Shown here: in pieces, positions 1 through 64,000 of the stretch | How positions within the stretch are numbered: position 1 is the first letter of the stretch | Layout of the letters: every line of letters begins with the position of its first letter | NCBI RefSeq assembly: GCF_018614975.1 | Contig: NZ_JAGGNR010000020.1 | Coordinates: 1-64,000 of the forward strand | Direction: 5' to 3' | DNA: 64,000 nt | DNA from: Paenibacillus polymyxa | GTDB lineage: Bacteria > Bacillota > Bacilli > Paenibacillales > Paenibacillaceae | Notes under the pieces: model-generated | What the model saw: the letters and a program-made list of their open reading frames with translations, nothing else | Told to the model about the DNA's origin: nothing | Databases searched by the model: none | Made by a program: the position numbers and the translations under genes

Positions 1-345
1 TCGAGCCGGTTTCCCTTCGATCTCCTGAGTATACTTGGTTATCCATTTCGACAACACACTTTTGCTTGAAATATCATATTTTTCTGTTGCAGCAGATAAA
101 GATAGCTGACCAGACAAGACATCTCTGACCGCACCCAGCCTTATTTCCTCGGCGTATGTTTTCCACGTTTTCGATTCCTTTAACCCATCCGACCCATGTG
201 CTCTATATTTTCTGACCCAATCTTTGACTGAATTCTTGCTCACCCCAATGTGTTTAGCTTCCGAATTCGGATTGGATTGGAGTTCAAGGCAGCGCTGTAC
301 GGTGTGTAATTTGATTTCTAAAGAAATGGGACTTCTTTTAGACAT
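1..345 (-). CDS. IS3-family transposase OrfA (partial)
   Basis: This is the DNA-binding first ORF of a two-ORF IS3-type transposase, cut by the window edge after 115 residues. The protein begins MSKRSPISLEIKLHTVQRC. It shows two helix-turn-helix units: EAKHIGVSKNSVKDWVRKY at about residues 33-51, and LSAATEKYDISSKSVLSKW at about 82-100. The W-(V/I)-x-K-Y endings are typical of IS150-group OrfA. The ATG at 345 follows a GAGGGGAG ribosome site. OrfB, with the DDE domain, would lie to the left and is not visible, so activity cannot be assessed. Confidence 0.8.
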   Translation of the reverse strand, partial: MSKRSPISLEIKLHTVQRCLELQSNPNSEAKHIGVSKNSVKDWVRKYRAHGSDGLKESKTWKTYAEEIRLGAVRDVLSGQLSLSAATEKYDISSKSVLSKWITKYTQEIEGKPAR

Positions 346-417
346 GAGAAAACTCCCCTCATAATAGACGTAGAAGTTTTGTTTTTTTCTACTGTCTACT
401 ATGGGGGGAGCATATCA
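1..417 (-). mobile_element. IS3-family insertion sequence, left end only
   Basis: The transposase start of an IS3/IS150-type element runs off the window edge. Upstream of its ATG, the minus strand reads TGATATGCTCCCCCCATAG and then TAGACAGTAGAA, which resembles the TG-beginning terminal repeat of IS150-group elements. I therefore place the outer end near position 417. The other end and any target duplication lie outside the window, so the element's integrity cannot be judged. Confidence 0.6.
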
Positions 418-513
418 GTGAATGCTGAAGAGATCTTTTTTTATTTTACATATAACCGACAATTGCAACTCAAAAAAGCCAAGCTGAGAAGCAAGAATTA
501 CCCATCACTGAAA

Positions 514-1686
514 TTACACTGGATCTGGCGTTCCAGTCCTGCTTCTCGATTTCTTAAATAGTAAGATGGCAAGAAATAATGCTACGCTTACAGCTCCAAA
601 TCCCAACCAATTCAAGTACAGGACAGATGTGCGACTGATCACAAGCCCACCTAATCCAGATCCCAGTGCAAAACCAAATTGGATAAATGACGTATTTACG
701 CTAAGGGCAATGTCGGGATTACGAGGTGCCAGTGTAACCAGATATAGTTGCTGTGCCGGAGATATGCTCCACGTTGCTAACATAAAAATCATGAAAACCA
801 AGATTAAAATCATAAGATTGATCCCCGCTAGAGCGAACAAAAGAAGAGTTGCACCTTGTAACAGAAGACCTAGACAAATTGTAAACTTTGATCCCTTTGC
901 ATCTGCCAATTGTCCGCCCACTTTTGATCCGACAAAGCTGCAAATACCCGCGAGTAACAGAACACCGCTTATCTCGCTCATGGTAAGAGTGGATGTAGCT
1001 TGCAAGTAAGGCGTAATATACGTGAACAGTGTAGAATAGCCGCCGATATACAATAATGTAATAAGCAAGGCAGTCAGAATGAGTGGATTTTTTAAAATGG
1101 AGATCTGCATTCTGAGGGTGATCTTTTCTTCCTCTTTGATTGCCGGAACCTTTTTGTAGATAATAAGTAATGGAAGAACACTTAATAAACCAATGAATAC
1201 AAATAGGACTCTCCATCCAAAAATTTCACTAAAAAACGTACCCGATGGCACACCGAGCACTAGCGAACTGCTTAGCCCCATCAAAATGATGCCGATGGCA
1301 TTGCCCCTTTTTTCTTTTTCAACGAGTCGTGTCGCTACGGCCATAGCTATAACCGTAGCGATTCCTCCGCTCGCCCCTTGAATAATTCGCACCCATAGTA
1401 ATGTTTCGTAAGAAAGGTTAACAAGCATAAGTCCGTTACTGGCTATAAACACACTGAGGGCGGACAACAGTAACTTTTTGCGATCCATATTTATTGTAAT
1501 TGCAATGAGAATCGGAGCGATAATGGCCGCTGCCAGAGCGAATACAGTCACCAGTAAACCCACTTCGGAAGTAGATACGCTCAACTCTGCGGCGATCATT
1601 GCAATGACTCCTGTAATAATGTATTCAATGGTTCCGATCAGAAAAACAGCCAATGCCAAGATATATATGATCCATTTATTTTTCAA
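514..1686 (-). CDS. MFS exporter, DHA1 family (PbuE/AraJ-like)
   Basis: A 390-residue inner-membrane transporter with twelve predicted helices, expected to export a small molecule by proton antiport. The motif A region reads ITINMDRKKLLLSAL, and motif C-like segments (GIILMGLSSSLVLGVPSG, about 134-151) are present. Overall layout and length match the B. subtilis purine-efflux pump PbuE and the AraJ group, but the substrate cannot be read from sequence. It starts 24 bp after the MerR gene ends, so the two are very likely one transcript under the MerR promoter at 2561-2592. The C-terminus is a short basic tail (KKSRSRTGTPDPV). Confidence 0.85.
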   Translation of the reverse strand: MKNKWIIYILALAVFLIGTIEYIITGVIAMIAAELSVSTSEVGLLVTVFALAAAIIAPILIAITINMDRKKLLLSALSVFIASNGLMLVNLSYETLLWVRIIQGASGGIATVIAMAVATRLVEKEKRGNAIGIILMGLSSSLVLGVPSGTFFSEIFGWRVLFVFIGLLSVLPLLIIYKKVPAIKEEEKITLRMQISILKNPLILTALLITLLYIGGYSTLFTYITPYLQATSTLTMSEISGVLLLAGICSFVGSKVGGQLADAKGSKFTICLGLLLQGATLLLFALAGINLMILILVFMIFMLATWSISPAQQLYLVTLAPRNPDIALSVNTSFIQFGFALGSGLGGLVISRTSVLYLNWLGFGAVSVALFLAILLFKKSRSRTGTPDPV

Positions 1687-1710
1687 TTTACTCCACTCCG
1701 TCTTTTTCAG

Positions 1711-2532
1711 TTATCTAATTAGTATTGGAATTTGTATTTCTATCAATTGTGCATCTTGTTCTTGAGATAAGGGTAAGTATAGTTCCCTACCAGACTCGTT
1801 TTCCTTGATCTGATAGTTATTCTTCTCAATCCATGTAGCTAGATGAACACAGGCTTTACAGGCAAAGGCGGCATTGGAACGATAAGTTATGGTGGCCATC
1901 ATGGGCTCAGCAGGAAGAGTTCGCAGTTGAAATGGGTCGGGAGGTGATCGCAGCTCACAGGTTAAGAAATAACCTATTTCAAACTCGAACTCTTCCTCTT
2001 GTCCAGCGACTTCTTTCCACAAAACAACCTGTGGTCCGTGGATCAGTTGGTGCATTTCTTTTGTTAATGACTGATCAAACTGATGAAATAAACTCGGAAT
2101 CTCCTCTTCCCTCCCGCACCCTGTCTGAAAAAGAAACTGCCGAGCCCCTTCCTCTTTGATTCGGATTTCTTGCCCGGTTTCGACGTGCCCCTCTTCCTCT
2201 ATAAGTTGCATACGTTCCTCAATTCGGACGAGTTTGGCTTGTTCCGTATCGATAATCTGCTGAATTTCGCTTCTCTTCAGCTTAAACATGCCTTGAATAT
2301 TCTCCAACGTAATATGTTCCTGTAACAACTGTGTGATTTGTGGCAACGTAAACCCCAATTCTTTGTAAATGAAGATTCGATTGAGCTCGAGAAGCTGATC
2401 TGCGGAATAGTAACGGTAACCTGTACTTTGATCTACCTTTCTCGGCTTAAGTATGCCAATCTGGTCATAATAACGCAGTGTTTTTAATGAGACCCTGCTT
2501 AGCCTGGAAAACGCGCTGATTTTGAACAACAT
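1711..2532 (-). CDS. MerR-family regulator with GyrI-like effector domain
   Basis: A transcription factor of 273 residues. The N-terminal winged HTH is typical of MerR (FSRLSRVSLKTLRYYDQIG at about 8-26, then GYRYYSADQL). It is followed by a dimerisation helix at about 75-120 and a C-terminal effector-binding domain of the BmrR/GyrI type (about 120-273). This architecture belongs to multidrug-sensing activators such as BmrR. It precedes an MFS exporter and faces its own promoter, which has a long spacer holding a dyad, so it probably induces itself and the pump in response to a pump substrate. The ligand is unknown. Confidence 0.9.
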   Translation of the reverse strand: MLFKISAFSRLSRVSLKTLRYYDQIGILKPRKVDQSTGYRYYSADQLLELNRIFIYKELGFTLPQITQLLQEHITLENIQGMFKLKRSEIQQIIDTEQAKLVRIEERMQLIEEEGHVETGQEIRIKEEGARQFLFQTGCGREEEIPSLFHQFDQSLTKEMHQLIHGPQVVLWKEVAGQEEEFEFEIGYFLTCELRSPPDPFQLRTLPAEPMMATITYRSNAAFACKACVHLATWIEKNNYQIKENESGRELYLPLSQEQDAQLIEIQIPILIR

Positions 2533-2560
2533 ATCATCTCCAATCTATTAACATAATGCG

Positions 2561-2592
2561 AGTATATAGTTTCCCGTACAGGGGAAAGTCAA
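2561..2592 (-). promoter_or_regulatory. MerR-type promoter and operator
   Basis: On the minus strand a TTGACT -35 box (2587-2592) and a TATACT -10 box (2561-2566) are separated by 20 bp. The spacer is occupied by the dyad TTTCCC-CTGTAC-GGGAAA (2570-2587). An over-long spacer carrying a dyad is the hallmark of promoters that MerR proteins untwist. It lies just upstream of the merR-MFS pair, consistent with autoregulation. Confidence 0.7.
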
Positions 2593-2712
2593 GGGTGTAT
2601 ATGCTTCTCATTTGCCTAGATAAATCAACCACCGTCCTTGTCATCACTCTATGTTGCTGTTATGGGTAAGTCAAAGAACCGTTTCTGAATGAAACGTTCA
2701 TTTTTTTTGAAC

Positions 2713-2737
2713 AAAAAAATGCCACGCATCGTGGCAT
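2713..2737 (-). terminator. Rho-independent terminator after the CoA-disulfide reductase gene
   Basis: The arms ATGCCACG (2719-2726) and CGTGGCAT (2730-2737) pair perfectly. On the minus strand they are followed by a run of T (2713-2718). The site lies about 50 bp past the stop codon of the reductase gene. Confidence 0.85.
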
Positions 2738-2783
2738 CCTCTCGGTACTCATTCAATTATCCTGCTCAGCATTACTAATTTTT

Positions 2784-5252
2784 TTAAATAAACAGATTAT
2801 GATTGGCTTGTGATGCTTGTCCAAGATAGTAACCTACACCACCAATTTTGACTTGATCTATTAATTCTTCACGCTGAATTCCCATTAAGTCCATGGACAT
2901 TTGGCAGGCAACGATCTCTGCTCCTTGTGCAATTACACTCTCTATCAATTCTTCCAATGAAGGCACATGATGTTTTTTCATCAAACCACGGATCATCTTC
3001 GGGCCTGCTCCGAGCATATTCATTTTGGACATGCCAAGCTTCTGGCTGCCGCGAGGTAACATCATATCAAACATACGGCCGATCATCGTTTTGGATAACT
3101 TCTGCGGTTGCGGCTTACGAATAATACTCAATCCCCAAAATGTGAAAAATAGAGTTACTTTCCGTCCGCTGGCTGCTGCCCCATTAGCAATAATGAGTGA
3201 GGCAATCGCTTTATCCAGATCGCCACTGAAAACAACCATCGTGCTGGCAGGATCGCTGATGGGGGAATCTGATACGGGTTGTGCTGTATTTTTAACAATG
3301 ATAGACTCAATGGTTCCGCCCTTCAATCTTTCCAACTGCAAGATTGTGGAACCCGACATCGAGGCCCATGCTTTGACATCTTCATAGAAGCCTGGATCGG
3401 AAGCTTTCACACGAAGGGTTTCTCCGTTCGAGAGTTGATCCATTTTTTGCTTAACCTGAATTAACGGACCAGGACAACTTAATCCGCATACGTTCAGGTC
3501 ATGATCAATACGTTGCGGCTGTGTCGAGTCAGCTGGAATAGACTCCTTTTCCTTAGCGTCCAGCGCAGGAACATGATGATCTTGTTTTCCAGCAGTAAAT
3601 GGAGCAGGCTTAAACTGGGCTTGACGGTATGTTTTATAACCACCACTCAGGTTTTTCACGCTAAAACCATGCTGACGCAGAATTTGCGAAGCTGTATAAC
3701 CACGCAGGCCGACTTGACAGTATAGCCAGATTTCCTTGGATGGGTCTAATTCATCTAACCGCTCACGAAGCTCATCAACTGGAATAGAGAGTGAACCCGG
3801 AATATGACCATTTTGATGCTCGATTTCACTGCGAACATCCAGAAGGATCGACTGCTCCGGCTGACGATCAGCCAGTTGATTATAGGTGAACGTCTGAACA
3901 CGTCCAGTAATCATATTCTCTGCTGCATATCCAGCCATATTCACGGGATCTTTGGCAGAAGAATAAGGTGGCGCGTAACTCAGTTCAAGCTCTGTCAAAT
4001 CCCGGACATGTCCTCCAAAATGTATGGCAACAGCAATGTCATCAATTCGTTTATCCACTCCATCATAACCGACTGCTTGTGCGCCTAAAATTTTACCTTC
4101 CGGAGTAAACAGCAACTTAAGAGTAATTGCGCTTGAACCCGGATAATACGATGCATGAGAAGCAGGGTGTACGATAACCGTTTGATATTCTACGCCGAGA
4201 CGCTGTAGTGTTTTCTCATTACTGCCTGTCGTGGCTGCGGTCATTCCAAATACTTTGATAATGGACGTACCTTGTGTTCCTTTATAGGTAGAATGAAGCC
4301 CTGCGATACGGTCAGCAACAATCCGGCCTTGTTTGTTGGCAGGTCCGGCAAGGGGTATCGTTGCCTTCGTACCATGAATGGTTTCCGTGACTTCGATGGC
4401 ATCCCCAACCGCATAGATATGTGGCACACTGCTTTCTAAAGCTTCATTTACGATAATATGTCCACGTGCACCCAGCGAAATGCCGCTATTTTTCAAGAAA
4501 TAGGTGTCCGGCGTTACGCCTATCGCAAGAATAACCATGTCAGCTGTTAGCGTATGACCATCCGCAAGTTCAACCCCTATGCCCTGCTCTAGGGAATGGA
4601 ATCCCTGAACACGCTTGGAAAACAGCAGGTTCACACCATGATTCTCCATTTCCTGTGACAATGCGGCTGCTAACTCGGGATCATATGGTGTGAGTACTTG
4701 TGCGTTCCCCTCAACCAATGTTACATCCAGACCCGCTTCCTTTAAATTCTCAGCCATTTCCACACCTATGAATCCACCGCCTATGACAATCGCAGACTTG
4801 TTGTTAGAAGAATTTACCTGTCCTTTGATCCGATCAATATCTGGAATACTTCGTACGGTATAGATTAGCGGATTGTCCTTACCCGGCAGATCGGGAATGA
4901 TTGGTTTGGCACCTGGTGACAATATCAACTCGTCATAGCTTTCTTCATATGCACCACGCTCCTGAGACTGTATCTTAACCACTCGCTTCTGCGAATCGAT
5001 AGCTACGACCTCACTTCTTGTACGCACATCGATCCGAAAGCGATCTGCCATCCCTTTTGGCGTTTGCACCAGCAGACGCTCTCGATCATTGATTGTGCCA
5101 CCTATATAATAAGGTAAGCCACAATTGGCAAATGAAATATAGGGCCCTTTCTCAAAGATAATAATCTCGGCATGTTCATCCAGACGGCGAAGACGTGCAG
5201 CTGCAGATGCACCTCCAGCTACCCCGCCAACAATCAGTACTTTTTTACTCAT
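2784..5252 (-). CDS. cdr: CoA-disulfide reductase fused to rhodanese, TusA and DsrE domains
   Basis: A cytoplasmic four-module sulfur-handling protein of 822 residues. Residues 1-450 form an FAD/NAD(P)H pyridine nucleotide-disulfide reductase: GGVAGGASAAARLRRL binds FAD, and the single active-site Cys44 sits in SFANCGLPYY, as in CoA-disulfide reductase. Residues about 460-550 are a rhodanese domain with Cys512 in LYCQVGLRGY. Residues about 580-650 are a TusA domain (CGLSCPGP, Cys589/Cys593). The last 155 residues are a DsrE-like domain with Cys783 (ACQMSMDLMGI). All four catalytic cysteines are intact, so sulfane sulfur could be passed along within one chain. The gene overlaps the upstream ArsR gene by 4 bp. 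The role is probably persulfide/polysulfide reduction and CoA-thiol homeostasis. Confidence 0.93.
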   Translation of the reverse strand: MSKKVLIVGGVAGGASAAARLRRLDEHAEIIIFEKGPYISFANCGLPYYIGGTINDRERLLVQTPKGMADRFRIDVRTRSEVVAIDSQKRVVKIQSQERGAYEESYDELILSPGAKPIIPDLPGKDNPLIYTVRSIPDIDRIKGQVNSSNNKSAIVIGGGFIGVEMAENLKEAGLDVTLVEGNAQVLTPYDPELAAALSQEMENHGVNLLFSKRVQGFHSLEQGIGVELADGHTLTADMVILAIGVTPDTYFLKNSGISLGARGHIIVNEALESSVPHIYAVGDAIEVTETIHGTKATIPLAGPANKQGRIVADRIAGLHSTYKGTQGTSIIKVFGMTAATTGSNEKTLQRLGVEYQTVIVHPASHASYYPGSSAITLKLLFTPEGKILGAQAVGYDGVDKRIDDIAVAIHFGGHVRDLTELELSYAPPYSSAKDPVNMAGYAAENMITGRVQTFTYNQLADRQPEQSILLDVRSEIEHQNGHIPGSLSIPVDELRERLDELDPSKEIWLYCQVGLRGYTASQILRQHGFSVKNLSGGYKTYRQAQFKPAPFTAGKQDHHVPALDAKEKESIPADSTQPQRIDHDLNVCGLSCPGPLIQVKQKMDQLSNGETLRVKASDPGFYEDVKAWASMSGSTILQLERLKGGTIESIIVKNTAQPVSDSPISDPASTMVVFSGDLDKAIASLIIANGAAASGRKVTLFFTFWGLSIIRKPQPQKLSKTMIGRMFDMMLPRGSQKLGMSKMNMLGAGPKMIRGLMKKHHVPSLEELIESVIAQGAEIVACQMSMDLMGIQREELIDQVKIGGVGYYLGQASQANHNLFI

Positions 5253-5563
5253 GATTCACAATCATCCTTTTCAAATAAAGTATTTATAATCTGTTCAACC
5301 CGTGGATCAGCAAGCACATAGTTCACTTCAAGACCATTGCGCTCTGTAGCAACAATACCTGCACTACGAAGCTTTTGGAGATGTTGTGAAACTGTAGATT
5401 GGGGAAGATCCAGACATTCCTGCATATAAGAAACATTACATTTTTTTTTCATCATCAGTCCCCGCACAATACATAAACGAATGGGGTGAGATAAAGCTTT
5501 CAGGAGATTAGCTGGTTCATCGAACTGTTTAATGTTATTGCTGTCAAAAGCGGGAGTGTTCAA
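5249..5563 (-). CDS. ArsR-family regulator, probably thiol/sulfide sensing
   Basis: A 104-residue winged-helix repressor. The recognition region is DLPQSTVSQHLQKLRSAGIV (about 52-71), followed by the wing ERNGLEVNYVL. Cys31, Cys42 (KKKCNV), Cys50 (MQECLD) and Cys102 are available for metal or thiol chemistry; Cys42 and Cys50 flank the predicted DNA-binding helices. It is co-transcribed and overlaps by ATGA with the CoA-disulfide reductase/rhodanese gene, so reactive sulfur species are the most likely signal, by analogy with SqrR/BigR-type ArsR proteins. A metal ligand cannot be excluded. A palindrome 24 bp upstream of its start is the probable operator. Confidence 0.88.
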   Translation of the reverse strand: MNTPAFDSNNIKQFDEPANLLKALSHPIRLCIVRGLMMKKKCNVSYMQECLDLPQSTVSQHLQKLRSAGIVATERNGLEVNYVLADPRVEQIINTLFEKDDCES

Positions 5564-5586
5564 AAGTATTCCTCCTAAATCGTTAT

Positions 5587-5602
5587 ATCGTAATAATACG
5601 AT
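5587..5602. promoter_or_regulatory. Palindromic operator for the ArsR-type repressor
   Basis: ATCGTA-ATAA-TACGAT is a perfect 6-bp-arm dyad lying 24 bp upstream of the arsR start codon. ArsR repressors bind such short AT-rich dyads over their own promoter. Assignment to this regulator is inferred from position. Confidence 0.55.
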
Positions 5603-5697
5603 TTATTGATATGGATGTCAAATGTATTCTCAAATGAAGGAGTTCCATAAGTTACATTCCTCCTCAACCCTACGGTTTGGCTTGTTTTAGGTGGATG

Positions 5698-5744
5698 ACA
5701 AAAATGCCTGCCAAAATCGCTAAAAGCGACATTTGACGGGCATT
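5698..5744 (-). terminator. Terminator after the double-GH43 gene
   Basis: A long imperfect hairpin has outer arms AATGCC (5703-5708) and GGCATT (5739-5744) and inner pairing around ATCGCTAAAAGCGA. On the minus strand it ends in ATTTTTG. It sits 50 bp beyond the stop codon of the GH43 gene. Confidence 0.7.
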
Positions 5745-5793
5745 CATGTTGTATCAGGCCTTTATAGATAGCGATTTAATTAAACGTCTTATA

Positions 5794-7608
5794 TTAGAGG
5801 ATAACAGGCTGAATCAGTCCGTCCTTACCAAAAAGAAGCGGGTCGATACATATTTCGCGGTGATAACCCTTTCCAGAGGAGAATCTGGACAGTGGCGTGA
5901 CAAAACGGTGATAGGCAATCTGGTATTGACCCATTTCGGAATCATTAAATATACAGTGATGACCTGTGCCCAGCATGCCCTTCTCCACATTTTTGCTCAG
6001 AATCGGGTATTGATAGGTAATTGGACCATATAGCTGCTCTGCCGTACCGTAATTCACATGGTAGTCTTCGCTACCTGTATCATCACAGGACCACGTAAAG
6101 TGGTATAGTCCACCCTGCTTCAACACGGTTACCGCCTCACGAAAATCATGTAAGCCCACCAGATTACTCATTGTGTCCTCTACGACACTTATCATGTCTT
6201 CACCAAGCTCCACAATGGCGGCATGTCCATTGCCAAATAACAGGTACGTTCTTCCGTCATCTTCAACATAGATGGAAGGATCAATAGCCTGACCCATGGT
6301 GATGCCCAGACGTTTCAACTGCTCCATTGTGATTAAAGGCTGCGGCTCGGCGAGGAATGGACCAACCGGTCTATCTGCCACAGCAACGCCAATCGCACTC
6401 TCGCCGTTCAGCATTTTGCCACAGAAATAAAAATAGAACTTTCCGTTTCGGCTGGCAATTGCCGGTGCCCAGGCATTACCGGTTGCCCAGGCGACATCCT
6501 CTGTTCCCAGATCAAGGATCACACCTTCGTCTTGCCAATGCTTCAGATCTGAAGAAGAAAACACCTTGAACTGTGTCCCCGACCACCCCTCGAAGCCATC
6601 TGTTGTCGGGTACATATAGTAACGATCCTCAAACTTGGTGACATCAGGATCGGCATATTGTCCGGGGAGCACCTGATGACCATCCCCAAAAGCCGCGAGA
6701 AGCCGGCTGCACTCCTCAGCTGTGATTGGCAGTACACTTCCGTGTCGCTTTTGAGTCGTTCCCATATCGAAATCACCATCAGGGACGATGCGGAATTCTC
6801 CGCTTCCCAGATCTGTAGTCAGCAGAGGAAGATAACCCTTGCCTTCAGCAAATCGATCAACAATCAGACACCATTCCTCCCGGTCATTGAATTTAAAGAT
6901 TTGAGGTCCCTCCACACCTGCCAAACCCTCCAGTAACGGGGCTTGCAGTGTAACAAACGCCTCTTTGTCGAGAGAGTCTCCTTTTTCAACCCGTATATTT
7001 TTGGTTGTTTCATCCTTGGAGTATCGATAGTAACAGCCAGCCGCAGGAAGAATTGTTGTATCAATAATATGATTATCCCGCTCAATGTATTTCTCCGATG
7101 CAGAGAACGTACGAAAGTCTTTTGTACGAGCGCTGTATATTTTTTGCTTTCGTTCTTGCTCCTGAGGTTCCTCCGTCGCAGAAGCCCAGAATACGAGAAA
7201 CTCATCTGTTATTTCATCATACACAGCTTCCGGCGCCCAGACACATCCAGCGCCCTCAACACCTAGTGTAACGTTCCATGGGGAGGACCAGTTCACGAGA
7301 TTGCTGGATTCCCATACGATTACGTCACGGCTCCCCGCATTAACGGCATGAGTCCATCCTTTGCCGCTTGCGATGCGGAGATCCGTTGCAATCAGATAAA
7401 ATTTATTTTCCTTGACTGAACGAACCAGAAACGGGTCCCGTACCCCCTTTTCTCCAAGATCGGAAAACAGCACAGGTGATCCCCCATTAAGGTCCTTCCA
7501 GTGAAGTCCATCCTCGCTATAGGAGAAATAGACCTGCTCTCCGTCTGGTTGTTCGCCAATAAAATGTACAAAGAGATACCCATCATAATTTGGAGTTGGT
7601 GTGGTCAA
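5794..7608 (-). CDS. Tandem glycoside hydrolase family 43 protein (two beta-propellers)
   Basis: A 604-residue protein without a signal peptide, so probably acting in the cytoplasm on imported pentose-containing oligosaccharides. It appears to hold two complete GH43-type five-blade propellers. The first (about 1-300) has candidate base Asp58 (RDPFLVR), Asp183 (IDTTIL) and acid Glu233 (VEGPQIF). The second (about 305-604) has Asp320 (ADPDV), Asp443 (DPSIYVEDDG) and Glu491 (FREAVTVL). Arabinofuranosidase or xylosidase activity is likely for the family, but the specificity is unknown. A cre-like site lies 58 bp upstream, suggesting glucose repression. It stands alone, diverging from the alkaline phosphatase gene. 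Confidence 0.85.
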   Translation of the reverse strand: MTTPTPNYDGYLFVHFIGEQPDGEQVYFSYSEDGLHWKDLNGGSPVLFSDLGEKGVRDPFLVRSVKENKFYLIATDLRIASGKGWTHAVNAGSRDVIVWESSNLVNWSSPWNVTLGVEGAGCVWAPEAVYDEITDEFLVFWASATEEPQEQERKQKIYSARTKDFRTFSASEKYIERDNHIIDTTILPAAGCYYRYSKDETTKNIRVEKGDSLDKEAFVTLQAPLLEGLAGVEGPQIFKFNDREEWCLIVDRFAEGKGYLPLLTTDLGSGEFRIVPDGDFDMGTTQKRHGSVLPITAEECSRLLAAFGDGHQVLPGQYADPDVTKFEDRYYMYPTTDGFEGWSGTQFKVFSSSDLKHWQDEGVILDLGTEDVAWATGNAWAPAIASRNGKFYFYFCGKMLNGESAIGVAVADRPVGPFLAEPQPLITMEQLKRLGITMGQAIDPSIYVEDDGRTYLLFGNGHAAIVELGEDMISVVEDTMSNLVGLHDFREAVTVLKQGGLYHFTWSCDDTGSEDYHVNYGTAEQLYGPITYQYPILSKNVEKGMLGTGHHCIFNDSEMGQYQIAYHRFVTPLSRFSSGKGYHREICIDPLLFGKDGLIQPVIL

Positions 7609-7665
7609 TGGTAAGAGCCTCCTGAAATGAAATTGATTTTTATACTAACAGTAATATAAAAAAAA

Positions 7666-7679
7666 TGAAAGCGTTCTAC
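7666..7679. promoter_or_regulatory. cre-like CcpA site upstream of the GH43 gene
   Basis: TGAAAGCGTT (7666-7675) matches the core of the catabolite-responsive element TGWAARCGYTWNCW; the last positions fit less well. Its place in front of a glycosidase gene supports catabolite control. The rest of the 269-bp divergent spacer (7609-7877) is AT-rich; I saw one dyad, ATGAAT-ATAG-ATTCAT, and no convincing Pho box. Confidence 0.45.
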
Positions 7680-7877
7680 TTCTGTTGTATCATACTTCAA
7701 AAACAGCGGAATGAGTATATTTTTGTGATTTGGAACACATCGCCTTTATTTTACCTCAGGTATACAAAGGTCCTGTTTTTCATTTACAAATAAATGCTAA
7801 TCTTCTTAATGATGAACAAATGAATATAGATTCATGCATTCATTTTTGTTGTTGAGATATTACGAGGAGGAATCATT

Positions 7878-9236
7878 GTGAAATTATCCAAAAGAGTATT
7901 ACCAGCGGTAGCGCTGACTCTGGCTGTATCGGCTTCTTCTCTCTTGTCTGCCGGACAAGCAAGTGCCGTTCAAGCTGTAAGTGTGGAGAAAAAACAAATC
8001 AAGAACATCATCTTCCTCATTGGGGATGGCATGGGGACCTCTTATACTTCCGCCTACCGTTATATGAAAGATGATCCTTCGACGAAAGGCATGGACAAAA
8101 CCGTATTTGACCCTTATCTTGTTGGGGCACAAATGACCTATCCGGATGATGATAAACAAAATGTGACGGATTCCGCTTCCGCAGCAACAGCCATGTCGGC
8201 AGGTGTAAAAACCTACAATGCGGCCATTGCGGTTGACCCTGAGCAGAAGGAAGTCAAAACCGTACTTGAGCAGGCCAAAGAAAACGGCAAGTCCACCGGA
8301 CTCGTGGCTACATCGGAGATCACGCATGCCACACCAGCTGCATTTGGTGCCCATGATATCAGTCGAAAAAATATGGATGCTATTGCGGACGATTATTATG
8401 ATGAGTTGATTAATGGCAAGCATACGGTTGATGTACTTCTGGGTGGAGGGAAATCCAATTTTGTACGCGAGAGTCGTGACCTGACGAAGGAGTTTCAGAA
8501 GGCCGGATACAGCTATGTCACGGATCGTTCCTCTCTCCTTGCGGATAAGAATCAACAAGTTCTTGGACTGTTTGCGGACGGAGGTCTGGACAAGTTCGTT
8601 GATCGTAGTGCTGCAACTCCATCATTGGCTGAGATGACCAATACAGCGATTGATCGTCTCAGTTCGAATGACAAAGGATTCTTTCTAATGGTCGAAGGCA
8701 GTCAGATCGACTGGGCAGGACATGATAATGATATCGTTGGCGCGATGAGTGAAATGGAAGATTTCGCAGCAGCATTTCAGGCAGCTATTGATTTTGCCAA
8801 AAAAGATGGTGAAACACTTGTCGTAGCTACTGCCGACCACTCCACGGGCGGACTTACCCTTGGAAAAGACGGAGAATACAACTTCTTCGTAGATCCGATC
8901 AAAGCTGCACTGCGCACGCCTGACTTCATGGCAGCACAAATTGCAAAAGGTGCTTCGGTTGAAGAAACACTGAAAAGTTATCTGAAATTGGAGTTGAAGG
9001 CGGAAGAGATTCAATCGGTGAAAAATGCAGCCCAAAGTGCGGATGTAACAAAGATTGATAATGCCATTGAAGCGATTATGGATAACCGTTCATATACGGG
9101 CTGGACAACAGGTGGACATACAGGTGAAGATGTTCCGGTCTATGCCTACGGCCCGGCAAGTCATCGCTTCGCCGGTTTGATCGACAACACAGATAATGCC
9201 AAGATCATATTTGATATTCTCAGCAAGCACCAGTAA
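7878..9236 (+). CDS. phoA: Secreted alkaline phosphatase
   Basis: A 452-residue PhoA-type phosphomonoesterase. A Sec signal peptide covers about residues 1-30 (KLSKRV, a hydrophobic core, then GQASA). Metal and catalytic motifs are present: IFLIGDGMG (Asp50), VTDSASAATA with nucleophile Ser99, the metal-binding IDWAGHDND and TADHSTGGL blocks, and GWTTGGHTGEDVPVYAYG near the C-terminus. The enzyme frees phosphate from organic esters outside the cell. The GTG start at 7878 is chosen because AGGAGG lies 7 bp before it. It is monocistronic, with a strong terminator downstream. Phosphate-starvation control is usual for the family, but no clear PhoP box was seen. Confidence 0.93.
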   Translation: MKLSKRVLPAVALTLAVSASSLLSAGQASAVQAVSVEKKQIKNIIFLIGDGMGTSYTSAYRYMKDDPSTKGMDKTVFDPYLVGAQMTYPDDDKQNVTDSASAATAMSAGVKTYNAAIAVDPEQKEVKTVLEQAKENGKSTGLVATSEITHATPAAFGAHDISRKNMDAIADDYYDELINGKHTVDVLLGGGKSNFVRESRDLTKEFQKAGYSYVTDRSSLLADKNQQVLGLFADGGLDKFVDRSAATPSLAEMTNTAIDRLSSNDKGFFLMVEGSQIDWAGHDNDIVGAMSEMEDFAAAFQAAIDFAKKDGETLVVATADHSTGGLTLGKDGEYNFFVDPIKAALRTPDFMAAQIAKGASVEETLKSYLKLELKAEEIQSVKNAAQSADVTKIDNAIEAIMDNRSYTGWTTGGHTGEDVPVYAYGPASHRFAGLIDNTDNAKIIFDILSKHQ

Positions 9237-9274
9237 TTCGACAATAATTCAGTATTATAGGTATTAATAGAATG

Positions 9275-9314
9275 ATCCCTTCTCTTCTTTCATCCGAAGA
9301 GAAGGGATTTTTTT
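9275..9314 (+). terminator. Rho-independent terminator of the alkaline phosphatase gene
   Basis: A perfect 13-bp stem, ATCCCTTCTCTTC (9275-9287) with GAAGAGAAGGGAT (9296-9308), has an 8-nt loop and is followed by a T run. Confidence 0.95.
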
Positions 9315-9315
9315 C

Positions 9316-9930
9316 ATTTCTGAGGTTGTCACTAATCTGGACCGTTCACTTCCGATCTATTTGGAACAAACCGGATACAACGAATGGCAAGAAGAATTTG
9401 ATAGATCTGATGGCTATCATTGTTATCACTGGCTGCAAACGACAGGCGGTGAAGGGCAATTTGAATGTGCGGGAAACACGATGACACTTGGGCCAAATCA
9501 GGGAATTCTCTTGCCGCTGCATGTTCCGCACCGTTATTACACATCTTCACATCCCTGGTCTACCTGGTACATCACATTTAGTGGTAATTTAGCCCCTACG
9601 ATCATCTCTTCTCTGGGATTGGCCACATCAAAGGTCATTCGTTGGGAAGGTGATTCCAGGCTGTCGAGAATTCATAACACCACCAGCCGTTTGGCGAGGC
9701 AGCAGTCTGAATTCAGCGGAATGGACAGTTCTACGTTTGTTTATCGTTTTCCAATGGATCTGAAGCGTTACGGACAAGTGGACAACCAACGCTCTTACTC
9801 CCAACAATCCACCCGACTTGCACCCTATATTCGATTCATGGAGGAGCATTTTCAGGATGCCTCAATCGGCTTGGCTGATCTATCGGAATATGCAGGCTTG
9901 AGCTCGCAGCGGCTAAATTACTTGTTTCGT
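9316..9930 (+). pseudogene. AraC-family regulator remnant (no start codon, cut in the HTH)
   Basis: An open frame continues from about 9316 without an ATG. It reads ISEVVTNLDRSLPIYLEQTG and then YNEWQEEFDRSDGYHCYHW, the N-terminal cupin of an AraC regulator. It continues to the first half of the DNA-binding domain (SIGLADLSEYAGLSSQRLN, then LFRMT) at about 9925. The second HTH is missing: the frame passes into unrelated sequence with GH42 similarity in another frame. The alkaline phosphatase terminator ends at its 5' edge, so its promoter is also gone. It looks like a deletion fossil rather than a working gene. Confidence 0.75.
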
Positions 9931-10065
9931 ATGACCCGAGCTATTACAAGACTGACTATACCGGGCAGGTTTTGCAAGCATATAGCGCTCTGGAACAATC
10001 CAATCTGGATTGCAACATCGTCAATCTGCGCAGCCTTCATCAAAACTACAAGCTGATTTTAGTAA
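9930..10065 (+). pseudogene. Fragment of a GH42 beta-galactosidase
   Basis: In the frame starting at 9930 the translation YDPSYYKTDYTGQVLQAY, SALEQSNLDCNIVNLRSL, HQNYKLILV resembles the trimerisation region of GH42 beta-galactosidases, which typically reads QV..YYRALY..NI.VD followed by a (D/S)L..YKLVIAP element. Only about 45 residues remain. They are joined directly to the broken AraC regulator on the left. On the right the similarity stops at about 10065, and I recognise nothing in 10066-10274. AraC regulators often adjoin beta-galactosidase genes, so both scraps may come from one deleted locus. Confidence 0.5.
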
Positions 10066-10274
10066 AAGGCACCAAGCCAAGGTTGGCGATCCTTGTTGCA
10101 TCATTGTCGCTGACATTAATCGAAATGGCTTGGCAAAAGGATGGGGCATGTCATTTATTTTAATGGATGGAACATTCTTTGGACCTTTTTGTCATACCTC
10201 CTGCCCTTTGTTCTTGCTTATGGTTACAGTAAACTGTAGAGGTATACGAAGTGAAGTTTCACTGAATCCTGAGT

Positions 10275-11162
10275 TTAAATGCACTCTTCCAGCGTATCAG
10301 GTTCCACATGAACGTGAACGGTGTAAACGTCATGTTCCTCCATTAACTCGTTCTCCACGTCTGTACAGATATCGTGTGCTTGTTGAAGATCCAGCTCAGC
10401 ATCAACTGTTATGACAACATCCACTACAGCATTATTGCCATAATTGCGTGCTTTCACGTCTTTGACCGTCTCTACACCGTCTATTCCGGCAATCGTCTTT
10501 TTGTATTCCTGAATCAGTTCAACATCAAAACCGTCCGTCAGATGGTGTGTGGCTTCCTTGAAAATGTCCCAAGCGGTCTTGCAGATCAGGAAACCTACGA
10601 TGACAGCCGTTACAGGGTCCAGCCATGGGAGGCCGAACTGGGAACCCACGATCCCAATGACCGTACCAGTGCTCACCCAGGCATCGGAAATGTTATCACG
10701 AGCTGCAGCCATGACCGCCTGACTTTTAATACGTGTAGCAAGTCTTTTGTTATAGAGATAGACCAGATACATGACAACCGCGCAGAAAATGCCTGTGTAC
10801 GCAGCGATGATATCCGGAGATTCATGTGTACCCTGAAACACAGAACCAATAGCTTCAAACAGTACTTGTAAACCTACTGCCATCATAATAAAAGAAGCAA
10901 CAAGTGACGCAACGGTCTCTGCTCTCCAGTGACCATATGTATGATCTTTGTCGGCTGGGCGTTGGGCAAGCTTCAACCCGATCAGTACAGCTATTGAAGC
11001 CACAATATCAGTGGCATTGTTTAATCCATCCGCCTTGAGCGCTTCTGACCCGGCCATATTGCCAATGACCAGTTTTAATACGGTCAAACATATGTAGGCG
11101 ATAATGCTGATGATGGCTCCGCGCTCTCCCAGCTTTAGATTATCGTATTTGAGTTGATCCAC
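10275..11162 (-). CDS. Cation diffusion facilitator (CDF) metal exporter
   Basis: A 295-residue membrane transporter exporting divalent metal by proton antiport. Six helices are expected in the first 200 residues. The metal-site motif in TM2 is GSEALKADGLNNATDI, and TM5 carries ARDNISDAWVSTG. The C-terminal ferredoxin-like cytoplasmic domain covers about 210-295 and ends in His-rich HDVYTVHVHVEPDTLEECI. The HxxxD/DxxxD pattern fits Mn/Fe/Zn-type CDFs (YdfM/FieF group), but the ion cannot be fixed. I choose the GTG at 11162 because AGGAGG (11170-11175) lies 7 bp upstream. A longer frame to 11276 has no ribosome site and lacks family similarity. Confidence 0.88.
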   Translation of the reverse strand: MDQLKYDNLKLGERGAIISIIAYICLTVLKLVIGNMAGSEALKADGLNNATDIVASIAVLIGLKLAQRPADKDHTYGHWRAETVASLVASFIMMAVGLQVLFEAIGSVFQGTHESPDIIAAYTGIFCAVVMYLVYLYNKRLATRIKSQAVMAAARDNISDAWVSTGTVIGIVGSQFGLPWLDPVTAVIVGFLICKTAWDIFKEATHHLTDGFDVELIQEYKKTIAGIDGVETVKDVKARNYGNNAVVDVVITVDAELDLQQAHDICTDVENELMEEHDVYTVHVHVEPDTLEECI

Positions 11163-11177
11163 ATGATATCCTCCTGC

Positions 11178-11220
11178 AATCTTCAATTCTAGCACGTGTA
11201 TGATGGTATCATTGAAGATT
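11178..11220 (-). promoter_or_regulatory. Inverted repeat adjoining the CDF ribosome site
   Basis: AATCTTCAAT (11178-11187) and ATTGAAGATT (11211-11220) form a perfect 10-bp dyad with a 23-nt spacer, ending 2 bp before AGGAGG. A smaller dyad, ATGAT-ACC-ATCAT, is nested in the spacer. It could be a repressor operator or an RNA hairpin controlling translation. Confidence 0.5.
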
Positions 11221-11292
11221 TGTGTGGGTCTAGAGAAACGTTTTGAGTGTGACGAAACATAATCTGTAAGCGGCAATTTTTTTACGAGAATC

Positions 11293-11316
11293 CAAAAAAG
11301 TTGGATTTGTCCAACT
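11293..11316 (-). terminator. Terminator-like hairpin
   Basis: On the minus strand AGTTGGA-CAAA-TCCAACT is followed by TTTTTTGG. It is either a second terminator of the giant gene or an attenuator in the leader of the CDF gene, 130 bp further on. Confidence 0.75.
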
Positions 11317-11393
11317 CAAGTGATTAAAGGATGGTAAGAGGAAGGTGGGCGACTGCATTACCTTGTAACCACACTTTCTTGCACCTAGACAGA

Positions 11394-11430
11394 AAGAGCC
11401 AAATGGATCGTTTTGATCCACTCGGCTCTT
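11394..11430 (-). terminator. Probable terminator after the 1535-residue protein gene
   Basis: The arms AAGAGCC (11394-11400) and GGCTCTT (11424-11430) enclose a second pairing, TGGATC/GATCCA. The minus-strand continuation is TTTCTGTCT, a weak T run. It lies 62 bp past the stop codon. Confidence 0.65.
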
Positions 11431-11491
11431 AGCGTTATTTCTCAATAATTTGTATAACATCACTTACCGTTGTACCACTTCCATTCATAAT

Positions 11492-14400
11492 TCACTGCTC
11501 TTGTTCAGAAAGTGTCGGTTCAACTGGCGCCTCATTGGCAAGTAGCTCCGAATCATCGGAATGCCGTTCGAACATAACCGCGTCAACCCTCGTATAGATC
11601 ATATCCGCAGGAAGTGTTGGCGGGTCTACCGTTGTAGGCGTAACCCTGGTTAACCGGACATACTCGCTGCCGTCACCCGTAAAGTCGAACGTTCCCAGGT
11701 TAACCCAACCCGATGATCCGACCGTTGCATCGATATAGGTGACCTCGGTACCCGTTTTATGCTTCACTTCCACTTTGACATGGTTATCGTTGGCCGTCGT
11801 ATGGACGAGTTTATAGATCGAGACCGTATATTTCCCTTCTGGAAACTCGCCTTTCCACGTCGCTGATGAGCCTTGAACGGTTGAATAGCGGGATTTAACC
11901 CCGATTTTGTATCCAGCTAAATTGCTTTGGCTCCACGACCCTTCTGTCGTGTATAACCCCGTTGTATCTGTACTGTCGACGATAACCGTTAGATCCTTAA
12001 TCGTAATGGTCAATGGCGGCGTTGTTAAGTTCACTCCGTCAATCGTGACAGTAGCCCATACCTCAATATGATCCGTGTCCCCATCGAGATTAAGAAGGGT
12101 CAACAACCCATTGCTATCCACTTCGGCCAGATCCGTACGATCAACGAAATACTGCACATTGGCCTGTGTTAGATCACCGATCAAACCGTTATCTAAATAG
12201 CCGGTTACGCTTAGTTGTGCGGTTTGAGTCATCTGCAGCTCGCTGCGATCGGACATGATCACAGCAGACTCCAATTGCGGTACCCTGTTTGGGTCCACCC
12301 ACATGATCGCATCGGCAACGACTCTGGACTTGTTGGCCTTATTGGTTAATTCCACGTACCCGCTATCGCCTGCAGCAAAAGGATAATCCCCCAGGTGCAC
12401 CCAAGTACCATTCGCTGTTGTCTCATCAACAGTAATTGTCTCGGAGCCTCCACTATAATAAACGGTAAATGAGGCATTTGTTGCCCAATTTTCACTCGCA
12501 GCCGTGATTTGCGGAATCTTGTAATACACACTGTAAGTGACACTTTCCGGCAGCTCAGGCCGCCATCTCATTTTGCTTGTCGCTGTGCCAGCCGTAGATT
12601 TGGCATACACATAGTTATCATAATAATAATCGTTAGCCGTCGTATCCCTTATCCAGACGCCTTCTGTCTCCGCCTCCGTATTATCCACTATGATAGAGGA
12701 ACTATCCTGCCCATCGGGTTGGACTGGCGTTTCCGATACCTGATCCGGCAGATAAAGTGTCCGCTTACGTGTCTGTTTCCCCTCCGATTCCACGTAATAC
12801 GTAAAGGTTTGGGATATATCATTCACCCGTATCGACCATTCCATCGGATAGATCGTATCTGGGATGGTCGTATACGTGGCCCCGCCATCCAGGGAATAAT
12901 GAATTGTCGCTGGTTTCGTTGTTTTGGCCTGCACATAAGCATCATAAACCGTTTCGTCGGGCTTAACGATCAGCATGCCTTTAACCGCATCAATTGGACT
13001 GTGTGTATCAAAGAAATAACTTGCATCCGATGGTTCAGCCGTTCTAACCTGATGCAATGGTACATCAATATCGAGTCCCTCTACAATGATCGCGGTGATT
13101 CCCTTGCTTGAAACCGTAGCTTGAATGATTCCACCACGCATAACCGTTTGCTCTGGTGTGCCATTGTCGCGGATGATCGTTACGGTGTAATCTTGTGCCG
13201 GGTTGAATCCAATGATATGTTCATTTAATTCAATTGGAGTCTGAACTTCTTCTGAAGATGCGTTGCTTAACCCGATGTAGAATTTATCTCCGCTCTCTCC
13301 TGTTATCCAGTTCAATTGAGGATCGTTAGTCTGGATGATCCCCTTGGGCATCCAAAGCCAAACGTCGGAGTTACCATAAAATTGACCTGGTTTATTCCCA
13401 TAGAGGTGATATTTAAACCATAAAAAATTCGTTTCAAAAACGGAAGGAAACGTAATACTCCCGTTTGATTTTAATGATTGTTCGCTAATCAAATAATCCA
13501 TCGTTTGTCCAAGCTGCCCCGGGATATGGTGATAATAAATGGATGTAGCCCCGCTTGGGCCTTCCAGTGGAAAATCCGGTTCAAGCTGGCTAACGGCGAA
13601 GCCCTTATAGTAATAACCTGGATAACTGGAATATCGTCCAATAACCGCATTATGAGCAATATCCTGCAGCAGTTTATCCCCTGTATAGAGCGACAATCTT
13701 AGCATGAACGGAGCTTCCTGAGCATTCATCCGATAATAGCCAGTGGTACTTCCTGCTTCAAACGTCAATCCGCTCGGTGAAACAAGCCAACGCTCCGCTT
13801 GAACCCCTCCGGCTATATCTTCGGGAAGCTTGAGTCTAGGATATTGAAATTTACCACTTTCCGGCCAATGGAACGACTCCGCATAATTATACGTCTCAGG
13901 CTGCGGAATCGTAACGTTACCTTCAGGAACCGGGCGAGCAACAAACATGGTTGCATAGCGTTTGGCTTCCTTATAGGCGGCATCCAAATATTTGGGATCC
14001 TGAGTTTCCTCATATAGCTCCAAGATCTCCATCCACAGCTTGCTGTAATAATAAATGAACTCATTTTTACTCACATCGACGGATGCAGGTGTATCGATAT
14101 GTTGCGTGATATAACTGTCGGCTGCATCCTTCGCAGCTTGCAAATACTGCGCATCTCCCGTCATCCGATACATCATCAGGGGCTGAATGACAGGCCCCCG
14201 GTCTTTCTGAGCCGGGTCACGCACGAGGTATTCTTCCTGTGCGAGTGCCCCAATTCCTGCCGAAGTGCCCATCATCTGATTGACAGCGGCTACGCTTGAA
14301 ACATCGAACGGCAGAGTAGCCATTTTCCATAAGGAAGGCACACCGTATACTTTCTTCTGCGTTGGCGACCAACCGATACCGTTTCGCGATACGCCATACT

Positions 14401-16099
14401 GGACGGACGGCAGTGCTCTCGTATCGTATAGCTGGTCATCCCCAGTTAAATAATAAGCTCCCAAAAGAACTGCATTCGAGCTTGTTCGAACGCTATCCTC
14501 GTTTTCGATATCAATAAAACCCTTGGCCCGACTCCACCACCCGCTGGGTGACGGAACATAATTAACAGAGTCGTCTCCTTGAGGCTCAATCTTAAGTAAA
14601 TCAATCATATTAAACATCGCGTCAGTGAGCGACTGATCTGAAACATTTTCCCGGTATGCTGAATAACCGTACTCATTGCGAAGAATATCCGCGTAAGACT
14701 CATACAGATTGCTTTTTTGAGCGGTTAGCCCCATATGAAATTGATAAGTGCTTTCTGCGGTCATTTGCGAATAAGTCCCTAATTGAGGCGCATACAGGAT
14801 GGGCTGCACGCTACCTTCGTTGTTGACAAGGCTCATGCCCAGCCGTTGTTTTGTAACGCCTCCCGTCGGTTCAAATTCAACCGGAAGCTCTGCCGAAGGT
14901 ACAAATATGCCATACGTCAATGGATTTCCCGTACCATCATTCTTCTCAACCAGGCTCATCGGAGCGCTCAGCTCTCTTAAGCTTGTTGATTCTGCTGTAC
15001 CTACCATTTTGGCATGTGATCTGAATCCATTTAACACCTCATTAATGCCCGAGACTGCCTCTGTTGTGAAGGACTGATATCCAATCACATAATTGCCGTT
15101 GCGGCGAGGCGTAAAGGCAAAAGAAACATCTGGTTTATCCCCTGCCATGGACCAGTTCACTTCAAAATCGTAATCACTGCCATGCGTAGAGTCGGTTAAT
15201 ACTGCCGTCTGGCTGTCAGGAAAATTGACCCCATCGAATGTAATCCAGCGTTTGTTCATCGTATCGTAGTAATTGGTTCGGCTGCCCGCATTTCCATCTA
15301 ATAAAACCCATTGCTCCTCAAGTCTTTCCGATTCATTATTGATTGGAACCCAGTTCCCCGTCTCTGTGTTTTTGTAAAACATGTCACGCACGATGGATTT
15401 GCCTCCATCCCATGCTGCCTCATAGAAGGTTGCCTTATAGTTATCATTTTCAATGCTGCCTTTTTCGGTGTAACTGAGATTCGCTAAAGTACGGCTCCGC
15501 AGCGGGGGCAAAGGTGGTGCTTGTTGACGGATATTCCCCTCGAACTTGACTGCATCAGCCCGCGTAATAATTGTACCCGTAGAAGGCTGCGTTCGAGTCA
15601 GCCTGACAAATTCGCTATCATCACCACTAAACTCATACTCCCCCAGATCCACCCATCCAACCGATGGACCTGACGAAGGTCTAAGATCCATAAACTTAAC
15701 ATCCGTAATCCCGTTATGAACAATCTCAATTTTCACATTACTATCTGCTTTATCCGCCCAATCCAGCTTATAGAACGATATTCTCGCCGTCCCTGCTTCC
15801 AAGCGTGGATTCCATGTAATGCTTCGACCTACGGCATCCGTATATTTGGAACTGGAATTATTATACCCTTTCACTCCCGTACTTGTGGTCCAATAAGGAG
15901 CAGAGAACCCGTTATTCGCGTTACCCGCATCAGGCGTCACAACATCATTAATCTTGATGCTCCCGTCATCGATGATAATCGTCTGATAAGGTAAGGTCTC
16001 CGCATAAGCGGCCCTTATTCCGATCAGGCTGGAAGGAACTACGATCATCAACATGAAAACGATGAAGAAAAACAACTTCCTTTTGACCATACAATTCAC
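11492..16099 (-). CDS. Giant secreted protein with three golvesin-like domains, putative glycan-active enzyme
   Basis: A 1535-residue exported protein; the signal peptide ends near residue 32 (GIRAAYAET). Three related beta-domains of golvesin C-terminal type lie at about 38-190, 1133-1268 and 1371-1509; each starts with IIxD/IVD and ends in RADAV/VADAI/RVDAV plus an aromatic or Met. An Ig-like segment sits at about 1270-1365. The centre (about 205-1040) has no motif I can name. Its repeated helices (TGDAQYLQAAKDAADSY, EETQDPKYLDAAYKEAKRY) suggest an alpha/alpha-toroid fold as in many lyases and glycosidases. Golvesin-like domains are known at the ends of xanthan lyase-type proteins. It shares a regulatory element with the importer genes upstream. 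The start is GTG (AAGGAG 5 bp before), or the ATG three codons later. Catalysis is inferred. Confidence 0.75.
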   Translation of the reverse strand: MNCMVKRKLFFFIVFMLMIVVPSSLIGIRAAYAETLPYQTIIIDDGSIKINDVVTPDAGNANNGFSAPYWTTSTGVKGYNNSSSKYTDAVGRSITWNPRLEAGTARISFYKLDWADKADSNVKIEIVHNGITDVKFMDLRPSSGPSVGWVDLGEYEFSGDDSEFVRLTRTQPSTGTIITRADAVKFEGNIRQQAPPLPPLRSRTLANLSYTEKGSIENDNYKATFYEAAWDGGKSIVRDMFYKNTETGNWVPINNESERLEEQWVLLDGNAGSRTNYYDTMNKRWITFDGVNFPDSQTAVLTDSTHGSDYDFEVNWSMAGDKPDVSFAFTPRRNGNYVIGYQSFTTEAVSGINEVLNGFRSHAKMVGTAESTSLRELSAPMSLVEKNDGTGNPLTYGIFVPSAELPVEFEPTGGVTKQRLGMSLVNNEGSVQPILYAPQLGTYSQMTAESTYQFHMGLTAQKSNLYESYADILRNEYGYSAYRENVSDQSLTDAMFNMIDLLKIEPQGDDSVNYVPSPSGWWSRAKGFIDIENEDSVRTSSNAVLLGAYYLTGDDQLYDTRALPSVQYGVSRNGIGWSPTQKKVYGVPSLWKMATLPFDVSSVAAVNQMMGTSAGIGALAQEEYLVRDPAQKDRGPVIQPLMMYRMTGDAQYLQAAKDAADSYITQHIDTPASVDVSKNEFIYYYSKLWMEILELYEETQDPKYLDAAYKEAKRYATMFVARPVPEGNVTIPQPETYNYAESFHWPESGKFQYPRLKLPEDIAGGVQAERWLVSPSGLTFEAGSTTGYYRMNAQEAPFMLRLSLYTGDKLLQDIAHNAVIGRYSSYPGYYYKGFAVSQLEPDFPLEGPSGATSIYYHHIPGQLGQTMDYLISEQSLKSNGSITFPSVFETNFLWFKYHLYGNKPGQFYGNSDVWLWMPKGIIQTNDPQLNWITGESGDKFYIGLSNASSEEVQTPIELNEHIIGFNPAQDYTVTIIRDNGTPEQTVMRGGIIQATVSSKGITAIIVEGLDIDVPLHQVRTAEPSDASYFFDTHSPIDAVKGMLIVKPDETVYDAYVQAKTTKPATIHYSLDGGATYTTIPDTIYPMEWSIRVNDISQTFTYYVESEGKQTRKRTLYLPDQVSETPVQPDGQDSSSIIVDNTEAETEGVWIRDTTANDYYYDNYVYAKSTAGTATSKMRWRPELPESVTYSVYYKIPQITAASENWATNASFTVYYSGGSETITVDETTANGTWVHLGDYPFAAGDSGYVELTNKANKSRVVADAIMWVDPNRVPQLESAVIMSDRSELQMTQTAQLSVTGYLDNGLIGDLTQANVQYFVDRTDLAEVDSNGLLTLLNLDGDTDHIEVWATVTIDGVNLTTPPLTITIKDLTVIVDSTDTTGLYTTEGSWSQSNLAGYKIGVKSRYSTVQGSSATWKGEFPEGKYTVSIYKLVHTTANDNHVKVEVKHKTGTEVTYIDATVGSSGWVNLGTFDFTGDGSEYVRLTRVTPTTVDPPTLPADMIYTRVDAVMFERHSDDSELLANEAPVEPTLSEQEQ

Positions 16100-16114
16100 A
16101 ACCTCTCCTTATAA

Positions 16115-16128
16115 TGATAGCGCTTCCA
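16115..16128. promoter_or_regulatory. cre site upstream of the giant secreted protein gene
   Basis: TGATAGCGCTTCCA matches 13 of 14 positions of the CcpA consensus TGWAARCGYTWNCW. It lies between the promoter and the start codon, where a bound CcpA would act as a roadblock. Confidence 0.65.
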
Positions 16129-16249
16129 AAAATGAGTTACCTTTTGCTCAAATGATCGTAAAAAAGCACTTAACCTTCCCCTTCTGCCTAATCCCGTTCT
16201 GTCGTTTTTATCTTAGCATGTTAGATCACAGTGAAATTTCTTTCATTTT

Positions 16250-16273
16250 AAGAATTTCTTATACGATTTTAAG
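16250..16273. promoter_or_regulatory. 24-bp shared promoter element, copy 1
   Basis: The plus strand reads AAGAATTTCTTATA, then C, then GATTTTAAG. A copy differing in one base lies at 26914-26937, before the importer operon. Here the element ends 34 bp from a minus-strand TAAGAT -10 box (16210-16215). It is the likely binding site of the AraC-type response regulator encoded at 19917-21527. Confidence 0.65.
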
Positions 16274-16285
16274 TAAATAAAAGAA

Positions 16286-16333
16286 ACCTACATCCTAATT
16301 GATTGCTCCGTTGCAGTCAGATAGAATGTAGGT
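16286..16333 (-). terminator. Terminator after the SGNH hydrolase gene
   Basis: On the minus strand ACCTACAT (16326-16333) pairs with ATGTAGGT (16286-16293) across a long loop and is followed by TTTCTTTTATTT. It separates the SGNH transcript from the promoter of the giant gene. Confidence 0.65.
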
Positions 16334-16362
16334 CTCCCAAGTGTTCCAGGAGGACTAATTAA

Positions 16363-17571
16363 TTATAATGGTGGCTGCACCAATAGCAACTTCCCAAGCT
16401 GAATGACCGTTTGATTATACCAAGCTGGATGCTGCCGCACATGTTCCATACTTCGTTCATTGCCGCTTGCCTCAAACACGGCCGCTTTGTCTGTCTTCTC
16501 GTGATCGAGCTCGAAGCGAACGGTATGTTTCCCATTTGGTAGCTCCGGCAAGAAAACATATTGATTTCGATCATGATCGTTATAGGGTGTGAATCGATCA
16601 ATAAGGAAGGGTTCCCCTCCATCCACCGACACCTTCAATCGGCCAGAATCCGGCCCCCCGATATCGAATAACCCGATGTGGGTTCCCTCAAACTCCACTG
16701 TGATCGCCTCTCCGGGATCAACTGCTCGCCATAGACCTGGGAACAACCAATCGTACTTGCGCACCAAAGCAAAATTATCAGGGGTCATATAAGACCATCC
16801 TGCCGAAAAAAGAGTAAGGTTATCCAGCGGCAGCATGGTCGCATACTCCCAAGGATTGGACGGGACCAAGGGGGCCTTCGGCAAGTGATGCTCAACCTTT
16901 CCCACGCGATCTCGAAGTTCTCTGATTTTCTCAAACGACCGGGTGATTGTGTCCGTGTAAATCTGGTGTCCTTCGGGAATCGTTGGATGGATCGAGTCAT
17001 GCGTAAAGATAATGGCTCCGGGAATGGACACGTCTGCCTTTGAGGTGAAAATAAGCTTTCCATCCGAAACCAATTGACTGACCGCAACGCCCAGATGAAT
17101 GGAAGGAATGCCGTAATAGTCGGCGACTTCCTCTTGCATAAGAGCGCCCTTCTGGTATTCGCCGGATTGAAATAAGGCCACATCCCGCTCCTTAACCGTA
17201 TACACAAACAGAATATCGGTAAACCGGCTGCACTTGCGAATCTGTCGGACAATGCCTTCGATCCGCGCCTTGGACTCGGGAACTCCGCTATCGTTACCAA
17301 CAAATTCAACAAACACAAGATCAGGCTGATGACGCAGCACATCCGTCTCCAAACGGGCGCAGCCGAGGTCCGATCCTGTCCCATCAATGCCTGCGTTCAC
17401 AGAGCGGATATCCGCATGGAGATATTGCCCTCGCAGCCAATCCGCCGTCATGACCCTGTATCCTTCAGAACGCGTATTACTGCCGCCGAAATAGACAATT
17501 GTTACGGTTTCCCCATTTTCCAACTTCTGAATGACATTAGGCAGCCCTCTTCGAGGGAAAAATTCCTTCAT
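16363..17571 (-). CDS. SGNH/GDSL-family hydrolase with C-terminal beta-domain
   Basis: A 402-residue putative carbohydrate esterase with no signal peptide. All SGNH blocks are visible: nucleophile Ser31 in YFGGSNTRSEG, the NAG segment at 59-61, Asn93 in FVGNDSG, and the catalytic pair Asp192/His195 in HDSIHPT. Residues about 270-400 form a beta-rich domain that may bind sugar. Such enzymes often remove acetyl groups from polysaccharides (rhamnogalacturonan acetylesterases among them), but this substrate is unproven. The ATG at 17571 is preferred because GGTGAGG precedes it. A GTG at 17592 overlaps the upstream gene by 4 bp but has no ribosome site. It is co-transcribed with the FAD oxidoreductase. 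Confidence 0.85.
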   Translation of the reverse strand: MKEFFPRRGLPNVIQKLENGETVTIVYFGGSNTRSEGYRVMTADWLRGQYLHADIRSVNAGIDGTGSDLGCARLETDVLRHQPDLVFVEFVGNDSGVPESKARIEGIVRQIRKCSRFTDILFVYTVKERDVALFQSGEYQKGALMQEEVADYYGIPSIHLGVAVSQLVSDGKLIFTSKADVSIPGAIIFTHDSIHPTIPEGHQIYTDTITRSFEKIRELRDRVGKVEHHLPKAPLVPSNPWEYATMLPLDNLTLFSAGWSYMTPDNFALVRKYDWLFPGLWRAVDPGEAITVEFEGTHIGLFDIGGPDSGRLKVSVDGGEPFLIDRFTPYNDHDRNQYVFLPELPNGKHTVRFELDHEKTDKAAVFEASGNERSMEHVRQHPAWYNQTVIQLGKLLLVQPPL

Positions 17572-17588
17572 CTCGACCTCACCCGCCC

Positions 17589-19805
17589 TCACTTAGCGTT
17601 TTTAGGAGCAAAAAGTTTTACAGCAAACACTTCATAATAAGGTGAACCATACGTTGCACAGAAATCAAACCGAATTTGGGTAACCCCTTTTGCATGCACC
17701 TGATGTTTATTCAACGAAAGATAATTCCCGCGGACTTTAATCTCACTCTTGGTTCCGTCTTCTAACGTTAAGGTCACATCATAATCCTGGATCAGTGGCT
17801 CGATCGGATCGTCGAAATGCTCCAAATTCAGCTGTGAATTGAAGACAAGATGGATTTCATCCAGATTTTTGGGGCTTGCAAAACCAAGTTCCAACCATTC
17901 CTGTCCTTCCGTACGTTCCGAAATCCAGACGTTTGGCAGACCATAAGGTCTGGAGAAGCCGTTGACGACATTCGCGGGATTATACATATCTTGGGATGGT
18001 TTCAGATCCTTGAAACAAATGCTCTTATTAAGTTTCTTCAACCTGGATGGCTCTTCCGGTCTATAAAGGAAGCTAACCGCTCCAGTCATTTTCTCTTCAT
18101 TGCTGTGTACAGCAAGGCACGCCGTACCTTCCAATACGATGTAGATTTTGTCGTCTTCTGGCTTCTTGCAGCTGAGGTCCAGTGTAATCCAGTCATCGTG
18201 ACCCGCTGAAATCACCAAGTTGTAGCCCTTCAGCTCACTGGTGGGAATATAGTTTTCCTTCCGATCACCGCTATACAGCTTCACTTGCAACGTTTCCGAA
18301 TGCTCGGATCTATTTTTAATTTTGATCTGCACGCTTTCAGCCACGGATGTCTTAATCGGCAAGACCAAACATAACGCGTTCTCCAAGGAGATCTCTTCGG
18401 TTGGATGAAGTTGTTCATAACTTCGCTGAGACGAGGCACGAATCGTTAATCCGTCTGCGAAATAAGAATCTAACGGCTCTTGAAGGCCTACAATCGTTTG
18501 CCCGTCTCGAAGTAGCTGCGCCTGAAGCTCACCCATATGGGCTTTGACGATGGCCGCAGGGTCTGTATCGTATTTTACGCATAACGCAGCAGCCGTTCCT
18601 ACCGCCTGCCCCATACAACCACAGGTTGCCATCACCCTTGTGGACCCAAAAGCCACATGTGTAGCGCTTATATTGCGGCCAGCGAACATGAGATTGGGAA
18701 TATTACGTGAAAATAAGCTGCGAAAAGGGATATTATACAATCCCGGCACGAAATTCCACGCTGTAGCCGGCCCCTCATCGTAGATGCCTTTATTTGCATG
18801 CAGATCCATATACCAACCTCCGACGGACACAGCATCTTCGAAATGAGGTTTGGCTGTAAGATCGTTCTGAGATAGCATATGTTCTCCTATAAACCGCCTC
18901 GACTCCCGCTTTCCCGGAATCGGGCACACATAATCCAGAATAAGATTGTCTACATCATCGAACTCGCCGCTATTTTTGATATAATCCCAGATCCCATACA
19001 CTAATTTCCGCAGTTCCAAGGCGATGTCCTCATTATTCTTGATAATATCCATATGTCCGCCGTATTCCAGCCACCACAATCCTCCAAGCCCGTTGATTTT
19101 CCTTGGAAAAGACCGATGGTTTAATCCTTTTCTGATACTATCAAAAAACTCCAGCTTCGTAATATCATACGCAAAGCCAGGCCTCTTGTAAGGAACGGGA
19201 TAGTCTACGTCACGGGCTTGAAACAGAATCGTATCACCCATCGTGTAATGATCCACCATTTCTGGAGCGAGCTCCTCCTGGTATTCATGCTTCGCCTCTC
19301 TTCCCCATCGGAAGTGAGCGCCTGCCTGATATCCAACAATCCCGTCGCCGGAGCAATCGATATAGGTTGGGCTTTCAAAACGGAATTTTCTTTCGGAAGC
19401 CAATTGAAGGCCCTCCACCCATTGGATTCTGCCGTTCTCCATGCCGGTTTCATGTACGCATGTGTTCAGGAATAGAGAAATGTTGGGCTCATCATAAACC
19501 ATGTCAAGCAAGACCGTATCCGAAAGTGAAAGCATAAGTTTTTTGTTGTATAACGGATTGTAATGAAAGATCTTCAGTTTGAGTTCTTCCACCAACCCGC
19601 CTTCGCGAGCATAATAGGATGGACTGTTTCCGAGATATGCAGACCCATTGATATGAACTCTGACCTCGCTGCTCGCATTTCCCCCAAGCACCGGTCGATC
19701 ATTAATAAGTGCAACCTGCAACCCTTGGCGTGCGGCAGCAATGGCAGCACATATCCCGGCAATTCCTCCACCTACGACGGTTACATCTGCTTTCATAAGT
19801 TCCAT
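17589..19805 (-). CDS. FAD-dependent oxidoreductase (FAD_oxidored family) with discoidin-like tail
   Basis: A cytoplasmic flavoprotein of 738 residues. The N-terminus carries the Rossmann motif VTVVGGGIAGICAAIAAARQG and the second signature VLGGNASSEVRVHI, typical of the FAD_oxidored (PF12831) group. Further blocks are YIDCSGDGIVGYQAGAHFRWG and, near residue 400, MFAGRNISATHVAFGSTRVM. The last 150 residues resemble a galactose-binding/discoidin module (NVVNGFSRPYGLPNVWIS). Members recur in carbohydrate-use loci, but their substrates are poorly known; oxidation of a sugar or uronate is a reasonable guess. GGAGG lies 8 bp before the ATG at 19805, favouring it over an ATG five codons earlier. 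It leads the two-gene unit with the SGNH hydrolase. Confidence 0.85.
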   Translation of the reverse strand: MELMKADVTVVGGGIAGICAAIAAARQGLQVALINDRPVLGGNASSEVRVHINGSAYLGNSPSYYAREGGLVEELKLKIFHYNPLYNKKLMLSLSDTVLLDMVYDEPNISLFLNTCVHETGMENGRIQWVEGLQLASERKFRFESPTYIDCSGDGIVGYQAGAHFRWGREAKHEYQEELAPEMVDHYTMGDTILFQARDVDYPVPYKRPGFAYDITKLEFFDSIRKGLNHRSFPRKINGLGGLWWLEYGGHMDIIKNNEDIALELRKLVYGIWDYIKNSGEFDDVDNLILDYVCPIPGKRESRRFIGEHMLSQNDLTAKPHFEDAVSVGGWYMDLHANKGIYDEGPATAWNFVPGLYNIPFRSLFSRNIPNLMFAGRNISATHVAFGSTRVMATCGCMGQAVGTAAALCVKYDTDPAAIVKAHMGELQAQLLRDGQTIVGLQEPLDSYFADGLTIRASSQRSYEQLHPTEEISLENALCLVLPIKTSVAESVQIKIKNRSEHSETLQVKLYSGDRKENYIPTSELKGYNLVISAGHDDWITLDLSCKKPEDDKIYIVLEGTACLAVHSNEEKMTGAVSFLYRPEEPSRLKKLNKSICFKDLKPSQDMYNPANVVNGFSRPYGLPNVWISERTEGQEWLELGFASPKNLDEIHLVFNSQLNLEHFDDPIEPLIQDYDVTLTLEDGTKSEIKVRGNYLSLNKHQVHAKGVTQIRFDFCATYGSPYYEVFAVKLFAPKNAK

Positions 19806-19916
19806 TTGGATAACCTCCATGATTAGATGCTCCTATCATGGTAATGGTTTTGGCACCTTTTTTTTTACAGGATTTCGCGAAAAAATCATACATTTTTTGC
19901 ATCCTTATTTGGATTC

Positions 19917-21527
19917 CTACCGTGTCATTTTTATCCGATATTGCTTAGGCGTATCCCCCGTGTATTCTTTGAATAGTTTGCAAAAGTACCCTTCATTGAC
20001 GATCCCTACTTCCTCGCACAATTCCAATAAAGAATAATCCCGACCGTTTAACAACTCGAGAGCAAGATGGATTTTTTTACGGTTAATGTAGCTAATCACG
20101 CCTTCGTTCATTGTTTTTTTGAATAAGCTGCTAAAATACGATGGCGCTAGATTCACTTCCTCCGCAATTGCCTCCAGCGTTAAGCGTTGTTTCAAGTTTG
20201 TCTCTATAAAATGAATAGCACTCATAATTTCTGCACGATGTAACAGTTGGCCCGCATGCACGTATTCAAATGTGAAGTCGCCAATATAGGCGAGCTGCTC
20301 TTGAAATGCCATAAATTCCATAGGGAATTCTGGAACTTCTGTGGTCATCTTGTTCCCCGATTTAAATTTCACGGTAATGTCTCTGTACAAGTCTCTAATC
20401 ATTGGCGCCATGATAGACTTATGGATTTTATGGTCGGTAACAAATTGCGACAGATCGGCAAGTGCATTGTCCAGCTCTTCCTTGGAAATCTTCCTCTTCA
20501 GCCGTATAAGAAAATCAGCCAGCTTCTGCTGAAAATCTGCTTTTTTGTCATTATGGTATTGGAACCGATGCATCGGTGTTTTTACAACTTTTTCGGCATG
20601 ATAATAGAAATCCTCACTCACATTTTTAGCTTCCGTGTATGCCTGTTTGATCGATTCCCAGCCTCGGTGCGGACTTCCAAAAGCGACAGATACCCTTTGA
20701 TTCAAATATTGATGCAAATGAGAAATGATCTGCCCTCCCAAGGATAGGCAAGCATATTCCGTTTCCATATCACTGCGGTTATTTTCCCAGGATAAAAAGC
20801 CAATAAAACGATGATCGGACAGATCCGCAGCTACCCCACTGCTACCATTCATCACTGTTTCTTCGATGATATTGGTAATCGCATACTTCAAGATGTTTTG
20901 ATCTGCGGCCGCGTATTCGTTGCGGAAACTTTCATACGTATTCATCTCAACGATGAAGCAGCAGTAGTTGGCTTGAAAGAAATGAAACTGCATGCGATTG
21001 GCAAAATCCGATGCCCGATGAGAAGGAATTTCACCTCGGATCAATTCGTTAAAAAATTGCTTGCGGACTCTGTATTTATTTTCAAGCACGGATACGTTTA
21101 ACGAGTGAAATTCCGCTTCTTTTTTCTCAAACTCATTTAAAATTCCAGCTGCCTTATCCAACGCTCGATTCAAATCTGCTTCCCTTAGCGGAACCTTTAC
21201 AATGTACTCCAATACGTTGGCTTGAATAGCTCGCTGGGCGTATTCAAAGGATGAATAGGCGGTCAAAAGTATGTACTGGGTATGGGGGAGCACCGGCTTG
21301 AGCTGTTCAATCATGGAGATGCCATCCATTCGCGGCATTACAATATCGGATATGACGATATCCGGTTTAAGTTTTATGATCTCCTCGATCCCATTCAAGC
21401 CATTATTCGCTTTGCCCACCAGAACAAATCGTCTATCCAGATGAGAGAGCTCATTAAAAAACAATTCCAATCGTTGAATGATCAGGTCTTCATCGTCAAC
21501 AATGAAGCAGGTATAGTCTCTCCCCAT
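19917..21527 (-). CDS. YesN-type response regulator with AraC output domain
   Basis: A 536-residue response regulator. The receiver domain (about 1-125) has the acidic pair at VDDED and phospho-acceptor Asp61 in VISDIVMPRMDG. A linker of about 300 residues follows. The C-terminal 100 residues are an AraC double HTH (LTLEAIAEEVNLAPSYFSSLF and SLLELCEEVGIVNEGYFCKLF, then YTGDTPKQYR). It starts one base inside the histidine kinase stop codon, so the two are translationally coupled. It probably activates the importer and enzyme genes, and the repeated 24-bp element at 16250 and 26914 is its likely target. Confidence 0.93.
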   Translation of the reverse strand: MGRDYTCFIVDDEDLIIQRLELFFNELSHLDRRFVLVGKANNGLNGIEEIIKLKPDIVISDIVMPRMDGISMIEQLKPVLPHTQYILLTAYSSFEYAQRAIQANVLEYIVKVPLREADLNRALDKAAGILNEFEKKEAEFHSLNVSVLENKYRVRKQFFNELIRGEIPSHRASDFANRMQFHFFQANYCCFIVEMNTYESFRNEYAAADQNILKYAITNIIEETVMNGSSGVAADLSDHRFIGFLSWENNRSDMETEYACLSLGGQIISHLHQYLNQRVSVAFGSPHRGWESIKQAYTEAKNVSEDFYYHAEKVVKTPMHRFQYHNDKKADFQQKLADFLIRLKRKISKEELDNALADLSQFVTDHKIHKSIMAPMIRDLYRDITVKFKSGNKMTTEVPEFPMEFMAFQEQLAYIGDFTFEYVHAGQLLHRAEIMSAIHFIETNLKQRLTLEAIAEEVNLAPSYFSSLFKKTMNEGVISYINRKKIHLALELLNGRDYSLLELCEEVGIVNEGYFCKLFKEYTGDTPKQYRIKMTR

Positions 21528-23266
21528 TATGCATCTCCTTTTGGCAATTCTGCCGGGAATACAGCGCGTATACGGGTTATTTCCTTAGGTATGCTTATGA
21601 TATCCAGCCCGAATTGATCTCCGTAGTGGAGTCTTATTCGCCCATGAATATTGTTCAGCCCGATTCGTTTTCTTTTTACTTCCTCTTCACTCGGTTCTGA
21701 GATTAAAATATGTTTTATTTTATCAGCTGGAATTCCCTCTCCTTGATCAACAACTTCGATGATGACGATGCCGTCCTCCCTGTACGCATGAATCGTAATT
21801 GGCCCCTCAATTCCCCCTCCGTTATAACCATGGAAGATACTATTCTCCACAAGGGGCTGCAGCATCATTCGGAAAACTGGGAAATCCATCAGTCCTGCTT
21901 CGATATTTTCAATCAAGTTGAAGTTTCGGTTATACCGAATGTTCTGAATCTCGATATAGTCCGCTACATTGCGTAATTCCTGGCGCAGGGAAACCTTCTC
22001 TGAAGCATCGTCTATCCCGTACTCCAATAATGAAATAAGCGACCCGATCACCACATCTACTTTCTCTATTTGTCCGAGACGTATCACATTGCTGATCGAA
22101 CCAAGTGTGTTATACAGAAAATGAGGGTTAATTTGAGACTGTAAAACCTGGATTTCCAACTTCCGCTCAAGTTCATTATGAAGCTCGGCTCGGCGAATCA
22201 GTTCAACAATCTGCTGAAGCATACGATCGAATGCTCGTGAAAGATCCCCAAACTCATCGTTTCGATTAATCGTTACTGTCGTTGTGAGGATGCCTTGTTC
22301 CACCTGCTTCATTTTTGTTTTGAGCGTATAGAGTGGTTTTCTTATATATTTGGCAACCAAAAAAGAAATGAACAAACTTAAAAGAAGACCTGCAGCGAGC
22401 AGCTCGAGGTAATAGGTTTCCAATCTGGACAACGCTGCTTTTAGGCGTGATTCATCATTGATCGAGATGATGGTCCAGTTGAATTTCTCCGTTGGTTTTT
22501 TCAAAAGGGAGACCGGAGTGCCTTCGTTGGTATACAGTTGAAGGTTTGTTTCTGTCGTATCCAGAATTTCTTCCGCTGACGTTTCTCCGATCGAAAAAGA
22601 ATGATCTTGAATATTCAGAGGACCCTTATTTTCAGAAAATCCGGCAATGATCTTACCTGACGCAGTGATCAGAGCCAGATTCATTTGTTCCTGTTTATTA
22701 ATCTTGAACAAGGTTTCTTCAATAGCATTTAGATCCAAATCAACCGCAATGGCCATAGGAAACGCAGCACCGTTCAGATATCGAACCATCGTAACTGTCC
22801 AGCCGGAATACTTCGATTTGTAAGGTTCACTAACAAAGGTAGTCCTTCTATTCTTGTCAGCCGCATCAAACAAAGGGGCTCTTTCAGATAAAGGTTCATC
22901 GAATATTCGAGTAGGTGTACTTCCACCCAGAATGGATAAATCGCTTTTGATCAAATAAATATTACTGACATAAATACTGTTGAGTTCATACAGCTCCCTT
23001 AATTGCTTTTTAATCACTTCGGTATTGTTAATGTTGGCTTTCACTGATGTTTCGACTGAGAAGAGAATCGTCTGGAAGGAGGAAAAATTAACGGTGAAAT
23101 ACTGGTCTACCTTGTCTAGTATTTGATTGGTGTAAAAAATGTCATTGGTTCTTATTTCCTTTTGGACATAGCGATAAGACAATTGGCTTATCAAGATGAT
23201 GCAGCTCAATACAAATGCAAACACGATAAAAAATAATTTTAAAGGCAAGCTGATTCTTCTTCGCAT
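21527..23266 (-). CDS. YesM-type sensor histidine kinase
   Basis: A 579-residue membrane kinase. One helix lies at about 8-32, followed by an extracellular sensor domain to about 280, a second helix at about 285-307 and a HAMP segment. The HisKA_7TM-unrelated His_kinase domain has His382 in QSQINPHFLYNTL, and the ATPase region has the N box LQPLVENSIFHGY and the G motif DQGEGIP. YesM kinases sense oligosaccharides, often with help from the ABC transporter, and phosphorylate the AraC-type partner encoded next. It lies downstream of the lipoprotein gene, with a hairpin in the 96-bp gap, so it may be expressed partly by readthrough. Confidence 0.93.
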   Translation of the reverse strand: MRRRISLPLKLFFIVFAFVLSCIILISQLSYRYVQKEIRTNDIFYTNQILDKVDQYFTVNFSSFQTILFSVETSVKANINNTEVIKKQLRELYELNSIYVSNIYLIKSDLSILGGSTPTRIFDEPLSERAPLFDAADKNRRTTFVSEPYKSKYSGWTVTMVRYLNGAAFPMAIAVDLDLNAIEETLFKINKQEQMNLALITASGKIIAGFSENKGPLNIQDHSFSIGETSAEEILDTTETNLQLYTNEGTPVSLLKKPTEKFNWTIISINDESRLKAALSRLETYYLELLAAGLLLSLFISFLVAKYIRKPLYTLKTKMKQVEQGILTTTVTINRNDEFGDLSRAFDRMLQQIVELIRRAELHNELERKLEIQVLQSQINPHFLYNTLGSISNVIRLGQIEKVDVVIGSLISLLEYGIDDASEKVSLRQELRNVADYIEIQNIRYNRNFNLIENIEAGLMDFPVFRMMLQPLVENSIFHGYNGGGIEGPITIHAYREDGIVIIEVVDQGEGIPADKIKHILISEPSEEEVKRKRIGLNNIHGRIRLHYGDQFGLDIISIPKEITRIRAVFPAELPKGDA

Positions 23267-23319
23267 GGATAATCTTCCTTTTAGTTCCGTTTTAAACTAA
23301 GAATAGCATATGCGAATAA

Positions 23320-23350
23320 AGAGAGGGGCTACGAATAGCCACTCTCTCTT
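23320..23350 (-). terminator. Terminator or attenuator after the solute-binding protein gene
   Basis: On the minus strand GAGAGAGTGGCTA-TTCG-TAGCCCCTCTCTTT forms a hairpin with one mismatch and a short T end. It sits directly after the lipoprotein stop codon and before the kinase gene, so it may lower expression of the regulatory pair relative to the transporter. Confidence 0.6.
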
Positions 23351-23362
23351 CGTTTATTTATT

Positions 23363-24949
23363 TCACTTGATAAGGCCGGCTTCTTTAAATTGCTGGATTG
23401 CGGTATCCTTATATTTCTGCATGTCAAACTTGGTGTCCAGCGTCTGGAGGAAATTGTCCCAGTTGGAAAGTGGCTCTTTGCCCGTCATAAATTTAACTAA
23501 ACTTTCATTGATGAAACGTGTGCGGTCAGCATCCAAGGTATCGCTTGGGTCTGGGGTCAATAAATTTCCGGGGAGCGTTGGCCCCACATATTGCTGATTG
23601 TTCTTGAAAGCTTCCGCTGTCTTAGGATTCTGGAAGCTGAAATACTCCGCATCATCACCACGGCGTGGCATTCTATAATGATCAACCCACAGGTACTTTT
23701 CTTTCATTTCCTTTGATAATTCTGAGGTTTTATTTTTGATCTTGCCGTCTACGATATCCCAATGGATGCCTTTGATTCCGTATGCAAAGTTCGGATAAGC
23801 TTTTTCATCCGTAAAGAGATAATTTAGCATGGACAAGATTCGAATAATTTTGTCCTCGTCCGCTTTTGCGGATATGGCCCATGAATTGCCCTGGAATGAT
23901 TTTCTCTCTACAATTTGATCCCCGTAAGGACCTTTCATCGGAGGAATAACGATCCATTCCGGCACCTCTCCACTAATTTCTTTCATTTTCTGTTGATAAT
24001 CCGGCTCCAGTCTGCGAGCATCTCTGATCATGAAGCCAACTCTACCCTTAAACATCTTTTGATCCAACAGATCAGGCGAATTCATCGTCACCCAGTCCGG
24101 GTCAACCACCTTTGCTGCCATCATTTTATTAATGTAAGCAAGCGCTTCTTTCATTTTGGGATCGATAAACAGAAATATCGGTTCATTATCTTTTATCTCA
24201 ACGGCCGAAGGAGGATTGACGCCAAACATCCACATCAAACTATCAAAGCCGTAGGTCTGCAGATTACCTTCTTTATTCATACCGCCGATGAATCCGTACG
24301 TATCGTTTTTACCATTCCCGTCCGGGTCTTTCTCTGTAAAGGCTTTCATAACTTTGAACAACTCATCAGGTGTTGTTGGTACCTCCATATTCAGCTTTTT
24401 CAGCCAATCGTTACGGATGAAGAAGCTACGACTGATACCGTTTACATTATCATAACCTGGAACTCCAATGGTTTTACCTTGATAGGACATTGCCTCCCAT
24501 GAGTCGGTGCCAAATCGCTTCTGTAGTTCAGGAAACTGATCCATATACGGTGTCAAATCCGCAAGAACACCTTGGTCGTAATATTGCGCGAGATCAGCAC
24601 GACTCTTCAAAAAGATCAAGTCTGGAATATCCCCGCCTGCAATGAGTGTATTCAGTTTAGTTGTTGCTTGACCCGCTTGAGGAATCATCATATCCAAGTC
24701 GATGTTCATCTCTTCTTCCAACATCTGACGTTGAATATCTTCATCTCGTGGAGGTACCGGAGCAGCCGCATTAAAAGTGCCTTGGTTAAACATTGAGATT
24801 TTCATTTTGGTTGCAAACTGGCCAGACTGGCCTTGCGAATTACTCGAAGTTGTCGATGTAACTTCTTCATTTCCCCCACATCCTGACAAAAGCGTTCCAA
24901 GTCCTAAGATTGCCGACAGAATAATAAATGAAATCTTTTTACGCTGCAT
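23363..24949 (-). CDS. Oligosaccharide-binding lipoprotein of an ABC importer
   Basis: A 528-residue extracellular solute-binding protein. The lipoprotein signal is MQRKKISFIILSAILGL followed by the lipobox LSGC (Cys24). The rest is the long family-1 fold of LplA/YtcQ-type proteins. It includes IPDLIFLKSRADLAQYY and the EF-like loop DPDGNGKNDTYGF (about 205-217), a calcium-binding-looking segment recurrent in this group. It delivers a sugar to the two permeases encoded just upstream. No ATPase gene is present; this transporter class normally shares an MsmX-type ATPase encoded elsewhere. The ligand is unknown. Confidence 0.92.
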   Translation of the reverse strand: MQRKKISFIILSAILGLGTLLSGCGGNEEVTSTTSSNSQGQSGQFATKMKISMFNQGTFNAAAPVPPRDEDIQRQMLEEEMNIDLDMMIPQAGQATTKLNTLIAGGDIPDLIFLKSRADLAQYYDQGVLADLTPYMDQFPELQKRFGTDSWEAMSYQGKTIGVPGYDNVNGISRSFFIRNDWLKKLNMEVPTTPDELFKVMKAFTEKDPDGNGKNDTYGFIGGMNKEGNLQTYGFDSLMWMFGVNPPSAVEIKDNEPIFLFIDPKMKEALAYINKMMAAKVVDPDWVTMNSPDLLDQKMFKGRVGFMIRDARRLEPDYQQKMKEISGEVPEWIVIPPMKGPYGDQIVERKSFQGNSWAISAKADEDKIIRILSMLNYLFTDEKAYPNFAYGIKGIHWDIVDGKIKNKTSELSKEMKEKYLWVDHYRMPRRGDDAEYFSFQNPKTAEAFKNNQQYVGPTLPGNLLTPDPSDTLDADRTRFINESLVKFMTGKEPLSNWDNFLQTLDTKFDMQKYKDTAIQQFKEAGLIK

Positions 24950-25014
24950 ATTGACCTCTCCTTTGCTTGTATATTATCACGGTTTCCCCGTAATAAGTTA
25001 GGTTGGAACACCTT

Positions 25015-25884
25015 TTAACCTTTAACGGATCCCAGGAGTACACCTTTGGTAAAATGCTTTTGCAAAAATGGATAAACGATCAATATCGGGACTGTAGTCA
25101 CAACAACTGTAGCCATCTGCACAGCGAACGTACTGACAGCCCCGGAATTGGCGAGCGAATCAGCGCTTTGAGTTGCGACGTTAAGCAGGATGTTGCGCAA
25201 AATCACTTGAAGTGGCATGTAGTTGGAATCATTGATATATACAATGGCATCAAAATAACTGTTCCAATGCCCGACTGCGTAAAATAAGGAAATGGTGGAA
25301 AGGACGGGTAAGGACAGGGGTAAAATGATCCGCCATAACGTCTGGAGCTCACTGGCACCATCTACCCTCGCTGATTCCTCGATTTCACCAGGTAATTGCT
25401 CAAAAAAGCCTTTGATGATCACCAGATTAAATGCACTAATGAGATTTGGAATGATCAATACCCAAGGACTGTTTAACAATCCCAGAGAGCGGATTAGTAA
25501 ATATGTCGGAATTAATCCCCCACTGAACATCATGGTAAACACAATGAAGAGTAAAAACGGACTTCTTCCCGGCAAATATTTTTTGGATAACGGGTAGGCC
25601 GCGATTACTGTAAAAAACACATTTAATGCAGTGCCTACAATTGTTCGAAACAACGTAATTTTATACGCCTGCCATATCCCATGAGAAATGAATACTTCTT
25701 TATAGGCCAGAAAGGTAAAGGATTCTGGTATAATCACAATTCCTCTTCTTAATACTTCCGATTCCGGGGTTACGGAGACAGCAACCACATATAGAAAGGG
25801 TAGCACGCAAAGTAGAGATAACAAAATAAGAATCACATAAACGACGGTTTGCCAGACTTTTTCCCCAATTGTCATATGGATCAT
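25015..25884 (-). CDS. ABC sugar permease, LplC/YtcP type
   Basis: A 289-residue inner-membrane permease with six helices. The MalG-like EAA loop is EIEESARVDGASELQTLWRI (about 178-197), which docks the ATPase. The ending LQKHFTKGVLLGSVKG is characteristic of LplC proteins. I choose the ATG at 25884 because GTGAGGTGG lies 8 bp upstream; an ATG at 25914 would overlap the upstream permease gene and has no ribosome site. It acts with the LplB-type partner and the lipoprotein. Confidence 0.92.
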   Translation of the reverse strand: MIHMTIGEKVWQTVVYVILILLSLLCVLPFLYVVAVSVTPESEVLRRGIVIIPESFTFLAYKEVFISHGIWQAYKITLFRTIVGTALNVFFTVIAAYPLSKKYLPGRSPFLLFIVFTMMFSGGLIPTYLLIRSLGLLNSPWVLIIPNLISAFNLVIIKGFFEQLPGEIEESARVDGASELQTLWRIILPLSLPVLSTISLFYAVGHWNSYFDAIVYINDSNYMPLQVILRNILLNVATQSADSLANSGAVSTFAVQMATVVVTTVPILIVYPFLQKHFTKGVLLGSVKG

Positions 25885-25897
25885 TCTCAAGACCACC

Positions 25898-26845
25898 TCA
25901 CCAGATTTGCCCATCGAATTTTTTGGCGAGCTTATTCGCTGCCAACACTAAAGCAAATCCGATGACCGCTTTAAACAATCCTACAGCAGTAGCCAAGCCG
26001 ATCTTAAGACGCTCCAACCCTTCCCGGTATACCCATGTGTCGATAATGTCGATCTTCTCCTGGTTAAAGGTGTTGGAAAACATGAATATTTGGTCAAAAC
26101 CCGCATCCAGGATATGGCTTAATTTAAGAATCAGCATCAGAATAATGACTCCACGAATACCGGGCAACGTGATATGCCATAGCTGTCTCCATTTGGAAGC
26201 ACCATCCATTCGAGCCGCTTCATATAAGCTTGGATCTATTCCTGATAATGCTGCAAGGTACAATATCGCACCCCATCCGATATCCTTCCATACTTCAGAT
26301 AAGATGATCAGCATTCTCCCCCAGGCAGGTTCCGTTAGAAACGAGATGGGTTCAACACCAAAATCCTTTAAAATCATGTTAAAGAGACCATCCCCTGGGG
26401 CTAGTAATGCTACCATAATTCCATAAACGATGACCCATGATAGAAAATGAGGTAAATAAGTGATTGTCTGTACGATTTTCTTAAACCATTGGCTATAAAC
26501 GTCATTGAGGAGTAAAGCAAGTACGATGGGCGCGGAGAAACCGAACAATAGCTTATACAGCGATATGATGATCGTATTTTTCATGATGTCCCAGAAATAA
26601 ACGCCGTTCATAAAATCCGTAAAATTTTTGAATCCCACCCATGGGCTATCCCATAGTCCCAGAGCCAGGTTGTAGTTTTTAAAAGCAATCATGATTCCCG
26701 CCATAGGAATGTATTTGAATACCGCAAAGTAAATTAAGGCTGGTAATAAGAGAGCATACATCACTTTGTACTTTTGTATCGTCCTTATCCATGTCTTTCG
26801 CTTTTTGGAGATGGGAATGGCGTCCGCTGCCAATTTTGCTTGCAT
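25898..26845 (-). CDS. ABC sugar permease, LplB type
   Basis: A 315-residue inner-membrane permease with six helices and the EAA loop SLYEAARMDGASKWRQLWHI. Typical LplB landmarks are YIPMAGIMIAFKNYNL near the N-terminus and the ending FALVLAANKLAKKFDGQ. The ATG at 26845 has AGGTG 5 bp upstream, whereas an ATG 13 codons earlier lacks a ribosome site. It is the first gene of the importer operon (LplB, LplC, lipoprotein, then kinase and regulator). Its promoter region carries copy 2 of the shared 24-bp element. A good -10 box (TATTAT on the minus strand, 26875-26880) with no good -35 suggests activator dependence. Confidence 0.92.
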   Translation of the reverse strand: MQAKLAADAIPISKKRKTWIRTIQKYKVMYALLLPALIYFAVFKYIPMAGIMIAFKNYNLALGLWDSPWVGFKNFTDFMNGVYFWDIMKNTIIISLYKLLFGFSAPIVLALLLNDVYSQWFKKIVQTITYLPHFLSWVIVYGIMVALLAPGDGLFNMILKDFGVEPISFLTEPAWGRMLIILSEVWKDIGWGAILYLAALSGIDPSLYEAARMDGASKWRQLWHITLPGIRGVIILMLILKLSHILDAGFDQIFMFSNTFNQEKIDIIDTWVYREGLERLKIGLATAVGLFKAVIGFALVLAANKLAKKFDGQIW

Positions 26846-26913
26846 TTCATCACCTCGTCTTTGTTTGTATTTGTATAATAGCACCCGCCTATCAGATAAA
26901 TTGCTGATATATC

Positions 26914-26937
26914 AAGAATTTCTTATAAGATTTTAAG
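26914..26937. promoter_or_regulatory. 24-bp shared promoter element, copy 2
   Basis: The plus strand reads AAGAATTTCTTATA, then A, then GATTTTAAG, identical to the copy at 16250-16273 except for one base. It ends 33 bp from the minus-strand TATTAT -10 box, against 34 bp at the other copy, so it sits just upstream of each -35 region. Confidence 0.65.
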
Positions 26938-27007
26938 GAAGTGTGCCGGGGCTCGTTCCAACAGCTAATCCCGGAAGGTGAGACAAGAACTTGTTCCGTT
27001 AAAGCAT

Positions 27008-27055
27008 AAAAAAAGCAAAGAAACCGTTACCTGCTTAGGCAATGGTTTCTTTGCT
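27008..27055 (-). terminator. Rho-independent terminator after the stalk/PKD protein gene
   Basis: On the minus strand AGCAAAGAAACC pairs perfectly with GGTTTCTTTGCT (12 bp, 27014-27025 with 27044-27055) and is followed by seven T. Confidence 0.93.
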
Positions 27056-27111
27056 TAGTATGATATCGACAGCACATTCATCTCTGAACTAGCTGTTAAG
27101 AGACAGCTACA

Positions 27112-29412
27112 TTACTTCTCCGATGGGAGTGGTGTGAAGAGCAGATTGACCGGCAGGTTGCTTCCTGGCGCGGCAGAGAATAGAATCGTTACGCTCTCTC
27201 CAGTTGATCCGGTGCGGTAAAGAACGCTTTGTTCACTTGAATTGGCAACCGCAACGTTACCTTCGGCAATCGATACCAACTGATTGTTCACCAGAGCTAC
27301 TCCGGAGTACTTCCCTCCACGAGGGTTAAAGGAGATAAGCGTACGCGGTGCAACATTGGTCAGCGTGATTTTGTACAATACGCCGAAATTACCCGCATTG
27401 GATGCGTCTGTGTATGCCATCGGATCTGTTCCTACCAGATTGGGATCGCTTGAATTGTCACCAAGTGGCAGACGGGCCGGTTTGGTTCCCACGTGCTCAT
27501 CGTACTTTATGATGCGAGTCGCATTCGGATACGTACCCCGATTGTGTACTCCGTCACGATCAAGCACGGGAAGCAATGGCAAGGCTTCGAACGGATCTTT
27601 ATTTTCTTCCACCAGGATAACGTTATAGTCTAAGGAATAATCACTATATGCATCCGAATAGAGAGAGATGACTTGTCCTTCTTTCATCGGCGTTTTATTA
27701 AGTTCAGTCAAAATCAGTTTGCTTTCCCCAGGTTGAAGGTACTCTTTCTTTTGATCCGCTCCAGTCTGAATCGACTTGAACCATTTATCAATAGACAATT
27801 TCCCAGCTACGGTAGCATAAGGTGTAGGTCCGGCAAAGCCCATGTTCTGTTGTTCAAATACTGCCGGATTTGGATTGTTATTGGTTGCAATCACATACAT
27901 TTTTACTCTTTTGCCTGTATTGTTCACGTGGTGAATCATGAAACGGGTCTGCCCCAAAGATGATTCTTTATATACAATGCCTTCCGTATTCACAGTTTCC
28001 GGACTGTTACTGCGGATCAGCAAACTTGGCTCATCCATGTACGTATAAGGCACTTTCTCCATGGTAGTCACTTCGCCGCCGTTAAAAGTGAATTTCTGTC
28101 CTATTGGCGTGAAGAGTAAATTAAAATCGGTAAATGAATATAAGGTCTCATTGGTTATGGTGATGACTTTGGAGTACGTGTTCGTAGCGCCGTGATTGTC
28201 AGTAACCGTAAGAGTCACCGTTTTGGGACCCGGTTCAAAGAACGCAAGTGAATTGTTCTCCCACACCGCTTTAACAATACTATTTTCATCATCTGTGCTT
28301 TGATCTGCGTATGTTATTTTTTCGCCCATTTTATATTGTTCTTTATCCGTGGCGAACATGGCTACAGGAGGAAGGTTAGGACTCAATACTTCAATGGTAA
28401 CCGAATAGGGATCACTCCATTGTCCGTTGGAATCCTGTACTTGATATGAAATCGTATATGTACCTGCTTGATCAAATGAATCCTGGCGACCTGTCCAGCG
28501 TTCGTCAACGATATCCATTCCATTAGGTGAACTGGAAGAAGTCACGTAGTCCACTTGATCACCCGCAAAGATTTCCTTTTGGGAAATGGTAAAGCTTGCA
28601 ACAGGTTTTGTATTAAGATTCAACACAACCGTTTTAGCCGACTGATTCACTTTATAGGTGATGTTCAGAGCTTGAGTAATGGAAGTTAACGGCACCATGA
28701 ATGTACTTTTTTGCTGATATGCAGGGCCTTTCATCGTTCTTGTCTCTCCATTGACGGTATAGTCCTTGCTGTTCGTCTTGAATCGGAGTTCATCCTCACC
28801 ACTAATAATGATCGTTTCCTTGGTTTTGTTATCATATTTGACGCCGTATCCCACACGGTCAACCAGCGCACGGATTGCAACATAGGATACACCGTTTTTT
28901 ACAGCCATTGGCTGGCCAGCAAGATACGTTTTTCCATCCTGCTCCATTTTATTGCTATTCATGTACAACGTCAGATTCCCACCTGTTGCTACAGGAGACG
29001 TCCCATCAATGGATGGTTGCTCTATTTGAGCAGGCGTAGCTGGCGTTTCCACCTTCTCAGGGGTTTCCTCTTGAACTACAGGTTTCGTACCCGTTTCGTT
29101 TGTAGTGGTCTCTCCCCCATCCAATGCAGGTTTCTCGCTATCTGTTTTAGGTGTTGCCTCAGTGCCGGTTGAGGTTTGAGTGTCCTTGGCTTCAGTGGGC
29201 GGAGTATTGATAGATTTGTTATTGCTCTCCGTCTTCACTTCACGCTCTGCAATCGGCTGCTCTTGTTTTAACACCTCAACTGATTCTACATTGGCCGTGT
29301 TTACTGACGCGGTGTCACCTTGCGGTGCTGATTGCGCATACACAGAACCGACTGCAAAGGCTTGAAAAACGGCTAAAGCGGTAAAAATAGATAATTTCTT
29401 CTTCATATTCAT
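27112..29412 (-). CDS. Secreted protein with copper-amine-oxidase-type stalk domain and PKD repeats
   Basis: A 766-residue exported protein of unknown function. The signal peptide is MNMKKKLSIFTALAVF...VYAQSA. A Thr/Pro/Glu-rich low-complexity stretch runs to about 140. Next comes a stalk domain of the copper amine oxidase N-terminal type (about 142-264; LTLYMNSNKM, VSYVAIRALVDRVGY, FMVPLTSITQAL). Despite the name, this domain has no oxidase active site and is common in Paenibacillus surface proteins. Two PKD-like folds follow (about 266-340 and 350-430; DNHGATNTYSKVITIT), then about 330 residues I do not recognise. The ATG at 29412, which begins the signal peptide, is chosen over one 16 codons earlier. 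It appears monocistronic. Confidence 0.75.
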   Translation of the reverse strand: MNMKKKLSIFTALAVFQAFAVGSVYAQSAPQGDTASVNTANVESVEVLKQEQPIAEREVKTESNNKSINTPPTEAKDTQTSTGTEATPKTDSEKPALDGGETTTNETGTKPVVQEETPEKVETPATPAQIEQPSIDGTSPVATGGNLTLYMNSNKMEQDGKTYLAGQPMAVKNGVSYVAIRALVDRVGYGVKYDNKTKETIIISGEDELRFKTNSKDYTVNGETRTMKGPAYQQKSTFMVPLTSITQALNITYKVNQSAKTVVLNLNTKPVASFTISQKEIFAGDQVDYVTSSSSPNGMDIVDERWTGRQDSFDQAGTYTISYQVQDSNGQWSDPYSVTIEVLSPNLPPVAMFATDKEQYKMGEKITYADQSTDDENSIVKAVWENNSLAFFEPGPKTVTLTVTDNHGATNTYSKVITITNETLYSFTDFNLLFTPIGQKFTFNGGEVTTMEKVPYTYMDEPSLLIRSNSPETVNTEGIVYKESSLGQTRFMIHHVNNTGKRVKMYVIATNNNPNPAVFEQQNMGFAGPTPYATVAGKLSIDKWFKSIQTGADQKKEYLQPGESKLILTELNKTPMKEGQVISLYSDAYSDYSLDYNVILVEENKDPFEALPLLPVLDRDGVHNRGTYPNATRIIKYDEHVGTKPARLPLGDNSSDPNLVGTDPMAYTDASNAGNFGVLYKITLTNVAPRTLISFNPRGGKYSGVALVNNQLVSIAEGNVAVANSSEQSVLYRTGSTGESVTILFSAAPGSNLPVNLLFTPLPSEK

Positions 29413-29644
29413 GCGTTGTCTTTGGCTCCTTCTACTCTCTAGTAATTTATAACCCCTCATAAAGTCATAATATTAGACGCTAGATTTAGGAAAAAGTTTC
29501 TAATTCAATTGTAAATTATGGATTTCAGTGCAGCTATTTTTTCAATGTTTGGTTATAAGTTCTTTGAATATGAAACGCCTATTGAATAATAGTCTTGATT
29601 TTGCACAAGATAATCCATGTCGCATTTGATAAAGAGGTGGATCA

Positions 29645-31108
29645 ATGACCCTAACCAAACAGGCATTCTCTGAATTGAAAATGAATATTTCTTACGTGGA
29701 ACAGTCCCTCTACTGTACTGACGATTTGAAGCAACAACAGCTTCTACTTAATGGTGTACAGAGTGTGCTTCTCTATATCGATTCACTTGTAGATCAGGAG
29801 ATCATTCAAACACATGTCTTAACAGCACTGAATGGCCAAGCTGATTCGGAAATCTACCCCACGTTCACCACTTTAGAAAGTGGAAAAGATACGGATCTGC
29901 AACGTGGAATAGACGCACTCATTCAAGGGAAATGTCTTTACATACTCGACGGGTACCCGGAGTTTTACATTCTTTCTACCGAGAAAATATATGTCCGTAG
30001 CACAACTGAACCGGAAAACGAAGGCGTTATTCGAGGGCCACACAATGGATTCGTAGAGCAGCTTTCCGTTAATTTGAATCTGATCCGTAGACAAATTATT
30101 AGCCCATCCTTGATGGTTCGATATTTTAACGTCGGCGAGAAGACACATACCAAAATTGCAGTTGTATATCTTCAGGACTTGGCCAATCCGGAGTTAGTCA
30201 ACGAAGTAAAAGAGCGAATTACATCCATATCTTCAGATATGGTGCTCGCTCAAGGCTTTATTGAAGAGTTTATAGAGGATAACCCCTTCTCTCTGTTTCC
30301 TCAGCAGCTCAGTACTGAAAGACCTGACCGGGTTGTTGCCAACTTGATGGAAGGACGCGTCGCCATACTTGCCGATGGAAGTCCTTCAGCTCTTATCGCT
30401 CCAGTTACGTTTTTTGCTTTTTACCAAAGTCCGGATGATTATAATGGTCGCTGGATTGTCAGTTCTTTTTTACGGTTAATTCGCATGATGAGTTTTGTCA
30501 TTGCTTTTACATTACCTGCTGTTTATATTGCTACGATCTCCTTTCACTCCGCTATTTTACCGATCGAGCTGGCACACACAATCAAGAAATCCTTGCAGAA
30601 CATCCCCTTTCCTGCACTTGTAGAGGCAATGTTGCTTGAACTGATCTTTGAAGTATTAAGAGAAGCCGGGGTCCGACTTCCCAGCCGAGTGGGCCAGACC
30701 ATCGGCATCGTTGGCGGTTTGGTTATCGGTGATGCTATCGTTCGAGCTGGGCTTGTATCCTATACGATGATTATTGTGGTATCACTAACTGCTATCTCGT
30801 CGTTTTTGGTGCCTTCGCATGAGATGAGTTCAGCAGTACGTATTCTCCGCTTTCCAATGATGATTGGCGCGGCGCTTTTTGGATATATCGGCATCGCATT
30901 TGGTCTGGTGATTCTAACCATTCACCTCTGTAAGCTGGAAAACTTAGGGTCCCCTTATTTTGCTCCAGTCGCCCCTTTCCGATTAGCTGACATGAAGGAT
31001 GTATGGATACGATTTCCCATCTGGGCGCTTCGCGGACGTCCTCATGATGCCCGCCCGCAGCGGCTGAATCAGCAGAAGTTCTCTAGGAGTTGGAAAAAAC
31101 GTGAATAA
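29645..31108 (+). CDS. Spore germination receptor subunit A (GerA/GerKA family)
   Basis: A 487-residue membrane protein of the spore germinant receptor. A large N-terminal cytosolic domain (about 1-270) carries family blocks DYPEFYILSTEK-like (here LDGYPEFYIL), VRGPHNGF-like (IRGPHNGF) and NPFSLFPQQLSTERPDRV. Four to five helices follow, with ELIFEVLREAGVRLP and VGQTIGIVGGLVIGDAIVRAG, both strongly conserved in GerA proteins. It forms a receptor in the spore inner membrane with the B and C subunits encoded directly after it. AGAGGTGG precedes the ATG. I saw no convincing sigma-G promoter. Confidence 0.95.
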   Translation: MTLTKQAFSELKMNISYVEQSLYCTDDLKQQQLLLNGVQSVLLYIDSLVDQEIIQTHVLTALNGQADSEIYPTFTTLESGKDTDLQRGIDALIQGKCLYILDGYPEFYILSTEKIYVRSTTEPENEGVIRGPHNGFVEQLSVNLNLIRRQIISPSLMVRYFNVGEKTHTKIAVVYLQDLANPELVNEVKERITSISSDMVLAQGFIEEFIEDNPFSLFPQQLSTERPDRVVANLMEGRVAILADGSPSALIAPVTFFAFYQSPDDYNGRWIVSSFLRLIRMMSFVIAFTLPAVYIATISFHSAILPIELAHTIKKSLQNIPFPALVEAMLLELIFEVLREAGVRLPSRVGQTIGIVGGLVIGDAIVRAGLVSYTMIIVVSLTAISSFLVPSHEMSSAVRILRFPMMIGAALFGYIGIAFGLVILTIHLCKLENLGSPYFAPVAPFRLADMKDVWIRFPIWALRGRPHDARPQRLNQQKFSRSWKKRE

Positions 31109-32189
31109 GGAAACGACGATCACACGGGGACAATTGTTCTTTCTTATTATTAAATTTGAAATCGGTGTAGATATTTTATCCCTCCCTTATCGGATACACC
31201 TTCTGTCCAACGGTGGGGGGTGGATTTCTGTTTTCCTTGGAGGTATACTGATTCAACTTATCATATTGTTGTGCTGGCTTTTGATGCGAAGATTTCCGAG
31301 TTCATCCATTTATGACATTGTAACGCTGATTACAGGTAAATGGATGGGCAAGTTGCTGATCATTGCCTACGTTGGATATTTCCTGTTAATGGGTACTTCT
31401 GTTCTGGTGAATGCCTACGGTGTGATTAACCGCTGGATGCTGCAGGATACGCCTCGGTGGGCTATATTAGCCCTCTTTTTATTCAGCAGTATTTATTTGG
31501 TTCGGCAAAAATTACGAATTATTGCCCGGGTGCTTGTACTCATCTCCTTTTTGGTTTTGCCCATGATGGTATTGATCAGTTATGGAATCAAGGAAATCAA
31601 TCTGTTATATCTTTTACCTATGACGGAAGCAGGGTGGCCCAATATCATTAGTGGATCAACCGAAACATTAATGGCTATGTTCGGCTTCGAGTTTTTTCTC
31701 GTTGTGTTTCCCATGGTTGAAGGTAACAGCGGTGGCAAACTTAAGTCCGTTGCTTCTGCAAGTGCTGTAGTTGTGTTGTTGTATGCATTTACCGTGTTTA
31801 TTTGTTCAGCGGCTTTCAGTCCCCAGCAGGTTGACTTAATGCCTGAACCTGTCATTTACTTGCTCCGTTCTATCCCACTCGGGACAATGGATCGGGCCGA
31901 TTTCCTATTCCTCCCCATCTGGTTAATATCAATTTTTGGAGCCATTTGTGGCTACTACTATACGGCATCCTATGGTATAAGTTATCTCTTGAGACAAAAA
32001 CACCATAAAAAAGCCGTCCCTTATGTCGTTCTTGCTTCTTGCATAATTGCCTATCTGCCACAACAGAAGGAAAAACTGGAGTTGATTAGTACGATAGCTA
32101 ACAGATCGGCATACTTTTTTCTCATGATCCTGCCTCTGCTACTGTTGGTTCTATCTTATATAATGAAACGAAAAGAGAAGATGATATGA
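31101..32189 (+). CDS. Spore germination receptor subunit B (GerB/GerKB family permease)
   Basis: A 362-residue polytopic protein of the amino-acid/polyamine/organocation-like GerB family, with about ten helices. Landmarks are the N-terminal FFLIIKFEIGVDILSLPY, the WMLQDTPRWAI segment and GWPNIISGSTETLMAMFGFEF, which is near the germinant-binding region in this family. It overlaps subunit A by 8 bp and starts at GTG, so the two are translationally coupled. It probably binds the germinant, whose identity is unknown. Confidence 0.94.
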   Translation: MNKETTITRGQLFFLIIKFEIGVDILSLPYRIHLLSNGGGWISVFLGGILIQLIILLCWLLMRRFPSSSIYDIVTLITGKWMGKLLIIAYVGYFLLMGTSVLVNAYGVINRWMLQDTPRWAILALFLFSSIYLVRQKLRIIARVLVLISFLVLPMMVLISYGIKEINLLYLLPMTEAGWPNIISGSTETLMAMFGFEFFLVVFPMVEGNSGGKLKSVASASAVVVLLYAFTVFICSAAFSPQQVDLMPEPVIYLLRSIPLGTMDRADFLFLPIWLISIFGAICGYYYTASYGISYLLRQKHHKKAVPYVVLASCIIAYLPQQKEKLELISTIANRSAYFFLMILPLLLLVLSYIMKRKEKMI

Positions 32190-33307
32190 GTAAACGAGGA
32201 AAACTCCTTGTCCTGCTGATCCTGCTCATGGTGATGACGGGATGCTGGGATCAGGATAGTTTAAAAGATGCAAGACTGGCTAATGCTTCGGCGTTCGACA
32301 TCACCTCAGAGGGTGAAATTAAACAGACGCTTGAAATTGTCGATGATTCTGAGAGTCAACAAGGGAGTAGCGGTAATGAAGTCCACTCAGGCACCGGGAG
32401 ATCCGTCCGTCAAAGTACGGATAGAATTCGCGCTAAAGTGACTGGTGATATCCGTTTCTTCAAATATGGGATGATCTTATACGGCAACAAACTCGCACAA
32501 AATGATATCTACCCCTACCTGGACGTCTTATATCGGGAACCCGATTACCCGACCTCACATGTAAAAATTGCGATTGTGGATGGCGATGCAGGAGAATTGT
32601 TACACCACAAAAGAGTTGGCAGCATATTGATTGGTGAGTTTATTACGAAAAAAATTAAGAGTCTGGAGGAATTATGTATTTTTCCTGAAATGACGTTAGA
32701 GACCCTTCTCCCTCCCATGCTGGATCCGGGACAGGATTTTACGTTGCCTTACCTTAATAAGGATGGAGAGGAGATTGATGCTCGGGGAATCGCTCTGTTT
32801 CATGGGCAAAGGTTCAGCGGCAGTCTCAATACCGAACAGGCTCCTCTATACATTATTATGAGTGGGAAATGGAATAAAGCGGCGCGTTTTGTCAAAAAGG
32901 TCCACCCAGGGCCTTCCAACAACCCACGCAACTATGTCACTTATGAAGCGAATATCGCACAAATTAAGCGCAAACTGGCGGTAAAGGTGGCAAATGATAG
33001 CCAAATTGATGTGAATCTCCATATCGAACTTCCAGTAACAATCGTTGAGTATGCAATGAATCAACTTCAGGAAAAAGATACGATTGAACGTCTGAACCGT
33101 AAGTTAACCGACGACATGACCCAGGACGCAGAACAAATCATCAAGACACTTCAGCAAAGTGGGTGTGATTCCTTCGGTATTGGCAGACATTTAATTGCCC
33201 ATTATCCGGACTTGTGGAAAAGCCTGGACTGGAATAAACAATATGCCCAAGTTCGTTTTCACCCGGAAGTAAAGGTTACAATAGTCGGCAGCGGCGTTTT
33301 AAATTAA
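32186..33307 (+). CDS. Spore germination receptor subunit C lipoprotein (Ger(x)C family)
   Basis: A 373-residue lipoprotein with the lipobox VMTGCWDQ (Cys19), the CWD signature that marks GerC proteins. The rest is the three-domain GerC fold; the segment FGIGRHLIAHYPDLWKSLDWN near the C-terminus is strongly conserved in the family. It overlaps subunit B by four bases (ATGA) and completes the gerA-B-C-type operon, which ends at the terminator at 33331. It is anchored on the outer face of the spore inner membrane and is needed for receptor function. Confidence 0.95.
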   Translation: MSKRGKLLVLLILLMVMTGCWDQDSLKDARLANASAFDITSEGEIKQTLEIVDDSESQQGSSGNEVHSGTGRSVRQSTDRIRAKVTGDIRFFKYGMILYGNKLAQNDIYPYLDVLYREPDYPTSHVKIAIVDGDAGELLHHKRVGSILIGEFITKKIKSLEELCIFPEMTLETLLPPMLDPGQDFTLPYLNKDGEEIDARGIALFHGQRFSGSLNTEQAPLYIIMSGKWNKAARFVKKVHPGPSNNPRNYVTYEANIAQIKRKLAVKVANDSQIDVNLHIELPVTIVEYAMNQLQEKDTIERLNRKLTDDMTQDAEQIIKTLQQSGCDSFGIGRHLIAHYPDLWKSLDWNKQYAQVRFHPEVKVTIVGSGVLN

Positions 33308-33330
33308 TAACATGCTGTCGTGCAATTGGG

Positions 33331-33364
33331 AAAGCTCTCTTCCATTTTGAAGAGAGCTTTTAAC
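33331..33364 (+). terminator. Terminator of the germination operon
   Basis: A perfect 12-bp stem, AAAGCTCTCTTC (33331-33342) with GAAGAGAGCTTT (33349-33360), has a 6-nt loop and ends in a T run. Confidence 0.92.
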
Positions 33365-33470
33365 TGTTGACTTAAAAAGAAGGATTTGCTAATACTTTAG
33401 TCGTTAAGAAACACTTCAGTGAAAAGTTTTATCGTGCCTGGTTGAGTATAACATCAGCAGTGAGGCTGAG

Positions 33471-34909
33471 CTATAAAATAGGTGAAAGAAGACGTGATAC
33501 TCCTTCTTTAAATTTTATAATAAGGGACCTGTTTCTATAACGATCAGAAGTAAGTTCTGTACTTAACTGGCTATCTTGATGAAACAATTCTTGAAGTTGT
33601 TTCGCAACTCGCTCGTCATATACAATTGCATTCACCTCAAAATTCAACCTAAAGCTCCGGGAATCAATATTCATCGTCCCTACTGAAGCGACTTCTTCGT
33701 CTACTACAATGGTCTTTGCGTGTAAGAATCCATTATCATATAACAGAATCTTGGCTCCATAGTCCAATAATTCACCAGCATACGCCCAAGTTGCCCAATA
33801 TACAAACGGGTGATCGGGCTTATTGGGAATCATAATGCGCAGATCCACCCCGGATAGGAGTGCGATTTTACATGCATCCATAAAAGTGCTGTCAGGAATA
33901 AAGTAAGGCTTTGAATATACACACTCTTTTTGGCATTTACTATAAGCTTGATGTACATATTCTTCAGGTGTTCCACCTGTGAGTTAGGACCACTAGACAC
34001 AATCTGAACTGGACTTGAACCATCAAGCCTTGCTGTGTTGAAGGAGAATTGTTCGTAACTTACTTGATCGGTTTTGCTGGCGTGTTTCCAATCCAAAATA
34101 AACCTTCCTTGAATATGATTAACGGCATCTCCATGCATTTTAAAATGTGTATCACGCCAGTATCCAAACTTTTTATCCATGCCTAGATACTCATTCCCCA
34201 GATTAAATCCGCCAATATAAGCAATCTCCCCATCAATAATACAAAGTTTTCGATGATTTCGATTATTCATACGGAAATTTAATGGCCTAATCAGTGACGG
34301 GAAAAAGACCTCTACTTCTCCACCAGCAGAGATTAGTTCTCTGAAAAACTTCAATGAGAGTTTCTTTGAACCAATTTCGTCATAGAGAACTCGCACTTTT
34401 ACGCCTTCTTTAGCTTTTATGGTTAATTCATCTCGTAATTTCTTCCCTAAGGAATCCGGTTGAATAATGTAATATTGGATGTTAATCTCTTTCTTGGCTT
34501 CCTTGATATCAGAAAATAAAGAATCAAATTTCTCTTGTCCATCATCGAAGATGAATATCTCATTGTCATTGGTTAGGATTGCATTGGATGAAGTCAGATT
34601 CAATTGAATCAGGTCAGCATATTTCATGAGCAGGGGGTTGTTTTCCTTACGTTGCTCCTTCAATGTCACTAACTGGTTCTGGACAATTAAATTTAGGGAG
34701 TTTCTCTCTTCAGCTGAAAGTCCGTAGAAATTTTTCTTTTTGAGGTTACGTCCCAAAAAGAGATAAACGATAAAACCTAAAATAGGAATGAAGTAAAATA
34801 TCATGAGCCAGGCCCAAGTATAACCAATGTCTCTCCTTTCAAAAAACAAAAATACCGCTGAGAGTAATATGTTTATAATCATAACGAGCGAAAGTATCAG
34901 CGTGACCAT
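33471..34909 (-). pseudogene. cls: Cardiolipin synthase broken by a one-base frameshift
   Basis: The reading frame of a complete cardiolipin synthase is split in two. The 5' part (34909 to about 33911) has two N-terminal helices and the first phospholipase D motif, HRKLCIIDGEIAYIGGFN. The 3' part (about 33908 to 33471) has the second, [18 protein letters not shown]. Between them the conserved YIQ-x-PYFIPD is broken: after the CAA for Gln at 33911-33913 only two bases remain before the codons for [12 protein letters not shown]. One base is therefore missing near 33909-33911. Both HKD sites are otherwise intact, so the lesion is either recent or a sequencing error. The ATG at 34909 has AGGAG about 10 bp upstream. 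Confidence 0.85.
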
Positions 34910-35067
34910 ACTGCTATATCTCCTGCCTTCCATTGACTTTATGTAAATGATAAAAAATACTTATTACTTAGCTGTTCTCGAATGAAGCCGTCATCACAAA
35001 GAATATGATAACATACTTGAGGAATACTAAATCTATTAAATGATAATCACTAGACATCGAACTAAAA

Positions 35068-35104
35068 AAAAGAATCCACTTCCTATAAAAGAAGGGATTC
35101 TTTT
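35068..35104 (-). terminator. Terminator after the GyrI-like protein gene
   Basis: AAAAGAATCC and GGATTCTTTT pair, with an inner CTTC/GAAG. On the minus strand a T run follows. It lies 23 bp past the stop codon at 35127. Confidence 0.88.
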
Positions 35105-35126
35105 GCATTGAATATTTATGCTTTAG

Positions 35127-35606
35127 TTAATTCCTTACAACAGGAACCCACATTTCACCATATACCACGCCGTTTCTCTCTCCCATTTCAACCGTTGTGT
35201 TTGGGCCACCAACATAGGCATAATCCTTTTCCGTCGGTAGAGCTTGACCAAAGGCAACGCCAGTAAGCATATTACTGAGCGCATCAGCCGTCTCTGCTTC
35301 ACCCTTCACAACAAGGTATTCTCCCTTAGGAAATTGGATTACTCTCGTTGCTTCTGGCAGAGATTGTTCTGTCATGACACCAGCATAATGCATCATCTGG
35401 TTATTCACTGCTTCGTTTACGGCAAAAATGTAGTCGTTTGTTGCCAGAGACTTTAGTTTGTCCAGGCTTCCATCCGCTTTCACCGTGGACCAAAAATCCG
35501 CCTTCTCCTTGCTGATGCCAACATAGTCTGTATAGTCGCTCTTAAGATCCGTTCCAATACCTAACACGATAAAGCTCTCTTTTTCTTCAAAATGATAATT
35601 ACTCAT
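35127..35606 (-). CDS. GyrI-like small-molecule-binding protein
   Basis: A 159-residue single-domain protein of the SHS2/GyrI effector-binding type, without a DNA-binding domain. The conserved layout runs from the N-terminal ESFIVLGIGTDL, through MMHYAGVMTEQSLPEATRV and FPKGEYLVVKGEAET, to the C-terminal GVVYGEMWVPVV; the last acidic residue (Glu in YGEMW) is the usual cation-contacting site. Stand-alone members may bind, or slowly hydrolyse, toxic small molecules. It diverges from a WYL-domain regulator 105 bp away, which probably controls it. Confidence 0.8.
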   Translation of the reverse strand: MSNYHFEEKESFIVLGIGTDLKSDYTDYVGISKEKADFWSTVKADGSLDKLKSLATNDYIFAVNEAVNNQMMHYAGVMTEQSLPEATRVIQFPKGEYLVVKGEAETADALSNMLTGVAFGQALPTEKDYAYVGGPNTTVEMGERNGVVYGEMWVPVVRN

Positions 35607-35711
35607 GGTTTACACCGTCCTCTTTAAATTTTCAATTGATTTGTGTTTTCACTTGATAGGTTTATAATAACCTTAAATCATGTCAGAATATGATACTGTT
35701 TAGGGGGCCCA

Positions 35712-36686
35712 ATGAAAAAAGTTGAACGCATTAATACCATCACGCGGTATATCAATAACCGTGCACACTTTACTATCTCTGAAATCATGCGAGAATTTAA
35801 TATTTCTCGTTCAACAGCCATTCGAGATATCAGAGAAATTGAAGCCATGGGAATGCCACTTGTCGCTGAAGTTGGGCGGGACGGGGGTTATTTTGTCATG
35901 AACAACTCCCTCCTGCCCACGGTCCGGTTTACCGATAATGAAATCAAAGCGTTATTCATTGCCTTTATGGCGACAAGAAATCAACAGCTTCCTTATCTAA
36001 AGAGTCGTCAATCTTTGGCTGAAAAATTATTGGGCCTTATCTCCGAAAATCAGCAAGATGACCTTGTGCACTTGAATCAAATATTGCTTTTTGAAGGGAC
36101 CAATCCCCATAATCCAGACTTGCTTGATCTATCAGACCTGCCTCACCCTACCTTAGAAAAACTCATCCAAATTCTGCTTATAGAACGTTATTTGTTAGTT
36201 ACTGTCCAAGAAGAGAAGAAAACAAAGTCCTATCCCATTGTTCTCTTGCAGCTTCATCATCAAAAAGGCCATTGGATCATTGAAGGTTTTGACTTGGAGG
36301 AAGAAAAGAGACGAATCGTATCCGTTGACAACCTCATCCATGTCGAAGCATACCCGGCGAAAAAAAGACTGAGTACAAAAAAGATTGTAGAACAACTCAA
36401 ACGAAATACGCAGGAAGAAGTTATCAACCTTGTCCTGGAACTTGGCCCAAAGGCGATTGCGCAATTCAAAAAATACCATCCTTTAAAGTTTTCCATTGCC
36501 TATACAAATCCATACCAGACTACGGCTCTCCTAAAGGCATTTATGAATGTTCATAACTCAGAAGAATTAACCGAAGTTACCAATTGGTTGCTTTTTCTAG
36601 GAAAAGATATCAAGGTGAAGGAGATTCCGAAAGAAGCCCTGAATGCTGTACAAGAGAGATTAAGCTTATATCAAATGAAGCAGTGA
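35712..36686 (+). CDS. HTH/WYL-domain transcriptional regulator (YafY-like)
   Basis: A 324-residue regulator. The N-terminal winged HTH is DeoR/HTH_11-like (FTISEIMREFNISRSTAIRDIREIEAMGMPLVAEVGRDGGYFV). The central region (about 150-215) has a WYL-like ligand-sensing layout, here with WIIEGFDLEEEKRRIVSVDNL. The C-terminal extension is typical of YafY proteins. WYL regulators respond to small ligands or nucleic acid. It diverges from the GyrI-like gene and is monocistronic. AGGGGG precedes the ATG. Confidence 0.87.
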   Translation: MKKVERINTITRYINNRAHFTISEIMREFNISRSTAIRDIREIEAMGMPLVAEVGRDGGYFVMNNSLLPTVRFTDNEIKALFIAFMATRNQQLPYLKSRQSLAEKLLGLISENQQDDLVHLNQILLFEGTNPHNPDLLDLSDLPHPTLEKLIQILLIERYLLVTVQEEKKTKSYPIVLLQLHHQKGHWIIEGFDLEEEKRRIVSVDNLIHVEAYPAKKRLSTKKIVEQLKRNTQEEVINLVLELGPKAIAQFKKYHPLKFSIAYTNPYQTTALLKAFMNVHNSEELTEVTNWLLFLGKDIKVKEIPKEALNAVQERLSLYQMKQ

Positions 36687-36765
36687 GCAGCCCCCTCCTA
36701 CCAAGTCTCTCCATTTTCTAACAATGCCTTACCTGAATTCAGGCTGAGGATTCAGCACGGGAAAC

Positions 36766-36792
36766 CAAAAAAAGCCGCTGTGTTAGCGACTT
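36766..36792 (-). terminator. Terminator after the Bcr/CflA-type exporter gene
   Basis: On the minus strand AAGTCGCT-AACAC-AGCGGCTT is followed by six or more T. A near twin lies at 38180-38205, after the glycosyltransferase gene. Confidence 0.75.
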
Positions 36793-36852
36793 GTAATGGA
36801 ATCATATTCATTCATGTCTCACGCCAATGCTTGGCGAGCTGTTCCTTCTATA

Positions 36853-38082
36853 CTAAAAGTCAGCATTAGACTGGGCATGATTAGGTGTATGCTGCGGGAC
36901 GTTTTTAACGAGTAGGAAATAAGTAACAATCGCAATGATACTGGTCATTAATAAAGTGAGTCCTAACGGGACGGCAGTGTCTTCACCTGCGATACCGACC
37001 AGAGGAGCAACCAGTGCACCCAGAAGAAAAGGAACAACGCCGAGCAGTGCTGCTGCACTTCCGGCCATCTTAGCCTGACTCTCCATGGCAAGCGGAAATG
37101 CCGCAGTAGACGTAATTCCGATCGAGCAAACGAAGAAGAACAATGGAATGACCAAAGCGAAAAGTGGACCATGAACTAAAGTTACCACCAAAGCAGCAAC
37201 ACTTGCTATTATAGCAAGCCATAGACCAGATAATAGCAGGGTCTGCTCAGGGATACGTTTGGCCAATCGACCCACGATTTGAGATCCGATGATCAAGCTG
37301 ATGCCGTTTGAAGCAAACAGTATAGCAAAAACTGTGGGTGTGACTCCATATATATTTTGGTAAATAAATGGTGTTCCCGCCACATAAGCAAAGACCCCTG
37401 CCGTCATGATTCCCTGTGCCAGCATGTAACCAACAAACTTGCGGTCACGCAGAAGCATTCTGTAATTACCCAATTGCTGTTTGAAGTCAGGAACCATACG
37501 TCTTTCAATAGGGTGTGTTTCTTTTAAGCTCCACTTTGTCATGACCAATAAGAAAATCCCCAGGAATGAAAGGCAGATAAACACGCCAACCCATGTTGTG
37601 AATGAAAGAATTCCACTTCCCGCAATCGGTGCTGCCAGAGGCCCCAAATTCCCTACAAGCAACAGCAAAGAGAAAAATTTAGTGAGTTCATGTCCACTGT
37701 ACAGATCTCTAGCTATCGCACGGGAAATGACGATTCCAGCTGAAGCCGCAAATCCTTGTGTGAAACGAAACAAAATCAATAGTCCAATATTCGGTGCAAA
37801 TGCACATGCCAAGGAACAAATAATATAGGCTGCCATGCAGATCAACAATGGTCTACGTCTACCGAACGCGTCACTCAAAGGACCCATTACGAGTTGTCCT
37901 ACACCCAGTCCTAATAAACATGCGGTAAGGCTAAATTGTACAAGTGATGCCGTTGTATTCATATTTTGTGCAATCTCCGGAAATGCCGGTAAATACATAT
38001 CAATCGTAAATGGACCTAATGTAGAAAATAAACCTAGTAGTACTGCAAGTCCAAAAACATTCCAATTCGTGCTCTTTGCCAT
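36853..38082 (-). CDS. MFS multidrug exporter, Bcr/CflA family
   Basis: A 409-residue exporter with twelve helices. Bcr/CflA hallmarks are the TM1 segment GPFTIDMYLPAFPEIAQNM, motif A MGPLSDAFGRRRPLL, RFTQGFAASAGIVISRAIARDLY and motif C-like GNLGPLAAPIAGSGIL. Members confer resistance to bicyclomycin, chloramphenicol or similar drugs, or export peptides and sulfonamides. The ATG at 38082 is preferred; GGAG is about 12 bp upstream, and a TTG six codons earlier is the alternative. It is a single-gene unit with its own terminator, at the left edge of an efflux-rich island. Confidence 0.9.
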   Translation of the reverse strand: MAKSTNWNVFGLAVLLGLFSTLGPFTIDMYLPAFPEIAQNMNTTASLVQFSLTACLLGLGVGQLVMGPLSDAFGRRRPLLICMAAYIICSLACAFAPNIGLLILFRFTQGFAASAGIVISRAIARDLYSGHELTKFFSLLLLVGNLGPLAAPIAGSGILSFTTWVGVFICLSFLGIFLLVMTKWSLKETHPIERRMVPDFKQQLGNYRMLLRDRKFVGYMLAQGIMTAGVFAYVAGTPFIYQNIYGVTPTVFAILFASNGISLIIGSQIVGRLAKRIPEQTLLLSGLWLAIIASVAALVVTLVHGPLFALVIPLFFFVCSIGITSTAAFPLAMESQAKMAGSAAALLGVVPFLLGALVAPLVGIAGEDTAVPLGLTLLMTSIIAIVTYFLLVKNVPQHTPNHAQSNADF

Positions 38083-38179
38083 GATAAATAAAATCTCCAA
38101 TTCCTTATATAATTTGCAAGCCTAATCGGAGTATAAGACATAGAGTTAACTGTAGGTCAAGTCTTGAGACTATTAAAAC

Positions 38180-38205
38180 CAAAAAAGCCGCTGATTAAGC
38201 GACTT
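38180..38205 (-). terminator. Terminator after the glycosyltransferase gene
   Basis: On the minus strand AAGTCGCTTAATCAGCGGCT is followed by a T run. The hairpin is nearly the same as the one at 36766-36792. Confidence 0.8.
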
Positions 38206-38219
38206 TGAATGGAAGACCA

Positions 38220-39443
38220 TTAAATTGTGTAACTTCCCCGGCCTGAACCCATATGATTCATAATCATTTCGGCAGCTTGCTTGTAACCACCAGCCTGCCT
38301 TAAAGATTCACCAATGAGGTAAGCCTGCCGTCTGTAAAGCGAATTGTGTAGTACTTCTGTTAATGCCTTTCTCAAATCAGTTGCACTGAGGTTATGTTTA
38401 TTTAAAGTAATACCCGCGCCGAGCTCCTGTACCCGCTTGGCGACAAGAGGCTGATCCGATGTTAATGGAATCATCACCATCGGAACGTTGTAATATAACG
38501 CCTCACTCGTGCTGTTCATTCCAGCATGTGTAATAAACACATCGGTATGCTGCAGCATGTCCAACTGGGCAATGTATGGCTTGACGATAAAATTAGGAGG
38601 TATTTGATCAGCCAGCGGCTCCATATCCGTATATTTTCCTGAAGATAAAACAACATTCACGGGTAGATCCCCTAATGCTTCAAAGCAAAGCTGATAGAAA
38701 TCCAAATTTTTATTTAAGATCGTACCCATAGCAATGTACACGGTTTGCGGGTATCGTTCACGAAGCAACTCAAACGAGAAGGTTGGAGCATCTTGACGTG
38801 TTATGATCGAAGGACCTGTGAAAATAAAACGATCATCCAGCTTTTCTGCCTGCGGCTGAAAATAACGGCTGGTGTACACAAGCTTTAACTGACCTGCATG
38901 TGCCGGAATCTCTTCCATGGCTGGAATACTCACTTGAAACTCTTCGGCTAACTCCGTTGTGATCTTCATCGTAGTCTCATAGAGCTCCTTCGTCTCCGTC
39001 TCATTCAGAACTGAGCTAGACCCCAGAGGCTCCACAAAAGCAAAGGACGCAATCGAGCACACCGCAGGAATTCCCAGTTTTTCTGCAAGAATAGTCCCTC
39101 CCCATCCCATCAGGGAATCAAAGATCATATAATCGAACTTTTGATCCTCTATCACCTGCAGTACATTGGGGATGATTCTCCGGATAATACCGCTTACCAT
39201 CATATAAATGAACTGATAAGAATGCTTGTATTCCTGGGGTTTCAACACCGGATCATGAGAGAAGGCATCTTGTGGAAATGGATAGGTAATGATCTGGGCA
39301 CCGGTTTGTTCAATTCGGGAACGGTACTCCTCCGTGCACACATAGATGACTTCCTCACCATTGTCTATCAACTGAGTAACTAATCCTAACGATGGATTCA
39401 CATGTCCTTCAGCTGGAGTAATGACTACTAATACACGTGCCAT
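38220..39443 (-). CDS. UDP-glycosyltransferase of the macrolide glycosyltransferase (MGT) type
   Basis: A 407-residue GT1-family enzyme of the YjiC/YojK/MGT group. It would transfer sugar from a UDP-sugar to a hydroxyl of a small hydrophobic acceptor such as a macrolide or flavonoid, thereby inactivating it. The N-terminal domain begins MARVLVVITPAEGHVNPSLG with the usual catalytic-type His. The donor site near the C-terminus reads VFITHAGMNSTSEALYYNVPMVMIPLTSDQ, the family's PSPG-like block. The ATG at 39443 has GGGAGG 8 bp upstream. It follows an MFS exporter by 70 bp on the same strand, suggesting paired modification and export of a toxic compound. Confidence 0.9.
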   Translation of the reverse strand: MARVLVVITPAEGHVNPSLGLVTQLIDNGEEVIYVCTEEYRSRIEQTGAQIITYPFPQDAFSHDPVLKPQEYKHSYQFIYMMVSGIIRRIIPNVLQVIEDQKFDYMIFDSLMGWGGTILAEKLGIPAVCSIASFAFVEPLGSSSVLNETETKELYETTMKITTELAEEFQVSIPAMEEIPAHAGQLKLVYTSRYFQPQAEKLDDRFIFTGPSIITRQDAPTFSFELLRERYPQTVYIAMGTILNKNLDFYQLCFEALGDLPVNVVLSSGKYTDMEPLADQIPPNFIVKPYIAQLDMLQHTDVFITHAGMNSTSEALYYNVPMVMIPLTSDQPLVAKRVQELGAGITLNKHNLSATDLRKALTEVLHNSLYRRQAYLIGESLRQAGGYKQAAEMIMNHMGSGRGSYTI

Positions 39444-39513
39444 CTTAACTACCTCCCAATGCAATTAGTCCCCCCGTTCTTCGTGATGTATTTAGCGACG
39501 CTGTAGTCATCCG

Positions 39514-40953
39514 TTATATAGATATGTTGTCTTTCACCTGGCTGATTGGATGATGTTCTTGATGAACGAGTTTGGTAATTCGTAGTGATGCCAAGAAACT
39601 TAACAAGACCCATAGTAATTGCAGTGTTAACACGATCAATACACCTGTCGATATGCCCCACTGTAACGTTTCGGACAAGGCAATCAGAGCGCCACCAACT
39701 CCAATGCTTACGCCCATATAGAAGGAATCCACAAATTGCAGATTCGCGGACATTTCTCCCTCTTTCCTGGGCAAGGCATGTTGTAAAGCAATGGCTGCCG
39801 TTGTAGGGTTCGCCAATCCAACACCAAACCCTGTAATCATTTGTGAGAGAAGGATGAGTATAATCCCGCCGTCCGTCAAAATAAGAGCCAGGATCACAAG
39901 TACAGTTCCAACGATCATAATCCCAATGCCGGTCATGACTCTGCCCTTTCGGGCACGACCTTGATCTCGTGCATCAAGCTTGGCTTGCAACCACGCTGCG
40001 GCGGACCAGCTCAGAGAACCTGCTGCTACAATGAGGCCAGCAAGGTCAGCTGCTAACCCCTTCACTTCGGTTAGTGCCAAGATCACAAAACTTTCCGTTG
40101 TAAAATAACAAGCAACATATAGCCCTCTCGAAACCAAAGTAGCAGGCAATCCTTTTTTTACCGAAAAAGTGCCCACAGGCAGCAATTTACGCATTGGTGT
40201 GATCATGACGACTAACCCACCCAAAGTGAGTAATATACCTTTCCAATCGGTTATCATACCAAGTCCTGTGAGTAACAGCCCCGTTCCAACGGCAAGCAGA
40301 ATCGCATACATAATCTTTGAGTCGGTTGCTCGCGCTGGACCTGTCAGATCTTGCTGAAGCTGCAAATTACGAAAAGAACGGAATGTGAGACTGAGCGCTA
40401 TTCCAATCAAGGGTAAAACGATCCAGAAAACATATCGCCACGAGATGTAGGAAGCTATAAGGCCTGCTGCATAAGGTCCAATTAAGGTAGGCAGGACAAA
40501 TGCCATGGAGAATGCGGCCAGGATTTGAGTACGAAGTGTATCTGGGTAATGTAACGTCACACAGGTATAAACGCATGTGATCAGGGCCCCCGCTCCAAAA
40601 CCTTGAAGGGCTCTTCCCGCAATAAGCATGTGCATATCGAAAGAAATAGCGGAGACCACAGTTCCTAACACAAAAACACTAAAAGATATCAGCATGGATG
40701 TAAAAACACCGCGCTTGTCAATCTGCTGACCCATAACCAAAGTTCCAATAAGCTGAGATAACAAAAATGCACTGAAAATCCAACCGTATAAATGAATACC
40801 CTCTAAACTTTGTGCCATTTTCGCGGCAATCGTTGTGATAGCCAGTCCTTCAAAAGCTACGGTTGCCAGAACCAGCATAATTCCAATTGTAGGCGCCCTG
40901 TACTGAGCATCAAAAATCCCAATCTGATTGTTGTTTGTCTTCCACACCTCCAT
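39514..40953 (-). CDS. MFS multidrug exporter (DHA2-like), paralogue of the 42093 gene
   Basis: A 479-residue exporter, probably with 14 helices. Motif A is MGQQIDKRGVFTSML, and IAGRALQGFGAGALITCVYT and FVLPTLIGPYAAGLIASYISWRYVFW form the motif B/C region. It is clearly related along its whole length to the exporter 1.1 kb upstream (42093-43451), for example in GWIFS, IGTLV, IDKRG, RALQG and TCVYT. Its promoter (40997-41025) carries a dyad resembling HxlR-type operators, and an HxlR regulator is encoded just upstream. It precedes the glycosyltransferase in the same orientation. No good ribosome site precedes the ATG at 40953, so the start is uncertain. Confidence 0.87.
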   Translation of the reverse strand: MEVWKTNNNQIGIFDAQYRAPTIGIMLVLATVAFEGLAITTIAAKMAQSLEGIHLYGWIFSAFLLSQLIGTLVMGQQIDKRGVFTSMLISFSVFVLGTVVSAISFDMHMLIAGRALQGFGAGALITCVYTCVTLHYPDTLRTQILAAFSMAFVLPTLIGPYAAGLIASYISWRYVFWIVLPLIGIALSLTFRSFRNLQLQQDLTGPARATDSKIMYAILLAVGTGLLLTGLGMITDWKGILLTLGGLVVMITPMRKLLPVGTFSVKKGLPATLVSRGLYVACYFTTESFVILALTEVKGLAADLAGLIVAAGSLSWSAAAWLQAKLDARDQGRARKGRVMTGIGIMIVGTVLVILALILTDGGIILILLSQMITGFGVGLANPTTAAIALQHALPRKEGEMSANLQFVDSFYMGVSIGVGGALIALSETLQWGISTGVLIVLTLQLLWVLLSFLASLRITKLVHQEHHPISQVKDNISI

Positions 40954-40996
40954 AATTTGATGGATATTATGGTAAAATAAACCTTTTTTCTTCCTG

Positions 40997-41027
40997 AATA
41001 TACATGAAGTGTTATACTTTGTAAAGT
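40997..41027 (-). promoter_or_regulatory. Promoter with HxlR-like dyad before the MFS-glycosyltransferase pair
   Basis: On the minus strand TTTACA (41020-41025) and TATATT (40997-41002) are spaced by 17 bp. The dyad ACTTT-GT-AAAGT (41016-41027) covers the -35 box. The wider sequence TACTTTGTAAAGTG resembles the TACT...AGTA boxes of YodB/HxlR-family repressors. Assignment to the HxlR gene at 41733 is inferred. Confidence 0.6.
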
Positions 41028-41074
41028 GAAATGTTTAAAAAGTAAGATCATGGTCTAGAATAGGATTCCCATGT

Positions 41075-41362
41075 TCAATAGGAGATTTTGCTTGAAAATA
41101 TGCCATTTTCATTACAGTCAATTTGGAGAAGTTCATCCTGCAGGATCCAGGCATCTGTTTTTTCAACAAAGAAATGAAATCCTCCAATACATTGAACCAA
41201 TGCGGGATCGACCGGTGTAGCACTCGCATTGATGCCAATTGTAAAAGCATCGGAGCCTCCTCCAACATATTTTGCATAAATCCTTACATACTGGTCCTCT
41301 TCCAATTCCCATTCATTCTTAAATGAATCGATTGCTTGTTCAGATATTACAAATGAGATCAT
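41075..41362 (-). CDS. HesB/YneR-like small protein
   Basis: A 95-residue protein with the HesB/IscA-like fold of the YneR group: ISEQAIDSFKNEWEL, then DQYVRIYAKYVGGGSDAFTIGINA, then FHFFVEKTDAWIL. The cysteines of true A-type Fe-S carriers are missing. GGGSDA stands where carriers have GGCSG, and there is no C-terminal CGC, so it is unlikely to hold a cluster by itself. It is the last gene of the minus-strand run MFS, HxlR, IscA-like, YneR-like. The role is unknown; a partner for the adjacent IscA-like protein is possible. Confidence 0.75.
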   Translation of the reverse strand: MISFVISEQAIDSFKNEWELEEDQYVRIYAKYVGGGSDAFTIGINASATPVDPALVQCIGGFHFFVEKTDAWILQDELLQIDCNENGIFSSKISY

Positions 41363-41383
41363 TGCTCTGCACTCCTTCCTTCA

Positions 41384-41743
41384 TTAATCACATTTTTTCA
41401 CTTCGCCACGATAATTGGCCATTCTGAAACTGGCCCCGCATCCACACGAAACTTTGGCATTTGGATTATTCATGGTGAATCCGCCTAACATTCCGCTCTC
41501 TTCATAGTCAATCTCAAGACCATCAATATATGGAATACTGTTCGCGTGAACCAATATCTTAAATTGCTTTTTATTTAACACAATGTCTTCTTCTGCCTGC
41601 TGTTCATCCACGATAAGAGTATAAGATAAACCACTGCATCCCCCTTCATCAACGCCTACTCTAAGGAAGGCATTTTGGATATCCGCACTTGATAAGATCT
41701 CAACGATTTTGTCCGATGCTGTATCACTGACCTCAATGATCAT
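41384..41743 (-). CDS. A-type Fe-S cluster carrier (IscA/ErpA/HesB family)
   Basis: A 119-residue Fe-S assembly or delivery protein. The three conserved cysteines are present: one in VDEGGCSGLSYTL and two in VSCGCGASF. FTMNNPNAK precedes the latter, as usual. The protein ends NYRGEVKKCD, with one extra cysteine. The ATG at 41743 has GGGAGG 7 bp upstream and lies inside the HxlR gene, giving an 11-bp overlap and translational coupling. Its position in an operon with an MFS exporter and HxlR, diverging from a regulator with its own cysteine cluster, is unusual for this normally housekeeping family. Confidence 0.9.
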   Translation of the reverse strand: MIIEVSDTASDKIVEILSSADIQNAFLRVGVDEGGCSGLSYTLIVDEQQAEEDIVLNKKQFKILVHANSIPYIDGLEIDYEESGMLGGFTMNNPNAKVSCGCGASFRMANYRGEVKKCD

Positions 41744-42080
41744 CTTTATTCCTCCCGGTGGTATCATTTTGAAATTTGGTATCCCAGTCCATTAGACAGG
41801 GTATGAATGCTGCAAGAGCAGCTCCTTTTGGCGTAAGTTCATAAATAATTTGTGTAGGGCGTGTCAGTATTGTTCTTTTGACCAAATGATCATGTTGAAG
41901 ACCCTTTAAACGTCTGGAGAGGATCATTTCAGAAATGGAAGGAATGTTATCGAATATTTCACCGAATCTCTTCGGGCCTTGAGACAGAGCACATAAAATA
42001 TGGATCGTCCATTTCGTTCCGATGATGCGATAAGCTGTAAATAGTTTATTCGGATCTTCAGTGAACAATGGTCTGTACAC
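41733..42080 (-). CDS. HxlR-family transcriptional regulator
   Basis: A 115-residue winged-helix regulator with the HxlR signature KWTIHILCALSQGPKRFGEI, the recognition helix ISEMILSRRLKGLQHDHLVKR and the wing PTQIIYELTPKGAAL. Cys30 lies in the region where thiol-sensing HxlR proteins such as YodB/HypR have a reactive cysteine, though their key Cys is nearer the N-terminus. The start codon appears to be GTG at 42080, 13 bp after the exporter stop, with only a weak ribosome site, which suggests coupling. Probable targets are its own operon and the paralogous exporter at 39514. Confidence 0.85.
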   Translation of the reverse strand: MYRPLFTEDPNKLFTAYRIIGTKWTIHILCALSQGPKRFGEIFDNIPSISEMILSRRLKGLQHDHLVKRTILTRPTQIIYELTPKGAALAAFIPCLMDWDTKFQNDTTGRNKDDH

Positions 42081-42092
42081 CCACTTTCTTAT

Positions 42093-43451
42093 TCATCCGC
42101 GTGCTGAGATCCGAGTGCTGGCAATGATACTCGTGACGATCAACAAGAGATGGAAACCCATGGCTACAATTAAGCCGGATTGAAGTGACATACCGCCAGC
42201 CTGACACACGACAAGGATGGAACCACCAATGCCGATCACTACACCAGGTGTAAAAGAATCTGCAAATTGCAGATTTGCTGAGGTTTGGCCCACGCCTTCC
42301 TCCCCCGTTTGGGAAAATGCGACAACACCGCTAATCGGATGCGCCAATCCAATACCAACTCCTGCAATGATCTGACCAAGAACTGCGATGGTAATGGTCA
42401 CAACAGGTACCCAAAATACGATGGCAATCCCTATCGCAAGCAGCAATACCCCAAGAAAAATTCTCATATGACGTCCACGGCCCTGATCTGCCGCATCCCA
42501 TCGTCCTTGCAGATACGCAATGATACACCAACTTAATGCAGCACTCGCGACAATTAATCCGGCTTGTGAAGGTGTAATTCCTTTCACGTCGATTAGAGCC
42601 AATACCAAGAAATTCTGTGTACTAGTATAGGCAGCGAAGAACAATCCACGTGTTGCCAAAATAGCTGGCATTCCTCTGCGCAACGTAAGTGTTCCCTTCG
42701 GTAGTAATTTACGGAGAGGAAATATCATCAATACAAAGCCAATTATGACTAAAACAAATCCCATAATGCTCGGAAGCCTACTTAGACCAACCAGGAAAAT
42801 CCCTGTACCCAACGTTAAGAGTAACGCCATCCAAGTGGATGAAGATCCGCTATCCCCTCCCGTCTTCTGCACTTTTAATTTCCTGAAGGCAGGTAAACTA
42901 AGCAATGCTGAAACCACCAGCACGGGTAAGATCCCCCAGAAAACAAAGCGCCAGGACCACTGATCTGCGATAACTCCTGCTACATATGGACCGAGCATGG
43001 ACGGAAGAACATAGGCAGTACCAAATGCTCCAAGAATTTTGGCACGCAACTCATCCGGGTAACTTAACGATATAGCTGTATACACACAAGTCATCATAGC
43101 TCCGGCACCCAAACCCTGTAGAGCCCGTGATCCTATCATGGTATACATGTCGCCTGCGGTTGCGGCAGCGATCAGCCCTACGATAAACAACAGAAGTGCA
43201 AAAGTGAACGGTGCTGCAGGTCCTCTTTTATCAATGATCCGACCGACGACCAGCGTTCCGATAATCTGCGCAAGCAGATATGTACTGAATATCCACCCGA
43301 ACAGGCTAAGACCGTTCAAGTCTCCAGCAATGGAAGGAGCAATGGTGGTGACGGATAAACCTTCGAATCCAACGGCCATCACTGACAAAATAATCCCTAT
43401 GGATAATGCAAAATAACGCGGGCTGAAAATACTTTGATGATTAGACGACAT
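42093..43451 (-). CDS. MFS multidrug exporter (DHA2-like), first gene of the Fe-S carrier operon
   Basis: A 452-residue exporter with about 14 helices. Landmarks are VVGRIIDKRGPAAPF (motif A), IGSRALQGLGAGAMMTCVYT, and YVLPSMLGPYVAGVIADQWSWRFVFW. GGAGG lies 9 bp before the ATG at 43451; the open frame continues 20 codons upstream without reason to use it. It heads the operon with HxlR, IscA-like and YneR-like genes and diverges from the SufR-like regulator; two near-identical dyads lie in the shared spacer. The substrate may be something that damages Fe-S clusters, but this is only inference from context. Confidence 0.88.
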   Translation of the reverse strand: MSSNHQSIFSPRYFALSIGIILSVMAVGFEGLSVTTIAPSIAGDLNGLSLFGWIFSTYLLAQIIGTLVVGRIIDKRGPAAPFTFALLLFIVGLIAAATAGDMYTMIGSRALQGLGAGAMMTCVYTAISLSYPDELRAKILGAFGTAYVLPSMLGPYVAGVIADQWSWRFVFWGILPVLVVSALLSLPAFRKLKVQKTGGDSGSSSTWMALLLTLGTGIFLVGLSRLPSIMGFVLVIIGFVLMIFPLRKLLPKGTLTLRRGMPAILATRGLFFAAYTSTQNFLVLALIDVKGITPSQAGLIVASAALSWCIIAYLQGRWDAADQGRGRHMRIFLGVLLLAIGIAIVFWVPVVTITIAVLGQIIAGVGIGLAHPISGVVAFSQTGEEGVGQTSANLQFADSFTPGVVIGIGGSILVVCQAGGMSLQSGLIVAMGFHLLLIVTSIIASTRISARG

Positions 43452-43507
43452 GAAATGTGACCTCCAAGAAAATTGGTATGTATACATCGTATCCGGATAC
43501 TTAGTAA

Positions 43508-43526
43508 ACATTTTTGTTTATAATGT
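43508..43526. promoter_or_regulatory. Operator copy 1 for the SufR-like regulator
   Basis: ACATTTTTGTTTATAATGT repeats the sequence at 43557-43575 with one base changed. Its arms ACATTTT and ATAATGT give a 6/7 dyad. It lies 57 bp upstream of the exporter start codon and so covers its promoter region. Confidence 0.7.
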
Positions 43527-43544
43527 CTAAGCTACAGTTCGGTT

Positions 43545-43575
43545 TTGACTTTGTCAACATTTTTGTTTAAAATGT
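43545..43575 (+). promoter_or_regulatory. Promoter of the SufR-like regulator with operator copy 2
   Basis: TTGACT (43545-43550) and TAAAAT (43568-43573) are spaced by exactly 17 bp. The perfect dyad ACATTTT-TGTTT-AAAATGT (43557-43575) covers the -10 box, so a bound repressor would block the promoter. The two copies are 49 bp apart. Confidence 0.75.
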
Positions 43576-43617
43576 AGTTAGTCATGAAGATTCAGTTGTT
43601 TCAAAAGGAGGTGCACC

Positions 43618-44277
43618 ATGAGCGGAAATCAAACCAAAAAGGATGCCTCGACCAGTACCCGGAGAGCAATTATTAATCTGTTAAAAGAGCGCGGGGGAAT
43701 GGATGTTATGGCACTCTCCACTCAGTTTTCGTTATCTGGAATGGCTATTCGGCAACATCTGAATGCGCTAAAAGAAGAAGGATTGGTTACCACTGTGGAA
43801 GAGGCCCGTCCTATGGGTCGACCCACCAAGCTATGGATATTAACTTCCGCAGCTAATCGTTTTTTTCCAAGTGGATATTCGGATTTATCCGTCAGCCTTA
43901 TCAATTCGATGAAAGAAGCTTTTGGTACTGAAGGGCTGGACAAGCTGCTGGATGTTCGAAATAAAAATATGCAAGAACAATATCTTCAACATCTTGGCGA
44001 TTCATCAGGAGTCAGAGAGAGATTGGAGAAATTGGCCGAAATTCGCACCAATGAAGGTTATATGGCCGAGGTTAAGGAGCAGGGTGATGGCAGTCTCCTA
44101 TTCATTGAGAAGCATTGTCCGATCTGTGAAGCGGCCGCGGTATGTACCGGTTTATGCAAGAATGAGTTACATTTATTCAAAACAGTTCTAGGCGATAATG
44201 TTCATATTGAACGTGGAGAATACATTCTAGCCGGAGGAAGAAACTGCGTATACACCGTTAGGCAAACCTGCCGGTGA
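43618..44277 (+). CDS. SufR-like regulator with C-terminal cysteine cluster (COG2345-type)
   Basis: A 219-residue regulator. The N-terminal winged HTH is FSLSGMAIRQHLNALKEEGLV followed by GRPTKLWILT, as in SufR and related COG2345 proteins. The C-terminal domain carries HCPICEAAAVCTGLCKNEL (about 175-193) and a further Cys in NCVYTV. Four or five cysteines in this pattern bind an Fe-S cluster in SufR-type repressors, making it a candidate sensor of cluster status, redox or metal. It diverges from an operon containing two A-type-carrier-like genes, and two matching dyads lie in the 166-bp spacer. AGGAGG precedes the ATG. The last four residues (QTCR) seem to come from fusion to the VOC remnant. 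Confidence 0.85.
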   Translation: MSGNQTKKDASTSTRRAIINLLKERGGMDVMALSTQFSLSGMAIRQHLNALKEEGLVTTVEEARPMGRPTKLWILTSAANRFFPSGYSDLSVSLINSMKEAFGTEGLDKLLDVRNKNMQEQYLQHLGDSSGVRERLEKLAEIRTNEGYMAEVKEQGDGSLLFIEKHCPICEAAAVCTGLCKNELHLFKTVLGDNVHIERGEYILAGGRNCVYTVRQTCR

Positions 44278-44645
44278 AAGATGTTGTGAAATCCACTACC
44301 TTTTTCAATGAGATTGGATTCCATGGGGAGAATGTTGGCAACGAGAGAGCCCAGCTTGTCATAGGCTCAACAACGATTCTACTGTTTCTGGATGCAACGT
44401 TTGAGAAATTTACAGGTGCCAAAACGGCAGATACTTCCCATAGCGCAGAAGTGATATTTTCGATTGGTGCTGACAGCAGAGAAGAAGTGGATGTTTTTAT
44501 TGAAAAAGTCGAGTTAGCTGGAGGAACCATCTTTGGCAAGCCGGGTGAAATAGATGGCTGGATGTAAGGCGCGGGATTTGCCGACCTGGACGGTCACCGC
44601 TGGAACCTGCTATACATGGATGAGAGTAAAATGCCGAAACGGTAA
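44262..44645 (+). pseudogene. VOC (glyoxalase-like) gene with lost start and a nonsense codon
   Basis: The translation from 44262 reads ANLPVKDVVKSTTFFNEIGF, the usual start of VOC-family proteins minus the first few residues, but a TAG precedes it in frame. The frame then runs to IDGWM, meets TAA at 44565-44567, and continues with GAGFADLDGHRWNLLYMD, the normal family C-terminus. The stop stands where a Tyr codon (TAC/TAT) is expected. The 5' end overlaps the tail of the SufR-like regulator gene. Both lesions suggest a dead gene. A truncated 97-residue product from the GTG at 44274 is possible, but it would lack the last strand. Confidence 0.8.
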
Positions 44646-44674
44646 TGTATAACGCCTATCACTACGTCCGCCTC

Positions 44675-45865
44675 TTATCCTTCAACTTTTGAACCCTCGA
44701 ATCGGCCAGTCATGGAGATTCTGAAGTAATTCGTTACGATACTAAAGATAAGGAATACGATTCCTCCAACTACAATATATTGTGTACTTATTCCAGTTAC
44801 GATTAGTCCACATACACTAGCACCAAGTGTTGTTCCCAGGTTGGATGAGGTTAGAAAGATCCCATTCGACAATTCGGGTGCCTCTGGTGCTGCCGATACC
44901 ACCCAATATTGAGTGATGTTGCCGCCTATGCCTCCTATGATCCCCCAAATGAAAATAAGGATGGCTGTTGGCACATTGAATTGTCCGAAGGTGAACAACA
45001 AGATGTATACTGTTATTAATGCAATGGGGTACATCTTGATCGTTCTTAAAGGGAAATTAGCGAGCAGTTTCCCTGCTATCATGTTCCCAACCATATTGGC
45101 CAAGCCATATAGAAATAACAACACACTGACGGTGTTCCAGTCATATCTTGTCACGGTTTTCAGAAACTCAGCAAGGTAACTATAGACCCCAAATACAGCT
45201 CCGTTCATGAAAATCACGCCAGCAATGGATAGCCACATCACGGATCTTCTCAATACATACAGATGATTACCCATAGAGAGTTTTTTCGTAGCTGGCATTG
45301 AGGGCACAAAAAGAAGTGTTGCTACAAATGCGACGATCGTTACGGCGGCAAAGAACAACATCGCATAGAACAACGATGTGCTGGTGGCAATCAAGCTCGA
45401 AAGGGGTACTCCAAGTACCATGCCTGCCGACACGCCTACAAATACTTTAGCCACTGCCTTCGGCGCTTCTTCCTTGGGTACTGACGCCGCTGCGACCGTA
45501 AATGCCAATGAGCAATAGACAGGATGGAAAAAAGCTGGAACGACACGTGCAATGACCAATACCGTAAAGTCTGATGTGATGGCGGAGACCAGGCTGCCCA
45601 CAATAAAAATGCCAAGCACGAACAACATAACATGTTTGCGATTCATGCCCGAAAATAATAAGGGTAAAATGGGGCCAGATACAGCAACCGCAAGCGCAAA
45701 AAGACTCACAATCAAACCAGCGGTTGAGATACTGACCTCGTAATGTTCTGCAATCAAAGGCAAGATTCCGATTACGCCCATCTCCGTATTTAAAATACTG
45801 AATACACCAAAGGTCAGTATAAAGACAAGCAGGTGGTTTCGTTTAGTTGTCATATGCCAAATCAT
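44675..45865 (-). CDS. MFS exporter, DHA1 family (AraJ-like)
   Basis: A 396-residue transporter with twelve helices. LFSGMNRKHVMLFVLGIFI is a motif-A-like segment, and the TM5 region GVSAGMVLGVPLSSLIA matches AraJ/YdhP-type exporters, whose natural substrates are mostly unknown. It diverges from a LysR regulator with a classic LysR dyad in the 148-bp spacer, so it is very likely that regulator's target. Two ATG codons four apart are possible starts; a purine-rich GGAAGGG lies just before the first. Convergent with the VOC remnant; no terminator was seen between them. Confidence 0.88.
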   Translation of the reverse strand: MIWHMTTKRNHLLVFILTFGVFSILNTEMGVIGILPLIAEHYEVSISTAGLIVSLFALAVAVSGPILPLLFSGMNRKHVMLFVLGIFIVGSLVSAITSDFTVLVIARVVPAFFHPVYCSLAFTVAAASVPKEEAPKAVAKVFVGVSAGMVLGVPLSSLIATSTSLFYAMLFFAAVTIVAFVATLLFVPSMPATKKLSMGNHLYVLRRSVMWLSIAGVIFMNGAVFGVYSYLAEFLKTVTRYDWNTVSVLLFLYGLANMVGNMIAGKLLANFPLRTIKMYPIALITVYILLFTFGQFNVPTAILIFIWGIIGGIGGNITQYWVVSAAPEAPELSNGIFLTSSNLGTTLGASVCGLIVTGISTQYIVVGGIVFLIFSIVTNYFRISMTGRFEGSKVEG

Positions 45866-45934
45866 TCCCTTCCGTTTCTTCTCTTGTTGTCTCGCTCTTT
45901 AGTTTAGCGTTTGTACACCATATAGCAAATACTC

Positions 45935-45953
45935 ATATCTTATAACAAGATAT
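45935..45953. promoter_or_regulatory. LysR-type operator (T-N11-A)
   Basis: ATATCTT-ATAAC-AAGATAT is a perfect 7-bp-arm dyad containing ATC-N9-GAT, the standard LysR recognition form. It lies 61 bp before the lysR start and 70 bp before the exporter start. Confidence 0.75.
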
Positions 45954-46013
45954 GCTTTAAAGGCATTTCTGTAAGGTTTATTGTAGAATATAAGGGATAA
46001 AGGAGGAGTTACG

Positions 46014-46901
46014 ATGGAGTTTAGAGTATTGCGTTATTTTCTTACGGTCGCCAGAGAAGGAAGCATTACACGCGCTGCTGATTTCTTGCATGTTACGCAA
46101 CCAACGTTGTCAAGACAATTGAAAGACCTTGAACAAGAGTTGGGAAAGAAATTATTTATTCGCAGTAGTTACAGTATTATTCTCACAGATGAAGGTATGC
46201 TTTTAAGAAATAGAGCTGAAGAAATTGTGGGTATGGTCGATAAATTAGAGGCAGAATTTCAATCCATGGAAGAAACCATAAGTGGTGATATTTATATTGG
46301 CGGTGGAGAAACGGAAGCCATGAAACAGATTGCAAGAGTGGCAAAAGATGTGCAGAACAAATATCCCAATATACGCTATCACCTATACAGCGGTAATGAA
46401 GATGATGTAACTGAGCGGCTTGACAAGGGACTTCTTGACTTCGGTATTCTAATCCAGCCAGCGGATGTCTCCAAATATAACTATGTTAATTTCTCTGACA
46501 AGGATGTTTGGGGAGTGGTTATGAGAAAAGAAAGTCCACTTGCCTCCAAAGATGCGATTCAATCAACAGACTTATTACATGTTCCACTGATCTGTTCACG
46601 ACAGTCGATGAAGCAGACATTTTCGAAAAATGAGTTTGCGGATTGGTTTGGTGAAGATTTTGACAAATTAAACGTGGTTACTACATACAATCTTGCATAC
46701 AATGCTGCCATTATGGTTGAAGAAGGCATTGGTTATGCATTAACACTTGATAAAATAGTGAATACGTCTAGTGAAAGTGACCTTTGTTTCAGACCTCTGG
46801 AGCCACGACTCGAATCTGGGTTAAATATCGTTTGGAAAAAACATCAGGTCTTTTCGACTGCTGCGGATTTGTTTTTAAAAGAAATTCAGGCAAAATTTTA
46901 G
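46014..46901 (+). CDS. LysR-family transcriptional regulator
   Basis: A 295-residue regulator with the LysR HTH at the N-terminus (MEFRVLRYFLTVAREGSITRAADFLHVTQPTLSRQLKDLEQELG) and a periplasmic-binding-like effector domain from about 90. AGGAGG stands 7 bp before the ATG. It is divergent from the AraJ-like exporter, with the operator between them, so it probably activates that pump upon binding a substrate-like ligand and represses itself. Confidence 0.94.
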   Translation: MEFRVLRYFLTVAREGSITRAADFLHVTQPTLSRQLKDLEQELGKKLFIRSSYSIILTDEGMLLRNRAEEIVGMVDKLEAEFQSMEETISGDIYIGGGETEAMKQIARVAKDVQNKYPNIRYHLYSGNEDDVTERLDKGLLDFGILIQPADVSKYNYVNFSDKDVWGVVMRKESPLASKDAIQSTDLLHVPLICSRQSMKQTFSKNEFADWFGEDFDKLNVVTTYNLAYNAAIMVEEGIGYALTLDKIVNTSSESDLCFRPLEPRLESGLNIVWKKHQVFSTAADLFLKEIQAKF

Positions 46902-46932
46902 ACTGATAAAGGGATTAACGTGAGTACAAGCA

Positions 46933-46970
46933 GAAACCCACCGGGGTTTATTCCTCGGTGGGTTTCTTTA
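46933..46970. terminator. Bidirectional terminator between lysR and tetR genes
   Basis: GAAACCCACCG (46933-46943) pairs perfectly with CGGTGGGTTTC (46956-46966), followed by TTTATC on the plus strand. The hairpin overlaps the last codons of the tetR gene. Confidence 0.85.
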
Positions 46971-47631
46971 TCACTTGTTCGATCCCGAGCAAAATAAGCT
47001 TCAAGCCGAACTCGAAAGCTCCGTCGGTTCCCATCACCTCAAACATACCGCTCTTATACATCCTGCTGAAAAGTCCAGCTTCCTTCTCACTCATAGAATC
47101 CAGAAGGTGGATCATCTCTTCACCCTGAAGTGCTTCCTGGTCCTTAAGAACAGCAGATATATTGCGCTGATGCTGATAATCGTCCAGTACGAAATAGAAT
47201 ACATAGTTGACCAGTGTAAGAACGGCCTGTAATTTCTGCTCTTGCTCTAGTGGTGTTGATTCCATGCAGAGCAACATGCGGTTGGTGAAGCGGATCATGT
47301 CCGGTTCATGGGGCAGCGTCATCATCATGAGCTGTGTGGAGCACGGGTATCGGCTGAGCACATTACGTACCGTCACCGCAAGCCCCTCCATCTGCTCCTT
47401 CCAGTCCCCTTCAGTGTGAAACTCATCCAGAATAATTTTCGATATCTGGTTGGCCAGACGCTGGTAGAGTGTCTGCTTGCTCTTGAAGTACCAGTATAGA
47501 GATGGAGCCTGAATCCCCAGCTTGTCTGCCAAGCGTCTCATGCTGAATTTCTCGATGCCCTCTTCTCCAAGAAGTTCCCACGAAATTTCCAAGATCTTAT
47601 CTTCCGAAATCTGAGGTTGTTGTTTTTTCAT
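46948..47631 (-). CDS. TetR/AcrR-family repressor
   Basis: A 227-residue repressor. The HTH is SMRRLADKLGIQAPSLYWYFKSKQTLYQRLA (about 30-60), the pattern of the TetR-proper subgroup. The C-terminal part (about 80-220) is a TetR_C-type ligand domain. It diverges from a MATE pump; three related operator-like sequences lie in the 127-bp spacer, one of them a perfect dyad. The ligand is probably a drug that the MATE pump removes. The last codons lie inside a terminator hairpin. Confidence 0.92.
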   Translation of the reverse strand: MKKQQPQISEDKILEISWELLGEEGIEKFSMRRLADKLGIQAPSLYWYFKSKQTLYQRLANQISKIILDEFHTEGDWKEQMEGLAVTVRNVLSRYPCSTQLMMMTLPHEPDMIRFTNRMLLCMESTPLEQEQKLQAVLTLVNYVFYFVLDDYQHQRNISAVLKDQEALQGEEMIHLLDSMSEKEAGLFSRMYKSGMFEVMGTDGAFEFGLKLILLGIEQVIKKPTEE

Positions 47632-47647
47632 CGGTATCCGCCCTTTT

Positions 47648-47733
47648 ATCTAACAGTGTAAGTTTATGCTTTACAGGTCCATAAGTTCATGATAACATCT
47701 AACACTGTAAGGTTCAATCTAACGGTGTTAGAT
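47648..47733. promoter_or_regulatory. Three-copy TetR operator array
   Basis: Three related copies begin ATCTAAC: ATCTAACAGTGTAAG (47648-47662), ATCTAACACTGTAAG (47697-47711) and the perfect dyad ATCTAAC-GGT-GTTAGAT (47717-47733). Copies 2 and 3 start 20 bp apart, about two helical turns, on the same DNA face. Confidence 0.75.
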
Positions 47734-47758
47734 TAGATCAATATTAACGAAGAAAGTA

Positions 47759-49120
47759 GTGACCCACATGGATGCAGAAAACCTCCATTACTTTGAAAAA
47801 GCACCAATCGCCAAAGCCGTAGCTCACTTTGCTGTCCCAATGATGCTAGGCACGTCAATGAGTGTTATTTACTCCATCTTGAATGCCTATTTCCTTGGCA
47901 CACTGGGTAATACGGCAATGTTAACCGCACTCGCATTAACTTTACCTTTATTCGCGGTTATCATGGCTCTTGGTAATTTAATTGGTATAGGTAGCGGTAC
48001 ATTCATCTCTCGTTTGCTGGGAGAGAAAAAAGTAGATGATCTGAAGCATGTATCTTCATTTGCCTTTTACAGTAGTTTAGTTCTCGGGATTATTGTGATG
48101 GCCGTTGGGCTCCCGCTGATCGAACCAATCGTTCATGGGCTGGGGGCAACGCCAGAGTCCTTTGGATTCACGAAAGAGTATGTCACGATTATGCTTATGG
48201 GTTCACCCTTCGTCATCTTATTCTTCACGCTGGAGAATATCGTGCGCTCAGAAGGTTCAGCAATCACCTCAATGACCGGTATGATTCTCAGTGTTGTTAT
48301 AAATATTGTTCTTGATGCACTATTCATTTTTGTCTTCCATTGGGGCGTGAGTAGCGTTGCATCTGCTACCGTCATCTCCAACTTGGTTGCGAGTGCATTT
48401 TACGCTTACCATATGAGTTATAAGAGTCAATTCTTAACCGTCTCCCTAAAATGGTTCAAAGTGACGAAGGACATCCTGAGCAATGTGTTCAAAATCGGTG
48501 TTCCCGTCTTTGTTATGAGTGTCTTCTTGGGTGCAATGTCGCTTATTCTTAACCTTTTTCTTGTTGAATATGGGGATCAGGCCGTTGCGGGGTATGGAAT
48601 CTCATCACGTTTATTGCAATTTCCTGAATTTATTCTGATGGGCTTGTGCGAGGGAGTTGTGCCGTTGATTGCCTTCTCATTCACAGCGAACAAATTACGC
48701 ATGAAACAAACCATTGGATTCACGATCAAAGCTATTTTGGGCTTAGCCGTCCTGTTCGGTGTTATCGTTTATCTGATCTCTGACCACTTGATTGGTTTAT
48801 TTACGACTGACCCGCAATTAATTGAAATGGGTAGCTACATTCTTCATGTAACCTTCTTATCCTTGTTTATTACAGGAATGACTTCTTTGTTTATGGGGAT
48901 CTTCCAAGCAACAGCTCAAGGAACCCCCGCGTTTGTTATGTCCATAATTCAAGGAGTTACGCTAATTCCTGTTTTGTATATCGCTAATCAAATGAATGGC
49001 TTTCATGGAGTGATCTGGTCGCTCGTTATTGCGGATGCCGTGGCGTTTCTTGTTGGGGCCATCATGTTATATGTTTTGCGGACCAAATTGCAGCCGGATC
49101 TGGAACATTTGGTACAGTAG
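47759..49120 (+). CDS. MATE-family multidrug efflux transporter
   Basis: A 453-residue twelve-helix exporter of the MATE/NorM-DinF superfamily. Signatures are FAVPMMLGTSMSVIYSILNAYFLG at the N-terminus, GIGSGTFISRLLGEKK after the second pair of helices, and the mirror-image second half with LLQFPEFILMGLCEGVVPLIAF. It exports cationic drugs using a proton or sodium gradient. The start is GTG at 47759 or ATG at 47768; neither has a strong ribosome site. It is controlled by the divergent TetR through the operator array. Confidence 0.93.
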   Translation: MTHMDAENLHYFEKAPIAKAVAHFAVPMMLGTSMSVIYSILNAYFLGTLGNTAMLTALALTLPLFAVIMALGNLIGIGSGTFISRLLGEKKVDDLKHVSSFAFYSSLVLGIIVMAVGLPLIEPIVHGLGATPESFGFTKEYVTIMLMGSPFVILFFTLENIVRSEGSAITSMTGMILSVVINIVLDALFIFVFHWGVSSVASATVISNLVASAFYAYHMSYKSQFLTVSLKWFKVTKDILSNVFKIGVPVFVMSVFLGAMSLILNLFLVEYGDQAVAGYGISSRLLQFPEFILMGLCEGVVPLIAFSFTANKLRMKQTIGFTIKAILGLAVLFGVIVYLISDHLIGLFTTDPQLIEMGSYILHVTFLSLFITGMTSLFMGIFQATAQGTPAFVMSIIQGVTLIPVLYIANQMNGFHGVIWSLVIADAVAFLVGAIMLYVLRTKLQPDLEHLVQ

Positions 49121-49139
49121 TTAACCAAAAAAAACGAAA

Positions 49140-49177
49140 GAAGGCAGGATAAGGGTATCCCCCTCAATCCTGCCTTC
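49140..49177. terminator. Bidirectional terminator between MATE and hydrolase genes
   Basis: GAAGGCAGGAT (49140-49150) pairs perfectly with ATCCTGCCTTC (49167-49177). The minus-strand side is followed by TTTCGTTTTTTTT, so it is stronger for the hydrolase gene. Confidence 0.9.
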
Positions 49178-49213
49178 AATTATTACAACACTTCAGTTCA
49201 ATGATCAATCATC

Positions 49214-50197
49214 CTATTGAATTTGTTTCATGTAAGATTTGAATTCCTCGGCAATTTCTTTGTATTTCGTATGATGCAGGTAATGTGAACCTTCCATCGG
49301 GATCATTTTGCCCTGTGCGGATTGTTTGACTTGTTCTTCATGTAACGGAATCCACTGCGGGTTTTTCTCGTTATTGGATTGAACAAAGAGAAGCACTGGC
49401 AGATCACTAGGATAAGTGAGTTTTTCTCCATTTTTGAAATTGGAACCCAGGTGTTTAAGCTCATTTACTAATGTCGGATTGGTCGAGACTTGATTAGAAA
49501 TCAACTTCATCTGTTCTTTGGTATGTTCATCATAGGCAAGTGATGCATATGAATCACCACTTACTTTATTGAGTACTCTCATTAAGCCTGATTTTTGAAG
49601 GAATTTCATTAAGTTCAAAGGTAATTTAACATCCATGCCGGGTTGATTCGGAACACTGCTATCGATCCCGACAAAAGCAGAGACTTCATCCGGATACGTG
49701 TTCACATAAGTCGCCGCGTACAGTCCCGTGATGGAATGCCCCATCAGAATATAACGATCTATACCGAGCTGCTGTACAGCTTCATGAATTTCACTAACAA
49801 TATTCTCGGTGGTTCTCTCCGTTTCGGTTTGGTCGCTTAACCCATAACCGAAAGGCTCAATCGCCACAACTTTGTAATCAGGCGTCAATTCATCGATTAA
49901 CAATTTGAAATCAAGTACTGGTGACGGTGTTCCTTGTCCGGGAAGTAGCACGATGGTTTGTTCTCCGCTTCCTTGAATGGACACATTCATATTCTTCCCA
50001 TCGACATTAACATACTGGCCGTACGATTCAATTTTCTTTTTCTCGGCCCCATTACTTATCGTATGAACGACAAACGTAATGCCCATGAACAGCACCAGCG
50101 CGCCGACAATACCACCTATTATTTTTAACCATAAGTTCCGTTTTTTACGGCCCTTAGTCCCCGTTGTTGTTGTATCCACTGTTTCTGCCACATCCAT
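49214..50197 (-). CDS. Membrane-anchored alpha/beta hydrolase
   Basis: A 327-residue hydrolase with a basic N-terminus and one helix at about 24-46 (IIGGIVGALVLFMGITFVV), acting as an uncleaved anchor with the catalytic domain outside. The fold signatures are the oxyanion region LLPGQGTPSPVLDF, the nucleophile elbow GHSITG, and a C-terminal His in EGSHYLHH. The substrate is unknown; relatives include esterases and proline iminopeptidase-like enzymes. It is a single-gene unit. AGGAG is close to the ATG. Confidence 0.87.
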   Translation of the reverse strand: MDVAETVDTTTTGTKGRKKRNLWLKIIGGIVGALVLFMGITFVVHTISNGAEKKKIESYGQYVNVDGKNMNVSIQGSGEQTIVLLPGQGTPSPVLDFKLLIDELTPDYKVVAIEPFGYGLSDQTETERTTENIVSEIHEAVQQLGIDRYILMGHSITGLYAATYVNTYPDEVSAFVGIDSSVPNQPGMDVKLPLNLMKFLQKSGLMRVLNKVSGDSYASLAYDEHTKEQMKLISNQVSTNPTLVNELKHLGSNFKNGEKLTYPSDLPVLLFVQSNNEKNPQWIPLHEEQVKQSAQGKMIPMEGSHYLHHTKYKEIAEEFKSYMKQIQ

Positions 50198-50302
50198 CTT
50201 CTCCTGTCTTTATATCTGTAGTGCCGCTCTTACGACATAGGTCTAGTGTAACCATGCAAGATGTACCCTTCGTGACGGGAATATGAACGGAGTATGAACT
50301 AC

Positions 50303-50337
50303 AAAAAAAAGAGAGCTGCTTGTTGAGAGCAGTTCTC
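50303..50337 (-). terminator. Rho-independent terminator after the purine permease gene
   Basis: On the minus strand GAGAACTGCTCTCAACAAGC folds with the following AGCTCTC, and eight T follow. It lies 19 bp past the stop codon. Confidence 0.92.
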
Positions 50338-50355
50338 CATAGGATTAGACCATTT

Positions 50356-51654
50356 TTAGTGGTCCAGGAACACAAGCTGAATGAAAAACAATACTGCAAA
50401 AATGTAGAAGATTGGATGAACATCTTTACCTTTTCCACGAAGCAGCTTGAGTACCGGATAAAAGATGAAACCTACGCCGATGCCTGTCGCAATACTATGC
50501 GTCAATGGAGTAAGGATGATAATCAGGAAGGCAGGAAATGCTTCTTCGAGATCATCCCATTTGATTTTGCTGATAACGTTAATCATAAAGTATCCAACAA
50601 TAATCAGTGCCGGAGAAGTGATCGCCGGAATGCTTGAAATTACACTTACGATCGGTGTGAAAAACAAGGTCAGCGCAAGCAGCACACTTACCGTTACCCC
50701 TGTCAGTCCCGTTCTTCCGCCTGCAGCCACCCCTGTGCTGGACTCGATGTAAGCCGATGTTGGACTTGTTCCGAGCAAAGCGCCACTGGTTGTTCCTACG
50801 GCATCTGCCAATAGTGCTCCGCGCGAGCGTGGGAATTTCCCATCCTTCAGCAATCCTGCTTGTTCAGCAACACCGAGCATCGTGCCCGTCGTATCAAACA
50901 GCGTGATCAGCAGGAATGTAAATATGATCGTATATAAACCATTCGAGAATACACCTGCCAAATCCAGTTGTAAAGCCGTTGAAGCGAGGCCTTGCGGCAT
51001 GGATACAATCGATTCCGGCATTTGGAATAGTCCCATGATCCAGGCAAGTATCGCTGTTACCACCATTCCGATGAACAGGTAACCCTTCACATTATAAGCC
51101 ATCAGCACAACGGTGATAATCAATCCGATAATGGTCAGATAAGCCATTGGCTCAGCCAAGTTTCCGATCGTAATCAAATTCGATTCTGAATCGGCAATAA
51201 TCCCGGCATTTTGCAAACCTACCGTTGTAATAAACAATCCGATCCCTGCGGTTATGGCATGTTTCAAGCTTGCAGGAATTGCATCAAGCAACATGTAACG
51301 GAATGAAGTCAGTGATAAAATGATAAACAAAATCCCTGCTATAAATACGGCTCCCAGTGCAACCTGCCAAGACACGCCATATCCTCCAACTACGCTATAG
51401 GCAAAGAATGCATTCAGGCCCATACCCGGCGCGATGACGATTGGATAATTGGACCATATTCCCATAATCAGAGTTCCCACAATACTTGCCAGTACCGTTG
51501 CTATGAATACTCCGTTAAAGTCCATGCCTGTGCTGCTGAGTATTCCTGGGTTTACGATAACTATGTATACCATTGTGAAGAATGTTGTAACCCCTGCGAT
51601 AATTTCTGTGGGGATGGTCGTGCCTCGTTCTTTAAGTTTGAACCATTTGTCCAT
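50356..51654 (-). CDS. Purine permease, NCS2 family (PbuG/PbuO/AzgA type)
   Basis: A 432-residue proton-coupled nucleobase importer of the AzgA-like NCS2 group, with about fourteen helices. Signatures are FFTMVYIVIVNPGILSSTGMD at TM1, IAPGMGLNAFFAYSVV, LFDTTGTMLGVAEQAGLL, and the substrate-site stretch GALLGTSPTSAYIESSTGVAAGGRTGLTG. It imports adenine, guanine or hypoxanthine; which one cannot be told. The ATG at 51654 has GGAGG 11 bp upstream. A consensus promoter and a 180-nt structured leader precede it, suggesting RNA-level control, but the leader does not match the purine riboswitch core. Confidence 0.93.
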   Translation of the reverse strand: MDKWFKLKERGTTIPTEIIAGVTTFFTMVYIVIVNPGILSSTGMDFNGVFIATVLASIVGTLIMGIWSNYPIVIAPGMGLNAFFAYSVVGGYGVSWQVALGAVFIAGILFIILSLTSFRYMLLDAIPASLKHAITAGIGLFITTVGLQNAGIIADSESNLITIGNLAEPMAYLTIIGLIITVVLMAYNVKGYLFIGMVVTAILAWIMGLFQMPESIVSMPQGLASTALQLDLAGVFSNGLYTIIFTFLLITLFDTTGTMLGVAEQAGLLKDGKFPRSRGALLADAVGTTSGALLGTSPTSAYIESSTGVAAGGRTGLTGVTVSVLLALTLFFTPIVSVISSIPAITSPALIIVGYFMINVISKIKWDDLEEAFPAFLIIILTPLTHSIATGIGVGFIFYPVLKLLRGKGKDVHPIFYIFAVLFFIQLVFLDH

Positions 51655-51701
51655 GGTAAAGCCAGCCTCCAACCTTCAAATTATACTCCAAAGCTAAAAA
51701 C

Positions 51702-51764
51702 AAAAAATCCTAATCTTCATATAGGATTGTAATATTGTCGCTCCTATATTCGTTGTTAGGATTT
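51702..51764 (-). promoter_or_regulatory. Structured leader ending in a terminator-like hairpin
   Basis: On the minus strand the outer stem AAATCCTAA (51756-51764) pairs with TTAGGATTT (51705-51713), and the inner stem ATATAGGA (51742-51749) pairs with TCCTATAT (51719-51726). TTTTTTG follows the outer stem, as in an intrinsic terminator. It lies inside the leader of the purine permease transcript, 48 nt before the start codon, so it is probably an attenuator. In the rest of the 51655-52016 stretch I see only the promoter, a possible 12-codon leader frame and the hairpin at 51983. Confidence 0.65.
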
Positions 51765-51838
51765 AAAGATTCAACAGCTAAGTTCTAAACTAAACATAAA
51801 GATACTCATATCTGTTTTCAACCTGAAATCCATTTCGT

Positions 51839-51867
51839 ATTCTAATTAAAATTACATGCAATGTCAA
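51839..51867 (-). promoter_or_regulatory. Sigma-A-type promoter of the purine permease gene
   Basis: TTGACA (51862-51867) and TAGAAT (51839-51844) on the minus strand are separated by exactly 17 bp. Transcription would start near 51832, giving a leader of about 180 nt. Confidence 0.8.
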
Positions 51868-51982
51868 TGAATTAACGATTTGTTCACAGTTATTCACGAA
51901 CAATACAGACAATATATCTTGTGTTCATTCGTATTAATAATAGAGTATGTACGTATTGCTCAATGTTGCAATATATGAAGAA

Positions 51983-52011
51983 AGACTGCCAGCAATGTTC
52001 ACTGACAGTCT
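51983..52011 (-). terminator. Terminator after the 42-residue protein gene
   Basis: AGACTG (51983-51988) and CAGTCT (52006-52011) pair, with an inner CAG/CTG. The T run is weak (TTTCTT). It is 6 bp past the stop codon of the small gene. Confidence 0.6.
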
Positions 52012-52016
52012 CTTGC

Positions 52017-52145
52017 TTAATTCGTAGTAGGTTTCTCTTCATATTCGCTGGATAATTCTTTAAGCGATTTGATTTTGCCATGGGGATGCTGTTCTTGCTT
52101 ACGTGACTTCCAGGCAGCTTCTTTGCGTTTCTTCTGGTCAGCCAT
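52017..52145 (-). CDS. Small basic protein of 42 residues (DUF6254-like)
   Basis: A short gene with a full ribosome site (AGGAGG, 9 bp before the ATG) and its own hairpin downstream. The protein begins MADQKKRKEAAWKSRKQEQH, continues PHGKIKSLKELSSEYEEK and ends in PTTN. The pattern of a charged helix, then QxxHPHGKxKSxxEL, is like that of the very small DUF6254-type proteins of Bacillota, as far as I can recall that family. The function is unknown. It is highly basic in its first half, so nucleic-acid or ribosome contact is possible. Confidence 0.75.
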   Translation of the reverse strand: MADQKKRKEAAWKSRKQEQHPHGKIKSLKELSSEYEEKPTTN

Positions 52146-52268
52146 ACAAGATATCCTCCTCTGGAAACTGAGATGTATACTACCTCTTTATGATGTCATT
52201 TCTGGACAACTTTATTCTGCAAGCATAGGTAATAAGAGAATTAGGCAAGCATATAGAGAATTCAGAAG

Positions 52269-55200
52269 CTAGTTAGCAGGACCCAGATTAATCAAGCTGA
52301 CCTCGGATAATGAGACGGTTGTGTTGCCATCTTGCGCACCATCAATGTTACCCAGATCAAATGAAATTCGAGTATTCGCATAGCTGTCTTCTGTTGCATC
52401 AAATGTAAACGTGAACTCTTGTTCTTCTGGAGTCAAATCAACTCGTGCCCCAAAGAAACCATGCCATTCATAGTTGGCAGCGGCATCAACCCATCCAATC
52501 CCCAAACCCAATTTCCTGGACGTCTCCGCTTTGGCTTTAAACGTTAATTTATATTTAAAACCTTGCTGTATGCCAAATCCTTCATTGATGACTTGACGAT
52601 CCCATGGATGCTGCCCTGCATGACCAATCTTGGCTTGAAGCTGTTGATTGCTAACTTGCATCTCAAGGTCCGCTGCATTACCGTCCGCATGGGTAAACCA
52701 ACCTTCCTTACCTTTGGAGAAGTCTCCGTTAGGAATAAGATTAACATGAGCAGGCTGCCCTCCTTGATCTGCATTCGGATTCACTTCATATAATTGGACG
52801 TTATTGATGTGAATCGAGTGTTCACCTGTAGATAGCGGATATCCTAATCCAAATGCAAGCATAGCTTCCGAATCGGAGGTATCCCCCATGGTGATTGCGT
52901 AATTATACGACTTTTGATCCGCGGTTAATACCACTTCTTCTTCAAAATACTTCACAAAATCCCCTGCATTCTGAGAAAGAACCGCTTGCATGGATTTAGG
53001 ACTTGAAGCAGATGCCTCGAAGGTAAGTCGGTACGTTTTGTTTGCATCAAGTTTAATCTGACCTTGTTGTAACAAAGCATCCCACCAATGTTCACTTGTA
53101 CCAGGCAAATTAATCGTTAATCCTGCGCCCTCGTCATGTGAGGCTGTCAGATCATTAGGAATTAGCTCCCAATGATTCAGATCAGCTGTTAGCTCACTGT
53201 TCTGAATTTTATTTTGTGAAATATCCACCCAACGTGTATTATAATCTGCTCCTTCAAAATTCACATAATAGGGTTTGCCTGCTATCAAGTTGACCCCTGG
53301 GAAATACACCGTTTTATATGCTTGCCATCCACCCGTGTCTCCAAGACTCAGGTCTGATTGTGCAACGGTTGTACCTTGTTCATCCTGAATGCTGAACTGA
53401 ACTTTTGAATCACTTTTTCCACTGGCCATTCGGGCAGACAGAACATATACTCCGTCGTGAGCTACATCGATTTTATATTGCAGCAGATCTCCCTGATCCA
53501 TGTAACTGACATGTTTTCCTCCTTCTACGGAGTCCTCCAGTTGTAAGCCCTGCATCATCCAGGCTTCGGTTGCAGGAACATGTGCGTAGCCATTCACTGA
53601 CAGAGGTTTTCCGCGTTTCGTCAGACGAACATTGTCCACATATACCTTACCTTTAGAACTGCCAAATAACAGTCTTAGCTCGGATTGTGCGATTGATGCT
53701 CCATCTCCAATGATGATTTCTCCGGTGAATGTTTTCATTTCTTGATTCAAGGAGAGGTTTTGTCCTTGATGAACCTGTACTGTATGCCCATTACTGCTGA
53801 CAACATCAATGTCGATGCTTCGCGGTGTGTCTGCCTTGGCATCTAAGGAGAAACCATACGTTGTATTCGCTTCCAGCTTCAAAACCGGTTGGTTCACCGA
53901 AACTTGTTGTGGGTCACCATTCGTTTGAGTAACATCAACAACTAGCTGACGCTCCATAATCGGGAATTTCGAAAAGTTATTAACACTAATATTGGCTGCC
54001 GCACTGTCCTGAATGCTGCTTGACCAAAAACCCAGACGCTCCTTGCCTTGATCGAATGTACCATTGTAAATAAAGTTGCCATCAGGTAGCGCGTTTCGTT
54101 CGACAGTTAACGGATCAGCCTCTCCCACCTCAATCAGTCTGACATTGGCCAGCCAAACGGTTGTATTATCCAGCCCCAGATTAAATTCGAATCTGGCATT
54201 GTTATCCGTGCCATCCCGCATATTGAAGGTATAGTCATAGGATTGCCAATCTGTCGTGAGTGCAAAGGTGTTATCACCCGAATAATTCGTCCAGCTTTTT
54301 TCAAATTGGTTCAGTTTGGACATGATTGTACGGTTAGCAGATGCTTTGGCATCAAATTGTATCTTGTACTTTTTGTTTTTCTTGATGTACATCGGCATCT
54401 GAGTGAGTTGAACCGAATAGTTTTCAGTACCCGATGCATCAATGGTAACTTGTGCTGCTTTCCCTTTTTGCTCATCCGTTACAACTTTGACACTGCCAGC
54501 TCCATCAGCATTTGTAATGAATTTCCACTGAAGAGGAACTCCATTTTCTGCAGCCCCTTCCGAAAAACGATCATTGTAGATTTGATTGCCATCGGCTTGT
54601 GGTTCACGCTGTTGTGCATGCTCGATGGGATTTGTTATTACATCAGGCCATGTGTCTAGATTTTTGTAAGAATATACTCGCACAAAATCAACATTCATCT
54701 TTTCGGAAGTGAAGCTGCTTTCAGGTGAGCCCGGCCAGTCTCCTCCAACTGCCAGATTCAGAATCAGATAGAATGGACGATCAAATGGTGCAGGGAACGT
54801 ATAATACTCGGGTTGGCCCGCAGCCTTCGTTTGCCAGTTGGTCACTTCATGATGCAGCTTTCCATCCACATAGAAGCGAATCATGCCCGGCAACCATTCC
54901 ACCTGGAAATCGTGATAATCGTCGGCGAAAGTTTCTCCCTTCGGAAGAGTAAGGCTTCCCTGATCGTGTCCATGGGAGCCGTCAGGCTTCACACTGTCAT
55001 AATGCAATGTGCTATATACCTTGTTATTACTCTCTTTGCCACCAATTAGCTCCATAATATCGATTTCTCCAGAGGCAGGCCATCCACCATAATGTGCTTC
55101 ATCGGTTGGCATCATCCATATGGCAGGCCACATGCCTTTTTCAATTGGAAGCTTCGCACGTACAACTACTTTACCGTAGGTCCAATCGCCTTTTTCCATA

Positions 55201-56726
55201 GAGATCAGTTTGCCAGAGCTGTAATCTTTACCATTTTTCAGACCCTTTTTTGCTTCAATCTGCAACACGCTTCGATTCTGATCTTTTGTAATGCGAGTGT
55301 TATCCGGACTGTAATATTGCATTTCATTGTTATAAACGAGTCCTGTATCCTGCACGGTCCATTTGGAAGCATCAATCGCAGGCCCGTTAAACTCATCATT
55401 CCAGACCAGTTCCCATTGATCATGCGGAATTGTTGTAGCTGGAACCGGTTTTTCACCCGCAGGATTGCTTGGTGTCGATGGGTTGGATGGTGTTTGCCCT
55501 CCTGGAGAAGATTGGGTTGGAGTGTTTGCCACACTCGTTGACCCCCCAGGTTGTGACGAAGCAGGTTGCTGAACTTCCCCTACCATGGATGTACGCAGAC
55601 CTTGTTTCACTTTCTCTCCATTAATAACAACATCATTCGCATCAACACTTAATTTTTGGATCGTACCTTTGGTATCCACTCGGGTCTGGTTCGCCCCTGC
55701 GAGAATATTCATGGTATCAATCAGACTATTGGAGGAGATATCCAGAATGGATTGTTCCATGACAACGATCTCCTGAATATTACTTTCTTCCGTGATGGCA
55801 ACTCTGACGGGTTCCCCTCGTTTGTCAACGACTACTCGATTCAGCTTGGAGTTGCTAATATCGATGGAATGACTGCCGCCGCCTTTAATGATGACACTTC
55901 CTGTAACAGTTACGCCCTGAAGAACAACAGATCCCTCGCCAATGCCTTCTGCCAGCAGCAGATTTCCGTTGACAATCATATTTTTCAGTGTGACATCCGT
56001 TGATTTAATAATCAAGTTGCCATCCACCCGGGACTCATATGTACCAGGAGTACTTTTCACATCGGCAATCATCGCCGACAACATTGCTGCCGTCTCTGCT
56101 CGTGTAATCGGGGATTTAGGATTTAATTTGCCTTGGAAACCTTTAAGAATATTTTCGTCTACTAAATAGGTAAGCGCTTTCTTTGCGTAGCTGGAAATAT
56201 CATCTGCATCCTCAAATTTCAATCCTTCACTATCTTCATTTGAAGTCGCTGAAAGTTGAAAAGCTCGATCTACCATAACCGCTGCATCTTGGCGGGTAAT
56301 CGGTTGTTGCGGTGACAGATGTTCACGGTCTGTCCCTTCGATGATGCCAGAACCATTCGCTCGTACCATTACGTCATAGTACCAATCGTCTGAAGTCACA
56401 TCCGCATATGAGCCAGTCGCCGCATTACCGGTGAAACCAAAGGTCCGATCCAGAATCATCACGAATTCAGCTCGGCTAATGACCTGACTGGGCTTAAATG
56501 TTCCATCCGTGTACCCTCTCAATAGATTCAAGTCTTGCAACCGTGTAACTGCAGATTGTGACCAATGCCCGGTCAGGTCTTTATAAGGAACAGAGAAGTG
56601 CAGGCTTTTCGCCTGCACATTTCCCACCTCCGCTTGACCCTGTACACTTTTTGCTCCAGCGGTTGCTGGATATACGAGAGAAGCCATTAAACTCCATGCC
56701 ACCATACATGCCAGTCCTTTTCTCAT
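52269..56726 (-). CDS. Surface-anchored GH16 laminarinase with SLH and carbohydrate-binding domains
   Basis: A 1485-residue exported endo-beta-1,3(4)-glucanase. After a signal peptide (about 1-25) come three SLH repeats (about 45-220; GHWSQSAVTRLQDLNLLRGYTDGTF and so on) that bind cell-wall polymer. A repetitive beta-solenoid-like stretch follows (about 225-375; GNLIIKSTDVTLKNMIVNGNL). A Pro/Ser/Thr linker then leads to the GH16 domain at about 437-690, with the catalytic motif GEIDIME at about 552-558 (nucleophile and acid Glu, helper Asp). The remaining 790 residues contain about four CBM4/9-type beta-sandwiches and one CBM6-like module. It is the last gene after two permeases, 43 bp downstream. 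The products would be imported by that transporter. Confidence 0.93.
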   Translation of the reverse strand: MRKGLACMVAWSLMASLVYPATAGAKSVQGQAEVGNVQAKSLHFSVPYKDLTGHWSQSAVTRLQDLNLLRGYTDGTFKPSQVISRAEFVMILDRTFGFTGNAATGSYADVTSDDWYYDVMVRANGSGIIEGTDREHLSPQQPITRQDAAVMVDRAFQLSATSNEDSEGLKFEDADDISSYAKKALTYLVDENILKGFQGKLNPKSPITRAETAAMLSAMIADVKSTPGTYESRVDGNLIIKSTDVTLKNMIVNGNLLLAEGIGEGSVVLQGVTVTGSVIIKGGGSHSIDISNSKLNRVVVDKRGEPVRVAITEESNIQEIVVMEQSILDISSNSLIDTMNILAGANQTRVDTKGTIQKLSVDANDVVINGEKVKQGLRTSMVGEVQQPASSQPGGSTSVANTPTQSSPGGQTPSNPSTPSNPAGEKPVPATTIPHDQWELVWNDEFNGPAIDASKWTVQDTGLVYNNEMQYYSPDNTRITKDQNRSVLQIEAKKGLKNGKDYSSGKLISMEKGDWTYGKVVVRAKLPIEKGMWPAIWMMPTDEAHYGGWPASGEIDIMELIGGKESNNKVYSTLHYDSVKPDGSHGHDQGSLTLPKGETFADDYHDFQVEWLPGMIRFYVDGKLHHEVTNWQTKAAGQPEYYTFPAPFDRPFYLILNLAVGGDWPGSPESSFTSEKMNVDFVRVYSYKNLDTWPDVITNPIEHAQQREPQADGNQIYNDRFSEGAAENGVPLQWKFITNADGAGSVKVVTDEQKGKAAQVTIDASGTENYSVQLTQMPMYIKKNKKYKIQFDAKASANRTIMSKLNQFEKSWTNYSGDNTFALTTDWQSYDYTFNMRDGTDNNARFEFNLGLDNTTVWLANVRLIEVGEADPLTVERNALPDGNFIYNGTFDQGKERLGFWSSSIQDSAAANISVNNFSKFPIMERQLVVDVTQTNGDPQQVSVNQPVLKLEANTTYGFSLDAKADTPRSIDIDVVSSNGHTVQVHQGQNLSLNQEMKTFTGEIIIGDGASIAQSELRLLFGSSKGKVYVDNVRLTKRGKPLSVNGYAHVPATEAWMMQGLQLEDSVEGGKHVSYMDQGDLLQYKIDVAHDGVYVLSARMASGKSDSKVQFSIQDEQGTTVAQSDLSLGDTGGWQAYKTVYFPGVNLIAGKPYYVNFEGADYNTRWVDISQNKIQNSELTADLNHWELIPNDLTASHDEGAGLTINLPGTSEHWWDALLQQGQIKLDANKTYRLTFEASASSPKSMQAVLSQNAGDFVKYFEEEVVLTADQKSYNYAITMGDTSDSEAMLAFGLGYPLSTGEHSIHINNVQLYEVNPNADQGGQPAHVNLIPNGDFSKGKEGWFTHADGNAADLEMQVSNQQLQAKIGHAGQHPWDRQVINEGFGIQQGFKYKLTFKAKAETSRKLGLGIGWVDAAANYEWHGFFGARVDLTPEEQEFTFTFDATEDSYANTRISFDLGNIDGAQDGNTTVSLSEVSLINLGPAN

Positions 56727-56769
56727 TCTTCTTCCTCCCTCAGCTCAGTTATCCTTGCATTTGCATAGC

Positions 56770-57648
56770 CTATTCCTTGACTGCTCCAATAACGATCCCC
56801 TTAACGAAGAAACGTTGTAAAAACGGGTATACCATCAGGATCGGAAGCGCGCCGATAAAGATCTGTGCTGCGCGTACGGTTCGCTGCGAGATATTCTCCA
56901 ACATGGAAGGATCGACGTTGATTTTGCTGAGATCTTGCTGAACAATAATGGTCTGTAATAGAGAAGCAAGCGGATAATTTTTAATATCAGACATATAGAT
57001 CATGCCATCGAACCAGGAGTTCCACTGATACACCATCGTAAACAAGGACAAGGTTGCGATAGCTGGAAGAGACAGTGGTACGTAGACCAGAATCAATGTT
57101 TTGATATGACCTGCTCCATCCAAATAGGCTGCTTCTTCAAGTTCTTTGGGCAGACCGCGGAAGAAGTTCATCATGAGAATAACGTTCCACACGGACAGTG
57201 CTCCGGGCAGAATAAGTGCCCAGATTGTATTCATCAGGCCAAGCTTCTGGATCAGAATGTAACTTGGAATCAAACCGCCGCTGAACAAAATAGTAAATAC
57301 GAAAAACCATGTATACAACGAGCGACCTTTAAAACTGATATCTTCCTTCGACAACGGAAATGCGGTTATGAGCATGATGACCATACCAATGATTGTCGCA
57401 ATTACAGTCCGTTTAAGTGATACGATCAAGGAGTTAATGAAGTTTGAATTCCCGAATGTTTTCACATATGCGTCGGTTGTGAACCCGATGGGCCAGAAGG
57501 TAACCAGGTTTGATGATGCTGGCGCCATACTGCTGAATGAAACAGCCAATATATGAATAATTGGTAAAATGCAGAGTATCGATAATATTCCAAGAAAAGT
57601 ATAGTTAGCGATGCTGAATATGCGGTATCCTTTTGTTTTATAATACAA
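56770..57648 (-). CDS. ABC sugar permease, LplC/YtcP type
   Basis: A 292-residue six-helix permease. The EAA loop is ELEEAAYLDGAGHIKTLILV, and the C-terminus LQRFFVKGIVIGAVKE is typical of LplC. The start is TTG at 57648, with AGGAG 8 bp upstream. It lies 15 bp after the LplB-type gene and directly before the laminarinase gene, which points to import of beta-glucan oligosaccharides. The ATPase is not encoded here and is probably a shared MsmX-type protein. Confidence 0.93.
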   Translation of the reverse strand: MYYKTKGYRIFSIANYTFLGILSILCILPIIHILAVSFSSMAPASSNLVTFWPIGFTTDAYVKTFGNSNFINSLIVSLKRTVIATIIGMVIMLITAFPLSKEDISFKGRSLYTWFFVFTILFSGGLIPSYILIQKLGLMNTIWALILPGALSVWNVILMMNFFRGLPKELEEAAYLDGAGHIKTLILVYVPLSLPAIATLSLFTMVYQWNSWFDGMIYMSDIKNYPLASLLQTIIVQQDLSKINVDPSMLENISQRTVRAAQIFIGALPILMVYPFLQRFFVKGIVIGAVKE

Positions 57649-57663
57649 GCCCTTTTCTCCTCT

Positions 57664-58629
57664 CTAGAAAACTCGATAATTAGCTAGTTTGTAAGCCATT
57701 CTGTACGATATAACAATCAAAATGGTAGCTACCACTGATTTGAATAACCCCACTGCTGTGGCGAAGCTCATCTTCCCGTTCAAAATCCCGAGTCGATATA
57801 CAAACGTGTCAATGATGTCGCCTTTGTCATACACAAGTGGATTGTACAAGTTGAACACCTGATCAAAACCAGCGTTCAGGATATTGCCGATAGAGAGTGT
57901 CATCAGTACGATTGTAATCGGCATTAATGCCGGAATCGTAATGTGCAGTGTCTGTTTAAACCGGTTGGCCCCATCCACCTCGGCAGCCTCGTAGAGTGCA
58001 GGATTAATTCCTGAGAGAGAAGCCAGAAATACGATCGTACCAAAACCAAATTCTTTCCACACATCACTGAGGATCAGTGTTATTCGGAACCATGTACCGT
58101 CTCCCAGGAAGAAGATTGGTTCTCCTCCAAAGGCTACGACAAGCTGGTTGACCATGCCGCCCTGAGGAGACAGGATATCGAGCAGAATACCACCGAGAAT
58201 AACCCATGATAGGAAATGCGGTAGATACACAAGCGTTTGACTTACTCTCTTGAATGCCGTCAAGCGCACTTCATTGAGCAAAATGGCAAACAGGAATGGA
58301 GCGAACAGACCTGCGATGATTTTGAAAAATGCAATGACCAGCGTATTCCAGATCACCTGACCTACGTCCGGATATAAAAATAAATATCGGAAATTGTCCC
58401 AACCCACCCATTTGGATTCAGAAAATCCCAAGTATGGCTTGAAATCCTGAAAAGCAATTACAATGCCGCCCATCGGTATGTACTGAAACACCAGTGCCAG
58501 CAATACAGCTGGAATGAGCATCATATGCAAAGTCCAGTTCCGTTGCATATTCCAGCGCTGTTTAACCCTGGTGGAGCGCCGTTTATGCGGCGTTTCTAAC
58601 GTATGTTCCTTCACTCCTGCATCCCCCAT
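57664..58629 (-). CDS. ABC sugar permease, LplB type
   Basis: A 321-residue six-helix permease with YIPMGGIVIAFQDFKPY, the EAA loop ALYEAAEVDGANRFKQTLHI, and a C-terminus like that of LplB proteins. It is the first gene of the operon LplB, LplC, laminarinase. The ATG at 58629 is poorly placed relative to a ribosome site; a GTG at codon 6 with GGGGGAT 6 bp upstream is a good alternative. It diverges from the kinase gene across a 131-bp spacer with a dyad. Confidence 0.92.
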   Translation of the reverse strand: MGDAGVKEHTLETPHKRRSTRVKQRWNMQRNWTLHMMLIPAVLLALVFQYIPMGGIVIAFQDFKPYLGFSESKWVGWDNFRYLFLYPDVGQVIWNTLVIAFFKIIAGLFAPFLFAILLNEVRLTAFKRVSQTLVYLPHFLSWVILGGILLDILSPQGGMVNQLVVAFGGEPIFFLGDGTWFRITLILSDVWKEFGFGTIVFLASLSGINPALYEAAEVDGANRFKQTLHITIPALMPITIVLMTLSIGNILNAGFDQVFNLYNPLVYDKGDIIDTFVYRLGILNGKMSFATAVGLFKSVVATILIVISYRMAYKLANYRVF

Positions 58630-58647
58630 GTTCTAAATTTTGTATTT

Positions 58648-58669
58648 TACAAGTCATCGTGAACTTGTA
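58648..58669. promoter_or_regulatory. Dyad between the divergent permease and kinase genes
   Basis: TACAAGT (58648-58654) and ACTTGTA (58663-58669) form a perfect 7-bp dyad with an 8-nt spacer. It is 19 bp before the LplB start codon. It may be an operator of either unit; no regulator can be assigned. Confidence 0.5.
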
Positions 58670-58760
58670 TATTAAAATTATAGCAATGGAAATTTGTGAT
58701 CTATATCCTAATATTGCAACAACGATATCAATATTTTAATGAGATTAAGGAGGTTGGACT

Positions 58761-60470
58761 TTGTTTACACGCATGAATGTCTTTACCAAAATTACATTGT
58801 TGTTTGTGATGCTGCTTATTCTGGTGCTGTTTCTCTATACATACTCGAACCGGGAAAGCGTGCGTGTTATCGAACACGAGATTCAGAACAATACGATGAA
58901 TCATCTGTCGACATTTGCTGATTCAGTAGAATCCAACATTTACCAACTATCATTGTATGGGATGTCTATTGGGCAAGATTCGAGTATTCAGGAATATCAA
59001 CGTCCCGACTACAAGGACATTCCCTATGAACGTGTGAAAGTTGGAAGCGCCATTCTGGAAAAGATGAATCTGTACAACGCAGCAAGCAAATGGCATTCGA
59101 CCATCACACTATACTTCCCGCGGATGCAAAAAGTGATATCAACGGATTATTATGCTTACATTCCGTACAGGGATGATGAATTTAAGGAGCCTCTCTCGCA
59201 GTCCTGGACCTATGCCGACAATCAGTTTATCTGGTACACTACCGATCCAACGACAGCGATGGCGAGACCAGGAAAAGCCAGATTGATTACCAAAATCAGT
59301 TTCCCAGTTCACCACTTAACTGCTCTTCTTAATCAAAACAAGTTAAATAATAAAGGTGACCCGTTCATGTTCCATCCCGATTATGGATTAATCAGTAATA
59401 GCTCTGGAAAAGAAACCTTGAACGCAATCCTGCCTTCCCTGAAAGAAGCAAAACTGCAGACCAGCGGTGGATTCAGTACAACGTTGAACAAAACGGAATA
59501 TTACGTCTCTTATATTCAATCCAAGAGCCTCGGCTGGTATTATGTTGACTATGTGCCTATGCAGCAAATTTTGAAACCGATTACGAGCAGCCGGAATCTC
59601 TTTTACGCTTCAATTGCTGTTCTGATCGTGATGAGCGTTGTTGTATTATATACACTCTACCGAAGTGTGCAGCTTCCACTCTTACAGTTGGTGAAAGGGA
59701 CGAATCGCTTGTCCACCGGGGACTTTTCCGTTCGTCTTCATCATTCTGCACGCAATGAGTTCAGCCTGTTATTTGCACGTTTCAACATCATGGCTCAACG
59801 AATTCAGGAATTAATCGAGAATGTATATGAGGAGAAATTACGAAGTCGGGAAGCCACGCTCAAACAGTTGCAGTCCCAGATTAATCCGCATTTTCTATAT
59901 AACTGCCTGTTCTATATCAAGAACATGGCCCGAATGAAAAATGAAAAGGCCGTGGTAGCCATGGCACTGAATCTGGGAGAGTATTACCGATACATAACCA
60001 GGTCCGAAAAGGATCAAGCTACGCTTCGTGAAGAGCTGACGATGGTCAAAAATTATTTGGAAATCCAGTCACTTCGTCTGGAACGAATGCATTTTACAAT
60101 CGACGTGCCCCATGATATTTTAGATAAAACAGTTCCCAGACTAACCCTCCAGCCTATTATTGAGAACGCTATTATTCATGGTCTGGAGCCCAAATCGGTA
60201 GATGGTGAGATTAAAATCTATGCGGACTGCGAGGATGATGTGTACACGATTATCGTGGAGGACAGCGGGCTTGGCATGTCTGAGAAACAGCTTGATCATC
60301 TGAGAGATAATCTTCTTAAACCGCTGGATGAGAATATGGGATGTGGTACATGGAATGTCCATCAGCGTTTGTCTTTTCTGTACGGTGAAGGATCTGGACT
60401 ATTCTATGACCATTCTTCAATGGGTGGGATTAAAGTTAACATCACATGGCACGACAATACAGACAAGTAG
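58761..60470 (+). CDS. YesM-type sensor histidine kinase
   Basis: A 569-residue membrane kinase. One helix lies near the N-terminus (about 9-29), followed by an extracellular sensor to about 285, a second helix (SIAVLIVMSVVVLYTLY) and HAMP. The kinase core has His377 in QSQINPHFLYNCL, the N box LQPIIENAIIHGLEP and the G box EDSGLGMS. The TTG start at 58761 has AAGGAGG 7 bp upstream. It is paired with the response regulator 11 bp downstream and faces the beta-glucan importer operon, which it presumably induces. Confidence 0.94.
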   Translation: MFTRMNVFTKITLLFVMLLILVLFLYTYSNRESVRVIEHEIQNNTMNHLSTFADSVESNIYQLSLYGMSIGQDSSIQEYQRPDYKDIPYERVKVGSAILEKMNLYNAASKWHSTITLYFPRMQKVISTDYYAYIPYRDDEFKEPLSQSWTYADNQFIWYTTDPTTAMARPGKARLITKISFPVHHLTALLNQNKLNNKGDPFMFHPDYGLISNSSGKETLNAILPSLKEAKLQTSGGFSTTLNKTEYYVSYIQSKSLGWYYVDYVPMQQILKPITSSRNLFYASIAVLIVMSVVVLYTLYRSVQLPLLQLVKGTNRLSTGDFSVRLHHSARNEFSLLFARFNIMAQRIQELIENVYEEKLRSREATLKQLQSQINPHFLYNCLFYIKNMARMKNEKAVVAMALNLGEYYRYITRSEKDQATLREELTMVKNYLEIQSLRLERMHFTIDVPHDILDKTVPRLTLQPIIENAIIHGLEPKSVDGEIKIYADCEDDVYTIIVEDSGLGMSEKQLDHLRDNLLKPLDENMGCGTWNVHQRLSFLYGEGSGLFYDHSSMGGIKVNITWHDNTDK

Positions 60471-60481
60471 GTGAAAGACCC

Positions 60482-62122
60482 ATGCTGCAAATATTACTAG
60501 TGGACGATGAACGTTCCGTCGTGGAAACGCTGGCAGAGACCATTCCGTGGGAAAGCTGCGGGATCGGTACAGTTCATGAAGCCTTATCCGGTGCAGTAGC
60601 GCTGGAAATTATGGACAACCACGACATTGACATTGTAATTACGGATATACGTATGCCCGAAATGTCAGGCATTGCACTTATTACAGCAATTCATGAAAAG
60701 TGGCCTCATGTGCAGACGATTCTGTTATCCGGTCACGCCGACTTTGAATATGCCAAACAGGCCATTGCGCAGGAAAGCTTCGATTACTTGCTGAAACCTG
60801 TTAGCGATGAAGATCTGATCGAATCCGTGCAACGTCTTGTTGATCGAATTAAAGAAAAGTGGGAAACCGCAGCATCTCATCAAAGAGCCTTACACGCCTT
60901 TCAGGATCATCTGCCATTGCTTCAATCCACGATGCTGCATGAGTTGCTGACTGGAAAAGTCTATGATCAGAAGACACTGGCAGACAAGCTTGATCTGCTG
61001 GAACTTCCCTACTCTGTAGGAGAGGATCTCGGTATGCTGATTATCCGTATGGAGAAACATCTATCCGATATGGCACACGGCGACCTGGCCCTAATGGAAT
61101 ATGCGATATGTAATATCATAAGTGAAGTGATGCATAATCATTTTCATATCTGGCACACACGAGACGTTCATGATTACATTGTTGTTCTGGTAAGCATGAA
61201 ACATTCCACAACGATGAGTTATGGCAGGAGCGAGACGCCTCAGACATTGCTTGAGCAGTATGCTGCCCAGATTCAAACCAATGTTCAGTTATATTTGAAA
61301 GGTGCAATCTCCATTTCCGTCTCCAGTTGGGGCAAGTTCCCCCACGAAATTGGAGAACTCTATGAGCGAACGGTTATGTCCATGCGTAAACGGATGGGTC
61401 AGGTCCAAGGTTTGTTTGTCACCGCTTCCGATGAAACGGATGTTAGTCCCCTACATACGATCAGGTCGCTATACCAGCCACCAACGTTGATTAGCTTGCT
61501 CGAAGCTGGTCGCTTTGAGGATGTCGAACAGAAAATCGAGCACATTTTTGAGGAACTGCTGCATTCCAATGAACATCATGATATTGCGGAGTCAACCTTC
61601 GAGGTTTATTTTGCTATTGCGGGTGCGTTTGCGTACATCATTCATAAAAATGGCAAACAAATCTCTTCTTTGATTCCAGCAGAGTCCTATCGTTACTTTC
61701 AAGCTCCCAGTTACTCCACTGCACAGCAATTGCAGGACTGGTCCATACGTACACTTCATTACATACGAGATGATGCTGAACAAGAGCTTAGAGACAATCA
61801 CAGCACCATTGTGCGCAGTGTCAAAAGTTTCGTCGACCTTCATCTGGCTGGAGATGTATCGCTGCCTGCAATTGCCGACCATGTGCATCTGCACCCAGTG
61901 TACTTGTCCAAGGTATACAAGGCGGAGACGGGTGAAGCACTTACTGCCTATGTGTACCGATTAAGAATGGAGAAAGCAGCCTATCATTTGCGAACATCAA
62001 CCGCCAAAGTGTTTGAGATTGCAGAACTTGTCGGTTACAACAATACCGCATATTTTATTCGAGTTTTCAAGAAATTTTATGATCTTACACCGCAGGAATA
62101 TCGGGAAAATCTACCTGTTTAA
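60482..62122 (+). CDS. YesN-type response regulator with AraC output domain
   Basis: A 546-residue regulator. The receiver has acidic residues in VDDER and phospho-acceptor Asp55 (VITDIRMPEMSG). A linker of about 320 residues follows, then the AraC double HTH (LPAIADHVHLHPVYLSKVYK and VFEIAELVGYNNTAYFIRVFK, ending LTPQEYR). The ATG at 60482 has AGGTGA 7 bp upstream; an upstream ATG at 60446 inside the kinase gene is less likely. Its targets are probably the laminarinase operon and the lipoprotein gene. Confidence 0.94.
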   Translation: MLQILLVDDERSVVETLAETIPWESCGIGTVHEALSGAVALEIMDNHDIDIVITDIRMPEMSGIALITAIHEKWPHVQTILLSGHADFEYAKQAIAQESFDYLLKPVSDEDLIESVQRLVDRIKEKWETAASHQRALHAFQDHLPLLQSTMLHELLTGKVYDQKTLADKLDLLELPYSVGEDLGMLIIRMEKHLSDMAHGDLALMEYAICNIISEVMHNHFHIWHTRDVHDYIVVLVSMKHSTTMSYGRSETPQTLLEQYAAQIQTNVQLYLKGAISISVSSWGKFPHEIGELYERTVMSMRKRMGQVQGLFVTASDETDVSPLHTIRSLYQPPTLISLLEAGRFEDVEQKIEHIFEELLHSNEHHDIAESTFEVYFAIAGAFAYIIHKNGKQISSLIPAESYRYFQAPSYSTAQQLQDWSIRTLHYIRDDAEQELRDNHSTIVRSVKSFVDLHLAGDVSLPAIADHVHLHPVYLSKVYKAETGEALTAYVYRLRMEKAAYHLRTSTAKVFEIAELVGYNNTAYFIRVFKKFYDLTPQEYRENLPV

Positions 62123-62189
62123 GAGAGTACTCAGGCCAGACTTGACGTTCTAGTAATCTCTCCGGTTTCTCCTTCTTCATCTCGAATAC

Positions 62190-62230
62190 AAAAAGGCATT
62201 GCCGGAGATCTTCTCCTGCAATGCCTTTTT
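62190..62230. terminator. Bidirectional terminator between regulator and lipoprotein genes
   Basis: AAAAAGGCATTGC (62190-62202) pairs perfectly with GCAATGCCTTTTT (62218-62230), with an inner GAG/CTC. A/T runs on both sides make it work on both strands for the convergent genes. Confidence 0.93.
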
Positions 62231-62278
62231 GGTGCTTATGTGGCCGCGATGTATCAATTCAGCCAGCCATGCGTCATC

Positions 62279-63967
62279 CTATTTTCCGCTTTTCACGGAC
62301 TCATACCACTCGTTAACTTCTTTCGTAATCTGATCTCCGCCTGAAGATTTCCATTTCTCAACAAATGAGTCGAATGCATCCACAGAGGTTTTGCCATATA
62401 CAATTTGGGAGAAGGTATCTTTCTCCATCTTCGTCAAAATATCATTGTTCATCTGCATTGTCATTGAAGGTGCACCAGTAAACATTTGATTGAACACGAT
62501 GTCCTTTTGATCCAAAACAATTTTGGCTGCATCAAGCATAGGTACTGGTACACCTGATTTGATTTTCTTCTCAAACGGTGTAGTTGCTTCTTCACCGCTT
62601 GCCAGCTTGGCAAGTGTTGTCATGCTTAGATTGGGAATACGCGCTCCATCAAACGTTAAGGTGTACTTCTCGGGAGCATAACCACCCGTAAGACTTGCAT
62701 CAGTTGATGGTTTCCCATCGACCATTACCCAATCGTACCCTTCGGCAAATCCATGTTCGAACTCATCGCCTTCTTTAGGATTTGCATAGTGATCAAAGAG
62801 ATAGTTCTGATAGGTGAAAAAGGCTTCCGGATTTTTCATGTCTTTGTTAATCAGAACTACGCCGTTTCCGTTCGACGTACCATGTCTTCCTGCTTGACCG
62901 TTTGGACCGGAAGGAATCGGATAGGCTTTGTATTCAGCCTCAGGATTGTTTTTCTTCACATCCTCCAGCGGCCAGGATGGCATCCAGTGAGGACCTACCA
63001 CAATACCTGCTTTTCCAGCAGTAAATTCTTCCGCAGCTTTTGTCTCGTCATACACGCCGGCTTCTTCCGGGATATACCCTTTGCTCATCCAGCTCTGTAA
63101 TTTGGCCAAAGCCTGCTTCGCACCAGGTGTAACGGAACCGTATTCAAGTTTTCCATCTGCCGTCAGATTCCATTGGTTTGGCATTGTACCATAAGCGCCA
63201 AATACCCATCCAGCTTCTGACATCCATGTGTTCAGCCAGTTCTTGAAGCCAATGGTCAGTCCATAGGTGTCCTGCTTCCCATTGCCATCCGGATCTTGAT
63301 TCGTAAACGTTTCCATAATGACTTCAAGATCATCTATCGTTTTAGGTGCTTCCAGATTGAATTTCTTCATCCAGTCTTCGCGTATCCACATGACAGGATC
63401 ACCATTATAGGAATAGTCCAGAATCGGAATACCGATCTTTTTGCCATCTTGCATGTATGGATACCATACGGAAGGATCTTCGTTTACTGCTGCTTTCCAT
63501 GTGTCGCTGGCATATTTGTCAAACAATTCCCCCGCATCGACAAATTTTCCGGACTCAATTAGTTCACGCACCAGATTGAACTCGCCGCGATACGAAATAA
63601 TGTCTGGCATGTCCGCATTGGAAGCAAGCGATAGACGCAGCTTTGTCTCGAATGCATTATTGGTGGAAGGAGATATCCACTGGTTTTTCAATTCAATCCC
63701 GAGTTTCTCCTTGGCCCATTTTGTATGGACGTTGTTATCCTGATCCTCGCCCGGCTTAAACTTCACGTCTGGACCCCAAGGTCGCAAATACGTAATGGAC
63801 ACTGGTGGATCATACTTCCCATTTTTGAGCTCCAACGTTGTCGCTGGTGTACTCGATTCTGCTTTCTTGTCACTTCCACTGCTGCAGCCACTCAAGGCTG
63901 CAGATAGGGCCAATACACCGATCATGACCAAGCTGCCTACTCGTCTCTTTTTACTTGTGTCCAACAT
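62279..63967 (-). CDS. Oligosaccharide-binding lipoprotein of the beta-glucan importer
   Basis: A 562-residue extracellular solute-binding protein. The lipoprotein signal ends in ALSGCSSGS (Cys28). The mature protein has the LplA/YtcQ-type layout, including the calcium-loop-like DPDGNGKQDTYGL. It is the only binding protein beside the second LplB/LplC pair, so it probably feeds it, although it is in a separate transcription unit convergent with the response regulator gene. GGGGG lies just before the ATG at 63967. Its promoter lies beyond the window edge; 63968-64000 shows nothing else. Confidence 0.92.
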   Translation of the reverse strand: MLDTSKKRRVGSLVMIGVLALSAALSGCSSGSDKKAESSTPATTLELKNGKYDPPVSITYLRPWGPDVKFKPGEDQDNNVHTKWAKEKLGIELKNQWISPSTNNAFETKLRLSLASNADMPDIISYRGEFNLVRELIESGKFVDAGELFDKYASDTWKAAVNEDPSVWYPYMQDGKKIGIPILDYSYNGDPVMWIREDWMKKFNLEAPKTIDDLEVIMETFTNQDPDGNGKQDTYGLTIGFKNWLNTWMSEAGWVFGAYGTMPNQWNLTADGKLEYGSVTPGAKQALAKLQSWMSKGYIPEEAGVYDETKAAEEFTAGKAGIVVGPHWMPSWPLEDVKKNNPEAEYKAYPIPSGPNGQAGRHGTSNGNGVVLINKDMKNPEAFFTYQNYLFDHYANPKEGDEFEHGFAEGYDWVMVDGKPSTDASLTGGYAPEKYTLTFDGARIPNLSMTTLAKLASGEEATTPFEKKIKSGVPVPMLDAAKIVLDQKDIVFNQMFTGAPSMTMQMNNDILTKMEKDTFSQIVYGKTSVDAFDSFVEKWKSSGGDQITKEVNEWYESVKSGK

Positions 63968-64000
63968 CGTTCCCCCAGTCTATGTAATGTTGCTTACAGG

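Follow-up and report, generated by a model that had tools for sequence, protein, structure and literature searches.

Two near-identical 24-bp sequences lie 10.6 kb apart in the window (the whole 64,000-nucleotide stretch of Paenibacillus polymyxa DNA analyzed here), one before a giant gene and the other before an LplB-type permease gene. The earlier note took them to tie the two transcription units into one regulon and to mark the binding site of the AraC-type response regulator encoded at 19917–21527. We asked whether the two copies could have arisen by chance, how far the conserved unit extends, and which protein is likely to act on it.

A YesMN/CUT1-type gene cluster

All genes of the cluster lie on the minus strand. 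The main operon opens with the LplB-type ABC permease (25898–26845), whose start we re-assigned to the ATG at 26845 behind GAGGTGAT; this is most likely the true start, and not the GTG at 26884. Pfam matches identify a second ABC permease of the LplC/YtcP type (25015–25914), an extracellular solute-binding protein (SBP_bac_1, 23363–24949) and a YesM-type sensor histidine kinase with HAMP, His_kinase and HATPase_c domains (21527–23266). The YesN-type response regulator (19917–21527), a receiver with a C-terminal AraC helix-turn-helix pair, is the ligand that we propose for the element. It is followed by an FAD-dependent oxidoreductase (PF12831, 17589–19820), whose translation more likely starts at an ATG a few codons inside, behind GGAGG, than at 19820, and by a GDSL esterase (Lipase_GDSL_2 with a weak CE2_N match, 16363–17592). 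A Rho-independent terminator at 16281–16338 (minus strand, −30.1 kcal/mol, z −7.8), between the GDSL gene and the giant-gene promoter, parts the main operon from the giant-gene transcription unit.

The Pfam content of five genes is that of a YesMN/CUT1 (LplABC-like) system: a PF06580 kinase with HAMP, a receiver-AraC regulator, two BPD permeases and a solute-binding protein. No ABC ATPase was found among the nine proteins scanned. The regulator at 19917–21527 is the sole DNA-binding regulator among the conserved cluster genes.

The giant gene (11492–16099, minus strand) encodes a secreted protein of 1535 aa with three golvesin-C type domains, one of which matches the C-terminal part of a Paenibacillus xanthan lyase (structure 6f2p). 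Its central stretch weakly resembles GH127/GH88; the GH127 match covers a short stretch only and scores 20.2 bits, below the cut-off of 24.9, and the AlphaFold model of the central region (pLDDT 51.8) was too poor for use. The giant protein is presumably a secreted polysaccharide-degrading enzyme. Most relatives carry ∼160 additional residues after the signal peptide, an insert that the protein of the window and a few others (e.g., those of loci L071, L081 and L084) lack.

Beyond the lplB promoter lies a copper-amine-oxidase-N/PKD gene (27112–29460). Few relatives have it beside the cluster, and it is therefore probably not part of the regulon.

The conserved unit is longer than 24 bp and is phased to the promoter

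The copies of CTTAAAATCKTATAAGAAATTCTT at 16250–16273 and 26914–26937, both on the minus strand, differ by a single base (G/T at column 10). One stands before the giant gene and ends 34 bp from its −10 box, TAAGAT; the other stands before lplB and ends 33 bp from the −10 box TATTAT. Positions, mismatch and spacers all agree with the earlier note. Its extent for the element could be refined. Footprinting over 89 distinct related Paenibacillus loci, gathered with the response regulator as query, placed the conserved unit at ∼40 bp, CTTAAAATCKTATAAGAAATTCTTRAAATnnMAGAAATTT, and disclosed a 21-bp direct repeat that had been overlooked. The footprint was kept in 84 lplB-side and 65 giant-side copies; the upstream flanks were variable, and conservation dropped again between the footprint and the TGC-TANNAT −10 region. 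The spacer was 33 or 34 bp wherever a −10 box could be matched (148 of 149 copies).

On the lplB side, operator 1 covers 26898–26937 on the minus strand, including the 24-mer at 26914–26937, and carries the direct repeat CTTAAAAT...CTTGATAT at 21 bp; its −10 box occupies 26875–26880. Operator 2, at the giant-gene promoter, covers 16234–16273 on the same strand, including the 24-mer at 16250–16273, with CTTAAAAT...CTTAAAAT at the same 21-bp spacing and the −10 box at 16210–16215. At both promoters TGC precedes the −10 box and a −35 box is lacking: when it was sought in 84 lplB promoters, 77 matched TTGACA at only 1 of 6 positions (best of three spacings), and the giant promoter reached no more than 3 of 6. 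The operator spans about −70 to −31 from the expected start, and its proximal end lies over the −35 region.

The half-sites read RAAAT-nnn-RKAA and form a direct repeat 21 bp apart. Column self-similarity peaked at this offset (CTTAAAAT/CTTRAAAT), with an equally high peak at 18, so the half-site boundaries are uncertain. As read from the sequence, the layout corresponds to an AraC-type class II activator site, with a direct repeat of ∼21 bp, a fixed −10 register and a weak −35 region. At E. coli araBAD, the AraC half-sites I1 and I2 stand head-to-tail 21 bp apart, end over the −35 region and serve class II activation. The half-site spacing and the placement over −35 are alike here; unlike AraC, which binds its sugar directly, the regulator of this cluster would be expected to activate through phosphorylation of its receiver domain.

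The same overlap with the −35 region might instead point to repression or anti-activation by the regulator at the element, since some AraC-family members block polymerase there, and a TGC-extended −10 can function without a −35 box. A fixed −10 register together with an absent −35 is, however, typical of activator-dependent promoters, and the characterized relatives XydR and, by the account in PMC10269863, XynC control uptake or enzyme genes upon substrate. We regard repression as very unlikely, and activation as the better reading of the site.

The element is confined to its own locus

When the window was shuffled 100 times, the element was not matched once at ≤3 mismatches. Across the whole genome (6.57 Mb in 67 contigs), just the two 24-mer copies were found at the same threshold, and a reversed-pattern control gave zero matches. 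Because neither the shuffles nor the genome scan yielded a further match, chance identity of the two copies, which the earlier note had called improbable, can be ruled out. When 25 diverse copies were used to build a profile covering the element and its promoter, the two sites were recovered with E values of 1e-14 and 4e-12, the next best hit having an E of 0.05. That hit (G000:C7:87097), a partial match without evident promoter context, was set aside. The earlier note had proposed the scan at three mismatches and held that scattering of the element over unrelated loci would speak against its reading; the scan found the element at its own locus only. With no site elsewhere in the genome, the regulon appears limited to its own cluster, which is usual for YesMN systems without strictly defining them.

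The element occurs where the regulator occurs

In 26 of 26 loci of the genus the gene order was identical, and exactly two copies of the element were present in the same places. When the 24-mer was sought in 75 genomes of the genus, it was found at the locus in all 27 that carry the regulator; elsewhere in the 75 genomes there were two lone matches, each with 3 mismatches, a number comparable to the 3 given by the control. The search was widened to 396 genomes of the family with a 37-base version of the footprint and 3 mismatches allowed. Matches occurred at 108 places in 60 genomes, and these 60 were exactly the genomes with a regulator at least 66% identical. The element was found in none of the 5 genomes with distant regulators only (≤55%) and in none of the 331 without a regulator match; the reversed control gave no match in the 396 genomes. 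All element matches compared were no farther than ∼8 kb from the regulator gene. Divergence of the element grew with divergence of the regulator (Spearman −0.57), a correlation to which shared ancestry contributes.

These scans bear on the idea that the element is the site of a different, global regulator of the catabolite or stress type, found by chance at two promoters here. A motif alone names no protein, and 159 partial matches point to many further AraC-type regulators in the genome. The site of a global regulator should, however, be scattered, and it was not, either in its own genome or across the 396 genomes of the family; moreover, the element was missing from every genome without a relative of the regulator at 19917–21527. 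The genus and family scans thus lead us to reject a scattered element, and we consider a global regulator highly improbable in comparison with the regulator of the cluster. Co-occurrence is nonetheless partly expected, because the genes of the cluster are inherited together, and the weight of the argument therefore rests on copy loss and rearrangement.

Copies are lost with the genes that they precede

Among loci with a close regulator, 62 carry the giant gene and 18 do not. The giant-side copy was present in 61 of the 62; in the 18 without the giant gene it was absent from 15 and decayed in 3 (with 3, 6 and 9 changes; Fisher p 2e-12). The lone exception, L142 (regulator 87.6% identical), has lost the terminator, operator and promoter between the GDSL and giant genes by deletion, and its giant gene begins about 40 bp behind the GDSL gene. 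With promoter and terminator gone and the GDSL gene so close, the giant gene of L142 could be read from the main operon.

Three rearranged loci show the element before other genes that lead the units of the regulator: before the kinase gene in L206, before a different 1491-aa protein (24% identical to the giant protein) in L151, and before a 704-aa protein with weak sugar-enzyme/lectin matches in L204.

Near-identical copies 10.6 kb apart can also come from duplication or conversion, and the pair might be a recently duplicated promoter segment, or a mobile or repetitive relic, with no regulatory role. Against this, the likeness of the two sites ends at the 40-bp footprint and the −10 box in all loci, and both copies are maintained across the family, decaying only where the downstream gene has been lost. 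A relic of this kind is therefore the least probable of the explanations considered, to the point of being almost negligible, and maintained operators account better for the pair.

A probable third, weaker site before the FAD-oxidoreductase gene

The two-copy picture of the earlier note stood for the near-identical pair, but missed a weaker, diverged third copy. This probable operator 3 (19861–19900, minus strand) sits in conserved form in the ∼97-bp gap between the regulator and FAD-oxidoreductase genes. Its best-conserved half, GAAATCCTGTAAA at 19864–19876, is the proximal one, and a candidate −10 box, TACCAT (19838–19843, minus strand), shares its register with those of operators 1 and 2.

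Because A-tracts recur at intervals of ∼10 bp, an earlier register test that took mixed spacers as its anchor failed to discriminate. The operator profile was also scored in register at every TANNAT hexamer of each of 82 loci. Over these loci the hexamer of operator 3 had a median rank of 4 among about 900; in most of them it ranked 2nd to 8th of ∼720–1110 hexamers, in many directly after operators 1 and 2, and in the window it came 6th of 883. In deeper relatives operator 3 came directly after operators 1 and 2 and well ahead of the rest (with a score of 16.5 in L208, the next being −6.2; 9.3 in L200 and L201). On the in-register rank result we grade the site before the FAD-oxidoreductase gene as a probable, rather than certain, third copy of the operator.

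Discussion

These data suggest that (i) the element is very probably the operator of the YesN-type regulator of its own cluster, encoded at 19917–21527; and (ii) through it the genes of the cluster would be activated together by a class II mechanism. Both the single regulon and the regulator assigned to it by the earlier note find support in sequence architecture and promoter register, in confinement, in co-occurrence and in co-loss; binding, activation, phosphorylation and the sugar signal are what we infer beyond these.

The following course of events is proposed. An oligosaccharide, perhaps presented by the solute-binding protein, would be sensed by the YesM-type kinase (21527–23266), which would phosphorylate the regulator (19917–21527). 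The phosphorylated regulator may then occupy the 40-bp site at about −70 to −31 as a head-to-tail dimer, stand in for the absent −35 contact and recruit RNA polymerase as a class II activator. Its targets would be the lplB-lplC-solute-binding protein-kinase-regulator operon, which would create positive feedback, the giant enzyme gene as a separately terminated unit and, more weakly, the FAD-oxidoreductase and GDSL genes.

This kind of arrangement has been described before, and the present locus is a well-supported further member. In Geobacillus stearothermophilus, the XynD/XynC two-component system lies beside the oligosaccharide ABC transporter XynEFG; as in our cluster, a kinase and a response regulator adjoin a CUT1-type transporter, and there the control of the transporter genes responds to oligosaccharide. 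The two loci differ in gene order and substrate (the Geobacillus system as cited in PMC10269863), and in our cluster a further proposed site of the regulator precedes a presumed enzyme gene >10 kb away. XydR of the Clostridium cellulolyticum XydS/R system is likewise an AraC-type response regulator, and gel shifts were run on target promoter fragments, but its authors found no consensus binding site (PMC3572039); here the 89 related loci yield a 40-bp site in exact register. The pneumococcal TCS07 system is also of the YesMN type and serves glycan use, and for its regulator RR07 a candidate A/T-rich motif, CTWWWWWWAG, lies 39–60 nt before the transcript start (PMC11034029). It differs in this motif and in a regulon that spans many operons, as opposed to one cluster here.

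Other regulator loci were inspected for similar pairs. On contig C35 of the same genome, CTATASTTTRTCAGGTTGTTGTA occurs at L248:8682–8705 and 12663–12686 (G000:C35), with TACACT following each copy after 15 nt. One copy precedes the gene of a 371-aa AraC-type response regulator, after which come a kinase, a second regulator and permeases; the other precedes a GDSL esterase gene. The locus as a whole holds AraC-type regulators, a kinase, two permeases and the GDSL esterase; elsewhere in the genome this element has one weak match only, with 3 mismatches (C8:74497). A distant YesN-type locus (L157, G368:C44) has the near-identical pair GCCTCATnGnnGCATGATATCCTA at 11384–11407 and 12192–12215, before two neighboring genes and preceded by a common A/T-rich block. 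At L234 (G000:C41), near-identical copies of CGTGAATATTATGTTAnnTGAAGT lie at 12643–12666 and 15397–15420, with a similar sequence near 13450 and GC-rich hairpins adjacent; this element likely belongs to a different regulatory family.

We tentatively suggest, as a possibility somewhat short of even, that each YesMN-type sugar locus of Paenibacillus might have a private operator, repeated only within its cluster before the transport/regulator operon and the enzyme genes. The C35 locus fits this pattern. Of the 20 regulator loci inspected in this genome outside the present cluster, most had no near-identical intergenic pair at ≤4 mismatches; either the private-pair pattern is therefore not general, or the other sites diverge more.

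Paenibacillus is very rich in AraC-type response regulators, yet the open-licence literature searched gave no defined operator for any of them, an absence that is weak evidence. The present locus provides a predicted operator in full: half-sites and promoter register can be given, some relatives have copies that decayed naturally, and one has lost the promoter by deletion. The locus also links a large, unclassified secreted protein with a single uptake system, and it indicates that the extent of such a regulon can be read from sequence. If private operators are the rule, many insulated regulons of one genome would be readable from its DNA through locus-confined, promoter-phased repeats.

Follow-up and report, generated by a model that had tools for sequence, protein, structure and literature searches.

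The purine permease locus

The window, which is the whole stretch of 64,000 nucleotides of Paenibacillus polymyxa that was analyzed, carries an NCS2 family purine permease on the minus strand (50356–51654, 432 aa from ATG; PF00860, Xan_ur_permease, Pfam E 7e-53), and the other features of the locus lie on the same strand. The permease gene is preceded by the Shine-Dalgarno sequence GGAGG (51666–51670) and, farther upstream, by the sigma-A type promoter TTGACA-17-TAGAAT (51839–51867), both of which are conserved in relatives. The promoter matches 11 of 12 consensus bases, and all 40 unique same-genus leaders have the TTGAC of its -35 element unchanged. The leader runs from approximately 51832 to the ATG at 51654, which gives a length of approximately 178 nt. 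An earlier note on this DNA had described a consensus promoter and a leader of about 180 nt, and our results agree with both descriptions.

A pair of PurR-type operators, whose CGAA-N27-TTCG cores form two inverted PurBoxes, is predicted from conservation at 51897–51931, upstream of the -35 element. The leader consists of a terminator hairpin with a U tail (51702–51763) and a region before it (51764–51838), which we regard as a putative former aptamer region and which comprises a conserved block after the start site (51838–51809) and a drifting middle. The block reads CGAAAUGGAC.UCAGGUU.AAACAGA and is conserved in the clade of sensor-less leaders described below. Directly upstream of the locus is a minus-strand gene for a 42-aa DUF6254 protein (52017–52145), which is followed by its own hairpin and T run (approximately 52012–51980). 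The minus strand also encodes, at 52269–56726, a 1485-aa protein in which S-layer homology, glycosyl hydrolase family 16 and several carbohydrate-binding domains were recognized.

The leader also contains a 12-codon ATG frame starting ATGAGTATC (51771–51809), and the earlier note had suggested that a leader peptide might be involved. Under such attenuation, whether the terminator forms would depend on translation of the short frame ahead of it. An ATG is indeed found at +27 to +31 in 33 of 40 unique genus leaders, but it is missing there in the other seven, and the frame itself is not conserved. Its length ranges from 5 to more than 50 codons, and its end is scattered between 28 nt upstream and 85 nt downstream of the terminator start, where the frame does not stay open; a 13-nt repeat shifts it in L006, L007 and L051. 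In addition, only approximately 45 and 33 nt precede the hairpin in L068 and L069, respectively, and a strong Shine-Dalgarno sequence was not seen before the frame. We therefore consider control by a leader peptide hardly credible.

Terminator hairpin and Rfam searches

The terminator hairpin is formed by an outer helix (51763–51756 pairing with 51713–51706) and an inner helix (51749–51742 pairing with 51726–51719). Its folding energy was -16.2 kcal/mol (z -5.57), and none of 200 shuffled sequences was equally stable, which bears out the two-stem structure with a T tail described before. A simple terminator scan did not report the hairpin because of its internal loop. We also considered a kink-turn or loop-E reading of this loop, judged by eye; it was rejected, as such a motif is not conserved in L013 and L014.

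When the whole window was searched against Rfam at gathering scores, neither the leader nor any other part of it matched a family. A search of 51500–52020 at E values up to 10 returned nothing relevant, only one chance snoRNA match on the opposite strand. The view of the earlier note that a standard purine riboswitch is absent thus held for the window itself, whereas a covariance model did find riboswitches in the orthologous leaders of other genera, as shown below.

Distribution of the hairpin and the permease

A search for the permease in 39 related genomes gave some match in 38 of them. Orthologues with at least 87% identity were present in 16 of 24 same-genus genomes, the own genome included. 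A covariance model (R1) was built from 14 hairpins, taken from the clade and from L017. Because the same 16 of 24 genomes carry the hairpin in the R1 search, the gene and the hairpin travel together. The permease start lies 3' of the hairpin in 60 of 60 loci (L017 and 59 clade loci, among which are repeats of the same genomes). R1 matched 55 of 75 genus genomes at one site each, with the extra matches being opposite-strand echoes of the near-palindrome, and 77 of 296 genomes drawn from the order.

An exact scan for the frozen 5' strand of the hairpin in named genomes returned 31 records, of which 30 contain the terminator and the permease start and the remaining one is a chance match. These 30 records are titled Paenibacillus in 29 cases and Neobacillus mesonae in one. 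The latter (L133, titled Neobacillus mesonae MER 107) has a Paenibacillus-type leader and permease and is probably a mislabelled genome. Within the own genome, a second site or antisense partner of the frozen strand was sought; the sole exact match was the site itself, and the other 11 of the 12 matches had two mismatches each and were not above the control.

The same hairpin behind purine aptamers

Forty further R1 sites were sorted by the downstream frame into 6 of the window type, 14 with NCS2 permeases, 12 with EamA-like transporters, 7 with amidohydrolases and 1 orphan (L085); Pfam was used to check one NCS2, one EamA and two amidohydrolase proteins, and the others were grouped by eye. 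The purine riboswitch family RF00167 overlapped the hairpin in 15 of 15 non-clade loci tested, including L017, with scores of 40–74 bits. No RF00167 match was found in 13 of 13 clade loci tested (5 and 8 in two runs), and the positive control L109 in the run on 8 loci scored 87.6 bits. In the riboswitch loci, the aptamer match covers approximately 31 nt of the 5' strand of the hairpin; for example, in L070 the aptamer lies at 933–1031 and the R1 hairpin at 1001–1065. The R1 positions used for this overlap come from a set that leaves out L085, L099 and L106.

According to this overlap, the 5' strand of the hairpin, UCCUAA-YN-ACGA-AUAUAGGA (51742–51763), corresponds to P3', J3/1 and P1' of the aptamer and the start of the inner helix in the riboswitch relatives. 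The overlap suggests that the strand of the window, UCCUAA-C-A-ACGA, descends from these aptamer parts. Since R1 matches purine-riboswitch terminators, the window terminator is homologous to terminators that overlap the 3' strand of an aptamer, which is a feature of the pbuE-type platform. A competing aptamer was found in the window leader neither by Rfam at E values up to 10 nor by the pocket string. Orthologous permeases lie behind both forms, riboswitch-bearing and sensor-less. From the pbuE-type layout, we infer that the riboswitch-bearing relatives would be ON switches.

Several other loci with this terminator were observed. The hairpin of L085 (approximately 1001–1059) is of the same type (AAUCCUAACUACGAAGACAAUAUA...); inspection by eye revealed no aptamer before it, and its gene context differs. 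We placed it in neither the clade nor the riboswitch group, and it is perhaps an independent case of sensor loss. Twelve loci (L074, L077, L080, L081, L084, L089, L095, L096, L098, L101, L102 and L104) have EamA-like transporters, of which that of L077 was tested with Pfam, behind purine riboswitches with the same overlapping terminator. These riboswitches are predicted ON switches before likely exporters, and some of their P2 loops are unusually long. The gene of L088 (561–1970, minus strand) encodes an 8-oxoguanine deaminase (NCBIfam NF006055, 600 bits, cut-off 532), and its leader is an ON-type purine riboswitch with an altered J2/3, GGGGCUCUAC. L082, L090, L093, L097 and L100 are similar, with the NCBIfam assignment made on L088. 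In 2023, 8-oxoguanine riboswitches were reportedly found in Paenibacillaceae, and the L088-type leader presumably matches them.

RF00167 matches the own genome at five other sites, including one ahead of the paralogous permease on contig 64. Other loci of the same cell therefore probably continue to sense purines by RNA. At G000:C67:226385-226495 and at equivalent positions in other genus genomes, RF00167 matches of approximately 38 bits and 111 nt are longer than the model, and they are candidates for guanine-II or xanthine-II variants with junction insertions.

Probable loss of the aptamer

The pocket string UCUAC, which is the J2/3 core, was present in 13 of 15 riboswitch-bearing NCS2 leaders but absent from all 49 unique clade leaders. 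The 5' strand of P1, AUUCGUA, survives in 4 of 49 clade leaders. These basal leaders (L015, L016, L143 and L152) have kept P1 (AUUCGUA/UACGAAU), and their junction is cut to a short loop. Of 44 leaders tested for aptamer similarity, those of two other basal relatives (L012 and L061) could be aligned collinearly with J1/2-P2-L2-J2/3-P3, and only 5 and 4 of 5000 shuffles, respectively, were as good; the corrected value is approximately 0.04, and the two are close kin. The pre-terminator sequence of the window was not more similar to canonical aptamers than its shuffles (3483/5000). Because the window has no significant aptamer similarity of its own, the claim of decay in the window rests on the homology of the terminator and the gene and on the basal relatives. 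A three-way junction of P1, P2 and P3 was not recovered from 23 clade leaders, in which the terminator was the only clear consensus fold.

In the permease tree, which also contained 13 riboswitch rows, all 24 sensor-less rows fell into a single clade with a support of 100/100, and a tree with fewer rows gave the same single sensor-less clade. L072 and L086 were left out as fragments, and the root is unsure with the long-branched outgroups. The simplest reading is that the aptamer was lost once, before the clade radiated, because the UCCUAA.ACGA strand, which the clade has retained, points most readily to an ancestor with an aptamer.

These leaders might instead contain a divergent purine aptamer that still works and was missed by the Rfam model. 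The window keeps a C at the position equivalent to 74, and a P3-like GGAGC..UCC survives in L013 and L014. However, the complete absence of the pocket string from the clade, the empty Rfam result at the relaxed threshold and the shrinkage of the leader before the hairpin in L069 and L068 argue against it. The junction positions equivalent to 74–75 also drift in the clade, where position 74 is C or U and position 75 is variable. We consider such an aptamer very improbable.

Constraint on the hairpin and the rest of the leader

We compared 26 same-genus leaders whose fourfold-site identity to the window was below 0.75 (mean 0.54, lowest 0.32). The mean identity to the window was 1.00 for the 5' strand of the inner helix, 0.95 for the 5' strand of the outer helix and 0.98 for the 3' strand of the outer helix with the Ts. 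Outside the hairpin, the mean was 0.77 in the block that follows the start site, 0.58 in the drifting middle and 0.49 in the stretch separating the PurBoxes. In the 5' strand of the hairpin, 18 of 23 positions are invariant in 40 of 40 leaders, while the fourfold sites fall to 0.32–0.36 identity. The stems were thus conserved when homologous leaders were compared.

At a permease distance of 0.10–0.15, the difference in the 5' strand of the inner helix was 0.05 in the clade (59 pairs) and 0.27 in the riboswitch relatives (10 pairs). The outer, aptamer-shared strand showed the reverse, with differences of 0.17 and 0.06, respectively. These differences at equal permease distance indicate that constraint on the aptamer-shared strand has relaxed, with the inner helix now frozen. 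The hairpins of 33 riboswitch homologues carry many both-sided changes, which fall mainly in the inner helix. Only two cells with such changes were found among 28 clade hairpins, and both belong to the outer helix; these counts come from an alignment fitted to the model, which leans towards structure. Within the clade alone, no covariation was detected in the first 14 hairpins. The frozen inner helix means that the hairpin would still do something sequence-specific.

Such constraint could reflect a re-purposed attenuator, in which the hairpin or its 5' strand ACGAAUAUAGGAGC came to be targeted by a new signal once the aptamer had been lost. The signal might be a cis-bound small molecule or a factor acting in trans, and it would decide whether the nested terminator or a pair of small hairpins (UCCUA..UAGGA and AUCCUA..UUAGGAU) forms. 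UCCUA/UAGGA occurs on all four strands, so the two-hairpin fold is possible (-9.2 versus -14.9 kcal/mol for the terminator), and the invariant positions of the 5' strand and the reversed pattern of strand differences are in favor of this reading. The 3' side of the internal loop is variable in length and sequence, unlike the loop of an aptamer. A dedicated binding protein is disfavored by the single site per genome and by the lack of a regulator gene directly adjoining. A new signal of this kind seems to us possible, though on the unlikely side. In its boldest form, the expression platform of a dead riboswitch would have become a regulator of its own, a bistable hairpin of approximately 62 nt that is frozen across the Paenibacillus clade and reads a new signal. 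We hold this form to be doubtful; if true, the bistable hairpin would be a new RNA control element born from the stop signal of a riboswitch.

The conserved block after the start site might also act as a rewired antiterminator, with AGGUU-AAA-ACAG pairing with CUGUU-A-AAUCCU and sequestering the terminator strand. The pairing can be drawn in many leaders and looked convincing by eye, with apparent compensatory changes, but it failed the swap test. The matched and swapped arms gave -7.17 and -7.22 kcal/mol, respectively, and 6222 of 10,000 permutations were as low. A helix scan gave no clear winner, and the consensus fold before the terminator was weak, with 13 of 200 column shuffles as low, so an upstream partner of the hairpin showed no covariation in these tests. 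The pairing of ACGAAUAUAGGAG with the upstream leader had a mean z of -0.05, with 6 of 44 leaders below -1.5, in a test that the riboswitch positive controls failed too. We believe that a rewired antiterminator is improbable.

Probable PurR control

Among the unique clade leaders, 42 of 44 have the CGAA/TTCG pair at a spacing of N26/27, as do 10 of the 14 NCS2 leaders with a riboswitch. In the controls, the pair was seen in none of the 12 leaders of EamA genes and in one of the 7 leaders of amidohydrolase genes. The bare CGAA-N27-TTCG pattern was rejected as stand-alone evidence of PurR, with 104 occurrences in the genome. The evidence for PurR is its conservation, because the bare pattern is common by chance. 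In Bacillus subtilis, passages of PMC8789054 describe PurBoxes of 14 bp with a CGAA core and a spacer of 16–17 bp. The predicted sites here resemble the control of pbuG and pbuO by PurR described there, as the CGAA/TTCG boxes are inverted, agree in spacing and lie immediately before the -35 element of a purine permease gene. Most likely, PurR would carry the purine response at this locus, and the leader terminator would lower the output without sensing purines.

Discussion

We believe, with a probability of roughly 70%, that the ancestor of the leader was an ON-type purine riboswitch like that of pbuE, whose aptamer has decayed while the terminator and the PurR operators were kept, and that the leader is now a sensor-less attenuator. 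In the ancestor, the 5' strand of the terminator would have doubled as the 3' third of the aptamer, the layout seen in the relatives, and ligand binding would have blocked the terminator. In the lineage of the window, the 5' strand of P1, P2, the J2/3 pocket and most of P3 would then have decayed, and the promoter, the PurR operators and the terminator would have been retained. At present, PurR, de-repressed by PRPP, may set transcription at the promoter, and the leader terminator may attenuate all transcripts to an extent that purine binding to the leader no longer determines. Some observations fit this history less well: a terminator that is purely passive would not be expected to keep the sequence of its inner helix frozen, the conservation of the block after the start site (0.77 versus 0.54 at fourfold sites) is not accounted for, and the long-branched outgroups do not settle the root among the permeases. 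Of the interpretation in the earlier note, an attenuator-like terminator in a purine-permease leader was upheld and the leader peptide was not; its other suggestions, a different RNA sensor or a protein-bound attenuator, may still apply.

On this reading, the clade is a phylogenetically resolved case in which the sensor of a riboswitch was lost while selection continues to act on the terminator, and in which the constraint can be seen to have moved from the aptamer-shared strand to the inner helix. The fate of an expression platform after the death of its aptamer can be tested by side-by-side comparison of orthologous leaders, and terminator-like leaders without an Rfam match can be descendants of riboswitches. 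Our search of the open-licence PMC literature returned no paper on a purine riboswitch that has lost its aptamer.

Related systems have been described. In the pbuE riboswitch of B. subtilis, according to passages of PMC7707468, the inner hairpin (P4) starts strand exchange through P1, J3/1 and P3, and the terminator forms unless the ligand blocks it. The orthologous leaders in other genera share the layout of RF00167 riboswitches with this ON platform, namely a terminator 5' strand made of P3'-J3/1-P1', an inner hairpin, a U tail and a purine transporter gene. In contrast, the clade of the window has no recognizable 5' strand of P1, P2, J2/3 pocket or P3. Guanine-II variants, for which ON control is predicted, and xanthine-II variants occur in the same genus and have a guanine-type three-way junction altered by evolution, as passages of PMC9295807 describe. 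Unlike the clade of the window, where the junction is gone, those variants keep it and bind purine, and the genes given there are different. The "ghost aptamers" of glycine riboswitch singletons, in the passages of PMC6944388, are degraded aptamers of which a part is retained. In that case, one aptamer of the two is still intact, with the ghost acting as a scaffold, whereas the present leaders have lost their only aptamer and retained the terminator.
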